A DNA stretch of 64,000 nucleotides from Pelagibacterales bacterium MED-G42 (GTDB lineage: Bacteria; Pseudomonadota; Alphaproteobacteria; Pelagibacterales; Pelagibacteraceae): NCBI GenBank assembly GCA_002457485.1, contig NTJL01000001.1:1-64000 (forward strand), written 5' to 3'. The position numbers and the translations under genes were made by a program. Below are positions 1-64,000 of the stretch, piece after piece (positions within the stretch are counted from its first letter, which is position 1; each line of letters starts with the position of its first letter). The notes under the pieces are model-generated. The model did no database searches, had not been told where the DNA came from, and saw only the letters and a program-made list of their open reading frames with translations.

Positions 1-1
1 A

Positions 2-1405
2 AAAGAATGTAGAAAACCTGAGTGGACTGTTGAGAAAAAAGATTTATCTGAAGTTAAACAAAAACTTGAGGAAACTTTTACAGAAGATTTAACAAAAGCT
101 TTTGCAACTAGAGATAAACAAGATAGATCAAATCAAATTTCAGAAATTACTGATAAAGCTAAAAAGCTTTTTGAAGAAAATGAAAATTATTCTGATCTTG
201 ATGTTAACTCACAGCTTAAAAATCTAGAGAAGAAAATTGTAAGAACTGATATTCTTAAAAATAAAAACAGAATTGATGGTAGAGGATTATCTGATGTAAG
301 ACCAATCTCATGTGAAGTTGGCGTTTTACCAAGAACTCACGGTTCTGCTTTGTTTACCAGAGGGGAAACTCAAGCAATTGTAGTAACTACACTAGGTACT
401 TCTGATGATGAACAAAGAATTGAAAGTCTAGATGGTCTTCAAAGAGAACGATTTATGCTTCACTATAATTTCCCTCCTTTTTCAGTCGGTGAAACGGGAA
501 GAATTGGAACCGGTAGACGTGAAATTGGTCATGGTAAACTAGCTTGGAGAGCAATTAACTCTTCATTACCATCAAAAGAGGCATTTCCATATACTTTTAG
601 AATAGTATCAGAGATTACAGAGTCTAATGGATCTTCTTCTATGGCTACTGTTTGTGGAGCATCTTTAGCATTAATGGATGCGGGTGTTCCAATTAAAGAA
701 CCAGTTGCAGGTATTGCAATGGGTTTAATTAAAGAAGGTGATGATTTTAGTGTTCTATCAGATATTTTAGGTGACGAAGATCACTTAGGAGATATGGACT
801 TTAAAGTTGCTGGAACAAAAGATGGAATTACTTCACTTCAAATGGATATCAAAATTACTGGTATAACTTTTGAAATTATGGAGCAGGCTTTAAAGCAAGC
901 TAAAGATGGAAGAATTCATATTTTAGGTGAAATGAATAAAGCTTTAGGCGAATCTAGATCTGATGTTGGAAAACACACTCCAAAAATGGAACAAGTAACT
1001 GTTGATAAAAAAGATATTGCTGCAGTAATTGGAAAAGGTGGAGCAACAATTAGAGAGATTGTTGAAAAATCAGGTGCAAAAGTAGATGTAAATGATGAAG
1101 GAGTTGTAACAGTTGCTGCTCCAGATGAAGAGTCTAGAAACATTGCTATGCAAATGATCAAAGACATCACTGCAAAAGCTGAAATGAATAAAATCTATTC
1201 AGGTAAGGTGATGAAAATTATGGAGTTTGGTGCATTTGTTAATTTCTTAGGAAAACAAGATGGACTTGTTCATATTTCAGAACTAGCAGACAAAAGAGTT
1301 GCAAAAGTTACTGACGTTGTCAAAGAAGGTGACGAAGTAAAAGTTAAAGTGATTGGTTTCGATAGAGGTAAAGTTAAACTTTCTATGAAACAGGCTGCTG
1401 AATAA
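2..1405 (+). CDS. pnp: Polyribonucleotide nucleotidyltransferase (PNPase), 5'-truncated by window edge
   Basis: Frame is open from position 2 ([18 protein letters not shown]...), joining the 350..1405 ORF; RNase PH core, KH motif ([15 protein letters not shown]) and S1 domain ([30 protein letters not shown]). Confidence 0.97.
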
Positions 1406-1445
1406 TCAAAATTAGGGGGTGGTAGGTTTGAATCCTGCCACTTCA

Positions 1446-2231
1446 TTAAGTTATATTCTTAGGATCTGGCATCCCAACTTTATTATATCCAGCATCTACA
1501 TAGTGAATTTCACCAGTAACACCGTTTGCAAGTTCACTTAATAGATATAATGCTGAATTTCCAACATCATGAATATCAACGTTTCTTTTGAGTAAAGAAT
1601 GGTCTTCATTCCATTTATAAAGGAATTTTGCATCTCCGATTGCAGATGCTGCTAGCGTTTTAATAGGTCCAGCACTTATGGCGTTTACCCTCATGCCTTT
1701 AGCACCTAAATCTCTTGCTAAATACTTAACACTAGACTCTAATGCTGCTTTACAAACACCCATTACATTATAATTTGGAATAGCTTTATTTGCTTCATAA
1801 CTTAATGTGATTAAGCTTCCACCCTCCTTCATTACTTTAGATGCCTCTTTTGCAACTTCCGTAAATGAAAAACATGAAATTAACATACTTCTTAAAAAAT
1901 TTTCTCTAGTTGTATTTAAATATTCTCCTGATAATTCTGATTTATCAGAAAAAGCTATTGCATGAACTACAAAATCTATTTCGCCCCATTGTGATTTAAC
2001 ATCTTCAAATAACTTTGTTACATCTTCTTTTTTTTCTACATCACAGCTAAATGTAACTTTTGAATTTAATTTTTCAGCTAATGGAATAACTCTTTTTTTT
2101 AAAGCATCCCCTAAATAGGTAAATGCAAGCTCAGCACCAGCTTCAGAAAGTTTTTGTGAAATACCCCAAGCAATAGATCTTTCATTGGCAACACCCATTA
2201 TCAATCCTTTTTTACCTTTCATCAAGCTCAT
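1446..2231 (-). CDS. fabI: Enoyl-[acyl-carrier-protein] reductase (NADH)
   Basis: SDR-type FabI: MKGKKGLIMGVANERSIAWGISQKL; adjacent to fabB/fabA. Confidence 0.95.
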   Translation of the reverse strand: MSLMKGKKGLIMGVANERSIAWGISQKLSEAGAELAFTYLGDALKKRVIPLAEKLNSKVTFSCDVEKKEDVTKLFEDVKSQWGEIDFVVHAIAFSDKSELSGEYLNTTRENFLRSMLISCFSFTEVAKEASKVMKEGGSLITLSYEANKAIPNYNVMGVCKAALESSVKYLARDLGAKGMRVNAISAGPIKTLAASAIGDAKFLYKWNEDHSLLKRNVDIHDVGNSALYLLSELANGVTGEIHYVDAGYNKVGMPDPKNIT

Positions 2232-2233
2232 GA

Positions 2234-3445
2234 TTATACTTTCTCAAAAATTAAAGCAGCATTGGTTCCACCAAAACCAAAACTATTAGACATTACTGTA
2301 TTTAAAGTTGCTCCTGTTTCAGTTTTAGCAATTATTGGAAATTTTTTAGCCTCATCATCCATTTCATTAATATTAGCAGATCCTGCTATAAAATTATTTT
2401 TCATCATAATTAAACAATAAATTGCTTCATGAACTGATGCGGCTCCTAAAGGATGACCTGACAAAGATTTTGTTGAACTAATTTTTGGAATTTCATTTCC
2501 AAAAGCTTTTTTGACAGCATTTAATTCTGTAATATCTCCAACAGGAGTAGATGTTCCATGAGTATTTATATAATCAATTTTATTTTTAGAAGTAGCCATC
2601 GCCATTTGCATACATCTTACAGCTCCCTCGCCTGATGGTGCTACCATATCGTATCCATCTGAAGTTGCTCCATAACCAGTTAATTCTGCGTATATTTTAG
2701 CTCCTCTTGCTTTAGCATGTTCGTATTCTTCAAGTACCAACACACCACCACCACCTGCAATTACAAAACCATCTCTAGTTTTATCATATGCTCTGGATGC
2801 TGTTTCTGGTGTTTCATTATATTTTGAAGATAAGGCTGTCATAGCATCAAACATTGCAGTCATCGCCCAGTGTATCTCTTCACTACCACCTGCAAAAACA
2901 ATATCTTGTTTTCCCATTTGAATTAATTCCATTGAGTTTCCAATACAGTGACCACTTGTTGCACAAGCAGAACTCATTGTGTAGTTTGTTCCTTTAATTT
3001 TAAATGGAACAGCAAGTGTAGCTGACGCTGTACTGGCCATTGTTCTTGGAACAATGAATGGTCCCATTAATTTTGGAGTTTTAGCTCTAGTTTTATCTGC
3101 TGCTAAAATAACATTTTCAATTGATGGACCACCCGAACCCATGACTATTCCTGTTTTAAAGTTACTTACTTCACTTTCCTCTAATCCAGAGTCTTCGATT
3201 GCCTCTTTCATAGCTATATAATTATAAGCAGAGCCTGATCCCATAAATCTAATGGTTTTTCTATCTACATAATCTGACAGATTTATGTTTGGCTTACCAT
3301 GAACATGACTTCTCAAATTATGCTCTTTGTATTCTTCACTGAATGTTATGCCAGACTTTGAATGTAATAATGATTGATGTACTTCTTCTTGGTTATTACC
3401 CAAACAAGAAACAATCCCTAATCCTGTAATTACCACTCTTCTCAT
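2234..3445 (-). CDS. fabB: 3-oxoacyl-ACP synthase I
   Basis: [18 protein letters not shown]; active-site region [14 protein letters not shown]-term [14 protein letters not shown]. Confidence 0.95.
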
Positions 3446-3945
3446 TATTTAAATAAACCTACTTTTAAACTTTCTGCTGAGTATATTTTTCTATCATCTG
3501 CTAAAACCAATCCATTAGCAAGACCAACAGTTGTTCCTCCCGGGGACATAATTTTTTTCATATCAATCACATATTTAACGTTTTTCACATTTTGTAAAAC
3601 TTCACCAGTAAATTTTACAGTACCCACTCCTAGAGCCCTTCCTTTTCCAGGATTTCCTAACCAACCTAAATAAAAACCTACTAATTGCCACATAGCATCA
3701 AGACCTAAACACCCAGGCATAACTGGGTCTTCTTTAAAATGACAATCAAAAAACCAAAGATCATCTTTTATGTCTAATTCAGCTTTTAAAGACCCTTTTT
3801 TGAAGACTCCGTTATTCTCATTAATTTCTGTTATTCTATCAAACATGAGCATTGGAGGAAGTGGTAATTTTGCATTTCCAGGACCAAAAAGCTTACCATT
3901 ACCGCAAGTTATAAGGTCATCATATGAATATGAGTTTTTTTTCAT
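3445..3945 (-). CDS. fabA: 3-hydroxydecanoyl-ACP dehydratase/isomerase
   Basis: [31 protein letters not shown] is the FabA motif. The ORF track starts at 3993; the internal Met ([11 protein letters not shown]) at 3945 is the likelier start. Confidence 0.93.
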
Positions 3946-3992
3946 ATATTTTGAAACTCTTAATACTTGATTTATTAACAATATAATATACA

Positions 3993-4021
3993 AATAGTTT
4001 AGAATTATTATAAATAAGTAT
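3993..4021 (+). promoter_or_regulatory. Irr/ICE-like operator in the fabA-irr divergent region
   Basis: AATAGTTTAGAATTATTATAAATAAGTAT, with TTTAGAA-N3-TTATAAA dyad; nearly identical inverted copy at 4472-4499. Confidence 0.6.
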
Positions 4022-4448
4022 GAACTTTAACACTGAATTTGTTAATAAACTTAGAATATCTGGATTAAGACCTACTAAACAGAGAATTAAAATATGTGAA
4101 ATTCTTTTTAATAGGGAAAAAACCTTTCATTTCACAATAAATGATCTATCAAAAATGATAAGTGAAAAATTGAATGAAAAAATATCTTTAGCAACTATTT
4201 ACAATACTATTCATGCTTTTAAAAAAAAGGGTTATTTAAAAGAAATTTCGATTAATAGTGATAAAAGCTATTTTGATACTAATACCTCAATTCATCATCA
4301 TTTCTATGATGAAGACACCAATCAGTTAATTGATTGTAATGAGGATGATATTAATGAAGTTAAAATAAATAACAATTTAACTGGAAAAAAAATCAATTCT
4401 GTTGAAGTTTTAATTAAAGTTGCGAGTGATAATCAAAATCAAAATTAA
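4020..4448 (+). CDS. irr: Fur-family iron-responsive regulator, Irr-like
   Basis: [20 protein letters not shown] winged helix; [15 protein letters not shown] histidine cluster typical of Irr; synteny with fabA/fabB/fabI. Confidence 0.8.
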
Positions 4449-4471
4449 TATAATAAAATCAATTACTTAAA

Positions 4472-4527
4472 ATACTTATTATAATAATTCTAAACTATTG
4501 ACTTATAGTTTAGAATCATTATATATA
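4472..4527 (+). promoter_or_regulatory. Rubrerythrin promoter with overlapping inverted operator half-sites
   Basis: Perfect dyad TTCTAAACTA-TTGACTTA-TAGTTTAGAA (4488-4515) encloses a -35-like TTGACT (4498-4503); TATATA at 4522-4527 in -10 position; 4472-4499 is the reverse complement of the 3993-4021 element minus one A. Confidence 0.65.
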
Positions 4528-4552
4528 AACTTCATTAATTAAGGAGAAATAT

Positions 4553-4969
4553 ATGTCATTAAAAGGTACAAAAACTAAAGAAAATTTAGAAGCAGCTTTT
4601 GCAGGAGAGAGTCAAGCTAATAGAAGATACCTTTATTTTGCTCAAAAAGCAGATATTGAAGGTTATAACGATGTAGCAACAGTATTTAGATCTACAGCAG
4701 AAGGTGAGACCGGTCATGCTCATGGGCATCTTGAATTTCTAGAGGAAGTAGGTGATCCTGCAACAGGTTTACCTATTGGAGAAACGAAAGCAAATTTAGA
4801 GTCAGCCGTCCAAGGGGAAACACATGAGTATACAGATATGTATCCAGGAATGGCCAAAACTGCAAGAGAAGAAGGCTTTGAAGAAATTGCTGATTGGTTT
4901 GAAACATTGGCAAAGGCTGAAAAATCTCACGCTGGTAAATTTCAAAAAACACTGGAATCAATTTCTTAA
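4553..4969 (+). CDS. Rubrerythrin-family protein
   Basis: [34 protein letters not shown]... [14 protein letters not shown]; diiron ferritin-like EAxxGE/ExxH motifs. Confidence 0.9.
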
Positions 4970-5018
4970 TAGAAAATTATGGTGAGTGAATTCTCACCAT
5001 AGGACGAAAATTATATCA

Positions 5019-6350
5019 ATGAGTAAAGAAGGCAGTATTGAAGCGCCGATAAGACATCCAATAGACTTCGAACATCCTAATTTTTTAAACCCTGATAAAT
5101 TAGATGCTGAGATGAGAAGAGCCTTTGATATTTGTCATGGTTGCAGAAGATGTTTTAATCTATGTGACTCATTTCCGAAGTTGTTCGATATGATCGATGA
5201 GTCTGAAAATGAAGATGTAGATAGTTTAAAAAGTGAACAATTTGAACCAGTAGTTGATGCATGCACATTATGTGATATGTGCTTTATGACCAAGTGTCCA
5301 TATGTGCCACCTCATGAATTTGACTTAGATTTTCCACATTTAATGTTGAGATACAGAACTGCACAAAAAAAACTTGGTAAATTAAATAAAATTCAAAAAG
5401 AATTAGCACATGTAGATAGAAATGGAAAAATTGGTATAATGTTTTCAAGACTCATCAATTGGGTATCAGATATCAAAAATAAATTTATTAGAAATTTATT
5501 AGAAATAATAATTGGAATCGATAGAAGAGTTCGTCTACCAAAATATAATTCTGAAACATTTTCAAATTTTTTTAAAAAAAATAGAGATAAGATTAATTTT
5601 GAAACTTCTCAAAAAAATAGAAAAGTTGTTATATACACAACTTGTTTTGTTAATTTTAATAAAAAAAATACAGGCGTAGCAGCTTTAAAAGTTTTGAAAA
5701 AAAATGGTGTCGAGGTACAGGAAGCTTATCCTGGATGCTGTGGGATGCCTTTTTTGGAACAAGCAGACCTACCAAAGGTAGTTGAACAAGCAAAAAAAAT
5801 ATCAAAAGATTTGCTAGAATGGGTAAACAAGGGGTACAAAATTATAACTTTAACAGCAAGCTGTGGTTTAATGCTTAAGTTTGAATGGCCCTTATTACTT
5901 CCAAATAATGATGATATAAAAAGATTATCTATAAATGTGATGGATATTGATGAATATATTGTTGATATATCTAAAAATGAGGGTTTAGTTGATGGGTTAG
6001 AAGCAATTGATGGTGGTGTAACAGTACATCATGCTTGTCATGCAAGAGCCCAAAATATGGGCAATAAAGCTAGAGATATGTTAAAATTAATTCCCGATAT
6101 TAAAATAGATGTAGTTGAAAGATGCGCAGGTCATGGCGGAACTTTTGGTGTTATGAAGGAGACACATCATTTAGCAAATAAAGTAGGAAGACCCACAGCT
6201 AGACAAATTAAAAATAAAAATAATAAGTATATGGCATCAGATTGTCCTCTTGCAGGAAAACATTTGAAACAATTAGAACAAGACACTAATATTTCTAATG
6301 ATGAGGCACTACATCCCATAGAGTTACTCGCAAAAAGTTATAGATTATAA
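5019..6350 (+). CDS. CCG-domain Fe-S oxidoreductase (GlpC/HdrD-like)
   Basis: Two 4Fe-4S motifs (CHGCRRCFNLCDSFP, CTLCDMCFMTKCPYVPP) and CCG motifs (YPGCCGMPF, ERCAGHGGTFG). Start trimmed from 4986 to ATG 5019. Confidence 0.88.
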   Translation: MSKEGSIEAPIRHPIDFEHPNFLNPDKLDAEMRRAFDICHGCRRCFNLCDSFPKLFDMIDESENEDVDSLKSEQFEPVVDACTLCDMCFMTKCPYVPPHEFDLDFPHLMLRYRTAQKKLGKLNKIQKELAHVDRNGKIGIMFSRLINWVSDIKNKFIRNLLEIIIGIDRRVRLPKYNSETFSNFFKKNRDKINFETSQKNRKVVIYTTCFVNFNKKNTGVAALKVLKKNGVEVQEAYPGCCGMPFLEQADLPKVVEQAKKISKDLLEWVNKGYKIITLTASCGLMLKFEWPLLLPNNDDIKRLSINVMDIDEYIVDISKNEGLVDGLEAIDGGVTVHHACHARAQNMGNKARDMLKLIPDIKIDVVERCAGHGGTFGVMKETHHLANKVGRPTARQIKNKNNKYMASDCPLAGKHLKQLEQDTNISNDEALHPIELLAKSYRL

Positions 6351-6352
6351 TA

Positions 6353-6946
6353 ATGAGTAAAGATGAAAAACAAATTCGAAAAGAAGACATCATGCCAATG
6401 GATGTTTATATTAAAAATAGAAAAGAATTAAGAAAGAATATTGTTAACTTCAAGAAAGATAGAAGAATTGAACTTGGTCCTTATGCAACTTTTTATTTTG
6501 AAAGTTTTGAAACAATGTTAGCTCAAGTTCAAGAAATGCTTTATATTGAAAAAGGGGGAGACGAACAGCTTAGAGATGAATTAGCAGCTTATAATCCATT
6601 AGTACCGAATGGTAAAGAATTAACGGCAACTTTGATGTTCGAGATAGACAACCCAGTATCTAGAGCATCATTTCTTAATAAAGTTGGAGGAATTGAGGAT
6701 AAAGTTTTTATAAATGTTGATGGAGATACTATAATGGCTTCCCCAGAAGAAGATGTTGATAGGACTTCCTCAAATGGTAAAGCTTCATCAGTTCAATTTA
6801 TTCATTTTAAATTTACAGACGAACAAATTCAAAAGTTTAAATCAGATGGAGCAAATGTTGAACTTGGTATAAATCACAGAGAATATTTTCACACTACGAA
6901 ATTGGGACTAGAAAACATTAATTCACTATCTTCAGATTTTAATTAA
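6353..6946 (+). CDS. DUF3501 family protein
   Basis: IMPMDVYIKNRKELRKNIVNFKKDRRIELGPYATFYFESFETMLAQVQEML; 2 bp downstream of the Fe-S oxidoreductase. Confidence 0.75.
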   Translation: MSKDEKQIRKEDIMPMDVYIKNRKELRKNIVNFKKDRRIELGPYATFYFESFETMLAQVQEMLYIEKGGDEQLRDELAAYNPLVPNGKELTATLMFEIDNPVSRASFLNKVGGIEDKVFINVDGDTIMASPEEDVDRTSSNGKASSVQFIHFKFTDEQIQKFKSDGANVELGINHREYFHTTKLGLENINSLSSDFN

Positions 6947-7380
6947 TAAGATCCCCATATATCCTTGTTTATTATCCATCCTTCATAAGTATCAGATACT
7001 ATTTGACACCATTTTTTTTGGCATTTTTCTATTATTAAAAGCTTACCTTTTTTAATTAGCGCGACTGGTTTTGAAAACAAAGTAGGATTTGCAAATAAAA
7101 TTATTTCTTTTTTTGCTATTACAGAGCTATTTTTTTTTAATTGAGAGATATGGATCCATCCACTATTATTTTTAAAATCAATTATTCTTCTAAAATTTTC
7201 TTTTTTATCAATTTGCTTTACTGGTAAATTAATTTTGTTGTAAATATATTTTATATCTGAATCAAAACTTGGACCGTAACGAACATTCACTTTATTCTTT
7301 TTTAAAGAAAGAAATGTCTCTTCAGCTAAACTAGAGGATAATAAGAATACTGTAAAAAATAATATATAAAATTCTCGCAT
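6943..7380 (-). CDS. Secreted SH3-domain protein
   Basis: N-terminal signal peptide (MREFYILFFTVFLLSSSLAEE); NVRYGPSFDSDIKYIY and GWIHISQL SH3b-like repeats. Confidence 0.7.
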   Translation of the reverse strand: MREFYILFFTVFLLSSSLAEETFLSLKKNKVNVRYGPSFDSDIKYIYNKINLPVKQIDKKENFRRIIDFKNNSGWIHISQLKKNSSVIAKKEIILFANPTLFSKPVALIKKGKLLIIEKCQKKWCQIVSDTYEGWIINKDIWGSY

Positions 7381-7392
7381 AATTTATTATTA

Positions 7393-8133
7393 TTATCTTC
7401 TCTTAATAAATTTCACCTTCCTAAAGTTTAAATTAAGCAAATCTATTATTAGAATATGACTATTTAGATCTTTGCCTATTTTTAATATCTTTTTTAGAAT
7501 TTCGTTTGCTTGCATACTACCAATAATCCCAGCAACCGTTCCTAGTATTCCCTCATGTTCGCAATTTAATATTTCATCTGAAATAGTATCTTCCTGAAAA
7601 AAATTTCTAATACATGGAGTCTTTTGATCTTGAAAATCGAAAGTAAAAATTTGTCCATCAAATTTACTTATAGCTCCTGTTACCAGAAATTTCTTCAATG
7701 ATTTACAAAAATCATTTATTAAAAATTTAGTTTCAAAATTGTCAGTACCATCTATAATATAATCATATTTCTTGATTATTTTGCTACAATTATGTTTATT
7801 AAGTAATATTTTATAACAATCCACTTTTGTTTTTGAATTAATTTTTTTTAACTTTTTTTTTGCCACAAAAACTTTAAATTTTTTTAAATCTTGAATGTCA
7901 AAAAGGCTTTGACGATGAATATTTGATAGATCAACTTTATCTATATCAACAATTCCTATTGTTCCCACACCTGCCCTTGTTAAAAGTTCTGCTGCTGGAC
8001 ATCCTAATCCGCCCATACCAACAATTAAAACTTTAGATTGGATTATCTTTTTTTGTCCTAAAATTCCAATATTTTTTAAAATGATTTGCCTTGAGTATCT
8101 CTCAATTTGGTTATTATTTAATTTTGAATTCAT
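7393..8133 (-). CDS. HesA/MoeB/ThiF family adenylyltransferase
   Basis: RYSRQIILKNIGILGQKKIIQSKVLIVGMGGLGCPAAELLTRAGVGTIGIVDID. Confidence 0.9.
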   Translation of the reverse strand: MNSKLNNNQIERYSRQIILKNIGILGQKKIIQSKVLIVGMGGLGCPAAELLTRAGVGTIGIVDIDKVDLSNIHRQSLFDIQDLKKFKVFVAKKKLKKINSKTKVDCYKILLNKHNCSKIIKKYDYIIDGTDNFETKFLINDFCKSLKKFLVTGAISKFDGQIFTFDFQDQKTPCIRNFFQEDTISDEILNCEHEGILGTVAGIIGSMQANEILKKILKIGKDLNSHILIIDLLNLNFRKVKFIKRR

Positions 8134-8567
8134 TTTCCAGTTGAACCAAACCCACCATCTCCTCTAATCGTATCTGGAAGTACATCAGTTTCTTCCAAAT
8201 CCATTTTGTTTACTGGTGCTAAGATCATTTGAGCAATTCTGTCTTTATTATTTATTAAAAAATCAGTATTTCCATGATTATAAAGTATAACTTTAATCTC
8301 ACCTCTATAATCACTATCAATTGTACCAGGTGTATTTAAAACACTAATATTATTTTTTGCCGCTAAACCAGATCTTGGTCTTATTTGAATTTCAAATTCA
8401 GATGGAAAAGCAACAGAAATACCAGTTGGAATCAAGCTCGATGTATTAGGTTTTATATTTAAAGGTTTTTTAAGAAATGCCATTAAATCCATCCCTGAAG
8501 CACCTTTTGTTTTATAAATTGGAAGTTCTACTGATGAGTCTAATTTTTTTATAAGAACTTTCGTCAT
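8130..8567 (-). CDS. dut: dUTP diphosphatase
   Basis: GASGMDLMAF, RPRSGLAAKNNISVLNTPGTIDSDYRGEIKVIL, GDGGFGSTGK motifs. Confidence 0.95.
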   Translation of the reverse strand: MTKVLIKKLDSSVELPIYKTKGASGMDLMAFLKKPLNIKPNTSSLIPTGISVAFPSEFEIQIRPRSGLAAKNNISVLNTPGTIDSDYRGEIKVILYNHGNTDFLINNKDRIAQMILAPVNKMDLEETDVLPDTIRGDGGFGSTGK

Positions 8568-9772
8568 TAATTTAATTGATCAATTATTCTATCAACTATT
8601 TCATCAGATATTTCAGATTTTTTTTTATAAGTAAGTTTTTCTTTCTTCATATTTTTATCCTTATAATGAATAATAACTTCATTAAAATCTGAATTAAATC
8701 CTATTTCTTTGTTAGAAACATCATTTGAAATAATCCAATCACAATTTTTATTATTTAATTTTTTTTTAGCATTATTTTCAACATCATCAGTTTCTGCAGC
8801 AAAACCTATTACTAAATTTGGTCTCATATAATTATGGTTAGATACATAATTTAAAATATCTACAGTCTTTTCAAATTTTAAATTAATTACGTCTTTTTTT
8901 TCAATTTTTTTTTCATATTTTTTATTAATTTTGAAATCGGCTACTGCTGCTGAAAATATTGCTACATCTACACCCAAGTTTTGTTGAGTGGCAATTAACA
9001 TATCATCTGCAGTTTCAACTTTAATTAATTTTATATCTTCCCTAATTTTTAAATTTGTAGGTCCTGAGATCAATGTAGTGTCAAAACCCTTTTTAAATAA
9101 AGATTTAGCTATTTCATAACCTTGCTTTCCACTCGATTTATTTGTAATAAATCTAACAGGATCAATATGTTCATTTGTTGGACCTGCCGTCACTAATGCT
9201 TTAAATTTTTTGTTATTTTTTTGTTTAAAAAAATAATTATCAATTTCTTTGACTATTATTAATGGATCAGACATTTTACCTTCTCCATATTCACCACAAG
9301 CCATATCTCCAATTTCTGGCCCAATAATTCTGTAATCAATATTTTGCAATATATCTAAGTTTTTTTTTGTAGATGGATGTTCCCACATTCTTACATTCAT
9401 TGCTGGAGCTAAATAAACGTCTTTGTCTGATGCAAGTAATACAGTTGATGCTAAATCATCAGTTGTGCCTTGGGCTAATTTAGAAATTGTATTAGCAGTT
9501 CCAGGAGCTACCAATATTACATCAGCCCATCTAGAGAGTGCAATATGATCCATTTCAGTTTCATTTTCAACATTAAACAAATCGCTATAAACCTTGCCCT
9601 GCGAAAGAGAAGCAACAGAGAGGGGAGTAATAAATTCTTTAGCACTAGAAGTTAAAATAGTTTTAATTTCTGCTCCATTTTTTTTTAAAAATCTTATTAT
9701 TTCAAGGCTTTTGTATGCTGAAATTCCACCACATATTACAAGTAGGATTTTTTTATTTAAAAGATTTTTCAT
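8567..9772 (-). CDS. coaBC: Bifunctional phosphopantothenoylcysteine decarboxylase/phosphopantothenate-cysteine ligase
   Basis: KILLVICGGISAYKSLEIIRFLKK; PAMNVRMWEHP; VTAGPTNEHIDPVRFITNKSSGKQGYEIA. Confidence 0.95.
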   Translation of the reverse strand: MKNLLNKKILLVICGGISAYKSLEIIRFLKKNGAEIKTILTSSAKEFITPLSVASLSQGKVYSDLFNVENETEMDHIALSRWADVILVAPGTANTISKLAQGTTDDLASTVLLASDKDVYLAPAMNVRMWEHPSTKKNLDILQNIDYRIIGPEIGDMACGEYGEGKMSDPLIIVKEIDNYFFKQKNNKKFKALVTAGPTNEHIDPVRFITNKSSGKQGYEIAKSLFKKGFDTTLISGPTNLKIREDIKLIKVETADDMLIATQQNLGVDVAIFSAAVADFKINKKYEKKIEKKDVINLKFEKTVDILNYVSNHNYMRPNLVIGFAAETDDVENNAKKKLNNKNCDWIISNDVSNKEIGFNSDFNEVIIHYKDKNMKKEKLTYKKKSEISDEIVDRIIDQLN

Positions 9773-9780
9773 TAACAGGA

Positions 9781-11361
9781 TTAGAATACCAATAGTCCAA
9801 AAATTACAAGACTTAATAAACCAATAATAGATTGATTTCTAAAAGCAATCATTTCAGATTTTTTTGTATTTAATGCAGTATAAGAATTAGAATTTTGAGG
9901 AATTTGTCCGCTTGCTAAAAATGTTAGCGCTTGGTTAGCTTTATCCATTATTTCAGGAAACTCAGGCAATCTTTTAATAACCTCAGACGTATTTTTAATC
10001 GTTTCATTAAAATTATTAATAGGATCTTTTGTTTCTTTTAACCAACTTTCTAAGACAGGTTTAGAAGTTGTCCAAATATTTGTGTTTGGGTTTAATTTTC
10101 TTGCCACACCTTCTACAACAACCATAGTTTTTTGTAACATTAACAACTGTGGTTGAGTTTGCATATTAAATTTTTCTGTGACATCAAACAATTGTTTTAA
10201 CAATTTACCTCCAGAAATGTCCTTTACGGCTTGACCAAATATAGGTTCACCAATAGACCTTAAAGCTTGCGCTAAGTCATCTAAAGGTACGTTATTTGGA
10301 ACAAGTCCAGCCGCTAAGTGAACTTCTGCAACTTTTTTATAATCTCTTTGGATAAAACCAAACAAAATTTCAGCTAAAAATCTCTTACTCACTTTATCTA
10401 ACCTACCCATTATTCCAAAATCTATTGGCACTATTTGACCACTCTTATTGATAAAAATGTTTCCTTGATGCATGTCCGCATGAAAAAAACCATCTCGGAC
10501 AGCATGTCTTAAGAAATGTTGAATTACATCCTCAGCAATTTTATTAGTATCTAAGTTTCTATTCTTTAATTCGTTGGTCTCTCGAATTGAAACACCATCT
10601 ATCCAATCTAAAGTCATCACATTTTCACTCGTAAAATTCCAATAGATTTGAGGAACCATAAATCCTGCATCGTTCTTAGTATTCTCTGAATATTCATTAG
10701 CTGCCGCAGCTTCAAATCTTAAATCCATCTCAAGATTAGTAATTTCTTTTAACAAAAACACTACTTCTACTAGTTTTAATCTCTTAGTTTTTTTTAAAAA
10801 GGACTCAATAATGAAAGCAAATAACATCATTGCATCTATTTCTTCGTTAAAAATTTTTTTTATGTCTGGCCTCAAAATTTTAATAGCCACATCCTTAATT
10901 GTTCCGTTATCATTTATTTTAGCTTTATGAACTTGAGCAATTGAAGCAGCAGCAATAGGTTCGCTTAGGTCAATTATAGAATTATAAGTATCAATACCTA
11001 AATCATTTTTAATTATTTCTTTTGCTTTGCTGGTAGAAAAAGCTGGTAATCGATCTTGAAGATTTTCTAATTTTGATGACAGTTCTTCGCCTATAATATC
11101 TGGTCTTGTTGCCAGAAATTGTCCGAGTTTAATAAATGTTGTACCCATAGACTCCAATGAACTTGATAATCTTTCACCTTCATTTTTATCAATGTTATTA
11201 AGTTCTTTTTTTGATAATGAAAATGATAAAAGCTGAAATAATATTATTAATACTAGGGGAGGTTTTTTAAACTTTGAGGAAATGTTTAAAATATCTGATT
11301 TTGCAATTTTTCGAGCTAACTTAAATAAAGTAATAAATTTTTTTATCATTAAATTTTCCAT
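9781..11361 (-). CDS. ubiB: ABC1/AarF kinase-like ubiquinone biosynthesis protein
   Basis: GTTFIKLGQFLATRPDIIGEELSSKLENLQDRLP; FFHADMHQGNIFINKSGQIVPIDFGIMGRL; C-terminal TM segment. Confidence 0.93.
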   Translation of the reverse strand: MENLMIKKFITLFKLARKIAKSDILNISSKFKKPPLVLIILFQLLSFSLSKKELNNIDKNEGERLSSSLESMGTTFIKLGQFLATRPDIIGEELSSKLENLQDRLPAFSTSKAKEIIKNDLGIDTYNSIIDLSEPIAAASIAQVHKAKINDNGTIKDVAIKILRPDIKKIFNEEIDAMMLFAFIIESFLKKTKRLKLVEVVFLLKEITNLEMDLRFEAAAANEYSENTKNDAGFMVPQIYWNFTSENVMTLDWIDGVSIRETNELKNRNLDTNKIAEDVIQHFLRHAVRDGFFHADMHQGNIFINKSGQIVPIDFGIMGRLDKVSKRFLAEILFGFIQRDYKKVAEVHLAAGLVPNNVPLDDLAQALRSIGEPIFGQAVKDISGGKLLKQLFDVTEKFNMQTQPQLLMLQKTMVVVEGVARKLNPNTNIWTTSKPVLESWLKETKDPINNFNETIKNTSEVIKRLPEFPEIMDKANQALTFLASGQIPQNSNSYTALNTKKSEMIAFRNQSIIGLLSLVIFGLLVF

Positions 11362-12053
11362 CCACTATGAATCGAAACAACTCCACCAGTAAAGTTTCTA
11401 TACGAACATTTTTGAAAATTATTTTTTTCCATTAGGTCAATTAATTCTTCTTGATTAATAAATTCTTTAATACTTTTTACTAAATATTCATATGGCTCTT
11501 TTTCACCAACAACAAATTTCCCTATAATTGGAATTAATTTTGAATAATTTTTATAAATAAAATCTAGATTTGAGTTTTGAATTTTTGAAAATTCAAGACA
11601 AAAAAAACGGCCACCTGGTTTTAATATTCTATAAGCTTCAGACAAAGTTTTTTCTAAATCTTTTGTATTTCGTAGACCAAATCCAATAGTATAAAAATCA
11701 AATATATTATTTTCTAAAGGTAATTTTTCAGCTGATGAGTTTATCCATTTAATATTTTTATAATTTAACAATTTTTGTTTACCCTGATCAATCATTCCTT
11801 GGTTAGGGTCGACACAAACAATTTCTCCATTCTTATTAGTATTATCTAAAAAAAGCTTACCTATATCGCCTGTACCACAAGCAACATCTACTAATTTACT
11901 ATTTGTTGATGGATTCATCATATTAATTAAACTTTTTTTCCAAAATCTATGGACCCCAAGTGACATAAGGTCATTCATTATGTCATATTTATCGTACACT
12001 TGATTAAATACGTTCTGTACTAGCCCTTTTTTATTTTGGAGATATTGTTGCAT
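11349..12053 (-). CDS. ubiE: Ubiquinone/menaquinone C-methyltransferase
   Basis: VFNQVYDKYDIMNDLMSLGVHRFWKK; VDVACGTGDIGKLF; GFGLRNTKDLEKTLSEAYRILKPGGRFFCLEFSK. Confidence 0.95.
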   Translation of the reverse strand: MQQYLQNKKGLVQNVFNQVYDKYDIMNDLMSLGVHRFWKKSLINMMNPSTNSKLVDVACGTGDIGKLFLDNTNKNGEIVCVDPNQGMIDQGKQKLLNYKNIKWINSSAEKLPLENNIFDFYTIGFGLRNTKDLEKTLSEAYRILKPGGRFFCLEFSKIQNSNLDFIYKNYSKLIPIIGKFVVGEKEPYEYLVKSIKEFINQEELIDLMEKNNFQKCSYRNFTGGVVSIHSGWKI

Positions 12054-12085
12054 AAAAAAAATTTATATATTTAATATAGTGTGAA

Positions 12086-12949
12086 ATGCCAGAATTACCA
12101 GAAGTAGAAATTGTTAGACAGTCATTAAATAAAATAATCAAACAAAAAAAGGTTAAAAAGGTAATAATTCGAAATAGAAATTTAAGATTTAAAATTCCTT
12201 TAAATTTAATTGATTATTTAGAAAATAAAAAAATAATTAAAGTTGGAAGATTTTCTAAATATTTAATAATACATCTACCAAAAAGATCTTACTGTTTAAT
12301 TCATTTAGGCATGTCTGGAACCATACATGTGTTAAAAAACAAAACAAAAAAAAAAATGACTAATACTAGCTTTTATAGTCTACCTATTTTACCAAAAAAA
12401 CATAATCATGTAGAATTAATTTTTGATAATTTTAAGGTTGTCTATAATGACCCAAGGAGATTTGGTTTTTTTCAAATTATTAAAAATAGTTTAGAACTTA
12501 AAAAAAAAATTAACACCTATGGGCCAGAACCATTTGAGTCGAGTTTTAATTTAAATTATGTTCATAATTTTTTTTATGGTAAAAATAAAGATATAAAAAA
12601 TTTTTTATTAGATCAAAAATTTGTATCTGGGATAGGTAATATTTACGCCAGTGAAATTTTGTTTTTAAGTAAAATAAATCCCTTTAAAAAAGCAAAGTTA
12701 TTAAGTAAAAAAGAGTGTAAAAAAATTATAAAAAATTCTAAAAAAGTTCTTTTAAGAGCTATTTCTAGAGGGGGATCTAGTATTAGAGACTTCAAAGATT
12801 CTTCTGGACTAAAGGGAGGATTTCAAAATGAATTCAAAGTTTACCAACAAGCAGGTAGAATTTGTAAAAACACAGGCTGTTCTTGTCTGATTAAAAAAAA
12901 GATAATTTCTAATAGATCAACTTTTTTTTGCAAATTTTGTCAAAAATAA
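12086..12949 (+). CDS. mutM: Formamidopyrimidine-DNA glycosylase
   Basis: MPELPEVEIVRQSL start, C-terminal zinc finger CSCLIKKKIISNRSTFFCKFCQK. Confidence 0.95.
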   Translation: MPELPEVEIVRQSLNKIIKQKKVKKVIIRNRNLRFKIPLNLIDYLENKKIIKVGRFSKYLIIHLPKRSYCLIHLGMSGTIHVLKNKTKKKMTNTSFYSLPILPKKHNHVELIFDNFKVVYNDPRRFGFFQIIKNSLELKKKINTYGPEPFESSFNLNYVHNFFYGKNKDIKNFLLDQKFVSGIGNIYASEILFLSKINPFKKAKLLSKKECKKIIKNSKKVLLRAISRGGSSIRDFKDSSGLKGGFQNEFKVYQQAGRICKNTGCSCLIKKKIISNRSTFFCKFCQK

Positions 12950-12961
12950 TTAATTATTTTA

Positions 12962-12990
12962 TTGACCACCATAAGTTCCCAAGCTATACC
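12962..12990 (+). promoter_or_regulatory. rpsT promoter
   Basis: TTGACC - 17 bp - TATACC, 9 bp upstream of the rpsT ATG. Confidence 0.6.
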
Positions 12991-12999
12991 CCTGCCAAT

Positions 13000-13260
13000 A
13001 TGGCAAATACAAAATCTGCAATTAAGAGAATTAGAAAAATAACTAGGCAAACTGCTGTTAATAAAGCAAGAAAAAGTAGATTTAAAAACGCTCTTAAGAA
13101 AATGAATCTACTTATAGAGGATAAAAAAAAAGATGAAGCACTGAAGTTTTTACCTAAATTAAATTCAGAACTAATGAAAATTTCTAAAACAGGTTTAATT
13201 AAGAGACAAAATGCTTCAAGAAACGTTTCAAGAATAACAAAGAAAATTTCTACAATTTAA
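13000..13260 (+). CDS. rpsT: 30S ribosomal protein S20
   Basis: MANTKSAIKRIRKITRQTAVNKARKSRFKNALKK; start trimmed from 12928 to 13000. Confidence 0.95.
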   Translation: MANTKSAIKRIRKITRQTAVNKARKSRFKNALKKMNLLIEDKKKDEALKFLPKLNSELMKISKTGLIKRQNASRNVSRITKKISTI

Positions 13261-13548
13261 ACGCTAGATTAAATACAGCTGGACATTTTAGATTTAAAAT
13301 TTCACATCATATATTATCAATTATTTCTTTTTTACTATATTTAGATTTAGTAAATTATTGGTAAAATTTAGTACAATCTATGAATGATTCAATCTGAGTT
13401 TGATTCAATTAATAATTTTATTTTCTTAATAATTAAAAAATTAATTAAGTCATTTTGCATTAGAAACTACAATCATAGATTTTATTTTTTTTTATAATGT
13501 TGTTGCAAAATTTTATAAAAAGTCCTAACTGGGATTTTCTGCAAAATT

Positions 13549-14967
13549 ATGAACAAACCAAAAAATACTAAAGATTTAAACAATTTAAGCCCTAATAATT
13601 TTGATTGGGATTTGATTAAATCTGAAATGAAAAATAAATTAGGATTAGATGTATATGAAAGCTGGCTTAAAAAGATTTCTTTCATAGAAGAATTTAATAA
13701 TTATCTACTATTATCAGTTCCAACTAGATTTATTAGAGATTGGATAACATCAAGATACCTAGATCAAATTGTCCAAATAATAAAAGTTTATAAAAAAGAC
13801 ATCATTAGGATAGAATTCAAAATAATTGATCAAGATTTTGATCCAAAAGAAATTGATGAAGCTAAAAAATCTTTAGACAAAAGTGAAAATGTTTCTTTCA
13901 TAAAAGACTCTTACCTTCAATACAACAGGATCGATCCAAATAAAAGATTTGATAATTTTATAACTGGCTCAAGTAATAAACTTGCTTATGAAGCATCTTT
14001 AAAAGTTTCAGAAAATATATCTCATTATAATCCCCTTTATATTTATGGAGGTGTTGGCATGGGTAAAACCCATCTTTTAAATTCAATTGGGCTTGAATTA
14101 AAAAAAGACCATAAAGTAATGTTTATATCTGCAGAACGCTTTATGTATCAATTTGTTAAATCAATAAAATCAAATGATATGGTCAAATTTAAAGAATATT
14201 TTAGAAACACTGATATTTTATTAATTGATGATATTCAATTTATTAGTGGTAAGGAAGCAATGCAAGAGGAATTCTTTCATACTTTTAATGCTTTGTTAGA
14301 TAAAGGTTCACAAATAATAGTTTCGGCTGATAGAGCTCCAAATAAATTATTAAGAATTCAAGAAAGAATTAGATCTAGGTTTTCTGGTGGTTTAGTTGTT
14401 GATATTCAGAAACCAGATTATGAACTTAGAAAAAAAATTGTTGAAAAAAAAAATGATGAATTAAACAACTTATATTCTGATCAAATACAGGTATCTAAAG
14501 AAATACAGGATTTTATAAGTAATGAAATAACTGCAAGTGTAAGAGAACTGGTTGGAGCGATTAATAGAGTGGTCTCATTTTCAAGAATATATAACAAGGT
14601 GCCAAATCTATCTGAGACAAAAGTTGTTCTAAAAGATTTACTAAATTTTGGAGAAAACAAGGTAACTATAGATAAAATACAAACTATAGTTTGTAAATTT
14701 TTTAAAATTAGTAAAAATGAAATGTTATCATCTAGAAGATCACGATATCTTGTGAGGCCAAGACAAACAGCTATATATTTAACTAAAATTTTAACTTCTA
14801 AATCCTTACCTGAAATAGGACGAGAATTTTCTAACAGAGATCATACGACTATAATTCATTCTGTTAAAACAATTGAAAAACTAAAGGAAAAAAATTCTGA
14901 AATGACTGATAATATCAATTATTTAAAAAACCAAATTTTGTACAATAATAAAGATAATGAAATTTAA
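13549..14967 (+). CDS. dnaA: Chromosomal replication initiator DnaA
   Basis: NPLYIYGGVGMGKTHLLNSIG Walker A; ILLIDDIQFISGKE; REFSNRDHTTIIHSVKTIEK DnaA signature. Confidence 0.97.
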   Translation: MNKPKNTKDLNNLSPNNFDWDLIKSEMKNKLGLDVYESWLKKISFIEEFNNYLLLSVPTRFIRDWITSRYLDQIVQIIKVYKKDIIRIEFKIIDQDFDPKEIDEAKKSLDKSENVSFIKDSYLQYNRIDPNKRFDNFITGSSNKLAYEASLKVSENISHYNPLYIYGGVGMGKTHLLNSIGLELKKDHKVMFISAERFMYQFVKSIKSNDMVKFKEYFRNTDILLIDDIQFISGKEAMQEEFFHTFNALLDKGSQIIVSADRAPNKLLRIQERIRSRFSGGLVVDIQKPDYELRKKIVEKKNDELNNLYSDQIQVSKEIQDFISNEITASVRELVGAINRVVSFSRIYNKVPNLSETKVVLKDLLNFGENKVTIDKIQTIVCKFFKISKNEMLSSRRSRYLVRPRQTAIYLTKILTSKSLPEIGREFSNRDHTTIIHSVKTIEKLKEKNSEMTDNINYLKNQILYNNKDNEI

Positions 14968-16069
14968 CGTTAATCAACAAGACATTCAATTAGCCTTAAA
15001 TTATTGTCAAGGAGTAATTGATAAAAGAAGTACGCTTCAAATATTGTCAAACATTTTATTAGACGCAAATGGATCTAATTTAACTATTACAGCTACAGAT
15101 TTAGATTTAATATTCATTCATCATTTGAATAATGTGGAGGTATTAGAAGAGGGCAAAACAACAACTACAGCATCAATAATGTATGACATTATTCGAAAAC
15201 TTTCTCCAGGTAAAAAAATCAATTTTTCTTTATCAGATATCAGTAAATTACAAGTTGAGTCTGAAAAATCTATTTTTAAATTAAATTGCTTAAGTTCATC
15301 AGAATTTCCACTAACAGATGAAAACTTTAATCAAAATCAATTTGTTATAAAATCTAAACAACTTTTAAAATTACTAAATAAATGTAAATTTTCAGTTTCT
15401 AATGATGAAACTAGGCATTATTTAAGTGGTATTTATCTCCACCAAACAGAAGTTGATGAAAAGAATTATTTAACAGCTGTAGCAACTGATAGTCATAGAA
15501 TGTCTATTTCTAAAATTAGACTAGAACAGAAAATTGAATTTGAACCTATCATACTACCCAAAAAAACTATTTTTCAATTATGTTCATTACTTGATAATTA
15601 TGATGGAAATGTAAAAATTTCTAATATCAGATCTAAAATAAAGTTTGAATTAGATAATAGTATATTAATTTCAAAACTTATAGATGGAAAATTTCCAAAC
15701 TATATACAGGTAATACCAAAAAATAATCAAAAAAAACTTGAGGTAGACTTAAAATTATTTCAAAATTCTGTTGATAGAGTTGCATCTGTGTCCCTAGATA
15801 AAAAAGATGGTGTAAAATTCAATTTATTAAAGGATCAATTAGATCTTTCAGTTAATAATACTAATAGTGGTGATGGCAAGGAAACTCTAAATGTTAAATT
15901 TGACCATGAGTTAGAAATTAGTTTTAATTCAAGATATCTAATTGATGTAGCATCACAATTAGACGGAGAAAGGATCGAAATTTTTTTTAATGACACGGGC
16001 TCACCAGCTTTAATTAAAGATCCAGGTGATTTTGATAGTATATATGTAGTGATGCCCATGAAAGGTTAG
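14957..16069 (+). CDS. dnaN: DNA polymerase III beta sliding clamp
   Basis: MKFNVNQQDIQLALNYCQGVIDKRSTLQILSNILL; C-terminal YVVMPMKG; overlaps the dnaA 3' end. Confidence 0.95.
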   Translation: MKFNVNQQDIQLALNYCQGVIDKRSTLQILSNILLDANGSNLTITATDLDLIFIHHLNNVEVLEEGKTTTTASIMYDIIRKLSPGKKINFSLSDISKLQVESEKSIFKLNCLSSSEFPLTDENFNQNQFVIKSKQLLKLLNKCKFSVSNDETRHYLSGIYLHQTEVDEKNYLTAVATDSHRMSISKIRLEQKIEFEPIILPKKTIFQLCSLLDNYDGNVKISNIRSKIKFELDNSILISKLIDGKFPNYIQVIPKNNQKKLEVDLKLFQNSVDRVASVSLDKKDGVKFNLLKDQLDLSVNNTNSGDGKETLNVKFDHELEISFNSRYLIDVASQLDGERIEIFFNDTGSPALIKDPGDFDSIYVVMPMKG

Positions 16070-16776
16070 TTCATTAAGTCTAACTCTGTATATATATTTT
16101 CTTCTAAAATTTTTATGAAATTTTCTTTTGATAACCCTGCTGGGATTGGTTTTAAAATAGAGATAGTTATAGTTTTATTTTGACTTTTCAAACCTTGTTT
16201 AGGCCAAACATATCCAGAATTAATTGCAATTGGCTGGCATATAATATTAAGGTTTTCGTATATTCTTGATGCACCTTTTTTAAAAGGTGGTCTTTCTTCT
16301 GGAAGAACTCTAGTTCCTTGTGGAAATATAATCAAAGGCCTTTTTGATTTATTAATTATTTGTGAGATTCCACTGAGAAAACCCATATTATCTTTTGTAA
16401 CTCTATTTCTTTTAATTGATATTGAGCCTATTTTTTTTAAATACCAACCGAATATGGGAATTAGTAACAACTCTTTTTTTAGAATAAATACAGGTGAACT
16501 AAATATTGTTTGTAAATAAAAAGTTTCAAACATTGACTGATGAGAAGCTGCTATAAAGAATTTTTTATCACTTATAATATTCTCCCTACCTTTAATTAAG
16601 ATTTTAACTGATAGTATAAGGTTTAAGCAGAAACCTGCCCATTTACCCATTAATTTCCCCCCGAACATCACAATTTGTTTAGGTAAGAACAACGAGGGTA
16701 AAAAAATCACTGATATAAAAATAATTCCAGAAAAAAATAATAATGAAAATAAAAAATTTCTTATCATTTGTATCAA
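16066..16776 (-). CDS. plsC: 1-acyl-sn-glycerol-3-phosphate acyltransferase
   Basis: FFIAASHQSMFETFYL (HX4D-like) and PLIIFPQGTRVLP motif. Confidence 0.9.
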   Translation of the reverse strand: MIQMIRNFLFSLLFFSGIIFISVIFLPSLFLPKQIVMFGGKLMGKWAGFCLNLILSVKILIKGRENIISDKKFFIAASHQSMFETFYLQTIFSSPVFILKKELLLIPIFGWYLKKIGSISIKRNRVTKDNMGFLSGISQIINKSKRPLIIFPQGTRVLPEERPPFKKGASRIYENLNIICQPIAINSGYVWPKQGLKSQNKTITISILKPIPAGLSKENFIKILEENIYTELDLMN

Positions 16777-16778
16777 AA

Positions 16779-17993
16779 CTAGATTAATTCTTTATAATTT
16801 TGTCTTTTTCTAATTACTATAATTTTTGATCCTTTAATTAATAACTCTAATAGTTTAGGTCTAAGATTATAATTTGAACTTAGTGACATTCCATAAGCCC
16901 CCACATCACATATTGCAATTAAATCTTTTTCTTTCAATTTTTGAAATCTTTTTAAGGTAATAAATTTGTCAGTACTTTCACAAATAGGACCTACAAATTC
17001 ATAAATTTTTTTTGATATTTTGTATGATTTTATTACAGGTAAAGTTTTATGAAATGCCCCGTACAAAGCAGGTCTCATTAAATCATTCATTGCAGCATCT
17101 AAAATAATAAAATCTTTTTTGCCACTCTCTTTAATATAAATTATTTTAGTTACTAAAGTTCCAGTATTTCCAATAATTGATCTACCTGGTTCAAATATAA
17201 TTTTAACCTTATGAATTTTAAGGAACCTAAGAATCGCAGTATTATATTTTTTATAATTAAGTTTTTTGTTTTTATTAGAATAAGTTATACCCATACCTCC
17301 ACCCAAATCTATATACTCAAATGAGTGATCAGTTTTACTTAAAATTTGACTCACAGTCTTAAGCATTTTTTCATATGGCTTGTAATCTAAAATTTGACTA
17401 CCAATATGAACACTTAGACATTTTAAATTGATATTGTTTGAATTATTACAATAATTAATGATTTCATAAAGTATACTTTTATTAACTCCAAATTTATTTT
17501 CTTTTTTACCAGTAGAAATTTGAATTAAAGTTTTAGCATCTGTGTCAGGATTTAGTCTTACACCAATATTTACTTTTCTATTCTTAAATTTTGCTATTCT
17601 ATTTATTTCTTTTACTTCGCTTAAAGATTCAGCATTAATAAGTAGAATTTTTTTTTCAATTGCAAAGCTTATTTCATTCGATGTCTTCCCAACACCAGAA
17701 AAAACAATTTTATTAGGATTTATTCCAGCTTTTAAAGCCATCATTAGTTCGCCTTGTGAAACAACATCGGCTCCCAATCCTAATTTTTTGATTTCTTTTA
17801 TTATATTTAAATTTGTATTTGATTTAACAGCAAAGCAAATTAATGGTGAAAAAGATTTAAAACTATTTTTAAAATTATTTATATTTTCTTTTAATTTTGA
17901 ATATGAGTATGAATAAAAAGGTGTTTCAAATTTATTTGCAATTTTTTGAAAATTTATTTTTTCAATACTAAGTTTATTATTTATATATTTCAT
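16779..17993 (-). CDS. lysA: Diaminopimelate decarboxylase
   Basis: PFYSYSYSKLKENINNFKNSF...ICFAVKSNTNLNIIK; HIGSQI; GGGMGITY; EPGRSIIGNTG. Confidence 0.95.
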   Translation of the reverse strand: MKYINNKLSIEKINFQKIANKFETPFYSYSYSKLKENINNFKNSFKSFSPLICFAVKSNTNLNIIKEIKKLGLGADVVSQGELMMALKAGINPNKIVFSGVGKTSNEISFAIEKKILLINAESLSEVKEINRIAKFKNRKVNIGVRLNPDTDAKTLIQISTGKKENKFGVNKSILYEIINYCNNSNNINLKCLSVHIGSQILDYKPYEKMLKTVSQILSKTDHSFEYIDLGGGMGITYSNKNKKLNYKKYNTAILRFLKIHKVKIIFEPGRSIIGNTGTLVTKIIYIKESGKKDFIILDAAMNDLMRPALYGAFHKTLPVIKSYKISKKIYEFVGPICESTDKFITLKRFQKLKEKDLIAICDVGAYGMSLSSNYNLRPKLLELLIKGSKIIVIRKRQNYKELI

Positions 17994-18124
17994 TATACCA
18001 TGTAAATTAGAAGTGTTTGTGTTTTTACTTTTTTTTCAGGATCTTTATATTCAGGATCACCCTTCTTTCCACAAGAAACTAACGTACAACATAAGAAAAT
18101 AACCAAGGTAATTTTATTTATCAT
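17993..18124 (-). CDS. Small LptM/YifL-like lipoprotein (43 aa), absent from the ORF track
   Basis: Reverse-strand translation MINKITLVIFLCCTLVSCGKKGDPEYKDPEKKVKTQTLLIYMV*; lipobox LVSC and CGKKGDP; ATG overlaps argH stop (ATGA) and stop overlaps lysA ATG (TAATG). Confidence 0.85.
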   Translation of the reverse strand: MINKITLVIFLCCTLVSCGKKGDPEYKDPEKKVKTQTLLIYMV

Positions 18125-19509
18125 TTCTTTTTATATTTAATTATCATTTTTTTAATATTATCAAAAGAAGTTCCACCATAAGAAATTTTTGAGCTTATAG
18201 AGTTACCTAGATCAAATACTTTTAAAACATCATCTTTGAGTTTTGGTTCAATTTTTTTTAACTCTTCCAAAGTCAATTGGTTTAATTTTTTTTTTCTTTT
18301 CTCAGCAAAATTAACTATAGCTGAAGTTTTTTGGTAAGCTTTTCTAAAAGACATTGAATGATTTTTAACAAGATAATCAGCTAGATCAGTCGCAGTTATA
18401 AATCCATTATTTGCAAGTTCTAACATTTTTATCTTATTAGGATTAGAATTTTTTAGCACTTCATCAAATATTTTTAGACAATTGTTGAGGTTATCATTTG
18501 ACTCAAAAACAATTTTTTTATCATCTTGTAAATCTTTAAAATAGGATAAAGGCAAACCTTTTAATATTGTAAGCATAGAAAATAAATTTCCATAAAAATT
18601 ACCTGTTTTGCCACGTAAGTATTCTAGAAGATCTGGATTTTTCTTTTGAGGCATTATTGATGATCCTGTTACAATTTTATCAGAAAGATTTATCAAATTA
18701 AATCCATCAGAATTCCAGATGATAAGTTCTTCTGCAATTCGAGACATATGCATTGAGCATATAGATGTGGCATACAAAAAGTCTAATACAAAGTCTCTAT
18801 CAGAGATTGTATCTATTGAATTATTAGTTGGTCTATTAAATCCAAGTTTTTTTGTTGTATAATTTCTATCTATATTAAAAGATGTCCCTGCTAAAGCAGC
18901 AACTCCTAATGGATTTTCATCTAAACTATCTAAGTTGTTTAAAAATCTTTTTTTATCTCTATTAAACATCTCAACATAAGACATAAGATAATGAGCAAAT
19001 GAAATAGCCTGTGCATTTTTTAAATGAGTAAAACCTGGCATAATAGTTTTTATATTCTTTTCAGCTAAAATTATTGTACTCTTTATAACTTTATCAATAT
19101 TAATATTTATTTCTTTAGTTGCGGTTTTCATCCACATCTTAAAATCAGTAATAACTTGATCATTTCTTGATCTAGCCGTATGTACATATCCAGCTTCTTC
19201 CCCAATAATTTGAAAAAGTCTTCTTTCAATATTCATATGGATATCTTCATACTCTATATTGAATTCAAATTTATTATTTATAATTTCTTTATTTATTTTA
19301 TTCAGACCATAAATAATTTTATTTTTAATTTTGAAAGAAATAATTTTTTGTTTAAAAAGCATTTCCACATGTGCAATAGAACCACTGATATCTTCCTTGT
19401 AAAGTCTTTTATCTATGTTTATTGAGTTTCCAACTTTTTGGAACAAACTAGATGTCTTTTTTTTAATACGACTGCTCCATATTGCTTGGTTGTTTTTATT
19501 TTTTGTCAT
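18121..19509 (-). CDS. argH: Argininosuccinate lyase
   Basis: VHTARSRNDQVITDFKMW; TGSSIMPQKKNPDLLEYLRGKTG signature. Confidence 0.96.
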   Translation of the reverse strand: MTKNKNNQAIWSSRIKKKTSSLFQKVGNSINIDKRLYKEDISGSIAHVEMLFKQKIISFKIKNKIIYGLNKINKEIINNKFEFNIEYEDIHMNIERRLFQIIGEEAGYVHTARSRNDQVITDFKMWMKTATKEININIDKVIKSTIILAEKNIKTIMPGFTHLKNAQAISFAHYLMSYVEMFNRDKKRFLNNLDSLDENPLGVAALAGTSFNIDRNYTTKKLGFNRPTNNSIDTISDRDFVLDFLYATSICSMHMSRIAEELIIWNSDGFNLINLSDKIVTGSSIMPQKKNPDLLEYLRGKTGNFYGNLFSMLTILKGLPLSYFKDLQDDKKIVFESNDNLNNCLKIFDEVLKNSNPNKIKMLELANNGFITATDLADYLVKNHSMSFRKAYQKTSAIVNFAEKRKKKLNQLTLEELKKIEPKLKDDVLKVFDLGNSISSKISYGGTSFDNIKKMIIKYKKK

Positions 19510-19533
19510 GATATTTAATTATACCTATTTAAT

Positions 19534-20043
19534 ATGAGATTTTTATTATTATTTACTTTTTTGATAACAAATGTTTTAGCCGATGAAATATCTGGAATTA
19601 CAAATATTGTAATCCACAAAGTACCAAAAACATACGATAACGTGATTTTTTTAGACAAAAAAGATGAAAAAATTAATATTAATGATTTAGAGGGTAACTT
19701 ATTGATATTAAATTTTTGGGCAACATGGTGTGAACCTTGTAAAGAAGAAATGCCATCACTAAGCAATCTTCAAGTCAATCCTAAATTAAATAAACTAAAG
19801 ATATTTCCAATTAATATTGGTAAAGAAAATTTAGAGAAGATTAATAAATTTTTTATAGACCTAGATATTGAAAACCTTGATCCCTATTTTGACCCTCCCA
19901 CAACCTTAGCTAAAAAATTTTCATTAAGAGGCGTACCAACATCAATCTTATTTAATAAAAATGGTCAAGAATTTGCAAGAATTATAGGGTCTATCAATTT
20001 TGAGGATAAAAATTTTATTAATTGGATAAAGAATTATAACTAA
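19534..20043 (+). CDS. TlpA-like thioredoxin-family protein
   Basis: Signal peptide, FWATWCEPCKEEMPSL, RGVPTSILFNKNGQ. Confidence 0.9.
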   Translation: MRFLLLFTFLITNVLADEISGITNIVIHKVPKTYDNVIFLDKKDEKININDLEGNLLILNFWATWCEPCKEEMPSLSNLQVNPKLNKLKIFPINIGKENLEKINKFFIDLDIENLDPYFDPPTTLAKKFSLRGVPTSILFNKNGQEFARIIGSINFEDKNFINWIKNYN

Positions 20044-20243
20044 TCTTTAAAAAAATAGGCAAAACCGACTAAAGCTAAGATTGCGATAAATTGAAAAATT
20101 ATTCTTAATTGCATTAATTTATTTGAATATTTTTTACTAGTTTCACCTCCTTTAAAAAGAGTTCCTATCCCTAAAATTAAAACAATTCCAACTATTATTA
20201 AAAATACAATAGAAATAATTTTAACAATTGTTCCTGTTACCAT
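20040..20243 (-). CDS. Twin-transmembrane HIG1-like small protein
   Basis: 67 aa, two hydrophobic helices flanking GTLFKGGETSKKYSNKLMQLRIIFQ. Confidence 0.75.
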   Translation of the reverse strand: MVTGTIVKIISIVFLIIVGIVLILGIGTLFKGGETSKKYSNKLMQLRIIFQFIAILALVGFAYFFKD

Positions 20244-20293
20244 TTAATTATTGTAAAGTGTTTTGTTAAAATAAAAAACATAATTAATTGAAT

Positions 20294-20944
20294 ATGACAT
20301 TTTGCCTAAATACTCAAATTATTAAACCGGAAAATGGTATGAAAATACAAAATGCTATTATTTTACTTCATGGATATGGTGGAGATGGTAAGGATATAAG
20401 TGCTTTATCTTTAAATTGGAAAAGACATATGCCTAATACTGTATTTATCTGTCCAGATGGACATGAAACTTGTATGATCAATTCATCAGGTTATCAATGG
20501 TTTGACTTAACAAAAGAGGATCCAGATTATATTCTTAAACAAACAATTAAAAGTGAAAATGTTATTAAGAAATTTATTGAAGAAATTAAATTTGAATTCA
20601 ATTTATCAAATAGTCAGATATGCTTGTCTGGTTTTAGTCAAGGATGCATGATGTCATTAAATGTTGGACTTACGGTTGAAGAGAACTTTTGTTGTATCGT
20701 TGGATTTTCTGGAAAAATAATAAATAAAAACGATTTAAAAAATAGAATGAAAAATCGTACTAATACTCTTCTTATACATGGTGAAGCTGATCAAGTAGTA
20801 CCTTCGACGCATCTTTTAGAAGCTGAAGATTTTTTAATAAGAAATAATGTTTCAGTTAAGACATTTTTAATTAAAAATTGTGATCATCACATTCCTATTG
20901 AAGCGTCAAGTAAAGCTTTGAATTTTATTTTAAAAAAAATTTAA
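20294..20944 (+). CDS. Phospholipase/carboxylesterase family alpha/beta hydrolase
   Basis: AIILLHGYGGDGKDISAL; LSGFSQGCMMSLNVGL; HGEADQVVP; CDHHIP. ORF track uses a TTG at 20288; ATG is at 20294. Confidence 0.85.
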   Translation: MTFCLNTQIIKPENGMKIQNAIILLHGYGGDGKDISALSLNWKRHMPNTVFICPDGHETCMINSSGYQWFDLTKEDPDYILKQTIKSENVIKKFIEEIKFEFNLSNSQICLSGFSQGCMMSLNVGLTVEENFCCIVGFSGKIINKNDLKNRMKNRTNTLLIHGEADQVVPSTHLLEAEDFLIRNNVSVKTFLIKNCDHHIPIEASSKALNFILKKI

Positions 20945-20992
20945 TATCAGTTAATGTTGATAAAGTTGTCTAACTAAGCTAAAAATAATATT

Positions 20993-21562
20993 ATGAATAG
21001 TTTTACAGAACAAAATGTTTCATTAGAAAAATGTCCAGCTTTGGTTCTTAATGCAGACTACAGACCGCTAAGTTATTATCCATTATCTTTATGGTCATGG
21101 CAAGATACTGTGAAATCTGTTTTTCTTGATCGTGTAATTATAGTTAGCAATTATGATAGAACAATTAGAAGTCCATCTTTTAATATGAAATTGCCAAGCG
21201 TAATAGCACTAAAAGACTACATTATTCCTCAGACCAAACCTAGCTTCACAAGATTTAATGTTTTTTTAAGAGACAAGTTCTCATGCCAATATTGTGGAAG
21301 TAATGAAGAGCTTACATTTGACCATTTATTACCTAGATCAAAAGGAGGAGAGACAAATTGGGATAATGTAGTTACAGCATGCTCAGTTTGTAATGTTAAA
21401 AAAGGTGGAAAATTGCTAAAAAATTCAGGCTTGAAACTTAATCAATACCCATATCGCCCTTCAACTGAAGACTTACATAAAAATGGAAAAAACTTTCCAC
21501 CTAATTATTTGCATAAAAGTTGGATGGACTATTTATATTGGGATGTTGAACTAGAGTCTTAA
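20993..21562 (+). CDS. HNH endonuclease family protein
   Basis: FLRDKFSCQYCGSNEELTFDHLLPRSKGGETNWDNVVTACSVCNVKKGG. Confidence 0.9.
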   Translation: MNSFTEQNVSLEKCPALVLNADYRPLSYYPLSLWSWQDTVKSVFLDRVIIVSNYDRTIRSPSFNMKLPSVIALKDYIIPQTKPSFTRFNVFLRDKFSCQYCGSNEELTFDHLLPRSKGGETNWDNVVTACSVCNVKKGGKLLKNSGLKLNQYPYRPSTEDLHKNGKNFPPNYLHKSWMDYLYWDVELES

Positions 21563-22092
21563 ATTTTTTCTGAAATATTTATTGCAATTTTTGATCCAGT
21601 TTTAATTATTTTATCCAATAATAAATACACTCCTTTTTTAGTTGCACCTTTTTCATATGCTATATCTTTATGAAGTAACTCATCTTCTCTAAATTTAGTA
21701 ATCTTTTTTTTTAATTCTGATTCATTTTTATCTAACTTTTTTATTTGATCTAAATAATGTTTGTCAATTACTTCTTCAACTGAAGCTGTACATAGCATAG
21801 CAGCTTTTTTTCCAAGCAAAGTAGAACCAAAACCTAGTCCCACTCCTAACAAGTCCCATAAAGGCAAAAATTTTGTTGGTGCTATATTTCTTTTATTTAT
21901 TTCTTTTTCAAAAAATTCACAATGTTCAACTTCATGTACTTTCATTTCTTCAATTACTTTTTTTAAATCATCATTTTTAACAAAAGTATTTAACGCAAGT
22001 AATTGACCCTCATAAATTTTTACTGCACCACGCTCTCCTGCATGATCAACCCTTATAAATTCTTCAATTTTTTTTTTATCAATTTTTGTCAT
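21559..22092 (-). CDS. coq7: Demethoxyubiquinone hydroxylase
   Basis: IRVDHAGERGAVKIYEGQL; HEVEHCEFF; diiron protein. Confidence 0.92.
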   Translation of the reverse strand: MTKIDKKKIEEFIRVDHAGERGAVKIYEGQLLALNTFVKNDDLKKVIEEMKVHEVEHCEFFEKEINKRNIAPTKFLPLWDLLGVGLGFGSTLLGKKAAMLCTASVEEVIDKHYLDQIKKLDKNESELKKKITKFREDELLHKDIAYEKGATKKGVYLLLDKIIKTGSKIAINISEKI

Positions 22093-22561
22093 AATCTAAA
22101 TAAATTCTTATTGTACTATAAGTTATTAATAACGAAATTATAATATTATAACTTGTAAGCGACAATCCAAAGATTGTAAATGTTACATCTTTACAGCTAA
22201 TATTTTTTGTTTGTAACTGTTTCAAAATTTCATCTTTTGATAATAAATTCATGCTACTTTTAAGATTACAAACAAAAGACTCTTCAATAAAACCTTTTTC
22301 GATTCCTAAATGGTATAATGACAATATGGTCGCAACCAAAAACACAATTGTAAGTAATAAAATTGATTTTTTTTCAAAATGATTAAATTTATAACTCAGT
22401 AAAATTACTACTATAGCTACTATGTATGGGATTCTTTCTAACAAACAGAGATTGCATGGTTGATAACCTAAAATATATTCTACAAAGTATGCAAACAATA
22501 AAGCCACAATACTAATTAAAAAAATAAATTTGATTATGAAATTTTTGTTATTTTTAATCAT
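22079..22561 (-). CDS. DsbB-family disulfide bond formation protein
   Basis: GYQPCNLCLLERIPYI; second Cys pair in loop; start trimmed to MIKNNKNF at 22561. Confidence 0.85.
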   Translation of the reverse strand: MIKNNKNFIIKFIFLISIVALLFAYFVEYILGYQPCNLCLLERIPYIVAIVVILLSYKFNHFEKKSILLLTIVFLVATILSLYHLGIEKGFIEESFVCNLKSSMNLLSKDEILKQLQTKNISCKDVTFTIFGLSLTSYNIIISLLITYSTIRIYLDYDKN

Positions 22562-23160
22562 TATATTTTTAAAAATAAATAAGCAATTATAAATATTATT
22601 ACTATTAAAATTCCAATAATGGAAAACCATTTTGATCCATGCTTATTCATGTACTCTGTAAATAATTCACCAAATTTATAAGATAAATATGCGACAATAA
22701 AAAATCTAAGACTTCTTGAAATTAGACTTACAATTATAAAAATTAGTAGATTAAAACCAATCATACCACTTGTAATAGTAAAGACTTTATATGGTAAGGG
22801 AGTAAAGCCAGCTAAAAACAGAATACTTAACCATACAAGAAAATTACTCCCCTCTGCCATGCTAAGTTTCAGATTTTCTACTTTTTTTTCATAGCCATAA
22901 AATTCAATTACATATATTCCTAAATCAAAAAAAAAATATCCAATTAAGTACCCCATTACGCCTCCTAAAACTGAAAATAAGGATGCAATAATGAATATTT
23001 TGATAAATGCTTTTTTTTTAGCAATCACCATGGGAACAAGCATTACATCTGGTGGAATAGGAAAAAAGGAACTTTCAACGAAAGAAACAAGACCTAGATA
23101 AAAATTGGAATTTTTGTGTTCAGCTAAATTTAAACATTTTCTATAGAGTGTTTGAAACAT
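22561..23160 (-). CDS. YqaA/DedA-family membrane protein
   Basis: SFVESSFFPIPPDVMLVPMVIA; GFTPLPYKVFTITSG. Confidence 0.88.
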   Translation of the reverse strand: MFQTLYRKCLNLAEHKNSNFYLGLVSFVESSFFPIPPDVMLVPMVIAKKKAFIKIFIIASLFSVLGGVMGYLIGYFFFDLGIYVIEFYGYEKKVENLKLSMAEGSNFLVWLSILFLAGFTPLPYKVFTITSGMIGFNLLIFIIVSLISRSLRFFIVAYLSYKFGELFTEYMNKHGSKWFSIIGILIVIIFIIAYLFLKI

Positions 23161-23221
23161 TTTTTGGTTTTAATATAAATTTAGTTCTTATACTATTTAA
23201 ATATAATTTATTAAATACCAA

Positions 23222-23306
23222 GGGCGAATGGCGGAACTGGTAGACGCGCACGACTCAAAATCGTGTTTCGTAAGAAGTGAGAGTTCGATTCTCTCTTCGC
23301 CCACCA
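23222..23306 (+). tRNA. tRNA-Leu (CAA)
   Basis: GGGCGAA/TTCGCCC acceptor, encoded CCA, anticodon arm CACGA-CTCAAAA-TCGTG, class II variable arm, GGTTCGAT-type T-loop (GTTCGATTC). Confidence 0.95.
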
Positions 23307-23312
23307 AAAATT

Positions 23313-25010
23313 ATGAATATAAACAAAAAGAATAATCTTTTAGAACTTTTTTATGATCAATATAAAAAAGAAAACCCCGAGCAATTATTTTTAAAGTCAT
23401 TAAAGCCTAATGGTAAAAAAATGACTTGGAATGATTCTTACCTAAATGTGCTAAAATTAGCTGATGACTTAAGTTTGTTAATTGAAAAAAATGATAGATG
23501 TTTATTAATTTCTGAAAATAGACCAGAATGGATGATTTCTGATTTAGCTATAATGTTAGCAAAAGGCATAACAGTTCCAGCTTATACAACATATTTAGAG
23601 AGAGATTATGAATATTTAATTAATGATTGTAATCCTTCGGTAATTATTGTTTCAGATGCATCTCAATATAATAAGATTAAAAACATAATTCAAAAAAAAT
23701 CCTTTATTAAAAAGATAATTTCTTTTGAAGAAATTAAAAATGAAAACAATGTCACTAATATCGAAAATATTTTTCAAAATGATAAATTCAAAGAAAGAGA
23801 CTTTTTAGATTTAGAAATATCAAGAAAAGATATTGCGTGTATAATTTACACCTCGGGCACACAAGGAAATCCAAAAGGAGTGATGTTGAGCCATGGAGGT
23901 ATTTTAAACAATTGTGAAGGAGCCTTATTATTACTTGAAGAATTAGTTTCGAAGAAACCAAAATTTCTTACTTGGCTACCACTTTCACACTCCTATGAGC
24001 ATACTGTCCAGTTTGTTCAGATAGCAATTGGTGCAGAAGTAAATTATGCCGAAAATATAGATAAGTTAATTAAGAATATGGGTGAATGTTGTCCTGATAT
24101 TATGACAGCTGTTCCAAGATTTTATCAAAATCTTTATCAAAAAATTAATGCATCTTTTAATAAGACAAGGGGTATAAAAAGATACCTTATTAAAACAACG
24201 CTACGTCTTGGAAAGAAAATATTATTTAAAGAAAATTTAAAAACTTTTGAGAAAATACAAAACCTGATTTGTGAAAAATTGGTTAGAAAAAAAATAAAAG
24301 CTCAATTTGGAGGACGTTTAAAAACATTTATATCCGGTGGTGGAGCGCTAGATGAGGATGTAGGTATTTTTTTAAATGCTATAGGTTTGCCAACATTGCA
24401 AGGATATGGCCTAACAGAAACATCTCCAGTGGTAAGTTGTAATCCTATAAATGATATAAGAATTGATACAGTAGGACCTGCATTTAGTGGAAATCAAGTA
24501 AAAATAGCTAGTGACGGTGAAATTTTAGTTAAAGGAGAAAATGTAATGTTAGGCTATTGGAATAATGCAGAAGAAACAAAAAAAGTTTTGAAAGATGGTT
24601 GGTTATACACTGGTGATATCGGCCATTTTGAAAAAAATTATTTAAAAATTACTGATAGAAAGAAAGATATATTAATTACTCCTGGGGGAGACAATATTTC
24701 TCCAGTAAAAATTGAAAATGATTTATTAAAAATAGATTTTATAGAACAAGCATTGGTTTATGGAGATAATAAACCATATTTAGTTGCATTATTACTGGTA
24801 AAAAAAGAAAGTGAAGATATTACAGATGAAAAAATCTTTGAACAAATAAAAATAATTAATAAAAATTTATCAAAAATAGAACAAATTAAAAAATTTTTTA
24901 TTATAAAAGATCAATTTACAATTGAAAATGGGTTGATAACACCAACATTAAAATTAAAAAGATATAAAATTATTCAAAAATATAAAAACCAATTAGAAAA
25001 CCTTTATTAA
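23313..25010 (+). CDS. Long-chain acyl-CoA synthetase (AMP-dependent)
   Basis: IIYTSGTQGNPKGVMLSHGG; LQGYGLTETSPVVS; GWLYTGDIG; ORF-track start 23277 lies inside the tRNA, so trimmed to ATG 23313. Confidence 0.9.
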   Translation: MNINKKNNLLELFYDQYKKENPEQLFLKSLKPNGKKMTWNDSYLNVLKLADDLSLLIEKNDRCLLISENRPEWMISDLAIMLAKGITVPAYTTYLERDYEYLINDCNPSVIIVSDASQYNKIKNIIQKKSFIKKIISFEEIKNENNVTNIENIFQNDKFKERDFLDLEISRKDIACIIYTSGTQGNPKGVMLSHGGILNNCEGALLLLEELVSKKPKFLTWLPLSHSYEHTVQFVQIAIGAEVNYAENIDKLIKNMGECCPDIMTAVPRFYQNLYQKINASFNKTRGIKRYLIKTTLRLGKKILFKENLKTFEKIQNLICEKLVRKKIKAQFGGRLKTFISGGGALDEDVGIFLNAIGLPTLQGYGLTETSPVVSCNPINDIRIDTVGPAFSGNQVKIASDGEILVKGENVMLGYWNNAEETKKVLKDGWLYTGDIGHFEKNYLKITDRKKDILITPGGDNISPVKIENDLLKIDFIEQALVYGDNKPYLVALLLVKKESEDITDEKIFEQIKIINKNLSKIEQIKKFFIIKDQFTIENGLITPTLKLKRYKIIQKYKNQLENLY

Positions 25011-25128
25011 TTGTAATTTTTAAAATGATTATAAACCGCATAAACATTAACAAAATTAATAAAATTAAAATTATTTAAATTAAAAAATAAAAATTAATTT
25101 TTTTAAAAATTAACTTCTAATTAACTAT

Positions 25129-25157
25129 TTGACATAAGTTATAGAAAAAAATAAAAA
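25129..25157 (+). promoter_or_regulatory. Promoter of the Lys-rich mini-ORF
   Basis: TTGACA (25129-25134) - 17 bp - TAAAAA (25152-25157). Confidence 0.55.
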
Positions 25158-25167
25158 TAAGTTAATA

Positions 25168-25186
25168 ACGAATCAATTTGATTCGT
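25168..25186. promoter_or_regulatory. 19-bp palindrome, operator-like
   Basis: ACGAATCAA-T-TTGATTCGT: 9-bp arms, 1-bp centre, just downstream of the predicted promoter. Confidence 0.5.
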
Positions 25187-25209
25187 ATAACTAAAAAAGG
25201 GAGCTAAAG

Positions 25210-25299
25210 ATGCCTAAGAAAAGAAAAAAAGCGGCAAAGAAAACTAAGAAAAAAGCTAAGAAAAAAGCTAAGAAAAAAGCAAAAAAAAGAAGAAGATAG
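25210..25299 (+). CDS. 29-aa polycationic Lys/Ala/Arg-rich peptide, absent from the ORF track
   Basis: MPKKRKKAAKKTKKKAKKKAKKKAKKRRR*; preceded by GGGAG ribosome-binding-like sequence; own promoter and terminator. Confidence 0.75.
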   Translation: MPKKRKKAAKKTKKKAKKKAKKKAKKRRR

Positions 25300-25315
25300 T
25301 AACTTAGTATTCTTT

Positions 25316-25359
25316 AAAAAACGCTTCTCATTTCATTTTGGATGAGAGGCGTTTTTTTT
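25316..25359. terminator. Bidirectional rho-independent terminator
   Basis: AAAAA-ACGCTTCTCAT-TTCATTTTGG-ATGAGAGGCGT-TTTTTTT between convergent genes. Confidence 0.9.
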
Positions 25360-26254
25360 ATTCTTCAAGATTATCTTCAGTATCAGAAATTGGCTCATCA
25401 ACCGGCAAATCTGCTTTCACAACTTTAGGAGATTGAGCTTGATCTTTATTAGCCTCTAAATTCCTTTTAAGGGCTTTGTCTAATTTTTTCTGTGTATCCT
25501 GTATTGATAAATCTAAAACAATCTGGAATTCTAACAAAATTCTATCATAAGCTTTTTCAAATAGTTGTCTTTCACTGTAAGATTGGTCTACCATGAGGTC
25601 ATCACCTTTATTTAAGTCTCTAACAACTTCAGCTAATTCATATATTTTTCCTGATGAGATTTTTGCCTCATATTCTTGAGCTCTTCTGCTCCACATTGAT
25701 CTTTTAATTTTTGGTTTGCTCTTTAGTATTGATATACATTTATTGACTTGATTAATAGTTGCTAGCGCTCTTAGATGAGATTGTTTATTAACAGGAACCA
25801 TTCCATTTGCTTTGTCTTTTTCAAATTTAATGACGTATGTTTCAACATCTATTCCACCAATATTGATTTTTTTGAATTCTGTTATTTGCCCCACACCATG
25901 TTTAGGATAAACTACATAATCTTTAATCTTGTATTCTCTTTTTTCTGTTTCTTGTTTTTTAACTTTTTTAATTTCAGGTTTAATTTCATTACCTTTTGAA
26001 ATCCTTAAATTATCATTTTTAGCCTCAAGTTTTAGATTATTTGTTTTTTTTTCTTTACTAATTTTAGAAACTTTTGTGGATTTTTTCTTTATAATTCTTT
26101 TAGTTTTATTTTTTATACTTTTCTTTGATTTTGATTTTATTTTATTTAAAGAATTTGAAGTTTTAATTTTTGATTTTGACTTTTTTTTACTTTTTATTTT
26201 AGAGTCATTTTTAAAGATTTTCTTTAAAATATTTTTCGTACTTATTTTGCTCAT
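25358..26254 (-). CDS. CarD/CdnL-family transcriptional regulator with Lys/Ser-rich N-terminal extension
   Basis: [27 protein letters not shown]...[18 protein letters not shown] is the CarD RNAP-interacting domain; ~100 N-terminal residues are highly basic. Likely start [10 protein letters not shown]. Confidence 0.88.
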
Positions 26255-26537
26255 CTGTATATTTTTCGTGATCCGCAAATGGATCTTTTTTTTCATTTAT
26301 ATTTGGCCAGATTTCTGAATATTTAGTATTCATCTCTAACCATTTTTCGCTTCCAGGCTCTGTGTCAGCTTTGATAGCATCAACTGGACATTCTGGCTCA
26401 CAAACGCCACAATCTATACACTCATCAGGTTTAATTACAAGCATATTTTTACCTTCATAAAAACAATCGACAGGGCAAACCTCAACACAGGTAGTATGTT
26501 TACACTTTATACATTTATCATTAACAATATATGTCAT
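26211..26537 (-). CDS. fdxA: Ferredoxin (3Fe-4S/4Fe-4S, FdxA type)
   Basis: [29 protein letters not shown]...[16 protein letters not shown]. Confidence 0.93.
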
Positions 26538-26538
26538 C

Positions 26539-26949
26539 TTAAATCTTATCTTTTATTCTATTTTTAATGTCTCCCATAGTCTTACCATCAATATATAAAA
26601 GACCACCTAGTCTCCTCATTAAATTTGTTTCATAAACGTCAGCATTTTTATTTGAATAAATAATAGACCACAAAGACTCTACAATTTTGATTTTATCTTT
26701 TTCAGATAAACTTTTCACTTCTCTTGTAAATTCTAAAATTTGATTTGAATCTTCTTCAATAATCATAGCCTGTTTAAGCGTGGGTAATAAATCATTTTTA
26801 GGACAACCTAATTCTAAAAGAGTTTCTTGTATTATTCCCTCTTCCTTAATGGTGAATTCTTCATCTATTTTAGCTGCATGGACAAGAAGTGCACATATTT
26901 TTATAAAGAAATTACTTTCCAATTTATTTTTATTATTTTTAAAAAACAT
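26539..26949 (-). CDS. TerB-domain protein
   Basis: [27 protein letters not shown]... [31 protein letters not shown]. Confidence 0.75.
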
Positions 26950-26954
26950 TATAA

Positions 26955-29429
26955 TTAATTGAGGTTTAAATCCTTTAATATATTAAATGGATTAGAGTTA
27001 GAAATTTTCTTAGTTATAATTTTGTTAAATCGTTTATTTGGAATATATTTAAAAAATGTTTCTTTTTCTTTATCAATTATTTTATAACCCATTTTCTGTA
27101 AAAGTTTTTTAAAATTATCTTTACTACATCCTAAAAGATTTAACATTTCAGGTATCATTTTTATCTCTTTATTATCTTTTGAATTAATTATTTGCATGAA
27201 CAATCTTTCAAGTATATCTATTCTAACAAATAATGTATCAAATTTCTCAAATCCACATAGCAACATAAAATTTTTATTTTTATTGTCTTTATCATCTAAA
27301 AAATTCAATCCAAAGGTGGGTGGTTTTAACTTATAATACTTTTGATGAAAATTTTTCCATAATAATGTTCTCAGCGATACAGCCTCTGGCTTAATCAATT
27401 GATGTAAAAAGACATGGTATCTTCCAAATTTAACACCCAATTCTCTTAATATTTTTCTTTCATTTTGGCCAAGTGATTTTAAATATTCAGATACTTGCTC
27501 TCTTTTTAATACCCCATTATTCTCATATAACTGATAGGCCAAAGCTTTAATTGAGGAATTTTTTTCCTTAAGATTTTTAAGATCAATAAGACTCTTGAGA
27601 ACTATATTAATTTTATTTTCTATCCATTTGTTAATAAATATATTTAATTTTTGCTTTTGATTTTGATCAATAGCATCATCGATAATTAGCTCAATATTAG
27701 GACTTAGATAATCATTCCCATTGGATAGTCTTGCTATTGGATAGTTGTTCCAATATATTTTAAAATCATCATTTAACTCTATTAAATTAGTCTCAATAAT
27801 TGTTTCAATTCTTTTTTCAAGCTCAGGGCCAATGGTTTGTCTTGCAGCTTTTTTTAAGGATTTAATATCAGTTTCTAATGCTCCTTTTTTTAAATCCAAC
27901 TCTAATTTAAGACCATTAATTCTACCAATAAACTGGTTATCAATAATTACACTATTATCCTCTAATATTTCTGTTTTAAATTCCATGTCTTGTTTTAAAC
28001 CTCTTGCAAGAATACTCGCTCTTTTGTCAATAAATGTTTTTGTAAGCTCCTCATGAAGTCTATCTGAAAGTCTATCTTCTAAGTGTTTAGTTTTTTCAAT
28101 CCAATAATTTTGATTTTCTGTCCAATTATTTTTATTAGAAACATAAGACCAAGTTCTTACATTTGCAATTCTATTTGATAAAGAATCTACATTTCCCTCT
28201 AATTTATCTAATTTTATTAACTGTAATCTCATGTATTCGTCACTAATTTGACCTTTTTCACCAACTAAAAAGTTAAAAACATTACTTATGACTTCATAGT
28301 GATTACCATAAGTCTTTTTAACAAAATCTGGGATTTGACAACATTCCCAAAGAATATTGAGTTTTTTTTCATCAAATTTAAAATTTATTAAACTTTTCTC
28401 TTTTAAAAAATATTTTAAAGCTCTTTCATCCTCACATTCATGGATTTTTCTTAGCCATTCCACTTGGGGTCTTTCTTCTAAAGATTTAATTAAACTTTGT
28501 GAATTATTAAAATTAAGATTTGAATTTCTCCAAAATAAAGTTCTGATCTCCCCAAACTTATGACTTTCTATAAGTTCAACATCCTCTGCAGTTATCTCTT
28601 TACAATCACCAGTAATACCAAAATTACCATCATTTAAATATCTACCTGCTCTTCCAGCAATTTGACCTATTTCGGAAATATTTAATTTCCTTAATTTTTT
28701 TCCATCAAATTTTTTAAGATTAGAAAAATATACATGATCTAAATCCATATTAATTCCCATGCCTATAGCATCAGTTGCAACTAAAAAATCAACATCACCA
28801 GATTGATAAAGCTCTACTTGAGCATTCCGTGTTTTAGGACTTAAGGATCCCATTACTATAGCGGCACCCCCTTTTTGTCTTCTAATCAATTCAGCAATAG
28901 CATAAACCTCCTCAGCAGAAAATGCTATTATTGCTGTTTTTCTATTAATCCTAGAAATTTTTTTGTGTCCTCCATAAGTAAGTTTAGATAGACGTTCTCT
29001 GTTTATGAACTCTATATCTCCATTTAATCTAGAAATAATTTTTTTTATGGTGTTTGAGCCCATAAACATGGTAAGCTTTTCACCTCTTATATTCAGGAGT
29101 CTGTCAGTAAAAATATGTCCTCGTTCGTGGTCAGCACACATTTGTATTTCATCAACTCCTACAAACTCTAAGTGTTTATCGATTGGCATAGACTCAACTG
29201 TACATAAGAAATATTTGGCATCATTAGGAATAATTTTTTCTTCTCCTGTAATTAGAGCTACTTTGTGTATACTTATTTTTTTTATTACTTTGTCATACAC
29301 TTCTCTTGCCAATAATCTTAAAGGAAAACCAATCATGCCAGACTCAAAAGACAGCATAGTATCTATTGCAAGATGAGTTTTGCCCGTATTAGTAGGACCT
29401 AAAACAGCTGTAATTTTATTTTTAGTCAT
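26955..29429 (-). CDS. SUV3-like ATP-dependent RNA helicase
   Basis: AVLGPTNTGKTHLAIDTML; GFPLRLLAREVYDKV; VGVDEIQMCADHERGH; VATDAIGMGINMDLDHVYF; GQIAGRAGRY. Confidence 0.92.
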   Translation of the reverse strand: MTKNKITAVLGPTNTGKTHLAIDTMLSFESGMIGFPLRLLAREVYDKVIKKISIHKVALITGEEKIIPNDAKYFLCTVESMPIDKHLEFVGVDEIQMCADHERGHIFTDRLLNIRGEKLTMFMGSNTIKKIISRLNGDIEFINRERLSKLTYGGHKKISRINRKTAIIAFSAEEVYAIAELIRRQKGGAAIVMGSLSPKTRNAQVELYQSGDVDFLVATDAIGMGINMDLDHVYFSNLKKFDGKKLRKLNISEIGQIAGRAGRYLNDGNFGITGDCKEITAEDVELIESHKFGEIRTLFWRNSNLNFNNSQSLIKSLEERPQVEWLRKIHECEDERALKYFLKEKSLINFKFDEKKLNILWECCQIPDFVKKTYGNHYEVISNVFNFLVGEKGQISDEYMRLQLIKLDKLEGNVDSLSNRIANVRTWSYVSNKNNWTENQNYWIEKTKHLEDRLSDRLHEELTKTFIDKRASILARGLKQDMEFKTEILEDNSVIIDNQFIGRINGLKLELDLKKGALETDIKSLKKAARQTIGPELEKRIETIIETNLIELNDDFKIYWNNYPIARLSNGNDYLSPNIELIIDDAIDQNQKQKLNIFINKWIENKINIVLKSLIDLKNLKEKNSSIKALAYQLYENNGVLKREQVSEYLKSLGQNERKILRELGVKFGRYHVFLHQLIKPEAVSLRTLLWKNFHQKYYKLKPPTFGLNFLDDKDNKNKNFMLLCGFEKFDTLFVRIDILERLFMQIINSKDNKEIKMIPEMLNLLGCSKDNFKKLLQKMGYKIIDKEKETFFKYIPNKRFNKIITKKISNSNPFNILKDLNLN

Positions 29430-29596
29430 TATCTATCTTTGGTATATACCTTTTTTTACCTACCAGATATTGTTGCTGTTAAAGAACAAAAATAGACTAA
29501 AACATGACCGAATCGTAAGAAAAAAAGTTCTCATTTTAGTTAATGTATAGTTAGATTAGCATAAATTAGTTTAATTCTATAATAATAATTTAAAAA

Positions 29597-31555
29597 ATGA
29601 CCAAAAAACTTTGGGAAGCATCTTTATTTCAAAAAAAAAATTCTATTTTGTTCTCATTTGAAAACTATATTTCAAAGAGATGTAAAATAAATTTTAATAG
29701 AAATTATGAGAGATTATTAGATTGGACTATAAAAAATTCTCCTAAATTTTGGAGTTTGTTTTGGGATTTTTCAAATATTAAAGGAATTAAAGGCAAGAAA
29801 GATATAAAAAAATCAAAAGTATTTTATAAAAATTTATTTTTACCAAATAGTAAGCTTAATTTTGGAGAAAATTTATTATCTAAAAATAATAGTGAGAAAG
29901 CCATAACTTTCATTAGTGAAAATGGTTTTAGAGAGATAAGAACTTGGTCTCAATTAAATCAGGATACAAATAAAATAGTACAATTTTTAAAGAGAATTAA
30001 AATTAAGCAAAATGATAGAGTTGTTGCTTATACACCCAATATTATAGAGGCAGTTGAGGCATTTATTGCAACAAGTACTATTGGTGCTGTATGGTCGTCT
30101 TGTTCACCTGACTTTGGAGTTCAAGGAGTTATAGAAAGATTTGCACAAATAAAACCTAAAGTGCTTTTTATTACTGATCAGTATTTCTATAATGGAAGAA
30201 GAATTAATATTATAGACAGACTTCCAAAAATTCTTAAAGGAATTCCGTCTATTAAGAATGTAGTTATAATAAAATATCCTAGTGAAAAATTTATTAAATG
30301 CAAAACTTTAAAAAAAGTTAGAACATTTAAATGGACTGACTTATTAAAGAGTAAACTTCAAATATTTAATTTTACAAAATATGATTTTGAACATGAAATT
30401 GCTATTCTTTATTCAAGTGGAACTACTGGAAAGCCAAAATGTATTTGTCATAAATCTGGTGGTGTTTTAATTCAACATAAAAAAGAGCATCAATTACATT
30501 GTGATATTAAAGAAGGTGACAATGTTTTTTACTTTACTACATGTGGTTGGATGATGTGGAATTGGTTAGTTAGCGTTTTGTCTTCAAAAGCATCAATTGT
30601 TCTTTTCGATGGATCGCCAATGTTCAAAAAAGACGATTTATTGCTTAAAATTGCTGAGAATGAAAAGATTACATTATTTGGAATTAGTGCCAAATATATA
30701 GATTCTTTGAGAAAATTAAAACCAAATTTTAAATATAAATATAAACTTAAATATTTGAAAACAATTTGTTCTACAGGCTCTCCATTATCAAATGATGGAT
30801 TCAAGTACGTTTATCAGAATATTAAAAATAATGTTCACTTAGCATCTATTTCTGGTGGTACAGATATCGTTTCATGTTTTGTTTTAGGCAATTTATATCA
30901 ATCAGTAAATATTGGTGAAATTCAGAACAAAGGATTAGGACTTGATGTTGATATTTTTAGTGAATTAGGAAAACCGTTAAAAAATAAAAAAGGCGAACTA
31001 GTTTGTAAAAATCCTTTTCCATCTATGCCTTCAAAATTTTGGAATGATAAACAAGATAAGAAATTTAAAGACGCATATTTTAATTATTTTCCTAATATTT
31101 GGCGTCATGGTGATTTTGCTGAAATAAAAAATACAAGAGGATTAATTATACATGGAAGGTCAGACACAACTTTAAATCCTGGAGGTGTTAGGATAGGAAC
31201 AGCTGAAATTTATTCAGAGGTTGAAAAGTTTCAAGAAATAAAAGAGTCCATTGTCGTTGGACAATCTTGGAACAATGACGTCAGAGTTATTTTATTTGTA
31301 GTAATGCACTCTAAACATAACTTAACAGAAGATTTAGTAAAAAGGATAAAAGTAGATATCAAAACAAAAGTATCTCCAAGACATGTTCCAAGTAAAATAA
31401 TTGAGGTTAAGGATATTCCAAGAACAAAAAGTGGTAAAATAGTTGAACTTGCAGTAAGAAATATTATAGAGGGAAACGGTATAAAAAATAAAGAAGCATT
31501 AGCTAATCCAGAAGCTTTAAAACAATTTAAAAATTTAAAAGACTTAAAAATATAA
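29597..31555 (+). CDS. Acetoacetyl-CoA synthetase
   Basis: AMP-binding enzyme: FEHEIAILYSSGTTGKPKCICHKSGGVLIQHKKEHQLHCD; GWMMWNWLVSVL; PGGVRIGTAEIY. Confidence 0.88.
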   Translation: MTKKLWEASLFQKKNSILFSFENYISKRCKINFNRNYERLLDWTIKNSPKFWSLFWDFSNIKGIKGKKDIKKSKVFYKNLFLPNSKLNFGENLLSKNNSEKAITFISENGFREIRTWSQLNQDTNKIVQFLKRIKIKQNDRVVAYTPNIIEAVEAFIATSTIGAVWSSCSPDFGVQGVIERFAQIKPKVLFITDQYFYNGRRINIIDRLPKILKGIPSIKNVVIIKYPSEKFIKCKTLKKVRTFKWTDLLKSKLQIFNFTKYDFEHEIAILYSSGTTGKPKCICHKSGGVLIQHKKEHQLHCDIKEGDNVFYFTTCGWMMWNWLVSVLSSKASIVLFDGSPMFKKDDLLLKIAENEKITLFGISAKYIDSLRKLKPNFKYKYKLKYLKTICSTGSPLSNDGFKYVYQNIKNNVHLASISGGTDIVSCFVLGNLYQSVNIGEIQNKGLGLDVDIFSELGKPLKNKKGELVCKNPFPSMPSKFWNDKQDKKFKDAYFNYFPNIWRHGDFAEIKNTRGLIIHGRSDTTLNPGGVRIGTAEIYSEVEKFQEIKESIVVGQSWNNDVRVILFVVMHSKHNLTEDLVKRIKVDIKTKVSPRHVPSKIIEVKDIPRTKSGKIVELAVRNIIEGNGIKNKEALANPEALKQFKNLKDLKI

Positions 31556-31608
31556 GTTTTAAAAGATTAAGTTAAAATCCTTAAAGCAATTAATTATTAA
31601 TAAAATAA

Positions 31609-32034
31609 TTAACCACCAGGACCCAATTTAGATGGTTTTACTTTTAAAATTTTCCATACTCCAGATGCAGATGTAATTATCTTATTGTTACACTTCAGTT
31701 CACAAAATAAAAATATTAATGTATTTGTTTTTTTTAAAATTTTTGTAACTCCTATTATTTCATCTCCTATTTCAGAGGATCCAATAAATTTAAGATCTAA
31801 TGAAATGGTAACACATGGTGCCCCTCCAGCAGTTCTATGAGCTGCTGTTCCTGATCCAGCATCAACTAAAGCAGACAAATATCCTCCATGAGTAATACCC
31901 GCAGCATTTAAATGATTTTCTTTAATTATTGATTTAAATTCATATTCTATATCAGAGATTGTTCTAAATAGTACCCCTCCATTATGTTTCATGAATCCAT
32001 TTTTAATACTTATTTGTTCAAATTCGTTAGACAT
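31609..32034 (-). CDS. PaaI-family hotdog thioesterase
   Basis: NAAGITHGGYLSALVDAGSGTAAHR; TISLDLKFIGSSEIGDEI. Confidence 0.88.
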   Translation of the reverse strand: MSNEFEQISIKNGFMKHNGGVLFRTISDIEYEFKSIIKENHLNAAGITHGGYLSALVDAGSGTAAHRTAGGAPCVTISLDLKFIGSSEIGDEIIGVTKILKKTNTLIFLFCELKCNNKIITSASGVWKILKVKPSKLGPGG

Positions 32035-32040
32035 ATTTTT

Positions 32041-32139
32041 TTATAATACAAAAGTAAGAAATAATAAAATTATAAAAACAATAATAAAAAAATATATTAC
32101 TGATTTTTGTAGCGAAGCTTTTAGTAACCAATCTAACAT
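32041..32139 (-). CDS. 32-aa single-pass membrane mini-protein
   Basis: MLDWLLKASLQKSVIYFFIIVFIILLFLTFVL*; GAGGG ribosome-binding-like sequence just upstream of ATG 32139; lies between tRNA-Arg and the thioesterase. The ORF-track version (66 aa) is a spurious extension through the tRNA. Confidence 0.6.
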   Translation of the reverse strand: MLDWLLKASLQKSVIYFFIIVFIILLFLTFVL

Positions 32140-32152
32140 TTTATCCCTCTTT

Positions 32153-32229
32153 TGGTGGACCGCCCAGAACTCGAATCTGGAGTCTCCCGGTTCGTAGCCG
32201 AGCGCCTTATCCAATTTGGCCAGCGGTCC
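32153..32229 (-). tRNA. tRNA-Arg (ACG)
   Basis: GGACCGC/GCGGTCC acceptor, CTCGG-CTACGAA-CCGGG anticodon arm, GATTCGAGTTC T-loop region, encoded CCA; 77 nt. Confidence 0.95.
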
Positions 32230-32391
32230 ATGATTAAACAATTTTTTTACTATATCAAAGATATCATATTTATTGATTAAGTTTATAATTTCTCTTTATT
32301 TTAAAATTGAGTGCATAAAAATGCCTTGTTAGTGTGCTAAAATATCACTAAATTTAAAAAGTTAAAGATGTATACAAACATTTAATAAACA

Positions 32392-35300
32392 ATGAATGAA
32401 AAATTACTTGTTCCTGATATTGGTGAATTTGAACACGTCGAAGTAATAGAAGTACTTGTAAAACCTGGTGATCAATTAAATATCAACGATCCAGTTATAA
32501 CTATTGAGAGCGATAAATCTAGTATTGAAATTCCAACAACAATTTCAGGAAAGATAGACACAGTAGAAGTTAAAATAGGCGATAAAGTATCAAAAGGTGA
32601 TTTAATATTAAGAATTTTATCATCTGATAAACCTTTAAAACAAATGATTCCAAAAGATACAGAAAGTATAATTAAACAAGCAGAAAACGTAATTTCAGAT
32701 AGAAATAATGATTTATCTTTAGAAAAAAAATCTTTTGACAATAAGCAAACTAAAATTCAAGTTATTAATAATAATGACATCGATCCTTCAGAAACTAAGG
32801 ATTGGATAGACTCCCTATCAGCAGTTATAGAAAAAGATGGAAATGATAGGGCTCATTTTTTAATAAAAGAACTTATTAATAAAGCTTATAGAGAAGGTGC
32901 AAATATACCTTATACACAGAATACTCCTTATATAAATACAATTCCTCCAGAGGCTGAAGTAAAATCTAATGGAGATCAAAATATTGAAAGAAGAATTCGG
33001 TCATTAATAAGATGGAATGCAGCCGCTATGGTGGTTAGAGCAAATAAAAAATTTCCAGAGCTAGGTGGACATATAGGAACTTTTGCTTCAGCTGCAACAT
33101 TGTATGATGTAGGCATGAATCATTTTTGGAGAGCAAAAAATAATAAATTTGGTGGAGATTTAATTTATTTTCAAGGTCATAGTGCTCCAGGCATGTATGC
33201 AAGAGCATATTTAGAGGGAAGATTAAATGAAAAACAATTAGATAGTTTTAGACAAGAGGTAAAACCTGGAGGTCTATCTTCATACCCTCATCCATGGTTA
33301 ATGCCTAAATTTTGGCAATTTCCAACTGTGTCTATGGGATTAGGACCTATGATGGGAATATACCAAGCAAGATATATGAAATATCTAATTAATAGAGGTC
33401 TTATCAAAGACGAAGGAAGAAAAGTTTGGGTTTTTTTAGGAGACGGCGAAATGGATGAACCAGAGTCTATGGGAGCAATAGGTTTAGCAGCAAGAGAAAA
33501 ATTAGATAATTTAATATTTGTAATTAATTGCAATTTACAAAGATTAGATGGTCCTGTTAGAGGAAATGGAAAAATAATTCAAGAATTAGAGGGAAGTTTT
33601 AGAGGATCTGGTTGGAATGTTATAAAAGTAATTTGGGGCTCATATTGGGATTCATTAATTGCTAATGATAAAACTGGAAATTTAGTTAAAATTATGAATG
33701 AGACTGTTGATGGTGAATATCAAGCAATGAAAGCTAGAGACGGTGCTTATGTTAGAGAAAAATTTTTTGGAAAACACCCAGATACAATTGAATTGGTTTC
33801 AAGTTTATCGGACAAAGATATTTGGCGATTAAACAGAGGTGGACATGATCCTCATAAAGTTTTTGCAGCTTACGAAAAAGCCTCAAAAAACCAAGGTAGC
33901 CCAACGGTTATAATTGCTAAAACTATAAAGGGATACGGAATGGGAAAATCAGGGGAAAGTGTAAATACAACTCACCAAACTAAAAAATTAGATGTTGATG
34001 ACCTTATGTATTATAGAGATCGATTTGATGTTCCATTAACCGACGAGCAGGTTAAAAATATTGAATATTTTAAACCTGATGAAAAATCTCTAGAGATTAA
34101 ATATATAAAAGAAAGAAGAATGAAATTAGGTGGTTTTTTACCAGAAAGATCATCTTTTGCAAAACCAATTAAAGCTCCATCGAAAGATATTTTTGATTTT
34201 TTAAAACTTTCTTCAGGAGAAAAAGAGATGTCTACAACCATGGCGCTTGTAAGAATGCTTACCAATTTATTAAGAGATAAAAATATTTCCTCCAGATTAG
34301 TACCCATCATTCCTGACGAGGCAAGAACATTTGGCATGGAAGGTTTTTTTCAAAAGGTAGGAATTTATGCACATGAAGGACAAAAATATGAACCTGAAGA
34401 TGCTGCTCAATTAAGTTCATACCGAGAAGAAAAAAGTGGACAAGTTTTAGAAGAAGGAATTACTGAAGCAGGTGCAATGTCATCTTGGATAGCAGCTGCA
34501 ACTGCTTATACAAATCATGATATTGAAATGATTCCAATTTATATCTTTTATTCTATGTTTGGTTTTCAAAGAATTGGAGATCTGGCATGGGCAGCTGGAG
34601 ACAGTCAGGCTAGAGGTTTTTTGATAGGTGCTACAGCTGGCAAAACGACGCTTGCTGGGGAAGGGTTACAACATCAGGATGGACATAGTCATTTAATTGC
34701 ATCTACAATTCCGAATTGTGTTAGCTATGATCCTACATTTCATTATGAACTAGCAGTAATTTTTAGAGAAGGCTTAAGAAGAATGCACGAGAAAAATGAA
34801 AATATTTTTTATTATATTACAACAATGAATGAAAATTACTCACATCCAGAAATACCAAAAGATAAAAGTTGTGAAGAAGGAATTTTAAAGGGAATGTATA
34901 AAATAAAAGAATTTGATAAATATAAAAAAACTAAAATTCAGTTATTAGGCTCTGGTACAATTCTTAGAGAGATGATTTCAGCAGCTGAAATTCTACAAAA
35001 AGATTATCAAATCGACAGCGAGGTCTGGAGCGTAACAAGTTTCAATGAACTTAGAAAGAATGGAATGGAAGTTGAAAGGTATAATCTTTTAAATCCAGAA
35101 AAAGAACCAAAAATATCTCACTTAGAAAAATGTTTAGGAAAATCAGAGGGTCCAATTATGGCTGCTTCTGATTATATGAGATTAAATTCTGATCAGATTA
35201 GACCGTATATGAATAAAAGCTTCTACTCTTTAGGTGCAGATGGTTTTGGTAGAAGCGATACAAGAAAAAATCTTAGAAAATTTTTTGAGGTAGACAAAGA

Positions 35301-35424
35301 ACATCTGGTGGCTTATGGATTAAGTATATTATCAAAAGAGCAACTTATACCCTCAAAATACGCTAAAGAGGCTTTGAAAAAATATAATATTGATGGCAAC
35401 AAACCTATGCCTACTAAATTATAA
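32392..35424 (+). CDS. aceE: Pyruvate dehydrogenase E1 (homodimeric AceE type) with N-terminal lipoyl domain
   Basis: N-term lipoyl domain (VPDIGEFEHVEVIEVL...ITIESDKSSIEIP); E1 core RRIRSLIRWNAAAMVVRANK, GHIGTFASAATLYDVGMNHFWR, VFLGDGEMDEPESMGAI. Confidence 0.95.
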   Translation: MNEKLLVPDIGEFEHVEVIEVLVKPGDQLNINDPVITIESDKSSIEIPTTISGKIDTVEVKIGDKVSKGDLILRILSSDKPLKQMIPKDTESIIKQAENVISDRNNDLSLEKKSFDNKQTKIQVINNNDIDPSETKDWIDSLSAVIEKDGNDRAHFLIKELINKAYREGANIPYTQNTPYINTIPPEAEVKSNGDQNIERRIRSLIRWNAAAMVVRANKKFPELGGHIGTFASAATLYDVGMNHFWRAKNNKFGGDLIYFQGHSAPGMYARAYLEGRLNEKQLDSFRQEVKPGGLSSYPHPWLMPKFWQFPTVSMGLGPMMGIYQARYMKYLINRGLIKDEGRKVWVFLGDGEMDEPESMGAIGLAAREKLDNLIFVINCNLQRLDGPVRGNGKIIQELEGSFRGSGWNVIKVIWGSYWDSLIANDKTGNLVKIMNETVDGEYQAMKARDGAYVREKFFGKHPDTIELVSSLSDKDIWRLNRGGHDPHKVFAAYEKASKNQGSPTVIIAKTIKGYGMGKSGESVNTTHQTKKLDVDDLMYYRDRFDVPLTDEQVKNIEYFKPDEKSLEIKYIKERRMKLGGFLPERSSFAKPIKAPSKDIFDFLKLSSGEKEMSTTMALVRMLTNLLRDKNISSRLVPIIPDEARTFGMEGFFQKVGIYAHEGQKYEPEDAAQLSSYREEKSGQVLEEGITEAGAMSSWIAAATAYTNHDIEMIPIYIFYSMFGFQRIGDLAWAAGDSQARGFLIGATAGKTTLAGEGLQHQDGHSHLIASTIPNCVSYDPTFHYELAVIFREGLRRMHEKNENIFYYITTMNENYSHPEIPKDKSCEEGILKGMYKIKEFDKYKKTKIQLLGSGTILREMISAAEILQKDYQIDSEVWSVTSFNELRKNGMEVERYNLLNPEKEPKISHLEKCLGKSEGPIMAASDYMRLNSDQIRPYMNKSFYSLGADGFGRSDTRKNLRKFFEVDKEHLVAYGLSILSKEQLIPSKYAKEALKKYNIDGNKPMPTKL

Positions 35425-35433
35425 ATTTAATAT

Positions 35434-36684
35434 ATGGAAATTAAAGTACCTGATATTGGAGATTTTAAAGACGTTGAGGTTATAGAGGTATTAGTTGCAA
35501 CCGGTCAAAAAATAAAAAAAAATGATCCTTTGATAACAATTGAAAGCGATAAATCAAGTGTAGAGATTCCATCAATTTTTGATGGAAAAATCAAATCGGT
35601 AAAAACAAAAATAGGAGATAAAGTTTCAGAAGGTGATTTAATATTGATTTTAGAAAATGTAACTAAAGAAAAAGAAAAAACGGAAGAAGATTTAAAAATC
35701 GAAAATGAAACAAAAGAGAATGGTTTAATAAATTTAACAGTTGATAAAAAATCAATTGATCAAAGCAAACTTAAAAATAGCGCACCTGCAAGTCCAAAGG
35801 CAAGAAAATTTGCAAGAGAGCTTGGGGTAGATATTAATCAAGTAACAGGAAGTGAAAAAGATGGAAGAGTTGTTGAAGACGATATTAAAAAATTTATATC
35901 CTCTAAATCAAAAAATATTGATAAACTAAACGAAAGCAAAAAGGTTAAAGTAAAAAATGAATTTGAACATTCTGATTTTGGGGAAGTTGAAATTAAAGAA
36001 ATTCCAAGAGTAAAAAAATTAGCTTCTACCTATCTTGTAAATTCATGGACAAATATTCCTCATGTAACAAATCATGATGAGGCTGATATAACAGAGATGG
36101 AAAGTTTTAGAAATTCACTAACAGATCTATATACTGGAGAAAAGATTAAGATAACTCCTCTAGCATTTATTATTAAAGCACTAGCGGTATCGCTAAAAAA
36201 ATTTCCTAATTTTAATTCTTCTATAGATGAAATTGAGACTGGTAAAATGACTTTGAAAAGATATTATCATATTGGAGTTGCAGTAGATACCCCCAATGGC
36301 TTAATGGTTCCTAAATTAAGAAATGTTAATAGCAAAAAAATTTCAATAATAGGCAATGAATTAAAAGAAATTAGTAAACTTTGTAGAAATTTAAAAATAA
36401 GTAAAAAAGAATTATTTGGTGGATCTATGACAATTACGAGTTTAGGAGGAATAGGAGGTTCTTTTTTTACTCCTATTATAAATTATCCAGAGGTGGCTAT
36501 CTTAGGAATAGGTAGATCTCAAAAAAAACAGATTTATATTGACGGTAAATTCGAGACCAGAGTCATTCTTCCACTATCTTTATCATATGATCATAGAATA
36601 ATTGATGGTGCAGAGGCAGCAAGGTTTAATAATGAATTGAAAGAAAATCTTGGAAAAAATTTTGCCTACAAACTAGCAGTATAA
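35434..36684 (+). CDS. aceF: Pyruvate dehydrogenase E2 (dihydrolipoyl acetyltransferase)
   Basis: Single lipoyl domain, PSBD (SPKARKFARELGVDINQVTGSEKDGRVVEDDI), catalytic LSLSYDHRIIDGAEAARF. Confidence 0.95.
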   Translation: MEIKVPDIGDFKDVEVIEVLVATGQKIKKNDPLITIESDKSSVEIPSIFDGKIKSVKTKIGDKVSEGDLILILENVTKEKEKTEEDLKIENETKENGLINLTVDKKSIDQSKLKNSAPASPKARKFARELGVDINQVTGSEKDGRVVEDDIKKFISSKSKNIDKLNESKKVKVKNEFEHSDFGEVEIKEIPRVKKLASTYLVNSWTNIPHVTNHDEADITEMESFRNSLTDLYTGEKIKITPLAFIIKALAVSLKKFPNFNSSIDEIETGKMTLKRYYHIGVAVDTPNGLMVPKLRNVNSKKISIIGNELKEISKLCRNLKISKKELFGGSMTITSLGGIGGSFFTPIINYPEVAILGIGRSQKKQIYIDGKFETRVILPLSLSYDHRIIDGAEAARFNNELKENLGKNFAYKLAV

Positions 36685-36715
36685 TTATTTTAAATTTAGT
36701 AATATACATATCAAA

Positions 36716-37813
36716 ATGATTAAAAATATTAAATTTTCATCTACTGAGCTTAATGTTAAATTTATCAACAATTCTGAGGATAATTATCCAATTATTTGGT
36801 TAAGAGATCATGCAAAAGATGAGATTAGCTGGGATGATAGATCCAGTCAAAGAAAAACATTTACCGCAGGTTTGGATGAAAGTTTATATATTAAAAAAAC
36901 ATCTATAGTAGAAAATGGAAAATATTTAGATATTCTTTGGTCAGATCTAGAGAGACCTACAAGATACTCATATGAATTTTTATTTGGAAATTCTTTGAAT
37001 AAAGAAAATAAAAATAGAAATATTAAAACATGGAAGAATAATGACACCACTAAAGACGTTTACATTGATTATGATATAACAACATCAAAAGAAGGATTTA
37101 AAAAGTTTTTACAAAAGTTGTATAATTGGGGTTTTTGCGTAATTACAAATTGTAAAACTGAAATGAAATCAGTAGAAACAATAGCTAACAAAATTGGATA
37201 TGTTAGACAATCAATTTTTGGTGGATTGTGGAGTTTTCAATCAGATGAAAATATGGCTGATAGCGCATATACTCAAGAGGAATTAAGACCTCATACAGAC
37301 TCAACGTATAGCAATGATGCTCCAGGTCTTCAACTACTATTATGTTGTGAGTACAACGCTAAAGGTGGAGAGTCTATAATGGTTGATGGTTTTAAGATTG
37401 CTGAAACTATTAAAAACGAAAATAAAGAAATATATGAAATTTTATCTAATGTAGAGGTGCCAGGAAATTATATTGGAGATGGAGTATTTTTAGAAGCAAG
37501 AAGACCAATTTTTAAAATGAATTCAGACAAAGAACTTATTCAGGTAAGTTTTAATAATTATGATCGAGCTGATTTTAGATTAAAAAATGATTTAATGATT
37601 AAATTCTATGAAGCAATTAAAAGATTTGATTTAATTGCTAATTCTAAAGATTTTCAATGGAGACATATTTTAAAACCAGGAGAGTTACTAATATTTAATA
37701 ATTGGAGAATTTTACATGGGCGAGGAGAATTTAAAGGAATCAGAAAAATGTCAGGTTGCTATATAAATAAAGAGGATTTTGATAGTGTCTGTAAATTAAA
37801 TCAAATTTATTAA
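36716..37813 (+). CDS. Gamma-butyrobetaine dioxygenase-like (TauD/TfdA superfamily) Fe(II)/2OG enzyme
   Basis: N-terminal IIWLRDHAKDEISWDDRSSQRKTF; ELRPHTDSTYSNDAPGLQLLLC; LLIFNNWRILHGRGEF. Confidence 0.85.
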   Translation: MIKNIKFSSTELNVKFINNSEDNYPIIWLRDHAKDEISWDDRSSQRKTFTAGLDESLYIKKTSIVENGKYLDILWSDLERPTRYSYEFLFGNSLNKENKNRNIKTWKNNDTTKDVYIDYDITTSKEGFKKFLQKLYNWGFCVITNCKTEMKSVETIANKIGYVRQSIFGGLWSFQSDENMADSAYTQEELRPHTDSTYSNDAPGLQLLLCCEYNAKGGESIMVDGFKIAETIKNENKEIYEILSNVEVPGNYIGDGVFLEARRPIFKMNSDKELIQVSFNNYDRADFRLKNDLMIKFYEAIKRFDLIANSKDFQWRHILKPGELLIFNNWRILHGRGEFKGIRKMSGCYINKEDFDSVCKLNQIY

Positions 37814-37837
37814 TTAAAAAATCATAACTTCATTAAA

Positions 37838-38731
37838 ATGAAAAAATCAATGTCCATGATTTGTGCTTTAGTAACAACTTTTATTTGGGGTACTGCTTTT
37901 ATTGCCCAAGATACAGGCATGGACAACATAGGTCCACTAACATTTAATGGTGCAAGATTTGTAGTTGGTTTTTTTACAATCCTACCAATTGCAATTTTGT
38001 TTGAAAAAAAAAAAATTATTAAAGAAATTGATAAAAATAAAAGCTATTTTATAAAACTTCTTGTAATTATGGGATTTTCACTATTCCTAGGTACTTCTTT
38101 ACAACAAGCTGCTTTACAGTACACAAATGTTGCAAATGCTGCTTTTTTTACAGTATTTTATGTACCGTTAGTCCCAATACTTCTGTTTTTTATTTACTCA
38201 AAAAAAGTTCATTGGAGTATATGGCCTTCAATAGCTTTATGTGTATATGGAGTATATCTATTAAGTAATTTTTCAAATTCTGAAATTATGCTTGGAGATA
38301 CATTGGTAATTTTATGTTCTTTATTTTGGGCATTACATATTATCTTTGCTGGTAAATTTATGGAAGAATTTGATATACCAATTTTTTATGCAGCCATACA
38401 AGCAGTATTAGTTGCTTCTTTATCAATTTTATTTGCATATATATTTGAAGAAATTAATTTTACAAATATCTTACTTGAAAGCTCATCTATTATTTATGCT
38501 GGAGTATTATCTGGAGGAATTGCATTTACCTTACAAATGTTTGCACAAAAAAACATTGAAGAAGCTCCAGCAGCAATCATTTATTCTCTCGAAGGAGTTT
38601 TTGCAGTAATAGCTGCATGGTTAATTTTAAATCAAATTTTACAAATAGAAAATATAATTGGATGTTTTTTAATATTATTGGCAGTAATTTTTTCACAAAT
38701 AGCTCCAATGTTAAAAAAAAATCAATTATAA
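37838..38731 (+). CDS. EamA/DMT-family transporter
   Basis: ~10 TM helices, WGTAFIAQDTGMDNIGPLTFNGARF, C-term EAM repeat AAIIYSLEGVFAVIAAWLILN. Confidence 0.88.
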   Translation: MKKSMSMICALVTTFIWGTAFIAQDTGMDNIGPLTFNGARFVVGFFTILPIAILFEKKKIIKEIDKNKSYFIKLLVIMGFSLFLGTSLQQAALQYTNVANAAFFTVFYVPLVPILLFFIYSKKVHWSIWPSIALCVYGVYLLSNFSNSEIMLGDTLVILCSLFWALHIIFAGKFMEEFDIPIFYAAIQAVLVASLSILFAYIFEEINFTNILLESSSIIYAGVLSGGIAFTLQMFAQKNIEEAPAAIIYSLEGVFAVIAAWLILNQILQIENIIGCFLILLAVIFSQIAPMLKKNQL

Positions 38732-39489
38732 ATTATTAAGAATAATACACCTGCAATCAAAATTCTATAAACAACAAATACATTTAAAGAAAATTTATTA
38801 ATATAATCTAAAAAAAATTTTACCGTGAAATATGAAAATAAAAAAGAAAACGTAATTGCAAAAAAAACTAAGTAACTAAATTCGATATTTTGTATAACAA
38901 GATCATTAATACTTAGTATGCTTGCTCCAGCTAATGCTGGGATGGATAATAAAAACGAAATTTTACTTGAGTCAAATCTATTAAATCTTAAAATTCTTGC
39001 AGCAGTAATAGTTATACCCGCTCTACTCACGCCAGGTATTAGTGCTAGCATCTGAAATAAACCAATAATTAAAATAATTTTTAAATTTAAATTAGTTGTA
39101 ATTTTTTTATCAAATTTACTTTTATCTGCAAAATATAAAACAATTCCAAAAATTAAAGTAGCCCATGCTATTATTTTAATATCTCTTAATATATGAATAA
39201 TTTCTGTGACATATATTATGTATCCAAAAATGATCAAAGGAACTGAGCCAAATATAATTAAGCCTAAAAGTTTCTGATTGTTTCTTATGTCTAGTAAATC
39301 TTTTCTGAAAAAAACAATTATTGCAAACAAAGATCCAAGATGAAGACTTATGTCAATTAGAAGAGAACTAGATTTAAATTGGTATAAACTAGAAACAATT
39401 ATTAGGTGTGCAGATGAACTAATTGGCAAAAACTCAGAAATACCCTGTATTGCTGATAGTATGAGGATTTCTATAATATTTTGCAGCAT
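38722..39489 (-). CDS. uppP: Undecaprenyl-diphosphatase (BacA type)
   Basis: LSAIQGISEFLPISSSAHLIIVSSL; LIPGVSRAGITITAAR. Confidence 0.95.
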   Translation of the reverse strand: MLQNIIEILILSAIQGISEFLPISSSAHLIIVSSLYQFKSSSLLIDISLHLGSLFAIIVFFRKDLLDIRNNQKLLGLIIFGSVPLIIFGYIIYVTEIIHILRDIKIIAWATLIFGIVLYFADKSKFDKKITTNLNLKIILIIGLFQMLALIPGVSRAGITITAARILRFNRFDSSKISFLLSIPALAGASILSINDLVIQNIEFSYLVFFAITFSFLFSYFTVKFFLDYINKFSLNVFVVYRILIAGVLFLIIYN

Positions 39490-39672
39490 ATTATCTTCGT
39501 AACTTAAATTAAATTTATTTAAAACAATTCGATTTTCGCATACTAGCTATGCATTATAAAAAAATTTGTTATTTGTCAGCATTTAAAGGAACTAAAAGGA
39601 CATATATTATGACCTATTTAAAGCTTTATTTAGAAAAAACAATGTATATTTTGCCATAAAATTTAAAAAAAA

Positions 39673-41112
39673 ATGACTGATAAAATGTTAAAATTTGTAA
39701 AAATAGGTCAGCAAACACCACCTAAAAGAAAGGTGGGTGATAGAAGAAAAGATTTTAATGAAATATACGATGAATTTATTAATGAAAAAGCAAAAGAACA
39801 ATCTAGCAGATGCTCTCAGTGTGGAGTACCTTTTTGTCAGGTACATTGTCCTTTAAGTAATAATATTCCAGATTGGCTTAAATTAACTGCAGAAGGAAGA
39901 TTACAAGAGGCTTATGAATTATCTCAAAGCACAAACAATATGCCTGAAGTTTGTGGAAGAATATGTCCACAAGATAGATTGTGTGAAGGAAATTGTGTAA
40001 TTGAGCAATCTGGTCATGGGACAGTTACTATTGGGTCAGTAGAAAAATATATTACTGACAAAGCTTGGGAAGAAGGATGGGTAAAACCAATTAAAGTACT
40101 AAACGAAAAAAATCAAAGTGTTGGAATAATTGGAGCTGGACCAGCTGGTTTAGCAGCAGCAGAGCAACTAAGAAAAAATGGATACAAAATAACAATTTAC
40201 GATAGATACGATCGAGCAGGAGGATTACTTATTTATGGAATTCCAAATTTTAAGCTTGAGAAAGATGTTGTAGAAAGAAGAACTAAACTTTTAGAAGAGG
40301 GTGGAATTGAATTTATCCAAAATTTTGAAGTTGGAAAAGATGCTAGTTTAGAACAGTTGAGAAAAAAACATGATGCAATATTAATAGCTACTGGAGTTTA
40401 TAAAGCTAGAGAAATAGATTTAGAGGGAAATGATCTGAATAATATTTTTCCAGCAATGGATTTTTTAACTGCTTCTAACAAAAAAGGTCTTGGTGACAAA
40501 GTTGAAATGTTTGATAACGGTACTTTGAATGCGGAGGGAAAGGATGTGGTTGTTATTGGAGGAGGTGATACGGCTATGGATTGTGTTAGAACTTCAATAA
40601 GACAAAAAGCAAAATCAGTTAAATGTTTATATAGAAGAGATAAAGAAAACATGCCAGGCTCGTCTAGAGAAGTTGCTAATGCCGAAGAAGAAGGTGTTGA
40701 ATTTGTTTGGTTATCAAGCCCTAAAGAATTTAAGGGTAAAAATAAAGTAGAAAATTTAGTTATCGATAAAATTCAATTAGGTGAACCAGATGAATCAGGA
40801 AGAAGAAGACCTGAGGTTAAAGAGGGTTCTGAATTTGAGGTAAAAACAGATATGGTAATCAAAGCTCTTGGTTTTGATCCTGAAAATTTACCAAATTTAT
40901 TTGATGCGAAAGAACTTCAAGTAACTAGATGGGGAACAATTAAAACAGACTTTGATACGATGGAAACAAATCTTAGGGGAGTGTTTGCTGCGGGTGATAT
41001 TGTTAGAGGCGCTTCACTTGTTGTTTGGGCTATCAAAGATGGAAGAGACGCAGCAGAAGCAATGAAAATTTTTTTAGAAGATAAAGAAATCAAAAAATCA
41101 AAAGTAGCCTAA
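39673..41112 (+). CDS. gltD: Glutamate synthase small subunit
   Basis: RCSQCGVPFCQVHCPLSNNIPDWL; VGIIGAGPAGLAAAEQLRKNGY; VVIGGGDTAMDCVRTS. Confidence 0.95.
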   Translation: MTDKMLKFVKIGQQTPPKRKVGDRRKDFNEIYDEFINEKAKEQSSRCSQCGVPFCQVHCPLSNNIPDWLKLTAEGRLQEAYELSQSTNNMPEVCGRICPQDRLCEGNCVIEQSGHGTVTIGSVEKYITDKAWEEGWVKPIKVLNEKNQSVGIIGAGPAGLAAAEQLRKNGYKITIYDRYDRAGGLLIYGIPNFKLEKDVVERRTKLLEEGGIEFIQNFEVGKDASLEQLRKKHDAILIATGVYKAREIDLEGNDLNNIFPAMDFLTASNKKGLGDKVEMFDNGTLNAEGKDVVVIGGGDTAMDCVRTSIRQKAKSVKCLYRRDKENMPGSSREVANAEEEGVEFVWLSSPKEFKGKNKVENLVIDKIQLGEPDESGRRRPEVKEGSEFEVKTDMVIKALGFDPENLPNLFDAKELQVTRWGTIKTDFDTMETNLRGVFAAGDIVRGASLVVWAIKDGRDAAEAMKIFLEDKEIKKSKVA

Positions 41113-44100
41113 TGAAAAATTATATTAAGAACTTAAAACTACTCACAAAAAATCATGTTTATTCAAAAGAAATGGAACATGACGCATGTGGTGTTGGAGC
41201 TATAGTTTCTACAGAGGGAAAAAAATCAAGAATAATAGTTGAATATGGAATAGAGGCTTTAAAAGCCGTTTGGCATCGTGGAGCTGTGGATGCTGATGGA
41301 AAAACAGGTGATGGAGCAGGAATACATTTAGAGATACCAAAAGATTTCTTTATTGAAAAAATAGAGGTTACAGGTCACGATTATGATAATTCTGAAATAT
41401 GTGTTGGAATGATATTTTTACCTAGAAATGATTATTCAGCGCAAGAAAGTTGTAAGACAATAGTTGAAAGCGAACTAACTAGAAATAATTTCAGTATATA
41501 TGGTTGGAGACAGGTGCCAGTTAATCCAAAAATTTTAGGACAAAAAGCCCTTCAAACGATGCCTGAAATCATGCAGGTTTTATTTAAATCAAATGATAAA
41601 AATTTACTTAATAAAGATTTAGAAAGAAAAATTTATGAAACCAGAAAAAAAATTGAAAATAAAGCATTTCAGTTATCTTTAAATAATTTTTATATTTGTT
41701 CTATTAGCTCTAAGTCAATAATTTATAAAGGTTTATATTTAGCTGAAGGAATATCAGATTTTTACTTAGATCTTAAAGATAAAAGATTTGTGTCTAGGTT
41801 TGCTATTTTTCATCAAAGGTTTTCCACAAATACGGCTCCTAGTTGGAGTTTAGCACAACCATTTAGAGCAATTGCACATAATGGTGAAATTAATACCTAT
41901 AAGGGAAATAAAAATTGGATGCGAATTCATGAACAGGAAATGAGCAGCCCACTTTTTGAAAACGTAGAAAATTTAAAACCAGTAATACAAAAAGGTGTAT
42001 CGGACTCAGCTGCTCTTGATAATGTTTTTGAATTATTAAATAAATCTGGTAAACCAGCACCTTTAGCTAAATTAATGTTGGTGCCTGATGCATGGTCTAA
42101 AAAAAATAAAACTCTTCCAAAAAACCATCAACAATTATTTAATTTTTTAAATAGTACAATGGAACCATGGGATGGACCAGCTGCTATTGCAGCAACTGAT
42201 AATGAGTGGGTAATAGCAGCAAATGATAGAAATGGACTGAGACCATTACGTTATGCAATAACTAAGGACAAATTACTCTTTGCAGGCTCTGAAACTGGAA
42301 TGATTGAACTCAATGAAAAAAAAATTATTTCTAAAGGAAGATTAGGACCTGGTGAAATTATTGGTGTAAGAATTGAAAAAGGAAAAGTTTTTTCAAACAA
42401 CGATATTAAAAACTATTTAGCAAAAGAATTTAAACATTTTAATTCTCAAATTATAGATTTGGATGAAAGATTATCCATATTAAATGAAAAAAATAACTTT
42501 GAAGGAGAAGACTTAAGACGAAGACAATTTACTTTTGGAATTAGTCTTGAAGATTTAGAATTAATTTTACATCCAATGGCAGAAGATGCAAAAGAAGCTA
42601 CAGGATCAATGGGAGATGATACCCCACTTGCAGTATTGTCTGACAAATATAGACCATTGTACCATTTTTTTAGACAGAATTTTAGTCAAGTAACCAATCC
42701 ACCGATTGACTCATTAAGAGAAAATAAAGTTATGAGTTTGAAAACAAGATTTGGAAATCTTGGAAATATTCTAGATTTTGATACTTTAACAAAAGAGAAT
42801 ATTTATGTTTTAAATAGTCCAGTTTTGTCAAACTCTCAGTTTCATAAATTCATAAATTTTTTTGGAAAAAATTCTTTAACATTAGATTGTACTTTTTCAA
42901 AAGACGAAAATTTATCTATAGCATTAAATAGAATTGAAAAAGAGGCTGAAATTGCTGTAAGGCAAGGAGTAACTCAGTTAGTTTTAAGTGATAAAGAATT
43001 GTCAGAAGATAAATTACCAATACCAATGCTTTTATGCGTTGGGGCAATCAATACATTTTTGATTGACAAAAAACTGAGAGGCTATGTTTCTATTAATGTT
43101 CAATCTGGTGAGGCTTTGGATACGCATTCTTTTGCAACCCTTATAGGTGTTGGAGCAACAACGGTTAACCCATATTTGGCTTTTGATAGCTTGTATCAAA
43201 GATATAAAAAAAAATTATTTGGTCAATTTAGTTTTGATCATTGTGTTGAGCGATATATTAAATCTGTAAATGCTGGTCTTTTAAAGATAATGTCAAAAAT
43301 GGGAATTTCAGTTTTAAGCTCTTATAGAGGTGGATGTAATTTTGAAACAGTAGGGCTCAGCAGAACAATTGTTAGTGATTATTTTCCAGGAATTGTATCA
43401 AAAATTTCTGGAATAGGTTTAATAGGTATAGAGAAAAAAATAAGAGAAATACACAAACAAGCATTTGAAAGTTCAGAAACAGTTCTTCCGATAGGTGGAA
43501 TATATAGGTATAGAAAAAATGGTGAGACACATCAATATCAAGGAAGATTAATTCACTTATTACAAAATGCAGTTGGATCTAATTCATATGAGGCATACAA
43601 AAAATATGCAGAGGGAATTTACAATTTACCTCCAATAAATCTAAGAGATTTAATTGACTTTAGAAAAAAAAAATTAGGACCATCAATTGACTTAAGTCAA
43701 GTAGAGCCAATACAAGAAATATTGAAAAGATTTGGAAGTGGAAGTATGTCTCACGGAGCATTGTCTAAAGAAGCCCATGAAACTTTAGCAATGGGAATGA
43801 ACAGGATAAAAGGTGCATCTTGTAGTGGAGAGGGTGGAGAAGATGAGCAAAGATTCAAAGTTATGCAAAATGGTGATAGTGCTAATTCAAGAGTAAAACA
43901 AATTGCATCTGCAAGATTTGGAGTTACGATTAATTATTTAAATAATTGTAACGAAATAGAAATTAAAATAGCTCAAGGTGCAAAACCTGGAGAAGGTGGT
44001 CAATTACCAGGTTTTAAAGTAACAGATGAAATTGCAAAACTAAGACATTCGACACCTGGGGTTACTTTAATTTCACCACCTCCACATCATGATATTTATT

Positions 44101-45617
44101 CTATTGAGGATCTGGCGCAGTTAATTTACGATTTAAAACAAATCAATCCCAGAGCACGAGTTGGTGTTAAGTTGGTTGCATCTTCTGGTGTTGGTACCAT
44201 AGCTGCAGGAGTAGCTAAAGCAGAGGCAGATATTATATTAATTTCTGGTCATAATGGTGGAACAGGTGCTACACCACAGACAAGCGTTAAGTATGTTGGT
44301 ATTCCTTGGGAAATGGGTCTCACAGAAGCAAATCAAGTTTTAACACTTAACAATCTTCGTCATAAAGTAACTTTAAGAACTGATGGGGGAATTAAAACTG
44401 GTCGAGATGTGGTGATAGCTGCGATGATGGGTGCTGAAGAATATGGAGTCGCCACAACAGCTTTAGTAGCAATGGGATGTATTATGGTAAGACAATGTCA
44501 TTCAAATACTTGCCCAGTAGGTGTATGTACACAAGATGAAAAATTAAGAGAGAAATTTACAGGTACTCCAGACAAAGTAGTAAACTTATTTTCATTTATT
44601 GCGAGTGAAGTAAGAGAAATTTTAGCGAAACTTGGTTTTAAAACACTTAATGATATAATTGGGCGAACTGATTTATTAATGCAAGTAAATAAAGCCTCAC
44701 CAAACCTAGATGACCTAGATCTAAACCCATTGTTCGTACAGGCGGATCCAGGAAATAATAAAAGATACTGTGAAAATATAGATATTAATAAAGTCCCAGA
44801 CACTTTAGATCAGGAAATTTGGCCAGAAATTGAAAATGCTTTAAATAAATCTGAAAAAATTGATAAAGAGTTTTTAATAAAGAATACTAATAGAGCTGTT
44901 GGAACTAGAATTTCACATCATTTATATGAAAAATATGGTTATGAGAAATTAGATGAAAACTTTTTAACATTAAACTTTAAAGGATCAGCAGGACAATCCT
45001 TTGGAGCCTTTTCAACAAAAGGTCTAAAACTTTTGCTTAAAGGAGACGCAAATGACTATGTTGGTAAAGGATTATCAGGTGCAACAGTTTCTATAAAACT
45101 TCCTGATGAAAGTAATTTAGTTTCGAATGAAAATACTATTATTGGAAATACGGTTCTATATGGTGCTACTTCAGGAAAACTTTTTGCAGCAGGCTTGGCT
45201 GGAGATAGATTTGCGGTAAGAAATTCTGGAGCAACTACAGTTATTGAAGGATGTGATTCAAATGGTTGTGAGTATATGACAGGAGGTACAGTAGTAATAC
45301 TTGGACAGGTCGGAGATAATTTTGCAGCGGGCATGACTGGTGGCATGGCATTTATTTATGACAAATCAAAAGATTTAGAAAAAAAAATAAATCCAGACTC
45401 TGTTTTTTGGCAAAATATCGAAACTGATTATTGGAAAAATATTCTTAAAAATTTGATTATTGAACATTTTAATGAAACAAAATCTCAACTTTCTAGACAC
45501 CTAATTGATAATTTTACTCTAGAACTAAACAATTTTGTTCAAGTTTGTCCAAAGGAGATGCTTGATAAGCTTGAAAATCCCATAAGTTACAAGCCAATTA
45601 TTAAAGAAGTAATTTAG
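41112..45617 (+). CDS. gltB: Glutamate synthase large subunit
   Basis: HDACGVGAIVSTEGKKSR N-terminal Cys; LISPPPHHDIYSIEDLAQLIYDLK; CPVGVCTQDEKLR; C-terminal GXGXG domain. Confidence 0.97.
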   Translation: MKNYIKNLKLLTKNHVYSKEMEHDACGVGAIVSTEGKKSRIIVEYGIEALKAVWHRGAVDADGKTGDGAGIHLEIPKDFFIEKIEVTGHDYDNSEICVGMIFLPRNDYSAQESCKTIVESELTRNNFSIYGWRQVPVNPKILGQKALQTMPEIMQVLFKSNDKNLLNKDLERKIYETRKKIENKAFQLSLNNFYICSISSKSIIYKGLYLAEGISDFYLDLKDKRFVSRFAIFHQRFSTNTAPSWSLAQPFRAIAHNGEINTYKGNKNWMRIHEQEMSSPLFENVENLKPVIQKGVSDSAALDNVFELLNKSGKPAPLAKLMLVPDAWSKKNKTLPKNHQQLFNFLNSTMEPWDGPAAIAATDNEWVIAANDRNGLRPLRYAITKDKLLFAGSETGMIELNEKKIISKGRLGPGEIIGVRIEKGKVFSNNDIKNYLAKEFKHFNSQIIDLDERLSILNEKNNFEGEDLRRRQFTFGISLEDLELILHPMAEDAKEATGSMGDDTPLAVLSDKYRPLYHFFRQNFSQVTNPPIDSLRENKVMSLKTRFGNLGNILDFDTLTKENIYVLNSPVLSNSQFHKFINFFGKNSLTLDCTFSKDENLSIALNRIEKEAEIAVRQGVTQLVLSDKELSEDKLPIPMLLCVGAINTFLIDKKLRGYVSINVQSGEALDTHSFATLIGVGATTVNPYLAFDSLYQRYKKKLFGQFSFDHCVERYIKSVNAGLLKIMSKMGISVLSSYRGGCNFETVGLSRTIVSDYFPGIVSKISGIGLIGIEKKIREIHKQAFESSETVLPIGGIYRYRKNGETHQYQGRLIHLLQNAVGSNSYEAYKKYAEGIYNLPPINLRDLIDFRKKKLGPSIDLSQVEPIQEILKRFGSGSMSHGALSKEAHETLAMGMNRIKGASCSGEGGEDEQRFKVMQNGDSANSRVKQIASARFGVTINYLNNCNEIEIKIAQGAKPGEGGQLPGFKVTDEIAKLRHSTPGVTLISPPPHHDIYSIEDLAQLIYDLKQINPRARVGVKLVASSGVGTIAAGVAKAEADIILISGHNGGTGATPQTSVKYVGIPWEMGLTEANQVLTLNNLRHKVTLRTDGGIKTGRDVVIAAMMGAEEYGVATTALVAMGCIMVRQCHSNTCPVGVCTQDEKLREKFTGTPDKVVNLFSFIASEVREILAKLGFKTLNDIIGRTDLLMQVNKASPNLDDLDLNPLFVQADPGNNKRYCENIDINKVPDTLDQEIWPEIENALNKSEKIDKEFLIKNTNRAVGTRISHHLYEKYGYEKLDENFLTLNFKGSAGQSFGAFSTKGLKLLLKGDANDYVGKGLSGATVSIKLPDESNLVSNENTIIGNTVLYGATSGKLFAAGLAGDRFAVRNSGATTVIEGCDSNGCEYMTGGTVVILGQVGDNFAAGMTGGMAFIYDKSKDLEKKINPDSVFWQNIETDYWKNILKNLIIEHFNETKSQLSRHLIDNFTLELNNFVQVCPKEMLDKLENPISYKPIIKEVI

Positions 45618-46357
45618 ATCATTAAATCAAGTTCTTTTAAAATCTTTTTCTGAAGTTTTTTATTAAATAAACTATGGTCGCCATTTTTAATAACAACCAA
45701 TTTTTTTTTTGCATTTATAAATAATTTTAAAATTTTTTTTGAAAAAACCACAGGGACAGTGTCATCTTTATTTCCATGTAGCATTGTAACAGGAATTTTT
45801 GAGTTGATTTTTTTATGAAGAATTTTGTTTTTTCTTCCATCTTTAATTAATTGATAAGTAATAGGGTATTCATAACCACCATGCTTTAAATTATAAACAC
45901 CTTTTATAATTGTCTCTTTTTTCATTTTTTTTGTAAATTTTTTCCACATTATTTTTTCCAAAAATTCTGGTGCTGAGCCTATACCTAAAAATCCTTTAAT
46001 TTTCTTTTTAAAATATTTAAATTGATTTAACGATATCCACGAACCCATGCTTGATCCAATTAATATAAAATCATTTTTTTTTACAATTTTTTTTATCATT
46101 ATTTTTGTTTCAGATGTCCATTTGCTAATATTTCCTTTTGTAAACTTTCCTGATGATTTTCCGTGTCCTGAATATTCAACAGCAAGAAAGCCAAGCTTAT
46201 TTTTTTTAGCATATTTAAGAAATACTTTTGGTTTTTCACCCTCTATGTCTGACATAAAACCATGAAGAAAAACTATATAAAGATTTTGCTTATAATAATT
46301 ACTTAAATATCTAATTTTTTTTGTTTTTGAGATTATGTGATATTTAAAATTCTTCAT
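45614..46357 (-). CDS. Alpha/beta hydrolase
   Basis: VFLHGFMSDIEGEKPKVFLKYAKK; LIGSSMGSWISL; HGNKDDTVPV; GDHSLF. Confidence 0.85.
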   Translation of the reverse strand: MKNFKYHIISKTKKIRYLSNYYKQNLYIVFLHGFMSDIEGEKPKVFLKYAKKNKLGFLAVEYSGHGKSSGKFTKGNISKWTSETKIMIKKIVKKNDFILIGSSMGSWISLNQFKYFKKKIKGFLGIGSAPEFLEKIMWKKFTKKMKKETIIKGVYNLKHGGYEYPITYQLIKDGRKNKILHKKINSKIPVTMLHGNKDDTVPVVFSKKILKLFINAKKKLVVIKNGDHSLFNKKLQKKILKELDLMI

Positions 46358-46399
46358 AATTATTTATAAGTTTAAACTATTAATATATAGTAATAACAA

Positions 46400-47551
46400 A
46401 TGGTATCTAATTTAAAAATTTTACAGGTTATACCTAAATTAGGCTATGGAGGAGCTGAAACAGGTTGTTATGATATTGCTCATTACTTGCCTGAGCATAA
46501 TTGCAAATCGTTTATTGTTACAAGTGGAGGTGAATTACTTAAATATGTTGATAAAGAAAAGGTTAGAATAATAAGATTACCTGTACATAGCAAAAATCCT
46601 ATTTTAATTTTTTTTAATGCTATTATGTTAATTGGAATTATTTTAATAAATAATATTTCAATAGTTCATGCCAGAAGTAGAGCACCTGCGTGGTCTTGTT
46701 TGCTTGCAACTAAGATTACAGGTAGAAAGTTTGTTACAACTTTTCACGGTACTTACAATTTTAATGGTAAAATAAAAAAATTTTATAATTCTGTTATGGT
46801 TAGATCAAATTTAATAATTGCAGGTTCTAACTTTATTTTTTCACATATTAAAGAAAACTACTCAAAATTTATTAACGACAAAAAAAAACTTTTAGTTATA
46901 TTTAGAGGAATAAATATTGATTATTTTGACTCTGGCACAAAATTAGAAAATGATGAAAAAAAACTATTAGAAAGTTGGAAAATAGAAAAAGATAAAAAAA
47001 TAATACTTTTGCCCGGTAGACTTACATCTTGGAAAGGACAGGAGCTATTTATTGAAGCAGTAAATTTGGTGAATATTGAACTTGGATATGAAGCTTTTTA
47101 TGGAGTTATTTTAGGAAATGATCAAGGAAGAGATTTATATAAAAAAAAACTTACTAGACTTGTTGAACAATATAGAATGAAGAAACAAATAAGATTTATT
47201 GATCATAGTAAAGATATGGCGCTAGCCTACAAAGTTTCTGATATTATAATTTCAGCATCGATTGAACCTGAAGCATTTGGAAGAGTTGCCGTAGAGGCTC
47301 AATCGATGGAAAAACCAATAATAGCGAGCAATATAGGTGGCTCTAACGAAACGATAATTAATGAAAAAACAGGTTTTTTATTTGAATCTGGAGATTCAAA
47401 ATCTCTAAGCCAAAAAATATTGAAAGTTCTCACTTTGGATGAAACTTCTTTAAAATTAATTGGTACTGAAGGAAGAAAAAATATAATAAAAAAATTTAAT
47501 GTTGAAAAAATGTGCTTTTCTACTTATTCAGAGTATAAAAGATTAAACTAA
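46400..47551 (+). CDS. GT4-type glycosyltransferase
   Basis: LQVIPKLGYGGAETGCYDIAHYL; LLPGRLTSWKGQELFIEA; EPEAFGRVAVEAQSMEKPIIASNIGG. Confidence 0.9.
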   Translation: MVSNLKILQVIPKLGYGGAETGCYDIAHYLPEHNCKSFIVTSGGELLKYVDKEKVRIIRLPVHSKNPILIFFNAIMLIGIILINNISIVHARSRAPAWSCLLATKITGRKFVTTFHGTYNFNGKIKKFYNSVMVRSNLIIAGSNFIFSHIKENYSKFINDKKKLLVIFRGINIDYFDSGTKLENDEKKLLESWKIEKDKKIILLPGRLTSWKGQELFIEAVNLVNIELGYEAFYGVILGNDQGRDLYKKKLTRLVEQYRMKKQIRFIDHSKDMALAYKVSDIIISASIEPEAFGRVAVEAQSMEKPIIASNIGGSNETIINEKTGFLFESGDSKSLSQKILKVLTLDETSLKLIGTEGRKNIIKKFNVEKMCFSTYSEYKRLN

Positions 47552-49468
47552 ATGCCTATTATCAAATTACCAGATGGAAATAATATAGATTTTCCAAATA
47601 AAGTTACAGGCTTAGATGTAGCTGAAAAAATTAGCAAATCCCTTGCTAAACAAGCTATTGTAATAAGTGTTAATGGAGAGTTAAAAGATTTAGACCACTT
47701 AATAGATAAAGACTGTTCTGTAAAAATTTTTACTTCAAAAAATCCAGAAGGTTTAGAAACTATACGACATGATACAGCCCATATTTTGGCCATGGCAGTT
47801 CAAGAATTGTTTCCTGGTACTCAGGTTACTATTGGTCCTGTTATAGAAAATGGTTTTTACTATGACTTCGCAAGGAAACAATCTTTTACTGAGGAAGACT
47901 TAACAAAAATTGAAAATCGGATGAAAGAAATTGTAGACCGAAATGAAATTACTAGAAGGGAAGTTTGGGATAGAGATAAGGCAATTTCTCATTTTAAAGA
48001 AAAAGGTGAAGTTTACAAAGCTGAACTAATTGAGTCAATTCCTGAAAAAGAAGATGTATCAATTTACTTTCATGGTGATTGGCATGATCTTTGTAGAGGA
48101 CCACATCTTTCTTCTACAGGAAAAATTGGTAAATACTTTAAATTAACGAAAGTATCTGGTGCATATTGGCGAGGTGACTCTAATAATGAAATGCTACAAA
48201 GAATATACGGAACAAGTTGGGCAACTCAAAAAGATTTAGAAGAATATCTTAAAAGAATTGAAGAAGCTGAGAAAAGAGACCATAGAAAACTAGGAAAAGA
48301 AATGGACCTATTTCATTTTAGAGAAGAAAGCCCAGGCTCAGTATTTTGGCATGAAAAAGGATGGGCACTGTTTCAAAAATTAATCAATTACATGAAAATG
48401 AAACAAGATCTAGCCGGTTATAAAGAAATAAATACTCCTGAAGTCTTAGACAGAACTTTATGGGAAAAGTCAGGACACTGGGAAAAGTTTGGGGCAAATA
48501 TGTATACATCAACTACTCCAGATGAAAAAGTTTTTGCAATCAAACCTATGAATTGTCCGGGCTGTATTGAAGTTTTTAATCAAGGGCTTAAAAGTTATAA
48601 AGATTTGCCTCTGAAAATGTCTGAATTTGGTAAAGTTCATCGTTATGAACCTTCAGGAGCTTTACATGGGTTATTAAGAGTTAGAGCATTCACTCAAGAT
48701 GATGCTCATATATTTTGTACAGAAGAACAAATTACAAATGAATGTTTGATAGTAACTAATCTAATTTTAGATATTTATAAGGATTTAGGATTTGAAAATG
48801 TTATTCTTAAATATTCTGATAGGCCAGATTTACGTGTAGGAGACGATAGTGTTTGGGACAAAGCTGAAGCTGCTTTACTGCAAGCAGTCAAAGCCACTAA
48901 GTTAGAGTACAGCATAAATAAAGGCGAAGGTGCATTTTATGGCCCTAAAATAGAATTTGTTTTAAGAGATGCAATAGGCAGAGATTGGCAGTGTGGAACT
49001 TTGCAGGTTGATTTTAATTTACCTGGTAGACTTGGAGCCTCATATGTAGATAAAGATGGATCAAAAAAAATTCCTGTAATGCTTCACAGAGCTTTATTTG
49101 GATCTCTTGAGAGATTTATTGGAATATTAATTGAACATTATGCTGGTAAATTCCCTTTTTGGATTTCACCACTACAAACTGTAGTAATACCCATTTCAGA
49201 AGACTTTGATGATTATGCAATTGAAGTTTCTAAAAAAATTAAAGAAGTGGGTATAAGTTCTATTGTAGATTTAAAAAAACATAATTTAAATTATAAAATA
49301 AGAGATCATTCACTAGCAAAAATACCACTTTTATTGATTTGTGGTAAAAAAGAAGTTGACTCCAACTCTGTAACGATTAGAAGATTGGACTCTAATGAAC
49401 AAGAAAATATGGATTTAAATTTATTCTTAAAAACATTTTCTGCTTTAAATAAAGTATCTTTAAAATAA
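47552..49468 (+). CDS. thrS: Threonyl-tRNA synthetase
   Basis: TGS domain, HDTAHILAMAVQELFPGT, KPMNCPGCIEVFNQGLKSYKDLPLKMSEFG, class II motifs. Confidence 0.97.
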   Translation: MPIIKLPDGNNIDFPNKVTGLDVAEKISKSLAKQAIVISVNGELKDLDHLIDKDCSVKIFTSKNPEGLETIRHDTAHILAMAVQELFPGTQVTIGPVIENGFYYDFARKQSFTEEDLTKIENRMKEIVDRNEITRREVWDRDKAISHFKEKGEVYKAELIESIPEKEDVSIYFHGDWHDLCRGPHLSSTGKIGKYFKLTKVSGAYWRGDSNNEMLQRIYGTSWATQKDLEEYLKRIEEAEKRDHRKLGKEMDLFHFREESPGSVFWHEKGWALFQKLINYMKMKQDLAGYKEINTPEVLDRTLWEKSGHWEKFGANMYTSTTPDEKVFAIKPMNCPGCIEVFNQGLKSYKDLPLKMSEFGKVHRYEPSGALHGLLRVRAFTQDDAHIFCTEEQITNECLIVTNLILDIYKDLGFENVILKYSDRPDLRVGDDSVWDKAEAALLQAVKATKLEYSINKGEGAFYGPKIEFVLRDAIGRDWQCGTLQVDFNLPGRLGASYVDKDGSKKIPVMLHRALFGSLERFIGILIEHYAGKFPFWISPLQTVVIPISEDFDDYAIEVSKKIKEVGISSIVDLKKHNLNYKIRDHSLAKIPLLLICGKKEVDSNSVTIRRLDSNEQENMDLNLFLKTFSALNKVSLK

Positions 49469-50014
49469 GTGGCAGATTTTAAACAAAACTATTTTCAAAA
49501 AAGAACAAAAGATCGGGGTCCAAGATCAAATAATAGAATTTCATCTCCCGATGTGCAAGTTATAACAAATGACGGAGAAAATCTTGGAGTGATTAACACT
49601 AATGAAGCTATTTCAATGGCTAAAAATCTAGGATTAGATCTAATAGAAATTGCTGCAAATGCAAACCCTCCTGTTTGTAAAATAATGGATATGGGTAAAT
49701 TTAAGTATGACGCTCAAAAAAAAGCTAATCTTGCAAAAAAAAAACAAAAAATTGTTTTATTAAAAGAGATTAAAATGAGACCAGTTACGGAGACTCATGA
49801 CTATGAATTTAAAGTAAAAAATGCAAAAAAGTTTATCGCAAAAGGAGATAAGGTAAAATTTACTATCAGATTTAAAGGGCGAGAACTTCAACATTCTCAT
49901 TTAGGTAATGAACTTATGAGTAAAATAAAAGAAGATATGAAAGATATAGGCAAGGTCGAATTACATCCAAAGTTTGATGGCAAACAAATGATTATGGTAA
50001 TTCAGCCTTTATAA
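49469..50014 (+). CDS. infC: Translation initiation factor IF-3 (GTG start)
   Basis: NRISSPDVQVITNDGENLGVI; VKFTIRFKGRELQHSHLGNELM. Confidence 0.95.
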   Translation: MADFKQNYFQKRTKDRGPRSNNRISSPDVQVITNDGENLGVINTNEAISMAKNLGLDLIEIAANANPPVCKIMDMGKFKYDAQKKANLAKKKQKIVLLKEIKMRPVTETHDYEFKVKNAKKFIAKGDKVKFTIRFKGRELQHSHLGNELMSKIKEDMKDIGKVELHPKFDGKQMIMVIQPL

Positions 50015-50067
50015 GGCTTAATAGAGGTTGTAAATTTATAACAATCTTTGTATAACACCGCAGAATT

Positions 50068-50274
50068 ATGCCAAAACTAAAAACAAAAAGCTCAGCAAAA
50101 AAAAGATTTAAAATATCTGCAAAGGGCAAAGTCATGACAGCGCAAGCTGGTAAAAGACATGGCATGATAAAAAGAACTAATTCTCAAATAAGAAAATTAA
50201 GGGGTACAACAACGATGTCAAAACAAGATGGAAAAATTGTTAAATCGTATATGCCCTACAGTTTAAGAGGTTAA
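50068..50274 (+). CDS. rpmI: 50S ribosomal protein L35
   Basis: [33 protein letters not shown]. Confidence 0.96.
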
Positions 50275-50276
50275 CA

Positions 50277-50633
50277 ATGGCAAGAGTCAAAAGAGGAGTC
50301 ACAAGTAAAGCTAAACATAAAAAAGTTTTAAAAGCCGTTAAAGGTCAATGGGGAAGAAGAAAAAACACTATTAGAGTTGCAAAGCAAGCAATGGAAAAAG
50401 CTATGCAATATGCTTATAGAGATAGAAGAAATAAAAAAAGAGATTTTAAATCTTTATGGATACAAAGAATTAATGCTGGAGTAAGAGCTGAGGGCATGAC
50501 TTATTCTAAATTTATTAATGGTCTAATTAAATGTGGTGTTATAATTGATAGAAAAATTCTTGCCGAAATTGCTTATGATAGCCCAGAAGCGTTTAAAACA
50601 ATTGTACAAAAAGCTCAATCCGCTTTAAATTAA
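50277..50633 (+). CDS. rplT: 50S ribosomal protein L20
   Basis: [38 protein letters not shown]. Confidence 0.97.
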
Positions 50634-50676
50634 TCTTCTCTATTGTTTTTATTTCTCGAGGAAATAATCTACCAGT

Positions 50677-51744
50677 ATGAATGACTTTAAAAATATAAAA
50701 GAAAAATATAATTCTAAACTTAATAGTGATTTAAGTTTAGAGGATATAAATCAAATTAAAACCGAGCTTTTTGGAAAAAATGGTTTAATTTCCTCTCAAT
50801 TCAAAAATATTGCATCTATACCAGAGACAGAACGTAAAAAATTTGCATCAGATCTTAATCAAATTAAGGATGGGTTACAAAACTTAATAATTAAAAAAAT
50901 TAATGAAATTGAGGCAAAAAAAATAAATGAAAAATTAGAAAATGAAAAAATTGATGTAACACTCCCAGAAAGATCATTTGTGAGAGGAAAAATTCATCCA
51001 GTTTCACAAACTATTGATGAAATTTCATCAATCTTTTCAGAAATAGGATTTAGTGTCGAGGAGGGTCCAGACATTGAAAATGAATACAATAATTTTACAG
51101 CTTTAAATACTCCTGACAATCATCCAGCAAGAGATATGCATGATACATTTTATCTTGATGATAATAAAGAAATATTGTTAAGAACCCACACATCTCCTGT
51201 TCAAATTAGAACAATGATAAAAGATAAACCTCCATTTAAAATTATTGCACCTGGAAGAACTTATAGGTCTGATAGCGATCAAACACATGCACCGATGTTT
51301 CATCAAGTAGAGGGTTTGTACATAGACAAAGATATAAATATGGGTCACCTAAAAGGATGTTTAAATTATTTTATTAAAGAGTTTTTTGAAGTTAAAAAAA
51401 TTAAAATGAGATTTAGACCAAGTCATTTTCCATTTACAGAACCATCAGCAGAAGTAGATATTGGTTATGAAATCAAAGATGGAAAAATTGTTATTGGAGA
51501 AGGTGACCAATGGCTTGAAATCTTAGGTTGTGGAATGGTTCATCCTAATGTTTTGAAAAATGTGAAAGTCAATCCTACAGAGTATCAAGGATATGCATTT
51601 GGAATTGGGATTGATAGATTAGCAATGCTTAAATATGGAATTAAAGACTTAAGAGCTTTCTTTGATTGCGATTATAGATGGTTAAATCATTTTGGTTTTG
51701 ATCCTTTAGATGTACCTTCAAATTATAGAGGTTTAAGTCGATGA
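50677..51744 (+). CDS. pheS: Phenylalanyl-tRNA synthetase alpha subunit
   Basis: [51 protein letters not shown]. Confidence 0.97.
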
Positions 51745-54149
51745 AAATTACATTTGACTGGTTAAAAGATCATTTAGTTACTAAATTTAAAGAAGATAAG
51801 CTTTTAGAGCAATTAACTAATGTTGGGCTTGAGGTTGAAAGTGTAGAAAACTTATCTGCTGGACTTGATTTATTTAAAATTGCAAAAATTATAAAGATAG
51901 AAAAACATCCAAATGCAGATAGACTTAAAGTTTGTGAAGTTGATGTAGGAGAAAAAGAAATAAAAAAAGTTGTATGTGGTGCGCCTAATGCAAGAGAGGG
52001 ATTGATTACTATTTATGCTCCTCCTGGAGCTGTTGTTCCAAAAAGTAAAACAAAATTAGTCGTGGCTAAAATCAGAGAAGTTACTTCTTATGGAATGCTT
52101 TGTTCTGAATCTGAATTAAATTTATCTGATGAAAGTGAAGGAATAACTGAACTATCTTCAAAAAAGTATGAAAAGAGTGTAGGTAAAAGTTATTTTTCTA
52201 AATCAAACTCTAATCTTATAGATCTTTCAATTACACCAAATAGACCAGATTGTCTTGGTGTAAGAGGAATTGCTAGAGATCTTGCTGCCTCAGGATTTGG
52301 AAAATTAAAAAATTTAAAAGATAAAAAAATTAAGTCAAATATTAAGCAAACTATAAAAGTAAAAATTAATAAAGAAAAAAATCAAGCGTGTAGCTCTTTT
52401 GGTAGTTGTTTAATTACGAATGTTAAAAACATTGAAAGTCCCAAATGGTTACAAGATAAATTAGTATCAATTGGACAAAAGCCAATCTCGGCAATAGTAG
52501 ATATAACAAATTATGTAATGTTTGATATCAATCGTCCTTTACACGCATATGACGTTGATAAAATCGATAAAGGTATTGTAATTAGAAGTTCGAAATCTGG
52601 AGAAGAATTTAAAGCTTTAGATAATAAAATATATAAATTAGATGATGGTATGTGTGTAATTAGTGATCGCAAGGGTGTATTAGGATTAGGCGGAATTATT
52701 GGAGGCACAAGGTCAGGTACAGAGTTTGACACTAAAAATATTCTGTTGGAGTCTGCATATTTTGAACCTAGATCAATAAGATATACTTCAAAAAAATTAA
52801 ATCTTGAAACAGATGCTAAGTTTAGATTTGAAAGAGGTATCGATCCATTATCTATTGAAGATGGATTAAATAAAGCAGCACTATTAATTAAAGAGATTTG
52901 TGGTGGTGAAATTAGTAAAATTGATATTAAAAAAATTGAAACAAGGAAAGTTCAATCTATTAAATTTAATACTGATTTATTTAAAAAAATAACTGGATTT
53001 AAAATTTCAACTAAGGAAATATTAAAAATTTTGGAAGACCTTGGCTTTAAAATTAAAAAAGAAAAAAAATATTTTAAATTAACTATTCCAACATGGAGGC
53101 CAGATATTTTACAAGAAATAGATATTGTAGAAGAGCTAGTTAGAATTACTGGTTATGATAAGATAAAAATTATTGAACCTATTAAGCAAAGAACTAAATC
53201 TACACTAACTCAATCACAAAAGTTATTTCATTTTTTACAAAGAGCAATTGCTTCAAAAGGTTATTTAGAGGCAATAACATGGTCATTTACTGACTCAAAT
53301 TATAATGATCATTTTAAAAATAAAAATAAAGAAATTAAAATTTTAAATCCTATCAGTTCAGAGTTAGGTGTTTTAAGAAATTCAATATTTTCAAATTTAA
53401 TTATGTATATGAATAAAAATTTAGATAGAGGTTTTAAAGATTTATCTATATTCGAAATAGGACCGATTTTTATTGGTTCAAATCCAGGTGAACAAAATAC
53501 CGTAGTCTGTGGTTTGTCTTCAGGTAAAAAACAAAGATTATCGTGGATCGAAAAAGAGAGAAATGTTGATTTATTTGATGTTAAAAGAGATGTAGTTCAA
53601 ACTTTATCTGAAGCAGGTTATAATTCAGATAAATTTTTTATAGACAGTGAAACACCAAATTACTACCATCCAGGTAAGTCAGGCAGATTATTTTTAAATA
53701 GCGGTAAAGATCAAATAGCAGCTTATTTTGGTGAGATTCATCCAAATATTATAAAAAAGATAGATATTAAAACAGAGTCTCTAGTGGGTTTTGAAATTTT
53801 TCTCGATAACTTAAAATTGCCAAAAAAAAAATTAAAAGACCAAAAAAATAAATTCGAAGTTTCAGATTATCAAAAATCTGAGAGAGACTTTGCTTTTATA
53901 GTAAATAAAGAAGTTAAAGCGCAAGATTTAATCAATGCTGTCTTAAGTGTGGATCAAAAATTAATAAGCAATGTAAAAATTTTTGATGTCTATGAGGGTG
54001 AAAATATTCCAGGAAATCAAAAATCAATAGCAATTAGTTTAACTATACAATCATTCGAAAAAACGTTGAATGATAATGATCTAGAAAAAATTAATAATTT
54101 AATAATTAAAACAGTTGAAAATAAAACTGGTGCTAAAATACGTTCGTGA
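51741..54149 (+). CDS. pheT: Phenylalanyl-tRNA synthetase beta subunit
   Basis: [31 protein letters not shown]-terminal anticodon-binding domain. Confidence 0.97.
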
Positions 54150-54154
54150 AGTAA

Positions 54155-55960
54155 ATGAGCACAATTGATAATATTAGAAACTTTGCAATTATAGCACATA
54201 TAGACCACGGTAAATCCACTATAGCAGATAGGATAATACATAGTTGTGGCGGTCTTACTGAACGCGAAATGAAAGCTCAAGTTCTAGACTCAATGGATAT
54301 AGAGCGTGAAAGAGGAATTACAATTAAGGCACAAACTGTAAAACTAAATTATAAGGCAAAAGATGGAAAAAATTATATTTTGAATATAATTGATACTCCA
54401 GGACACGTAGATTTTAGTTACGAAGTAAGTAGATCTTTATATGCATGTGAAGGTTCAATTTTAATTGTTGATAGTACTCAAGGTGTGGAGGCGCAAACTT
54501 TAGCAAATGTTTATCAAGCTTTAGACATAAATCATGAAATAGTACCAGTACTAAATAAAGTAGACTTACCGGCATCTGATTTAGATAGAACAAAGAAACA
54601 AATAGAGGAAGTTATTGGCATTGATACAGAGAAAGCAATTCCTTGTTCAGGTAAAACAGGCGAAGGAATAAATAATATTCTCGAACAAATAATAGCAACA
54701 TTACCTGCTCCAAAAGGAAAAAGTCTTGCAGATCTCAAATGTTTGTTAGTAGATAGCTGGTATGATACTTATCTAGGTGTAGTTATTCTTGTAAGAGTCA
54801 TTGATGGAAAACTTTCAAAACATATGAAAATTAAAATGATGTCTACAAATCAAGAATATATTGTTGAAAAAGTCGGTGTTTTTACTCCAAAACCAGTTAA
54901 TATAAATGAATTAAAAACTGGTGAGATAGGATTTATTACAACAGGCATAAAAGTTTTATCAGAAACAAAAGTAGGTGATACAATCTGTGATGCCTCCAAA
55001 CCTTTGACAGAAGCTTTACCTGGGTTTAAACCTAGTAAGCCAGTAGTATTTTGTGGCTTATTTCCAGTTGATAGTTCAGAATTTCAAAAGTTAAAGGATG
55101 GTTTAGCAAAATTGCAATTAAATGATGCCAGTTTTTCATTTGAACCCGAGTCATCTTCTGCATTGGGCTTAGGATTTAGATGCGGTTTTTTAGGATTACT
55201 TCATTTAGAAATTGTAACTGAGAGATTAGAGAGAGAATTTGATGTAAATTTATTAACTACTACTCCTGGGGTCGTTTACAAAGTTTATTTTAATAATGGT
55301 GATATAATTGATTTACAAAACCCTTCAAGTTTACCCGATCCAACTTTAATTAAATTCATCGAAGAACCTTGGATTAAAGCAACCATTATAACGCCTGATC
55401 AATATTTAGGTTCTATAATAAAGATGTGTCAAGACAAGAGAGGTATACAAACCAATCTTAGTTATTCAGGAAATAGAGCAGTAGTAAATTATGAATTGCC
55501 ACTAAATGAGGTGGTATTTGACTTTAATGATCGTTTAAAATCGATGACAAGTGGCTACGCAAGCTTTGATTATGAAATTATTGAACATCGAGAAGGAGAT
55601 TTAGTTAAACTTGGGATTTTGGTAAATAGTGAGCCAGTAGATGCTTTAGCAATGATGATACATAAAGATTTTGCCCAGAAAACAGGACGAGAGGTTTGTG
55701 AGAAATTAAAGAACTTAATACCTAGACACAATTTTATGATTCCTGTTCAAGCAGCTATAGGAGGAAAAATTATAGCTAGAGAAACAATTAAGGGATTTAA
55801 AAAAGATGTATTAACAAAAATTCATGGTGGGGGTGCCACAGATAGAAAGAGAAAACTTCTTGAAAAACAAAAAAAAGGTAAAGCAAAATCAAAACAATTT
55901 GGAAGAGTTGAAATTCCTCAAGAGGCATTTATTGGAGTTCTTAAAATTCAAAAAGAATAA
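54155..55960 (+). CDS. lepA: Elongation factor 4
   Basis: [57 protein letters not shown]. Confidence 0.97.
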
Positions 55961-55963
55961 TTT

Positions 55964-56992
55964 ATGAAACAAATAAATTGGGGAATAATAGGTTTGGGAA
56001 ATATTGCTCAAAAATTTTCAGAAGGGTTCATTAATGTCTCAAATTCAAACTTATTTGCTATTGCAAGTAAAAATAAAATTAAATTAAACAATTTTAAAAA
56101 AAAATTTAATTTAGATGAACAATATAGTTTTAATAATTATGATGATTTATTGAAATGTAAAGAGGTAGATATAATTTATATAACTTTACCAAACTTTCTT
56201 CATTATGATTGGATTTTAAAGTGTATTGAACACAAAAAATCAATTTTGATAGAAAAGCCTGCCTTTCTTAGCTACTCACAAGCAACAGATATTGAGAAAA
56301 GCCTAATTGAAAATAGAATATTTTTTACAGAAAATTATATGTATAGATACCACCCTTTAGTTAGAAAATTAATTGAACTAGTTAAAGAAAATATTATTGG
56401 TGATTTGATAAATATGGAGTCTAATTTCGGCTTAAATATTATGACTAAAAAAAAATTTTTTTTTTTTAAAAAAAATAAAAAAATAGATAAGAATAATAGA
56501 TTATTTAATAAAGAAATGGGAGGTGGCTGTATATTTGATTTAGGTTGTTATACAACGTCTATCAGTTTATTAGTAGCAGCACTCCTAAAAGAAATTGATA
56601 CAAAAAATGTGACTTTGAAAAATATAAAAAAAAAAATTGGGCCAACTCATGTTGATATTGATGCAGAGGCCGAATTAATATTTAATGACTCATTCAGGTC
56701 ATATATAAAAACGTCATTTATCAAAAACCTTGGAAATAAAACAATTATTACAGGAGAAAAAGGAAAAATAATTTTGGAGAGATCTTTTCTTGATATTGGG
56801 GGTTTGACTCTTTTAAAAAATGGAAAAAAAAGTTTTATTTATAATCCTAGTTTAAAAAACTTATATTCTTATGGGATCGAGAGTATAAGCAAAAGTATTA
56901 TAGATGATAAAATTCAATATTCCTTTCCAATAATGAGTATTGAGGAAACTCTAATAAATACGAAAATAATTGATAATTGGGTAAAAAATTAA
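55964..56992 (+). CDS. Gfo/Idh/MocA-family oxidoreductase
   Basis: [46 protein letters not shown]. Confidence 0.88.
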
Positions 56993-57006
56993 GATAAATA
57001 GTAACT

Positions 57007-57096
57007 GGAGAGGTGGCCGAGTGGTTGAAGGCGCACGCTTGGAAAGCGTGTATAGGGGAAACTCTATCATGGGTTCGAATCCCATTCTCTCCGCCA
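57007..57096 (+). tRNA. tRNA-Ser (GGA)
   Basis: GGAGAGG acceptor with CTCTCC + G + encoded CCA; CACGC-TTGGAAA-GCGTG anticodon arm; long variable arm; GGTTCGAATCC T-arm. Confidence 0.95.
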
Positions 57097-57100
57097 ATAT

Positions 57101-57907
57101 TTATTTAGCAATCCAATAATGAAATTTTTTTTTATTTTTAAGTATGTATTTTGGGAAACTGCTATTTAACTTAATCTTCTTATAAACTATCGATCTATGA
57201 AATAAATCTTTATAATTTTTGATACTATTATAAATATTTTCTAAACTAGTATACTTTTTTTTATTGTATTCGTTATGTGCAAAAGTTCTAATTTTTTTTT
57301 GAATTTCTTTTGGTTTAAGAAGATATGAAAAATGCCAACCTCCGTTATTTATTATTTGGATATTCTTTTCTTTATCTATTCTCCAAAAATTGTAATTTAA
57401 ATTTTTCTTCTTAATTTTTTGTCTCATAAAATCTATTGAAAATAAGTTTTTTTTCTTACAACCTCTTGTTCCTTCCCAATTACTGCCTAGGTTTTTATTT
57501 CTTACATTTAATTTGTAATAACTCATAACTTGCATAAAAATTAAATATTTTTTTTTTAATCTTAAATTTTTTAATTTATTAGGATTTGGAATTTCGTCTG
57601 GATCAGAAAAAAGAATTAAATCATTTTCATCAGCATTTTCTAGGCCTTCAAATATCTTTTCCCTCTGAAAAGCTTGTCTTTGCCAAGGGTTCAAATTTTT
57701 TGGAAATTTTTCTACTATTATATGGGTAATTTTTTTTTTAAATTTTGGAAAATTATTCTTATTAAAATTAATTTTTTTTTTTACTCCTTGATGATTATAT
57801 TTTGCCTCACAAATTATGAATTTATCTACATAGTTATTTAAAATATTAAATCTTAATTCCATTAATCTATTTTCTTCAAAAAAAGTAACACAGTCAAAAA
57901 TTTTCAT
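57101..57907 (-). CDS. Glycosyltransferase family 17-like protein
   Basis: [65 protein letters not shown]. Confidence 0.8.
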
Positions 57908-58758
57908 TTTAGCAAAGGTCTATCCCATGATTTTTTATTCAGATATGAATTAAGTAAACCTGAAAGTCTATTTTTATAAATTATATATTTTGAATTATTA
58001 AGTAAAAAATAAATAAACGTTTTAAATAAAGATTTTATTAAATTACTTGCCGTTTCTTTTAAACCTCTAAAATATGAATAATGTTTTCTATAGAAATAAA
58101 ATTTCGACCACATGTAATGCCAGTTTCTACATCTATCAAATTCAAAACCTATGTTAGATGATTTAGCAGATAAGTGCATTATTTGAGAATTTTTTGAAAC
58201 CAGTATTCGTTCATTATTTTTTAAAAGTCTTTTACAAAGATCAATCTCTTCAAGATATAAGAAAATATTTTTATCAAAAAAATTTATTTTTTTTAATCTT
58301 GATACATTTGCTAACATTGCAAAACCTTGAACCCAATCGACTTGTATTAAATTTGTGAGTTTTATTTTATAAGGAATTTTTTTTTTAAAAAAACCATAAT
58401 TTTTTTTGGAACATATTGGGGCAATAATTGCAAAATCTTCTCTGATTTTATTAGCATTTTTAATTAAATTTTTTATACAATTTTTTTTTAATTCTGTGTC
58501 AGGGTTAATTATAAATACAAAGCGAGTTTTTGCTATTTTAAATATTTTGTTGTTTGCACATCCATACCCTAGATTTTTTTTAGATAAAAAATATTTAATC
58601 TGTGGATATTTTTTTTTAATTTTTTCCTTTAAAATTTTATCGTTAGAGTTGTCGAATAAAACAATTTTAAGCCCGGGGTCTAATGATTTAAGGCAATTAA
58701 AAATAACCTTCTCACTCTTAAAAAGAACAATTCCAATGGTGATATCGTTAATTTTCAT
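57904..58758 (-). CDS. GT2-family glycosyltransferase
   Basis: ITIGIVLFKSEKVIFNCLKSLD; FVFIINPDTEL; WVQGFAML; FLYLEEIDLCKRL. Confidence 0.88.
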   Translation of the reverse strand: MKINDITIGIVLFKSEKVIFNCLKSLDPGLKIVLFDNSNDKILKEKIKKKYPQIKYFLSKKNLGYGCANNKIFKIAKTRFVFIINPDTELKKNCIKNLIKNANKIREDFAIIAPICSKKNYGFFKKKIPYKIKLTNLIQVDWVQGFAMLANVSRLKKINFFDKNIFLYLEEIDLCKRLLKNNERILVSKNSQIMHLSAKSSNIGFEFDRCRNWHYMWSKFYFYRKHYSYFRGLKETASNLIKSLFKTFIYFLLNNSKYIIYKNRLSGLLNSYLNKKSWDRPLLK

Positions 58759-58800
58759 TTTTTTTTTGTTTAAAGTAATATATTACTTATTTTTTTATTA

Positions 58801-59826
58801 ATGAAAAATACATTAATCGTTACGGGTGGACTTGGATTTATTGGAAGCAATTTAATTAATTTATTATTAAAAAAAAATTATTTTGTTGTAAATATTGATA
58901 AGAAAACATATTCAGCTAATTTCTATAATACAAAAGATTATTCTAAATCAAAAGAATATAAATTTATTAAGTGTGATTTAAATAATCAAAAAAAATTATA
59001 TAAGATTTTTTTAAAGTATAATCCAAAAGGTATTTTCAACTTAGCCGCTGAAACTCACGTTGATAGATCCATAGATAATCCTGGAATATTTATAAAAAGC
59101 AATATTACGGGGGTTTTTAACTTACTTGAAGCATTTAAAAAATTTAATAGAAAATATAAAAAAACTAAACTAATTCATATTTCAACCGACGAAGTTTATG
59201 GAGATGTTTTGAAAGGAAGATCAAAAGAAAATTTTCCTTATTACCCGAGTTCCCCATATGCTGCTAGTAAAGCATCATCTGATCATTTAGTTTATTCATA
59301 TGTAAGAACTTTTAAGCTACCAGCAATTATTACAAATTGTTCTAATAATTATGGGCCAAGGCAATATCCAGAAAAATTAATTCCAAAATTGATATTTAAT
59401 ATTCTTAATAATATTAATTTACCCATCTACGGTGATGGTAAAAATTCTAGGGAATGGATTTTTGTCGATGATCATTGTGAGGCTCTTTTAAAAGTATTTA
59501 ACTATGGAAAATTAGGTGAATTTTATAACATTGGTTCAAACAAAAATTTAACTAATATAGAAATAGCAAAGATTTTAATTAAGATTGCAAAAACAAAATT
59601 TCAAATTAAAACAACGAGCTTAATAAATTATGTAAAAGATAGGCCGGGACATGATATTAGATACGCTATTAATAGTAATAAGATTAAAAAAAGCTTAAAT
59701 TGGTCTCCGAAAACAAAAATTATAAAAGGTTTAGAAAAAACTTTTTCTTGGTATTTAAATAATGAATTATATTTTAAAAATATGAATAAAAAAAATATTA
59801 AAAAAAGATTTGGAAAAAATGGTTAA
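58801..59826 (+). CDS. rfbB: dTDP-glucose 4,6-dehydratase
   Basis: LIVTGGLGFIGSNLINLLL; AAETHVDRSIDNPG; HISTDEVYGDV; SPYAASKASSDHLV. Confidence 0.95.
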   Translation: MKNTLIVTGGLGFIGSNLINLLLKKNYFVVNIDKKTYSANFYNTKDYSKSKEYKFIKCDLNNQKKLYKIFLKYNPKGIFNLAAETHVDRSIDNPGIFIKSNITGVFNLLEAFKKFNRKYKKTKLIHISTDEVYGDVLKGRSKENFPYYPSSPYAASKASSDHLVYSYVRTFKLPAIITNCSNNYGPRQYPEKLIPKLIFNILNNINLPIYGDGKNSREWIFVDDHCEALLKVFNYGKLGEFYNIGSNKNLTNIEIAKILIKIAKTKFQIKTTSLINYVKDRPGHDIRYAINSNKIKKSLNWSPKTKIIKGLEKTFSWYLNNELYFKNMNKKNIKKRFGKNG

Positions 59827-60691
59827 CAAAGGAATAATATTAGCAGGTGGCACAGGCACCAGAATGAGTCCACTGACCAAAGCAGTCAATAAACAACTCT
59901 TACCTATATACGATAAGCCATTAATATTTTATCCGTTATCAATTTTGATGTTATCAAAAATTAAAAATATTTTAATTATAGTTAACAAAGGACAATTAGA
60001 TCAATATAAAAAATTAATCCCAAATGGAAATAACTTAGGAATAAATCTTACTTATGCAGAGCAAGAAAGCCCTAGAGGTTTGCCTGAAGCATTTATATTG
60101 GGAGAAAATTTTATAGGCAATGATAACGTAGCTTTGATACTTGGTGATAATTTTTTTTATGGTCAAGGACTAACAAATGTTTTAATAAAAAGTAAAAAAA
60201 TTAAGAAAGGTGTTAAAGTTATACTTCATAAAGTTATTAAACCAGAATTATATGGGGTGGCAAAGATTAATTATAAAAATAAGATATTAGGAATAAGAGA
60301 AAAACCAAAAAAATATTATTCAGATTTAGCTATAACAGGATTGTATTATTTTGATAACAAAGTGGTTCAATATTCTAAAAAACTAAAAGTATCAAAAAGA
60401 AATGAACTTGAGATTACTGATTTATTGAAAAAATATTTAAAAAGACAAGAAATGACATATGAACTTCTAGGACGAGGAGGAGCATGGTTAGATACTGGTT
60501 CCATAGAAGATTTTTATAAAACAAGTAATTTTGTTGCTGCTATAGAAAATAGGCAAGGTTTTAAAATTGCCTGTATTGAAGAAATTGCACTTAATAATAA
60601 GTGGATCAAAAAAGACAAAGTCATAAATGCAATAAAGTTTTATGGAAATTGCGAATATTCTAAATATCTTAAAAAGATTATTTCCTCATGA
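59819..60691 (+). CDS. rfbA: Glucose-1-phosphate thymidylyltransferase
   Basis: KGIILAGGTGTRMSPLTKAVNKQLLPIYDKPLIFYPLS; LILGDNFFYGQG. Confidence 0.95.
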   Translation: MVNKGIILAGGTGTRMSPLTKAVNKQLLPIYDKPLIFYPLSILMLSKIKNILIIVNKGQLDQYKKLIPNGNNLGINLTYAEQESPRGLPEAFILGENFIGNDNVALILGDNFFYGQGLTNVLIKSKKIKKGVKVILHKVIKPELYGVAKINYKNKILGIREKPKKYYSDLAITGLYYFDNKVVQYSKKLKVSKRNELEITDLLKKYLKRQEMTYELLGRGGAWLDTGSIEDFYKTSNFVAAIENRQGFKIACIEEIALNNKWIKKDKVINAIKFYGNCEYSKYLKKIISS

Positions 60692-61215
60692 AATTAGAAA
60701 AAAAATTAGAGAATATATTGTCATTTAAAAAAAAACTTTTTAAGGATAATAGGGGTTATTTTTCAGAAATTTTAAAAGAAAAAGATTTAAATGATAAATT
60801 TCCATTTTGTGTAATGTCCTTTTCTAAAAAAAATGTAGTTAGAGGTCTTCATATTCAAACTAAAAATCCTCAAGGAAAATATATTACTGTAATAAAAGGT
60901 AAAATATTTGACGTTGCCGTTGATTTAAGAAGAAAATCTGAAACATTTGGAAAAGTTGTTACCAATATTTTGAGTGAAAGTAATTCAAAATCAATATTTA
61001 TACCACCAGGTTTTGCGCATGGATTTTGTAGCCTTGATAAAGAAAATTATATTATTTATTCGTGTACAAAATATAGAGATACAACAAGTGAAAAAACAAT
61101 TTTATATAAAGACAAGGATTTAAATATAAAATGGCCAACTCTAAATCCCATTATATCTGTTAAAGATAATAACGGAATTACATTTAGAGATTTTAAAAAG
61201 AAATATTTTAAGTGA
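60688..61215 (+). CDS. rfbC: dTDP-4-dehydrorhamnose 3,5-epimerase-like
   Basis: FKDNRGYFSEILKE; VVRGLHIQTKNPQGKYITVIKGKIFDVAVDLRRKSETFG; PPGFAHGFCSL. Confidence 0.92.
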   Translation: MKLEKKLENILSFKKKLFKDNRGYFSEILKEKDLNDKFPFCVMSFSKKNVVRGLHIQTKNPQGKYITVIKGKIFDVAVDLRRKSETFGKVVTNILSESNSKSIFIPPGFAHGFCSLDKENYIIYSCTKYRDTTSEKTILYKDKDLNIKWPTLNPIISVKDNNGITFRDFKKKYFK

Positions 61216-61916
61216 AAAAATTGATACTAGTTACGGGAGCAGAGGGAAGATTTGCTCAAATTTTAAAAAGAGATAATACAAAATTAAATCTTTATTTTGC
61301 ATCAAAAAGACAATGTAATATTCTTGATGTTAATTCAATAAAAAAAATTGTTAATAAAATTAAACCAAAAATAATTTTACACACAGCAGGTCTATCTAGA
61401 CCAATGAAACTGCATGAAACTAATATAAAGAAAAGTATAGATTTAAATATAATAGGAACTGCAAATATTACAAAAATTTGTGAAGAGAAAAACATAAAAT
61501 TAATATATTTTTCTACAGGATATGTTTATGAAGGAACAAAAGGTAATTATAGAGAAACAGACCCTCTTAAACCATTCAACAATTACGGCATTTCTAAATT
61601 AGGTGGTGAATGTTCAGTACTCATGTATAAAAATTCTTTAATCCTAAGAATAACAATGACTGAAAAACCTTTTTTACATAAAAATGCTTACACAAATTTA
61701 AAAAGTAATTTTATGTTTCATGAAGACTTAGTAAAAATTTTACCAAAAATTATTAGTCTCAAAGGAATACTTAATATTGGAGGCAAAACTCAATCTGTAT
61801 ATAATTTTGCAAAAAAATATAATTTAAAGGTTAAAAAAAAAAAGTTGAAATTGAATCCAAATTTTCCCAAGAATCAATTTATGAATTTAAAAAAATTATA
61901 TAAAATCCTTAGATAA
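61212..61916 (+). CDS. Short RmlD-like NAD-dependent sugar reductase (GTG start)
   Basis: LILVTGAEGRFAQILKR; KPKIILHTAGLSRPMKLHETNIKKSIDLNIIGT; STGYVYEGTKGNYRETDPLKPFNNYGISKLGGE. Confidence 0.75.
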   Translation: MKKLILVTGAEGRFAQILKRDNTKLNLYFASKRQCNILDVNSIKKIVNKIKPKIILHTAGLSRPMKLHETNIKKSIDLNIIGTANITKICEEKNIKLIYFSTGYVYEGTKGNYRETDPLKPFNNYGISKLGGECSVLMYKNSLILRITMTEKPFLHKNAYTNLKSNFMFHEDLVKILPKIISLKGILNIGGKTQSVYNFAKKYNLKVKKKKLKLNPNFPKNQFMNLKKLYKILR

Positions 61917-61923
61917 TTATTTT

Positions 61924-62706
61924 CTAATAGTTAATATAGTAATAATCTGTTTTACCATCACTACTAATAGAATTTAATTTTTGAAATTTCTTTTTATTCA
62001 AAATATTATCAATTTTAATGAAATTTTTATCAAATATTTCTATTTGAAGTAAAATTTGATTGTTTGATAGTAATTTATTAAGTCCTTTAATAACGAATTC
62101 TTCATGTCCCTCAGTGTCAATTTTTAATACAATTTTTTTTTTTTTTAATTTTAATATTTCGTCACCAATTTTAAATATAGCTTTTTGTGTATGTAGATTT
62201 TTTAAATTTTCATTCTTTTTTACCACTCCGAAACCACCAGTTTGGATGTAATTTTTCTTTTTTTGTGATTTCATTAATAAACTGGAATTTTTATCTGATA
62301 ATCCAAAATTAAAAATTTTAATATTTTTTAAATTTGAATTTAGCTTCAAATTTTTTATAAATTTATTTGTTGATAATAAAACAGGCTCAAATGAAATAAC
62401 TCTTATATTTTTGTATTTTTTACCGATTATCAGACTATAAATTCCTGAATTTGCACCAACATCCACAAGATAGTCAAATTTTTTTTTTTTCATTTTTTTT
62501 ATTAAATATTCAATTTGATTGTTCTCATAATCATTAAATAAAAAAATCTCTTTATCCATTGGTTCATTAATATCTCCTTCTATTTTAAGACCATAAAAAC
62601 TATAGTAAATTTTTGATCTTTGAAAAAAATTTAATATTTTTTTTACAACTGATGGATACAACCTTTTAATTAGAGGTATTTTTTTTAAGTACTTTTTTTT
62701 AAACAC
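61924..62706 (-). CDS. FkbM-family methyltransferase (GTG start)
   Basis: FDYLVDVGANSGIYSLIIGKKYKNIRVISFEPV; VLKIDTEGHEEFVIKGL. Confidence 0.85.
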   Translation of the reverse strand: MFKKKYLKKIPLIKRLYPSVVKKILNFFQRSKIYYSFYGLKIEGDINEPMDKEIFLFNDYENNQIEYLIKKMKKKKFDYLVDVGANSGIYSLIIGKKYKNIRVISFEPVLLSTNKFIKNLKLNSNLKNIKIFNFGLSDKNSSLLMKSQKKKNYIQTGGFGVVKKNENLKNLHTQKAIFKIGDEILKLKKKKIVLKIDTEGHEEFVIKGLNKLLSNNQILLQIEIFDKNFIKIDNILNKKKFQKLNSISSDGKTDYYYINY

Positions 62707-62847
62707 GACTCATTATTTACAAGTTAAATTATTATTATCAATCATATGAGCTAGAATAAAACTTTAAAATATTGTTACAACTATCTTTTATTAGATTTTT
62801 CTTATTAATTAATATATAAGTTAATCAATAATATTTAACTTTTCCAT

Positions 62848-64000
62848 ATGATAAAAAATCAAAATGAATATCAAGCAGACTCAATTAAGGTTTTAAAAGG
62901 TCTTGATGCAGTCAAGAAAAGACCAGGTATGTATATTGGTGATACAGATGACGGTACTGGTTTACATCACATGGTGTATGAAGTTGTTGATAATTCTATT
63001 GATGAAGCACTAGCAGGACACTGCAACAATATAAATGTAAAAATTAACTTTGACGGTACCATTACGGTGAATGATGATGGAAGAGGAATCCCTGTTGATA
63101 TGCATAAAGGTGAAAAAAAGTCCGCAGCAGAAGTAATAATGACACAATTACATGCAGGAGGTAAATTTGATCACGATTCTTATAAAGTATCAGGAGGATT
63201 ACATGGAGTTGGAGTTTCAGTAGTAAATGCATTGTCAGAAAAGCTACATTTAGAAATTAACAGAGATGGAAAAAAACATTTTATAGAATTTATTGATGGA
63301 GAAGCAAAGGCACCTATTAAAATTATAGGTAAAACAAAAGAAACTGGAACAAAAATTACATTCTTACCTTCTAAAAAAATATTCTCTTCAATTAAATTTA
63401 GTGCCAGTACTTTGATTAAGAGAATGAGAGAATTAGCTTTTTTAAATAGAGGTATTAAAATAACTTTTATTGATGCTAGCCAAAAAAAAGAAAAAATTAC
63501 AGAGTTTAAATTTGATGGTGGAGTACTTGAGTTTGTTGCTTTTTTGGATGAAAAAAGAGAGAAGTTATTAAATAAAAATGGGAACGATTTATTTAAAAAA
63601 CCAATATATATTGAAGGAAAAAAAAACAATATAGAACTAGAATGTTCTTTAAAATGGAATGCTAGTTATACAGAAGAAATTTTTCCTTATACAAATAATA
63701 TATATCAAAGAGATGGCGGTACTCATTTATTAGGTTTTAGAAGTGCATTGACTAGAGTAATTAATAAGTATGCTAATGAGCACAATCTTCTTAAAAAAAA
63801 TAAATTGGCTATATCGGGTGATGATATTAAAGAGGGTCTCACCTGTGTTCTTTCTGCTAAAATTCCTGATCCAAAATTCTCATCTCAAACAAAAGATAAA
63901 TTAGTTTCATCTGAAGTAAGAATGATAGTTGAAACTTTAATTAATGAAAAATTATCAATATGGTTTGATCAAAACCCTTCTATAGCTAAAATAATATTGG
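62848..64000 (+). CDS. gyrB: DNA gyrase subunit B, 3'-truncated by window edge; absent from ORF track
   Basis: Translation MIKNQNEYQADSIKVLKGLDAVKKRPGMYIGDTDDGTGLHHMVYEVVDNSIDEALAGHC is open to the window end. Confidence 0.97.
   Translation, partial: MIKNQNEYQADSIKVLKGLDAVKKRPGMYIGDTDDGTGLHHMVYEVVDNSIDEALAGHCNNINVKINFDGTITVNDDGRGIPVDMHKGEKKSAAEVIMTQLHAGGKFDHDSYKVSGGLHGVGVSVVNALSEKLHLEINRDGKKHFIEFIDGEAKAPIKIIGKTKETGTKITFLPSKKIFSSIKFSASTLIKRMRELAFLNRGIKITFIDASQKKEKITEFKFDGGVLEFVAFLDEKREKLLNKNGNDLFKKPIYIEGKKNNIELECSLKWNASYTEEIFPYTNNIYQRDGGTHLLGFRSALTRVINKYANEHNLLKKNKLAISGDDIKEGLTCVLSAKIPDPKFSSQTKDKLVSSEVRMIVETLINEKLSIWFDQNPSIAKIIL

Follow-up and report, generated by a model that had tools for sequence, protein, structure and literature searches.

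The window analysed here, the first 64,000 nucleotides of contig 1 of an 831-kb genome assembly, has a G+C content of 28% and carries a gene, irr (positions 4020-4448 of the window, forward strand), for a regulator of the Fur superfamily that scores best against Irr profiles. The closest named relatives of the window are single-cell genomes of Pelagibacteraceae (SAR11). The divergent neighbour of irr is fabA (3445-3945, reverse strand), which encodes a FabA-like dehydratase (PF07977). Homology of fabA to its relatives begins at the ATG at 3945, and this is its conserved start, rather than the TTG at 3993. Downstream of irr, the forward strand carries rbr (4553-4969), a CCG-domain Fe-S oxidoreductase-like gene (5019-6350; PF02754) and a DUF3501 gene (6353-6946; PF12007), the latter two being the second and third genes of the rbr operon. 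The rubrerythrin encoded by rbr comprises the ferritin-like part only (138 aa; PF02915, E-value 1.5e-30), and its gene is the first of a slot whose content, as described below, is exchanged among relatives.

The regulator had been termed Irr-like in a preliminary description of this DNA, and we concur that it is most probably an Irr-clade Fur protein. The best curated models are NCBIfam IrrA (129 bits) and Irr (120 bits), whereas PerR and Fur models reach at most 62 bits (PerRA and PerRB give 62 and 53 bits vs cut-offs of 200 and 250, respectively). That the window Irr falls below the cut-offs of both Irr models (150 for IrrA and 170 for Irr) counts against the reading favoured below; three syntenic orthologues from other Alphaproteobacteria, likewise located beside rubrerythrin, score 204-208 bits, above the IrrA cut-off of 150. 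An HXH motif predicted to bind heme is present as HHH at residues 92-94 and is invariant in 12 aligned sequences. The Cys-Pro heme regulatory motif of the B. japonicum type does not occur in this 12-sequence alignment, and such a motif is not universal in Irr, Brucella Irr being without one (PMC3413700). A search of the PDB found no Irr structure, the matches being Fur and PerR proteins.

The probable -10 element of irr is the TATAAT at 3982-3987 (forward strand), which is conserved in SAR11 relatives. A TTGATT at 3967 was rejected as the corresponding -35 element, being merely 9 bp from TATAAT. The rubrerythrin operon has its -35 element, TTGACT, at 4498-4503 (conserved as TTGAC), and its probable -10 element, TATATA, is read from the sequence at 4520-4525 with a 16-bp spacer (both on the forward strand); an alternative -10 at 4522-4527 would leave a spacer of 18 bp. 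Between the divergent fabA and irr genes, the stretch at 3959-3987 (CTTAATACTTGATTT and then TATAATATA) shows strong conservation, and some of it may form part of the fabA promoter on the opposite strand.

The 17-bp boxes at the irr locus

The preliminary description had drawn attention to a 28-nt element, AATAGTTTAGAATTATTATAAATAAGTAT, at 3993-4021, to its reverse complement minus one A at 4472-4499 and to a third half-copy, TATAGTTTAGAATCATTAT, at 4504-4522, and all three are found at these positions. The longest exact inverted match in the region 3900-4560 is 21 nt, whereas 500 dinucleotide shuffles gave 11.9 nt on average and never more than 20. The perfect 10-bp dyad also reported, TTCTAAACTA-TTGACTTA-TAGTTTAGAA (4488-4515), is present too and is among the few in the 64-kb window with a loop of at most 12. 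It does not stand as an operator in its own right: it arises where two distinct boxes (B and C below) turn their strong halves towards each other, and its N8 centre and outer letters vary among relatives. The 28-nt element fares no better as a conserved unit, as relatives keep a box of 17 bp, or at most about AG plus the 17 bp, and the outer flanks of its copies match only inside this genome. Neither the 28-nt unit nor the dyad is conserved as such in relatives, and both were rejected as functional units.

The unit that is conserved is a 17-bp box of the Irr/ICE type with the consensus TTTAGAAT-N-ATT(A/C)TAAA (over 323 boxes). Nearly every box combines one strong half, TTTAGAA, with one weaker half, usually TTATAAA, and some loci, such as L026, have full palindromes. 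The published Irr box, or ICE, is a dyad of the TTTAGAA-N3-TTCTAAA type, a form that the consensus of the 323 boxes shares, and as expected of sites at or near a target promoter, the three boxes of the window all lie beside -10 or -35 elements. Box A (TTTAGAATTATTATAAA; 3998-4014, forward strand), a predicted Irr-type operator, is situated in the presumed irr leader, 10 bp downstream of TATAAT and 5 bp before the irr ATG. Box B (TTTAGAATTATTATAAT; 4478-4494, reverse strand) ends 3 bp upstream of the rbr -35 element and is found at the same position in other Alphaproteobacteria. Box C (TTTAGAATCATTATATA; 4509-4525, forward strand) occupies the spacer between the -35 and -10 elements of rbr, its weak half overlapping the -10, and its centre lies 31 bp from that of B. 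Control of fabA through the same element had also been proposed; box A precedes the conserved start of fabA by about 50 bp and no tie between the two was found. With nothing found in its support, fabA was rejected as an Irr target.

Comparison of orthologous irr loci reveals that the 17-bp box is conserved there, both at irr and at the rubrerythrin operon, which bears out the earlier suggestion of one element common to the two. Among 144 distinct irr loci, box A is present in 132, box B in 103 and box C in 88, as against 14.9, 1.1 and 1.1 expected from shuffled flanks, respectively. The positions of the boxes are nearly fixed: the centre of A lies about 14 bp before the irr start, 10 bp after TATAAT, the end of B is 3-4 bp from TTGAC, C starts 10-12 bp from the start of the -35, and the centres of B and C are 30-33 bp, or three helical turns, apart (31 bp in all rbr loci having both). 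Identity to the window in rbr loci is 94% over B and 75% over C, but 66% in the intergenic stretch that precedes B and 35% beyond C. As B or C is absent from many loci, neither appears to be indispensable.

The likeness to the Irr/ICE box that had been noted in the window extends to a near-specificity for this locus in whole genomes of the genus (59 genomes, comprising the window's own and 58 near-complete ones). The exact pattern TTTAGAATNATTATAAA has 40 matches in these genomes vs 8 for the reversed pattern, and wherever the locus of an exact match was fetched, it proved to be fabA-irr-rbr/katG, although in one case a contig end leaves fabA as the sole neighbour. A looser box pattern gives 146 matches in the 59 genomes, of which 106 are at irr and cover all 57 of the 57 genomes with the locus; the 40 away from irr are fewer than the 75 of the reversed control. 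Thus, no wider regulon is visible at this sensitivity and a wider Irr regulon was rejected, though weak or degenerate Irr sites may be present elsewhere in the genome. A recurrent variant away from irr, TTTAGAAT[AT]ATTTTAAA, was also set aside, as it falls within spoT/relA coding sequence in both loci opened (a box-like 17-mer at 1501-1517 of L007 and L169, from different genomes). This 17-mer probably reflects coding conservation and is a trap for motif scans.

Exchange of rbr and katG downstream of irr

The gene downstream of irr is rbr in 23 and katG in 34 of the 59 genomes, never both and never with a second copy. Relative to the irr match, rbr starts at 105-121 bp and katG at 58-128 bp, with a single exception in which a contig end intervenes. 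The CCG-domain gene comes after rbr in 34 of 34 named rbr loci and in the majority of loci at class level, with DUF3501 following it; neither gene was found within about 8 kb downstream of irr in katG genomes (five loci). A single locus (G120) was read through gene by gene; beyond katG and one further ORF, it has the genes that also come next in the window, namely SH3-like, ThiF/MoeB-like, dUTPase and coaBC-like genes. The exchange of rbr and katG between fixed flanks is clean and the boxes are retained. The ORF after katG in G120 (L251, 3398-4009; 203 aa) resembles an aspartyl/asparaginyl beta-hydroxylase-type protein.

A tree of Irr requires five switches between rbr and katG, at least four of which are forced by well-supported branches, the count being approximate as this tree has few columns. 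The fabA tree requires 11 such changes, and the smaller number on the Irr tree suggests a degree of joint movement of irr and its neighbour. A strict co-loss of Irr and scavenger was considered for two genomes that seemed to be without irr, rbr and an intact katG. It was rejected, since in one of them, G082, part of katG is left at the edge of a contig, and assembly gaps may lie behind the apparent absences. Two loci of the sister family f2 deserve mention. In one (L201, G127), fabA is upstream of irr and neither rbr nor katG was found downstream. In the other (L034, G038), irr is 53% identical to that of the window vs about 45% for its own family, and it has katG and a C-type box beside it but lacks fabA, which would fit the transfer of an irr-katG cassette.

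Further out, Irr is found in 69 of 115 genomes of a class-wide sample of Alphaproteobacteria. When non-SAR11 loci were opened, rbr was downstream of irr in 26 of 29, at 80-89% identity in all but one, and the CCG gene was also present in 24 of these 26 irr-rbr loci. Thirteen of the 24 measurable irr-rbr spacers contain a box that departs from TTTAGAA-N3-TTCTAAA at two positions or fewer, usually right before TTGAC (the per-locus probabilities from shuffling sum to only 2.2 over all 24), and such B-type sites also occur in spacers of 45-65% G+C. Since B abuts the -35 in many GC-rich irr-rbr pairs, the irr-rbr arrangement with B looks ancestral in the class, whereas A and C look, from their distribution in these sequences, like additions in the SAR11 family of the window. 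The double site over the -35 had been described as unusual, which does not apply to B, as a site at the -35 upstream of rbr recurs in Alphaproteobacteria; C and A alone appear to be SAR11-specific.

Within SAR11 and its relatives, the sister family f2 mostly has rbr with box B alone, and in the SAR11 genera g8 and g10, as well as in a single genome of g9, the neighbour of irr is katG, with a C-type box. With the KatG type of the window's genus, that of g8 shares just 51-58% identity, an indication that the two were acquired separately. No Irr was detected at the search threshold in g5 (G061, G064), g6 (G065, G089, G294) and g7 (G075, G132, G191), and the KatG proteins of these three genera are 52-62% identical to the window-genus type. 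In g6, open frames with a rubrerythrin-domain match (L243 in G065, L244 in G294, L248 in G089) are about 320-330 aa long, like the iron exporter MbfA.

The exchange of the peroxide-defence gene under conserved Irr-type operators is new here and is a deeper finding than the operator itself. No description of an exchangeable slot of this kind was found in the literature searched, which did not extend to the principal previous work predicting alphaproteobacterial Irr boxes, Rodionov et al. 2006.

Predicted control by Irr

Based on the form and placement of the boxes, we consider it likely that Irr represses both itself and the adjacent peroxide-defence operon via A, B and C. Irr, as a Fur-family dimer, would recognise TTTAGAAT-N-ATTCTAAA. 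At A, just past the irr -10, the dimer would shut off transcription of its own gene (autorepression); at C, where the box covers the spacer and -10, it would do the same to the peroxide-defence operon, and it is these positions of A and C that argue for repression at the two sites. Box B, plausibly the older site, abuts the -35 from upstream, where a second dimer on the same face of the DNA and three turns from that at C could reinforce or tune repression, or could serve activation. By analogy with known Irr proteins, Irr would let go of the DNA on binding heme, possibly promoted by oxidation, and both promoters would then open.

Indirect expression data bear on the sign of this control. The genome G066, which we take to be that of P. 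ubique HTCC1062, has the arrangement fabA-irr-rbr-CCG-DUF3501 with A, B and C, its DUF3501 gene presumably being SAR11_0401. In iron-limited P. ubique, rbr mRNA is up 1.57-fold and the SAR11_0401 protein 2.21-fold, while irr tracks stationary phase and is not clearly iron-responsive (PMC2864753); under sulfur limitation, rbr mRNA stands at 0.17 and the protein at 2.24 of control (PMC5069961). A small rise of rbr at low iron is a misfit with a textbook low-iron repressor, and so keeps in play both a peroxide-linked signal and an activating Irr. Known Irr proteins repress or activate depending on the position of the site, direct activation being reported as common, and release DNA on heme binding (PMC7762939). 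It is conceivable, though we think it unlikely, that Irr activates the peroxide-defence operon from B (centre near -48), with C and A acting as feedback brakes at high Irr. The antiquity of B across the class and the later addition of C would suit such a scheme, as would the iron-limitation response; against it, 34 katG loci have C without a recognisable B, the P. ubique induction is small and may be indirect, and deletion of irr in R. sphaeroides raises mbfA, along with peroxide resistance (PMC3413700).

It is improbable that the other Fur paralogue (of the Fur/Mur type) or another factor binds the boxes in place of Irr. SAR11 genomes do have a gene for another Fur-family protein, and Fur-family sites in general are typically AT-rich dyads, but the motif is Irr-box-like, is detected at the irr locus only and recurs at irr-rbr pairs class-wide, and those SAR11 genera that lack Irr retain the paralogue yet have no box near its gene. 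Contradicted by the shuffle and reversed-pattern controls, by conservation above that of the flanks, by retention of the boxes despite exchange of the downstream gene and by the same box in spacers of 45-65% G+C, and hence very improbable, is an origin of the box likeness in chance or in AT-rich, -10-like promoter sequence and recent common descent, even in a window of 28% G+C where the box halves resemble TATAAT, C overlaps the -10 and the pattern at two mismatches is no commoner than its reversal.

A broader and more tentative proposal may also be made. It is possible that in SAR11 a global Irr has shrunk to a self-limiting, PerR-like switch for one slot, in which rbr-CCG-DUF3501 (non-heme-iron) or katG (heme) are swapped while the operators are kept or rebuilt. 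SAR11 are among Earth's most abundant cells and live with photochemical peroxide in iron-poor water with very few regulators. The irr locus would directly tie an iron/heme regulator to a peroxide scavenger, and it displays the choice of enzyme by lineage. It thereby offers a compact prediction of how SAR11 may sense and respond to peroxide; the swapping of the gene under unchanged promoter logic amounts to a natural experiment. The operator could also be used as a marker of Irr control in SAR11 metatranscriptomes.

Comparison with known systems

PerR-type regulators are autoregulated Fur-family repressors encoded beside rubrerythrin or catalase genes. The SAR11 locus resembles these systems in having a Fur-family regulator next to a peroxide-scavenging gene and, presumably, in autoregulation; it differs in that the window protein scores as Irr (129 bits) vs at most 62 bits for PerR, and in that its operator is unlike the per box. 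In B. japonicum, the rubrerythrin-like blr7895 and the bfr gene bll6680 are cited as being ICE-controlled (cited in PMC3413700). The SAR11 locus shares with blr7895 an Irr box at the promoter of a rubrerythrin-domain gene and, presumably, the logic of repression; blr7895, however, resembles the membrane protein MbfA, whereas SAR11 has a soluble rbr-CCG-DUF3501 set, and the citing text describes no exchange of the target.

A further likeness is to the Irr-ICE systems of Rhizobiales and Rhodobacter, which also have a Fur-superfamily Irr with an HXH-type motif, the same box form and boxes on or near core promoters; their targets include the rubrerythrin-type mbfA, and oxidative-stress phenotypes are known from them (PMC3413700, PMC7762939). 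For example, the R. sphaeroides protein occupies Irr boxes in the promoters of mbfA and ccpA, and the 5' end of mbfA falls within the Irr box of that gene (PMC3413700). The Irr of Rhizobiales is a global iron regulator with many targets, whereas in SAR11 the irr locus alone is detected, and where the target in Rhizobiales and Rhodobacter is mbfA, the putative target in SAR11 is a soluble rubrerythrin or katG, with the boxes in the irr leader (A) and the promoter spacer (C) in addition.

Follow-up and report, generated by a model that had tools for sequence, protein, structure and literature searches.

A conserved polycation gene beside carD

SAR11 bacteria are among the ocean's most abundant groups of organisms and carry one of the most streamlined genomes. 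Within a 64-kb stretch of SAR11 DNA (the window), we asked whether a 29-codon reading frame at 25210-25299 (+) is a gene, and what its product, MPKKRKKAAKKTKKKAKKKAKKKAKKRRR, might do. The translation is exactly that of the initial annotation: 21 of the 29 residues are K or R and none is acidic. Upstream lies a fatty-acid-ligase-type gene (23277-25010, +), and on the other side a convergent carD/cdnL-type gene (25358-26296, -), the constant neighbour, recognised from Pfam matches, neighbourhood and tail sequences. Its product matches Pfam CarD_TRCF_RID and CarD_C, with closest named relatives exclusively from Pelagibacteraceae, Pelagibacterales or Ca. Pelagibacter. The CarD-type protein has a lysine-rich N-terminal tail of its own, a low-complexity stretch of 126 aa in the window (25919-26296, -; K/R 38%) and of 62-126 aa in the SAR11 relatives read (K/R 40-45%), with the polycation gene convergent alongside.

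Using carD as the anchor, we read the adjoining DNA at 158 SAR11 loci, a set in which some genomes may be represented twice, from two collections. In 152 of the 158, a short K/R-rich ORF lies complete at the same place and strand; it is cut by a contig edge in five (L022, L024, L157, L074 and L078), and the last locus (L215) stops short of the ORF position. Repeats probably break contigs here, five assemblies ending within the polycation gene. Conservation of the frame at this locus was what the initial annotation had made its claim of a stand-alone polycation gene depend on, and on that test the claim holds. Peptides of the window's family span 21-58 aa (MPKKRKKAAKK..., MAKRRKKAKKK...), and the same place in the second family of the order encodes 40-99 aa (MEELKVIFAKARKKAKKKAAPKKKRKAAKRK...). 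Longer relatives contain AKKRKPAAKKKAPAKK or KKAAPKKK repeats, and it is through in-frame repeat units that length ranges from 21 to 99 aa, K/R/A composition staying nearly exclusive; most members have 21-35 aa. The start codon is invariant across relatives. Kinship of the gene between the two families is argued from locus and leader, not from alignable protein sequence.

We then evaluated coding constraint, taking background statistics from the window plus 400 kb of a complete genome (G012). A minimum spanning tree joining 71 distinct ORFs has 86 codon changes, of which 52 are synonymous and 34 non-synonymous, where a fraction of 0.21 would be expected to be synonymous (p = 5e-15, an indicative value, as tree edges are not fully independent and the repeat alignment is approximate). 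Runs of at least eight A occur 0.31 times per ORF versus the 1.6-2.3 expected under synonymous recoding, a level reached in 0 of 500 trials, with the inherited GCT-AAG-AAA-AAA repeat unit contributing to the deficit. The lysine codon AAG makes up 28% in polycation ORFs versus 12% in other genes. Stand-alone ORFs of at least 18 aa with K+R above 60% number two in 464 kb of SAR11 DNA, namely the window ORF and its G012 orthologue. The synonymous excess, the K+R rarity and the avoidance of A-runs rule out a chance ORF in A-rich DNA, and an attenuator or leader peptide with lysine codons was rejected because no co-directional gene follows, only the convergent carD. Judged on these comparisons, it is very nearly certain that this is a real gene conserved in the order Pelagibacterales (SAR11), and we infer that it is translated.

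To assess how far the gene extends, we searched with a model of promoter and leader built from sequence only (R1). One strong copy was found in 52 of 58 Pelagibacterales genomes, and a single copy in 38 of the 39 better ones. Roughly 380 other Alphaproteobacteria gave weak matches only (E 8e-4 or worse) with no comparable polycation ORF alongside, and none of 27 carD loci of other orders has an adjoining polycation ORF. The gene is apparently order-specific.

Expression signals

The leader runs in the order TTGACA(T), weak A/T-rich -10, ACGAATCA-loop-TGATTCG, GGGAG, ATG, and promoter and leader together are more conserved than the peptide. Where the initial annotation had proposed a consensus promoter with 17-bp spacing, the -35 box (TTGACA, 25129-25134, +) is a consensus match, with TTGAC in every aligned leader; the -10 candidate at that distance is only a weak TAAAAA (25152-25157, +), with an alternative AAAAAT at 25153-25158 (+; 18-bp spacer, 10/12 matches). 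An A-rich block, AAAAAAATAAAAATA, is kept in most leaders of the window's genus. Promoter-like matches are not enriched in the 10-kb region (53 found, 66 expected from shuffles), and what makes this promoter credible is its conservation across relatives. The proposed Shine-Dalgarno site is indeed present as GGGAG at 25199-25203 (+), kept in nearly all leaders (as a GGAG variant in genus g228 and part of the second family), and its GGAG core ends 6 nt upstream of the ATG. Among 355 SAR11 genes encoding 150 aa or more, only 32 (9%) have an SD-like site.

Downstream, a symmetric intrinsic terminator (A6...T6, 18 pairs) is predicted at 25316-25357 with a dG of -21.7 and a z of -7.3, the stronger of two found in 20000-30000. 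The terminator that had been assigned to the peptide gene is thus real but probably not its own, since it abuts the carD stop and is symmetric and so probably serves both genes. Most loci of the second family have, in sequence, their own stem-loop and T-run 3' of the peptide gene, followed by another. Strong monocistronic expression, as first suggested, is plausible from the conserved promoter, Shine-Dalgarno site, 5' hairpin and terminator.

In leaders of the second family (L061-L080, L212-L214), AACCUCUAACUAAAC is almost invariant and a CCC-GGG hairpin adjoins the Shine-Dalgarno site; the hairpin shows one compensatory change to CGC-GCG, weak evidence in that 37 of 500 shuffles equal it. The AACCUCUAACUAAAC element lies opposite the G-rich Shine-Dalgarno site and may form a translational switch with it. 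In the window's family, CUCC faces GGAG in two genera, an anti-Shine-Dalgarno pairing that the window's genus lacks. Translational control is plausible in the second family and in these two CUCC-bearing genera.

Rfam returned nothing at gathering score for the locus, only sub-threshold matches, and just three tRNAs for the window, and a known structured RNA was rejected on this ground. Among the candidate-RNA intergenic regions listed for Ca. P. ubique, whose locus tags are partly unmappable, none is named as neighbouring carD (PMC2704228).

An invariant CGAATC at the predicted transcription start

A perfect inverted repeat, CGAATCA-ATT-TGATTCG (25169-25185), sits where transcription is predicted to begin and holds two GANTC sites. 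It was missed by the initial annotation and is the most testable lead at the locus. GANTC is the target of CcrM, which GAATC fits. The first site (GAATC, 25170-25174) sits within CGAATC, which all 92 distinct leaders, drawn from both families, contain; GAATC itself is kept at all 79 covered named loci. CGAATC keeps a distance of 39-43 bp to the -35 box in 144 of the 145 leaders measured; the exception, from the second family, has another TTGAC closer by. Its distance to the ATG ranges from 36 to 63 nt. Fixed on one side and variable on the other, these distances indicate that CGAATC is tied to the promoter, at a position just beyond the predicted start. The second site (GATTC, 25180-25184), in the 3' arm, is retained at every one of the 79 covered loci in the genus; it also occurs in the second family and is absent from several other genera.

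We next considered whether the motif is kept for methylation or for the RNA. A serious contender, to which we give slightly less than even odds, is that methylation is uninvolved and that CGAATC persists only because it forms the 5' arm of a hairpin stabilising the RNA or belongs to the start-site sequence. The predicted transcript begins with a hairpin of 8-bp stem and 3-nt loop (25168-25186, +), and a 5' hairpin is predicted in all 92 distinct leaders (mean z -4.4). The window's genus pairs CGAATCA with TGATTCG, and two genera have mostly GATTTG as the 3' arm, keeping the pairing through G-U. Loop length varies, which weakens a reading of the inverted repeat as a DNA operator, and CGAATC is stricter than GANTC, the preceding C and the A at N being fixed. 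In three genera, however, the stem is shifted (for example ATCACTTAAA/TTTAAGTGA) so that CGAA is unpaired, and CGAATC is still kept. By this comparison CGAATC is conserved beyond the need of pairing, and also beyond GANTC alone; both roles may apply.

The scarcity of GANTC also argues against a role in RNA or start site only. GANTC occurs at 0.39 of expectation in a 459-kb SAR11 sample. The 6.2-kb neighbourhood has 10 such sites, and relatives retain five of them (a tRNA holds two, a Suv3-like helicase gene one and the polycation leader two) and have mostly lost the others. The only other intergenic TTGAC-N33-38-GANTC in the sample belongs to the G012 orthologue. A CcrM-type RAMA protein is encoded in 23 of 25 SAR11 genomes and GcrA in 20 of 25. 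In Pelagibacter, GANTC methylation follows an ori-ter gradient with a few unmethylated sites, mostly intergenic (PMC9516812). Across the window and the G012 stretches, the density of GANTC in intergenic DNA is about 1.5 times that in coding DNA.

The helicase is an 824-aa protein (26955-29429, -) matching a Suv3 DEXQ-box domain, of a family best known from mitochondria, and the GANTC inside its gene at 28183 is retained by all 75 covered relatives despite the general avoidance. Another conserved CGAATC lies at 29509 in ACTAAAACATGACCGAATCGTAAGAAAAAAAGTTCTCATTTTAG, upstream of an acyl-CoA-synthetase-type gene at 29597, with a close copy in G012 (L235, position 13876).

A probable nucleic-acid-binding polycation

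The predicted product is a stand-alone polycation whose composition resembles a histone H1 tail and that belongs to no named family. At E up to 1 neither Pfam nor NCBIfam holds a family for it, low-complexity queries scoring poorly, and PHROGs and PDB sequence searches with the same low-complexity query gave no match. A class-wide protein search returned nothing even in SAR11 genomes; low-complexity correction leaves all of these searches uninformative. No description of the gene was found in the open-licence literature. With 54% K, 18% R and 18% A, the polycation shows the K/A-rich low complexity and the repeat-number variation of H1-like bacterial polycations. Of the initial likeness to histone H1 or HU, the H1-tail part is supported by composition, most clearly by the AKKRKPAAKKKAPAKK or KKAAPKKK repeats of longer relatives; the HU part fails, HU being folded and encoded separately. 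HU or another folded nucleoid protein was accordingly rejected as its identity, the peptide having no Pfam match (HU is PF00216) and true HU genes lying elsewhere, in 21 of the 21 genomes searched.

Our best explanation, with a probability of roughly 0.5 for the whole and function read from composition, is a nucleic-acid-binding polycation with a nucleoid role and an output tuned by GANTC methylation. A monocistronic SAR11 gene would yield a disordered polycation, a minimal counterpart to AlgP, Hc2 and the C-terminal tail of histone H1, related to them in kind and not by demonstrated descent. Its charge would make it bind nucleic acid, chromosomal DNA being the likeliest target, and in very small cells it would so help to compact the nucleoid or neutralise it. 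Transcription would start at or next to the invariant CcrM-type site, and output would probably be tuned by GANTC methylation, perhaps via GcrA, and hence be coupled to replication. The transcript would be short, and its predicted 5' hairpin, 3' terminator and unusually strong ribosome-binding site suggest an abundant product. With composition and charge conserved and length not, a non-specific polyanion binder is a better fit than a peptide with a fixed docking site, and we infer DNA as the likeliest ligand partly because the promoter is possibly replication-linked. Counting against this explanation, the presence of HU means that a nucleoid protein is not missing and that the peptide would supplement HU; the strictness of CGAATC beyond GANTC means that an RNA or start-site role may account for the motif; and the site lies just downstream of the predicted start, unlike the GcrA footprint at Caulobacter ctrA P1.

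If the nucleoid reading were pushed further, the peptide would be a protamine-like minimal chromatin peptide, with the CcrM site at the start reading replication state so that each round triggers new polycation; we consider this stronger version unlikely. It would mean a dedicated order-wide chromatin system packaging the doubled DNA of an extremely small cell, overlooked because its gene is 21-99 low-complexity codons.

Other ligands and functions deserve weighing against chromosomal DNA. The polycation may instead bind polyphosphate or RNA, as an AlgP-like granule organiser or an RNA chaperone, an option to which we give about one chance in five. AlgP, an H1-like KPAA-repeat protein, is associated with polyphosphate granules (PMC9239181), and KKAAP/KPAA-like repeats recur in SAR11 relatives; the locus, however, has no specific link to a polyphosphate or RNA gene, its constant neighbour being carD. 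Somewhat less probable is a lineage-specific small ribosomal protein or assembly peptide threading into rRNA, in the manner of eL41, bTHX and mycobacterial bS22/bL37. Near-universal presence, a strong Shine-Dalgarno site and the K/R-rich make-up of members mostly of 21-35 aa would suit such a protein, but the SAR11 peptides run from 21 to 99 aa according to repeat number and conserve no position-specific residue other than K/R/A, variation that a fixed rRNA pocket is not expected to tolerate, and the PDB search found no counterpart for the low-complexity query. Finally, it is very improbable that the transcript acts mainly as a small structured RNA, composed of a 5' hairpin, an A-rich body and a terminator, with the ORF secondary: the leader is better conserved than the ORF and a hairpin stands at each end of the transcript, but the frame survives many length changes, codon changes are biased to synonymous ones, A-runs are avoided, the start codon is invariant, the Shine-Dalgarno site nearly so, and Rfam has no match at gathering score.

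Significance and comparison with known systems

The gene marks a real gap in the known SAR11 gene set: it is near-universal and single-copy, matches no family, and its promoter is better conserved than the protein it encodes. The peptide would not be expected to survive trypsin-based proteomics, and the gene would be expected to fall below length cut-offs. Should it package DNA, the peptide would be among the smallest chromatin proteins known, and if the methylation site is functional, SAR11, from which ctrA orthologues are reported missing (PMC2877005), would gain a concrete, testable GcrA/CcrM target.

The locus shares features with four known systems and departs from each. As at GcrA/CcrM promoters such as Caulobacter ctrA P1, there is a conserved GANTC in the promoter region and there are CcrM- and GcrA-type genes in the genome; GcrA protects ctrA P1 from -35 to about +7 (PMC3667746), whereas the SAR11 site is just inside the predicted transcript start. 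The tiny ribosomal proteins eL41, bTHX, bS22 and bL37 are likewise stand-alone, basic and K/R-rich, at about 22-35 aa. Their fixed length and position-specific residues are not found in the SAR11 peptides, which vary freely from 21 to 99 aa, driven by repeats. Chlamydia Hc2 (HctB), like a related protein of Bordetella type, varies in length by repeat number, and Hc2 is longer, at 165-237 aa (PMC2848022); the likeness, a lysine-rich polycation whose length follows repeat number, is compositional, without demonstrated homology, and SAR11 has no known developmental cycle. With AlgP of Pseudomonas aeruginosa the SAR11 family shares K/A/P-rich H1-tail-like repeats, clearest in relatives of 50-99 aa. 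The AlgP C-terminal tail, however, is 154 aa within a larger protein (PMC9239181), whereas the whole SAR11 product has 21-99 aa and the window peptide is without proline repeats.
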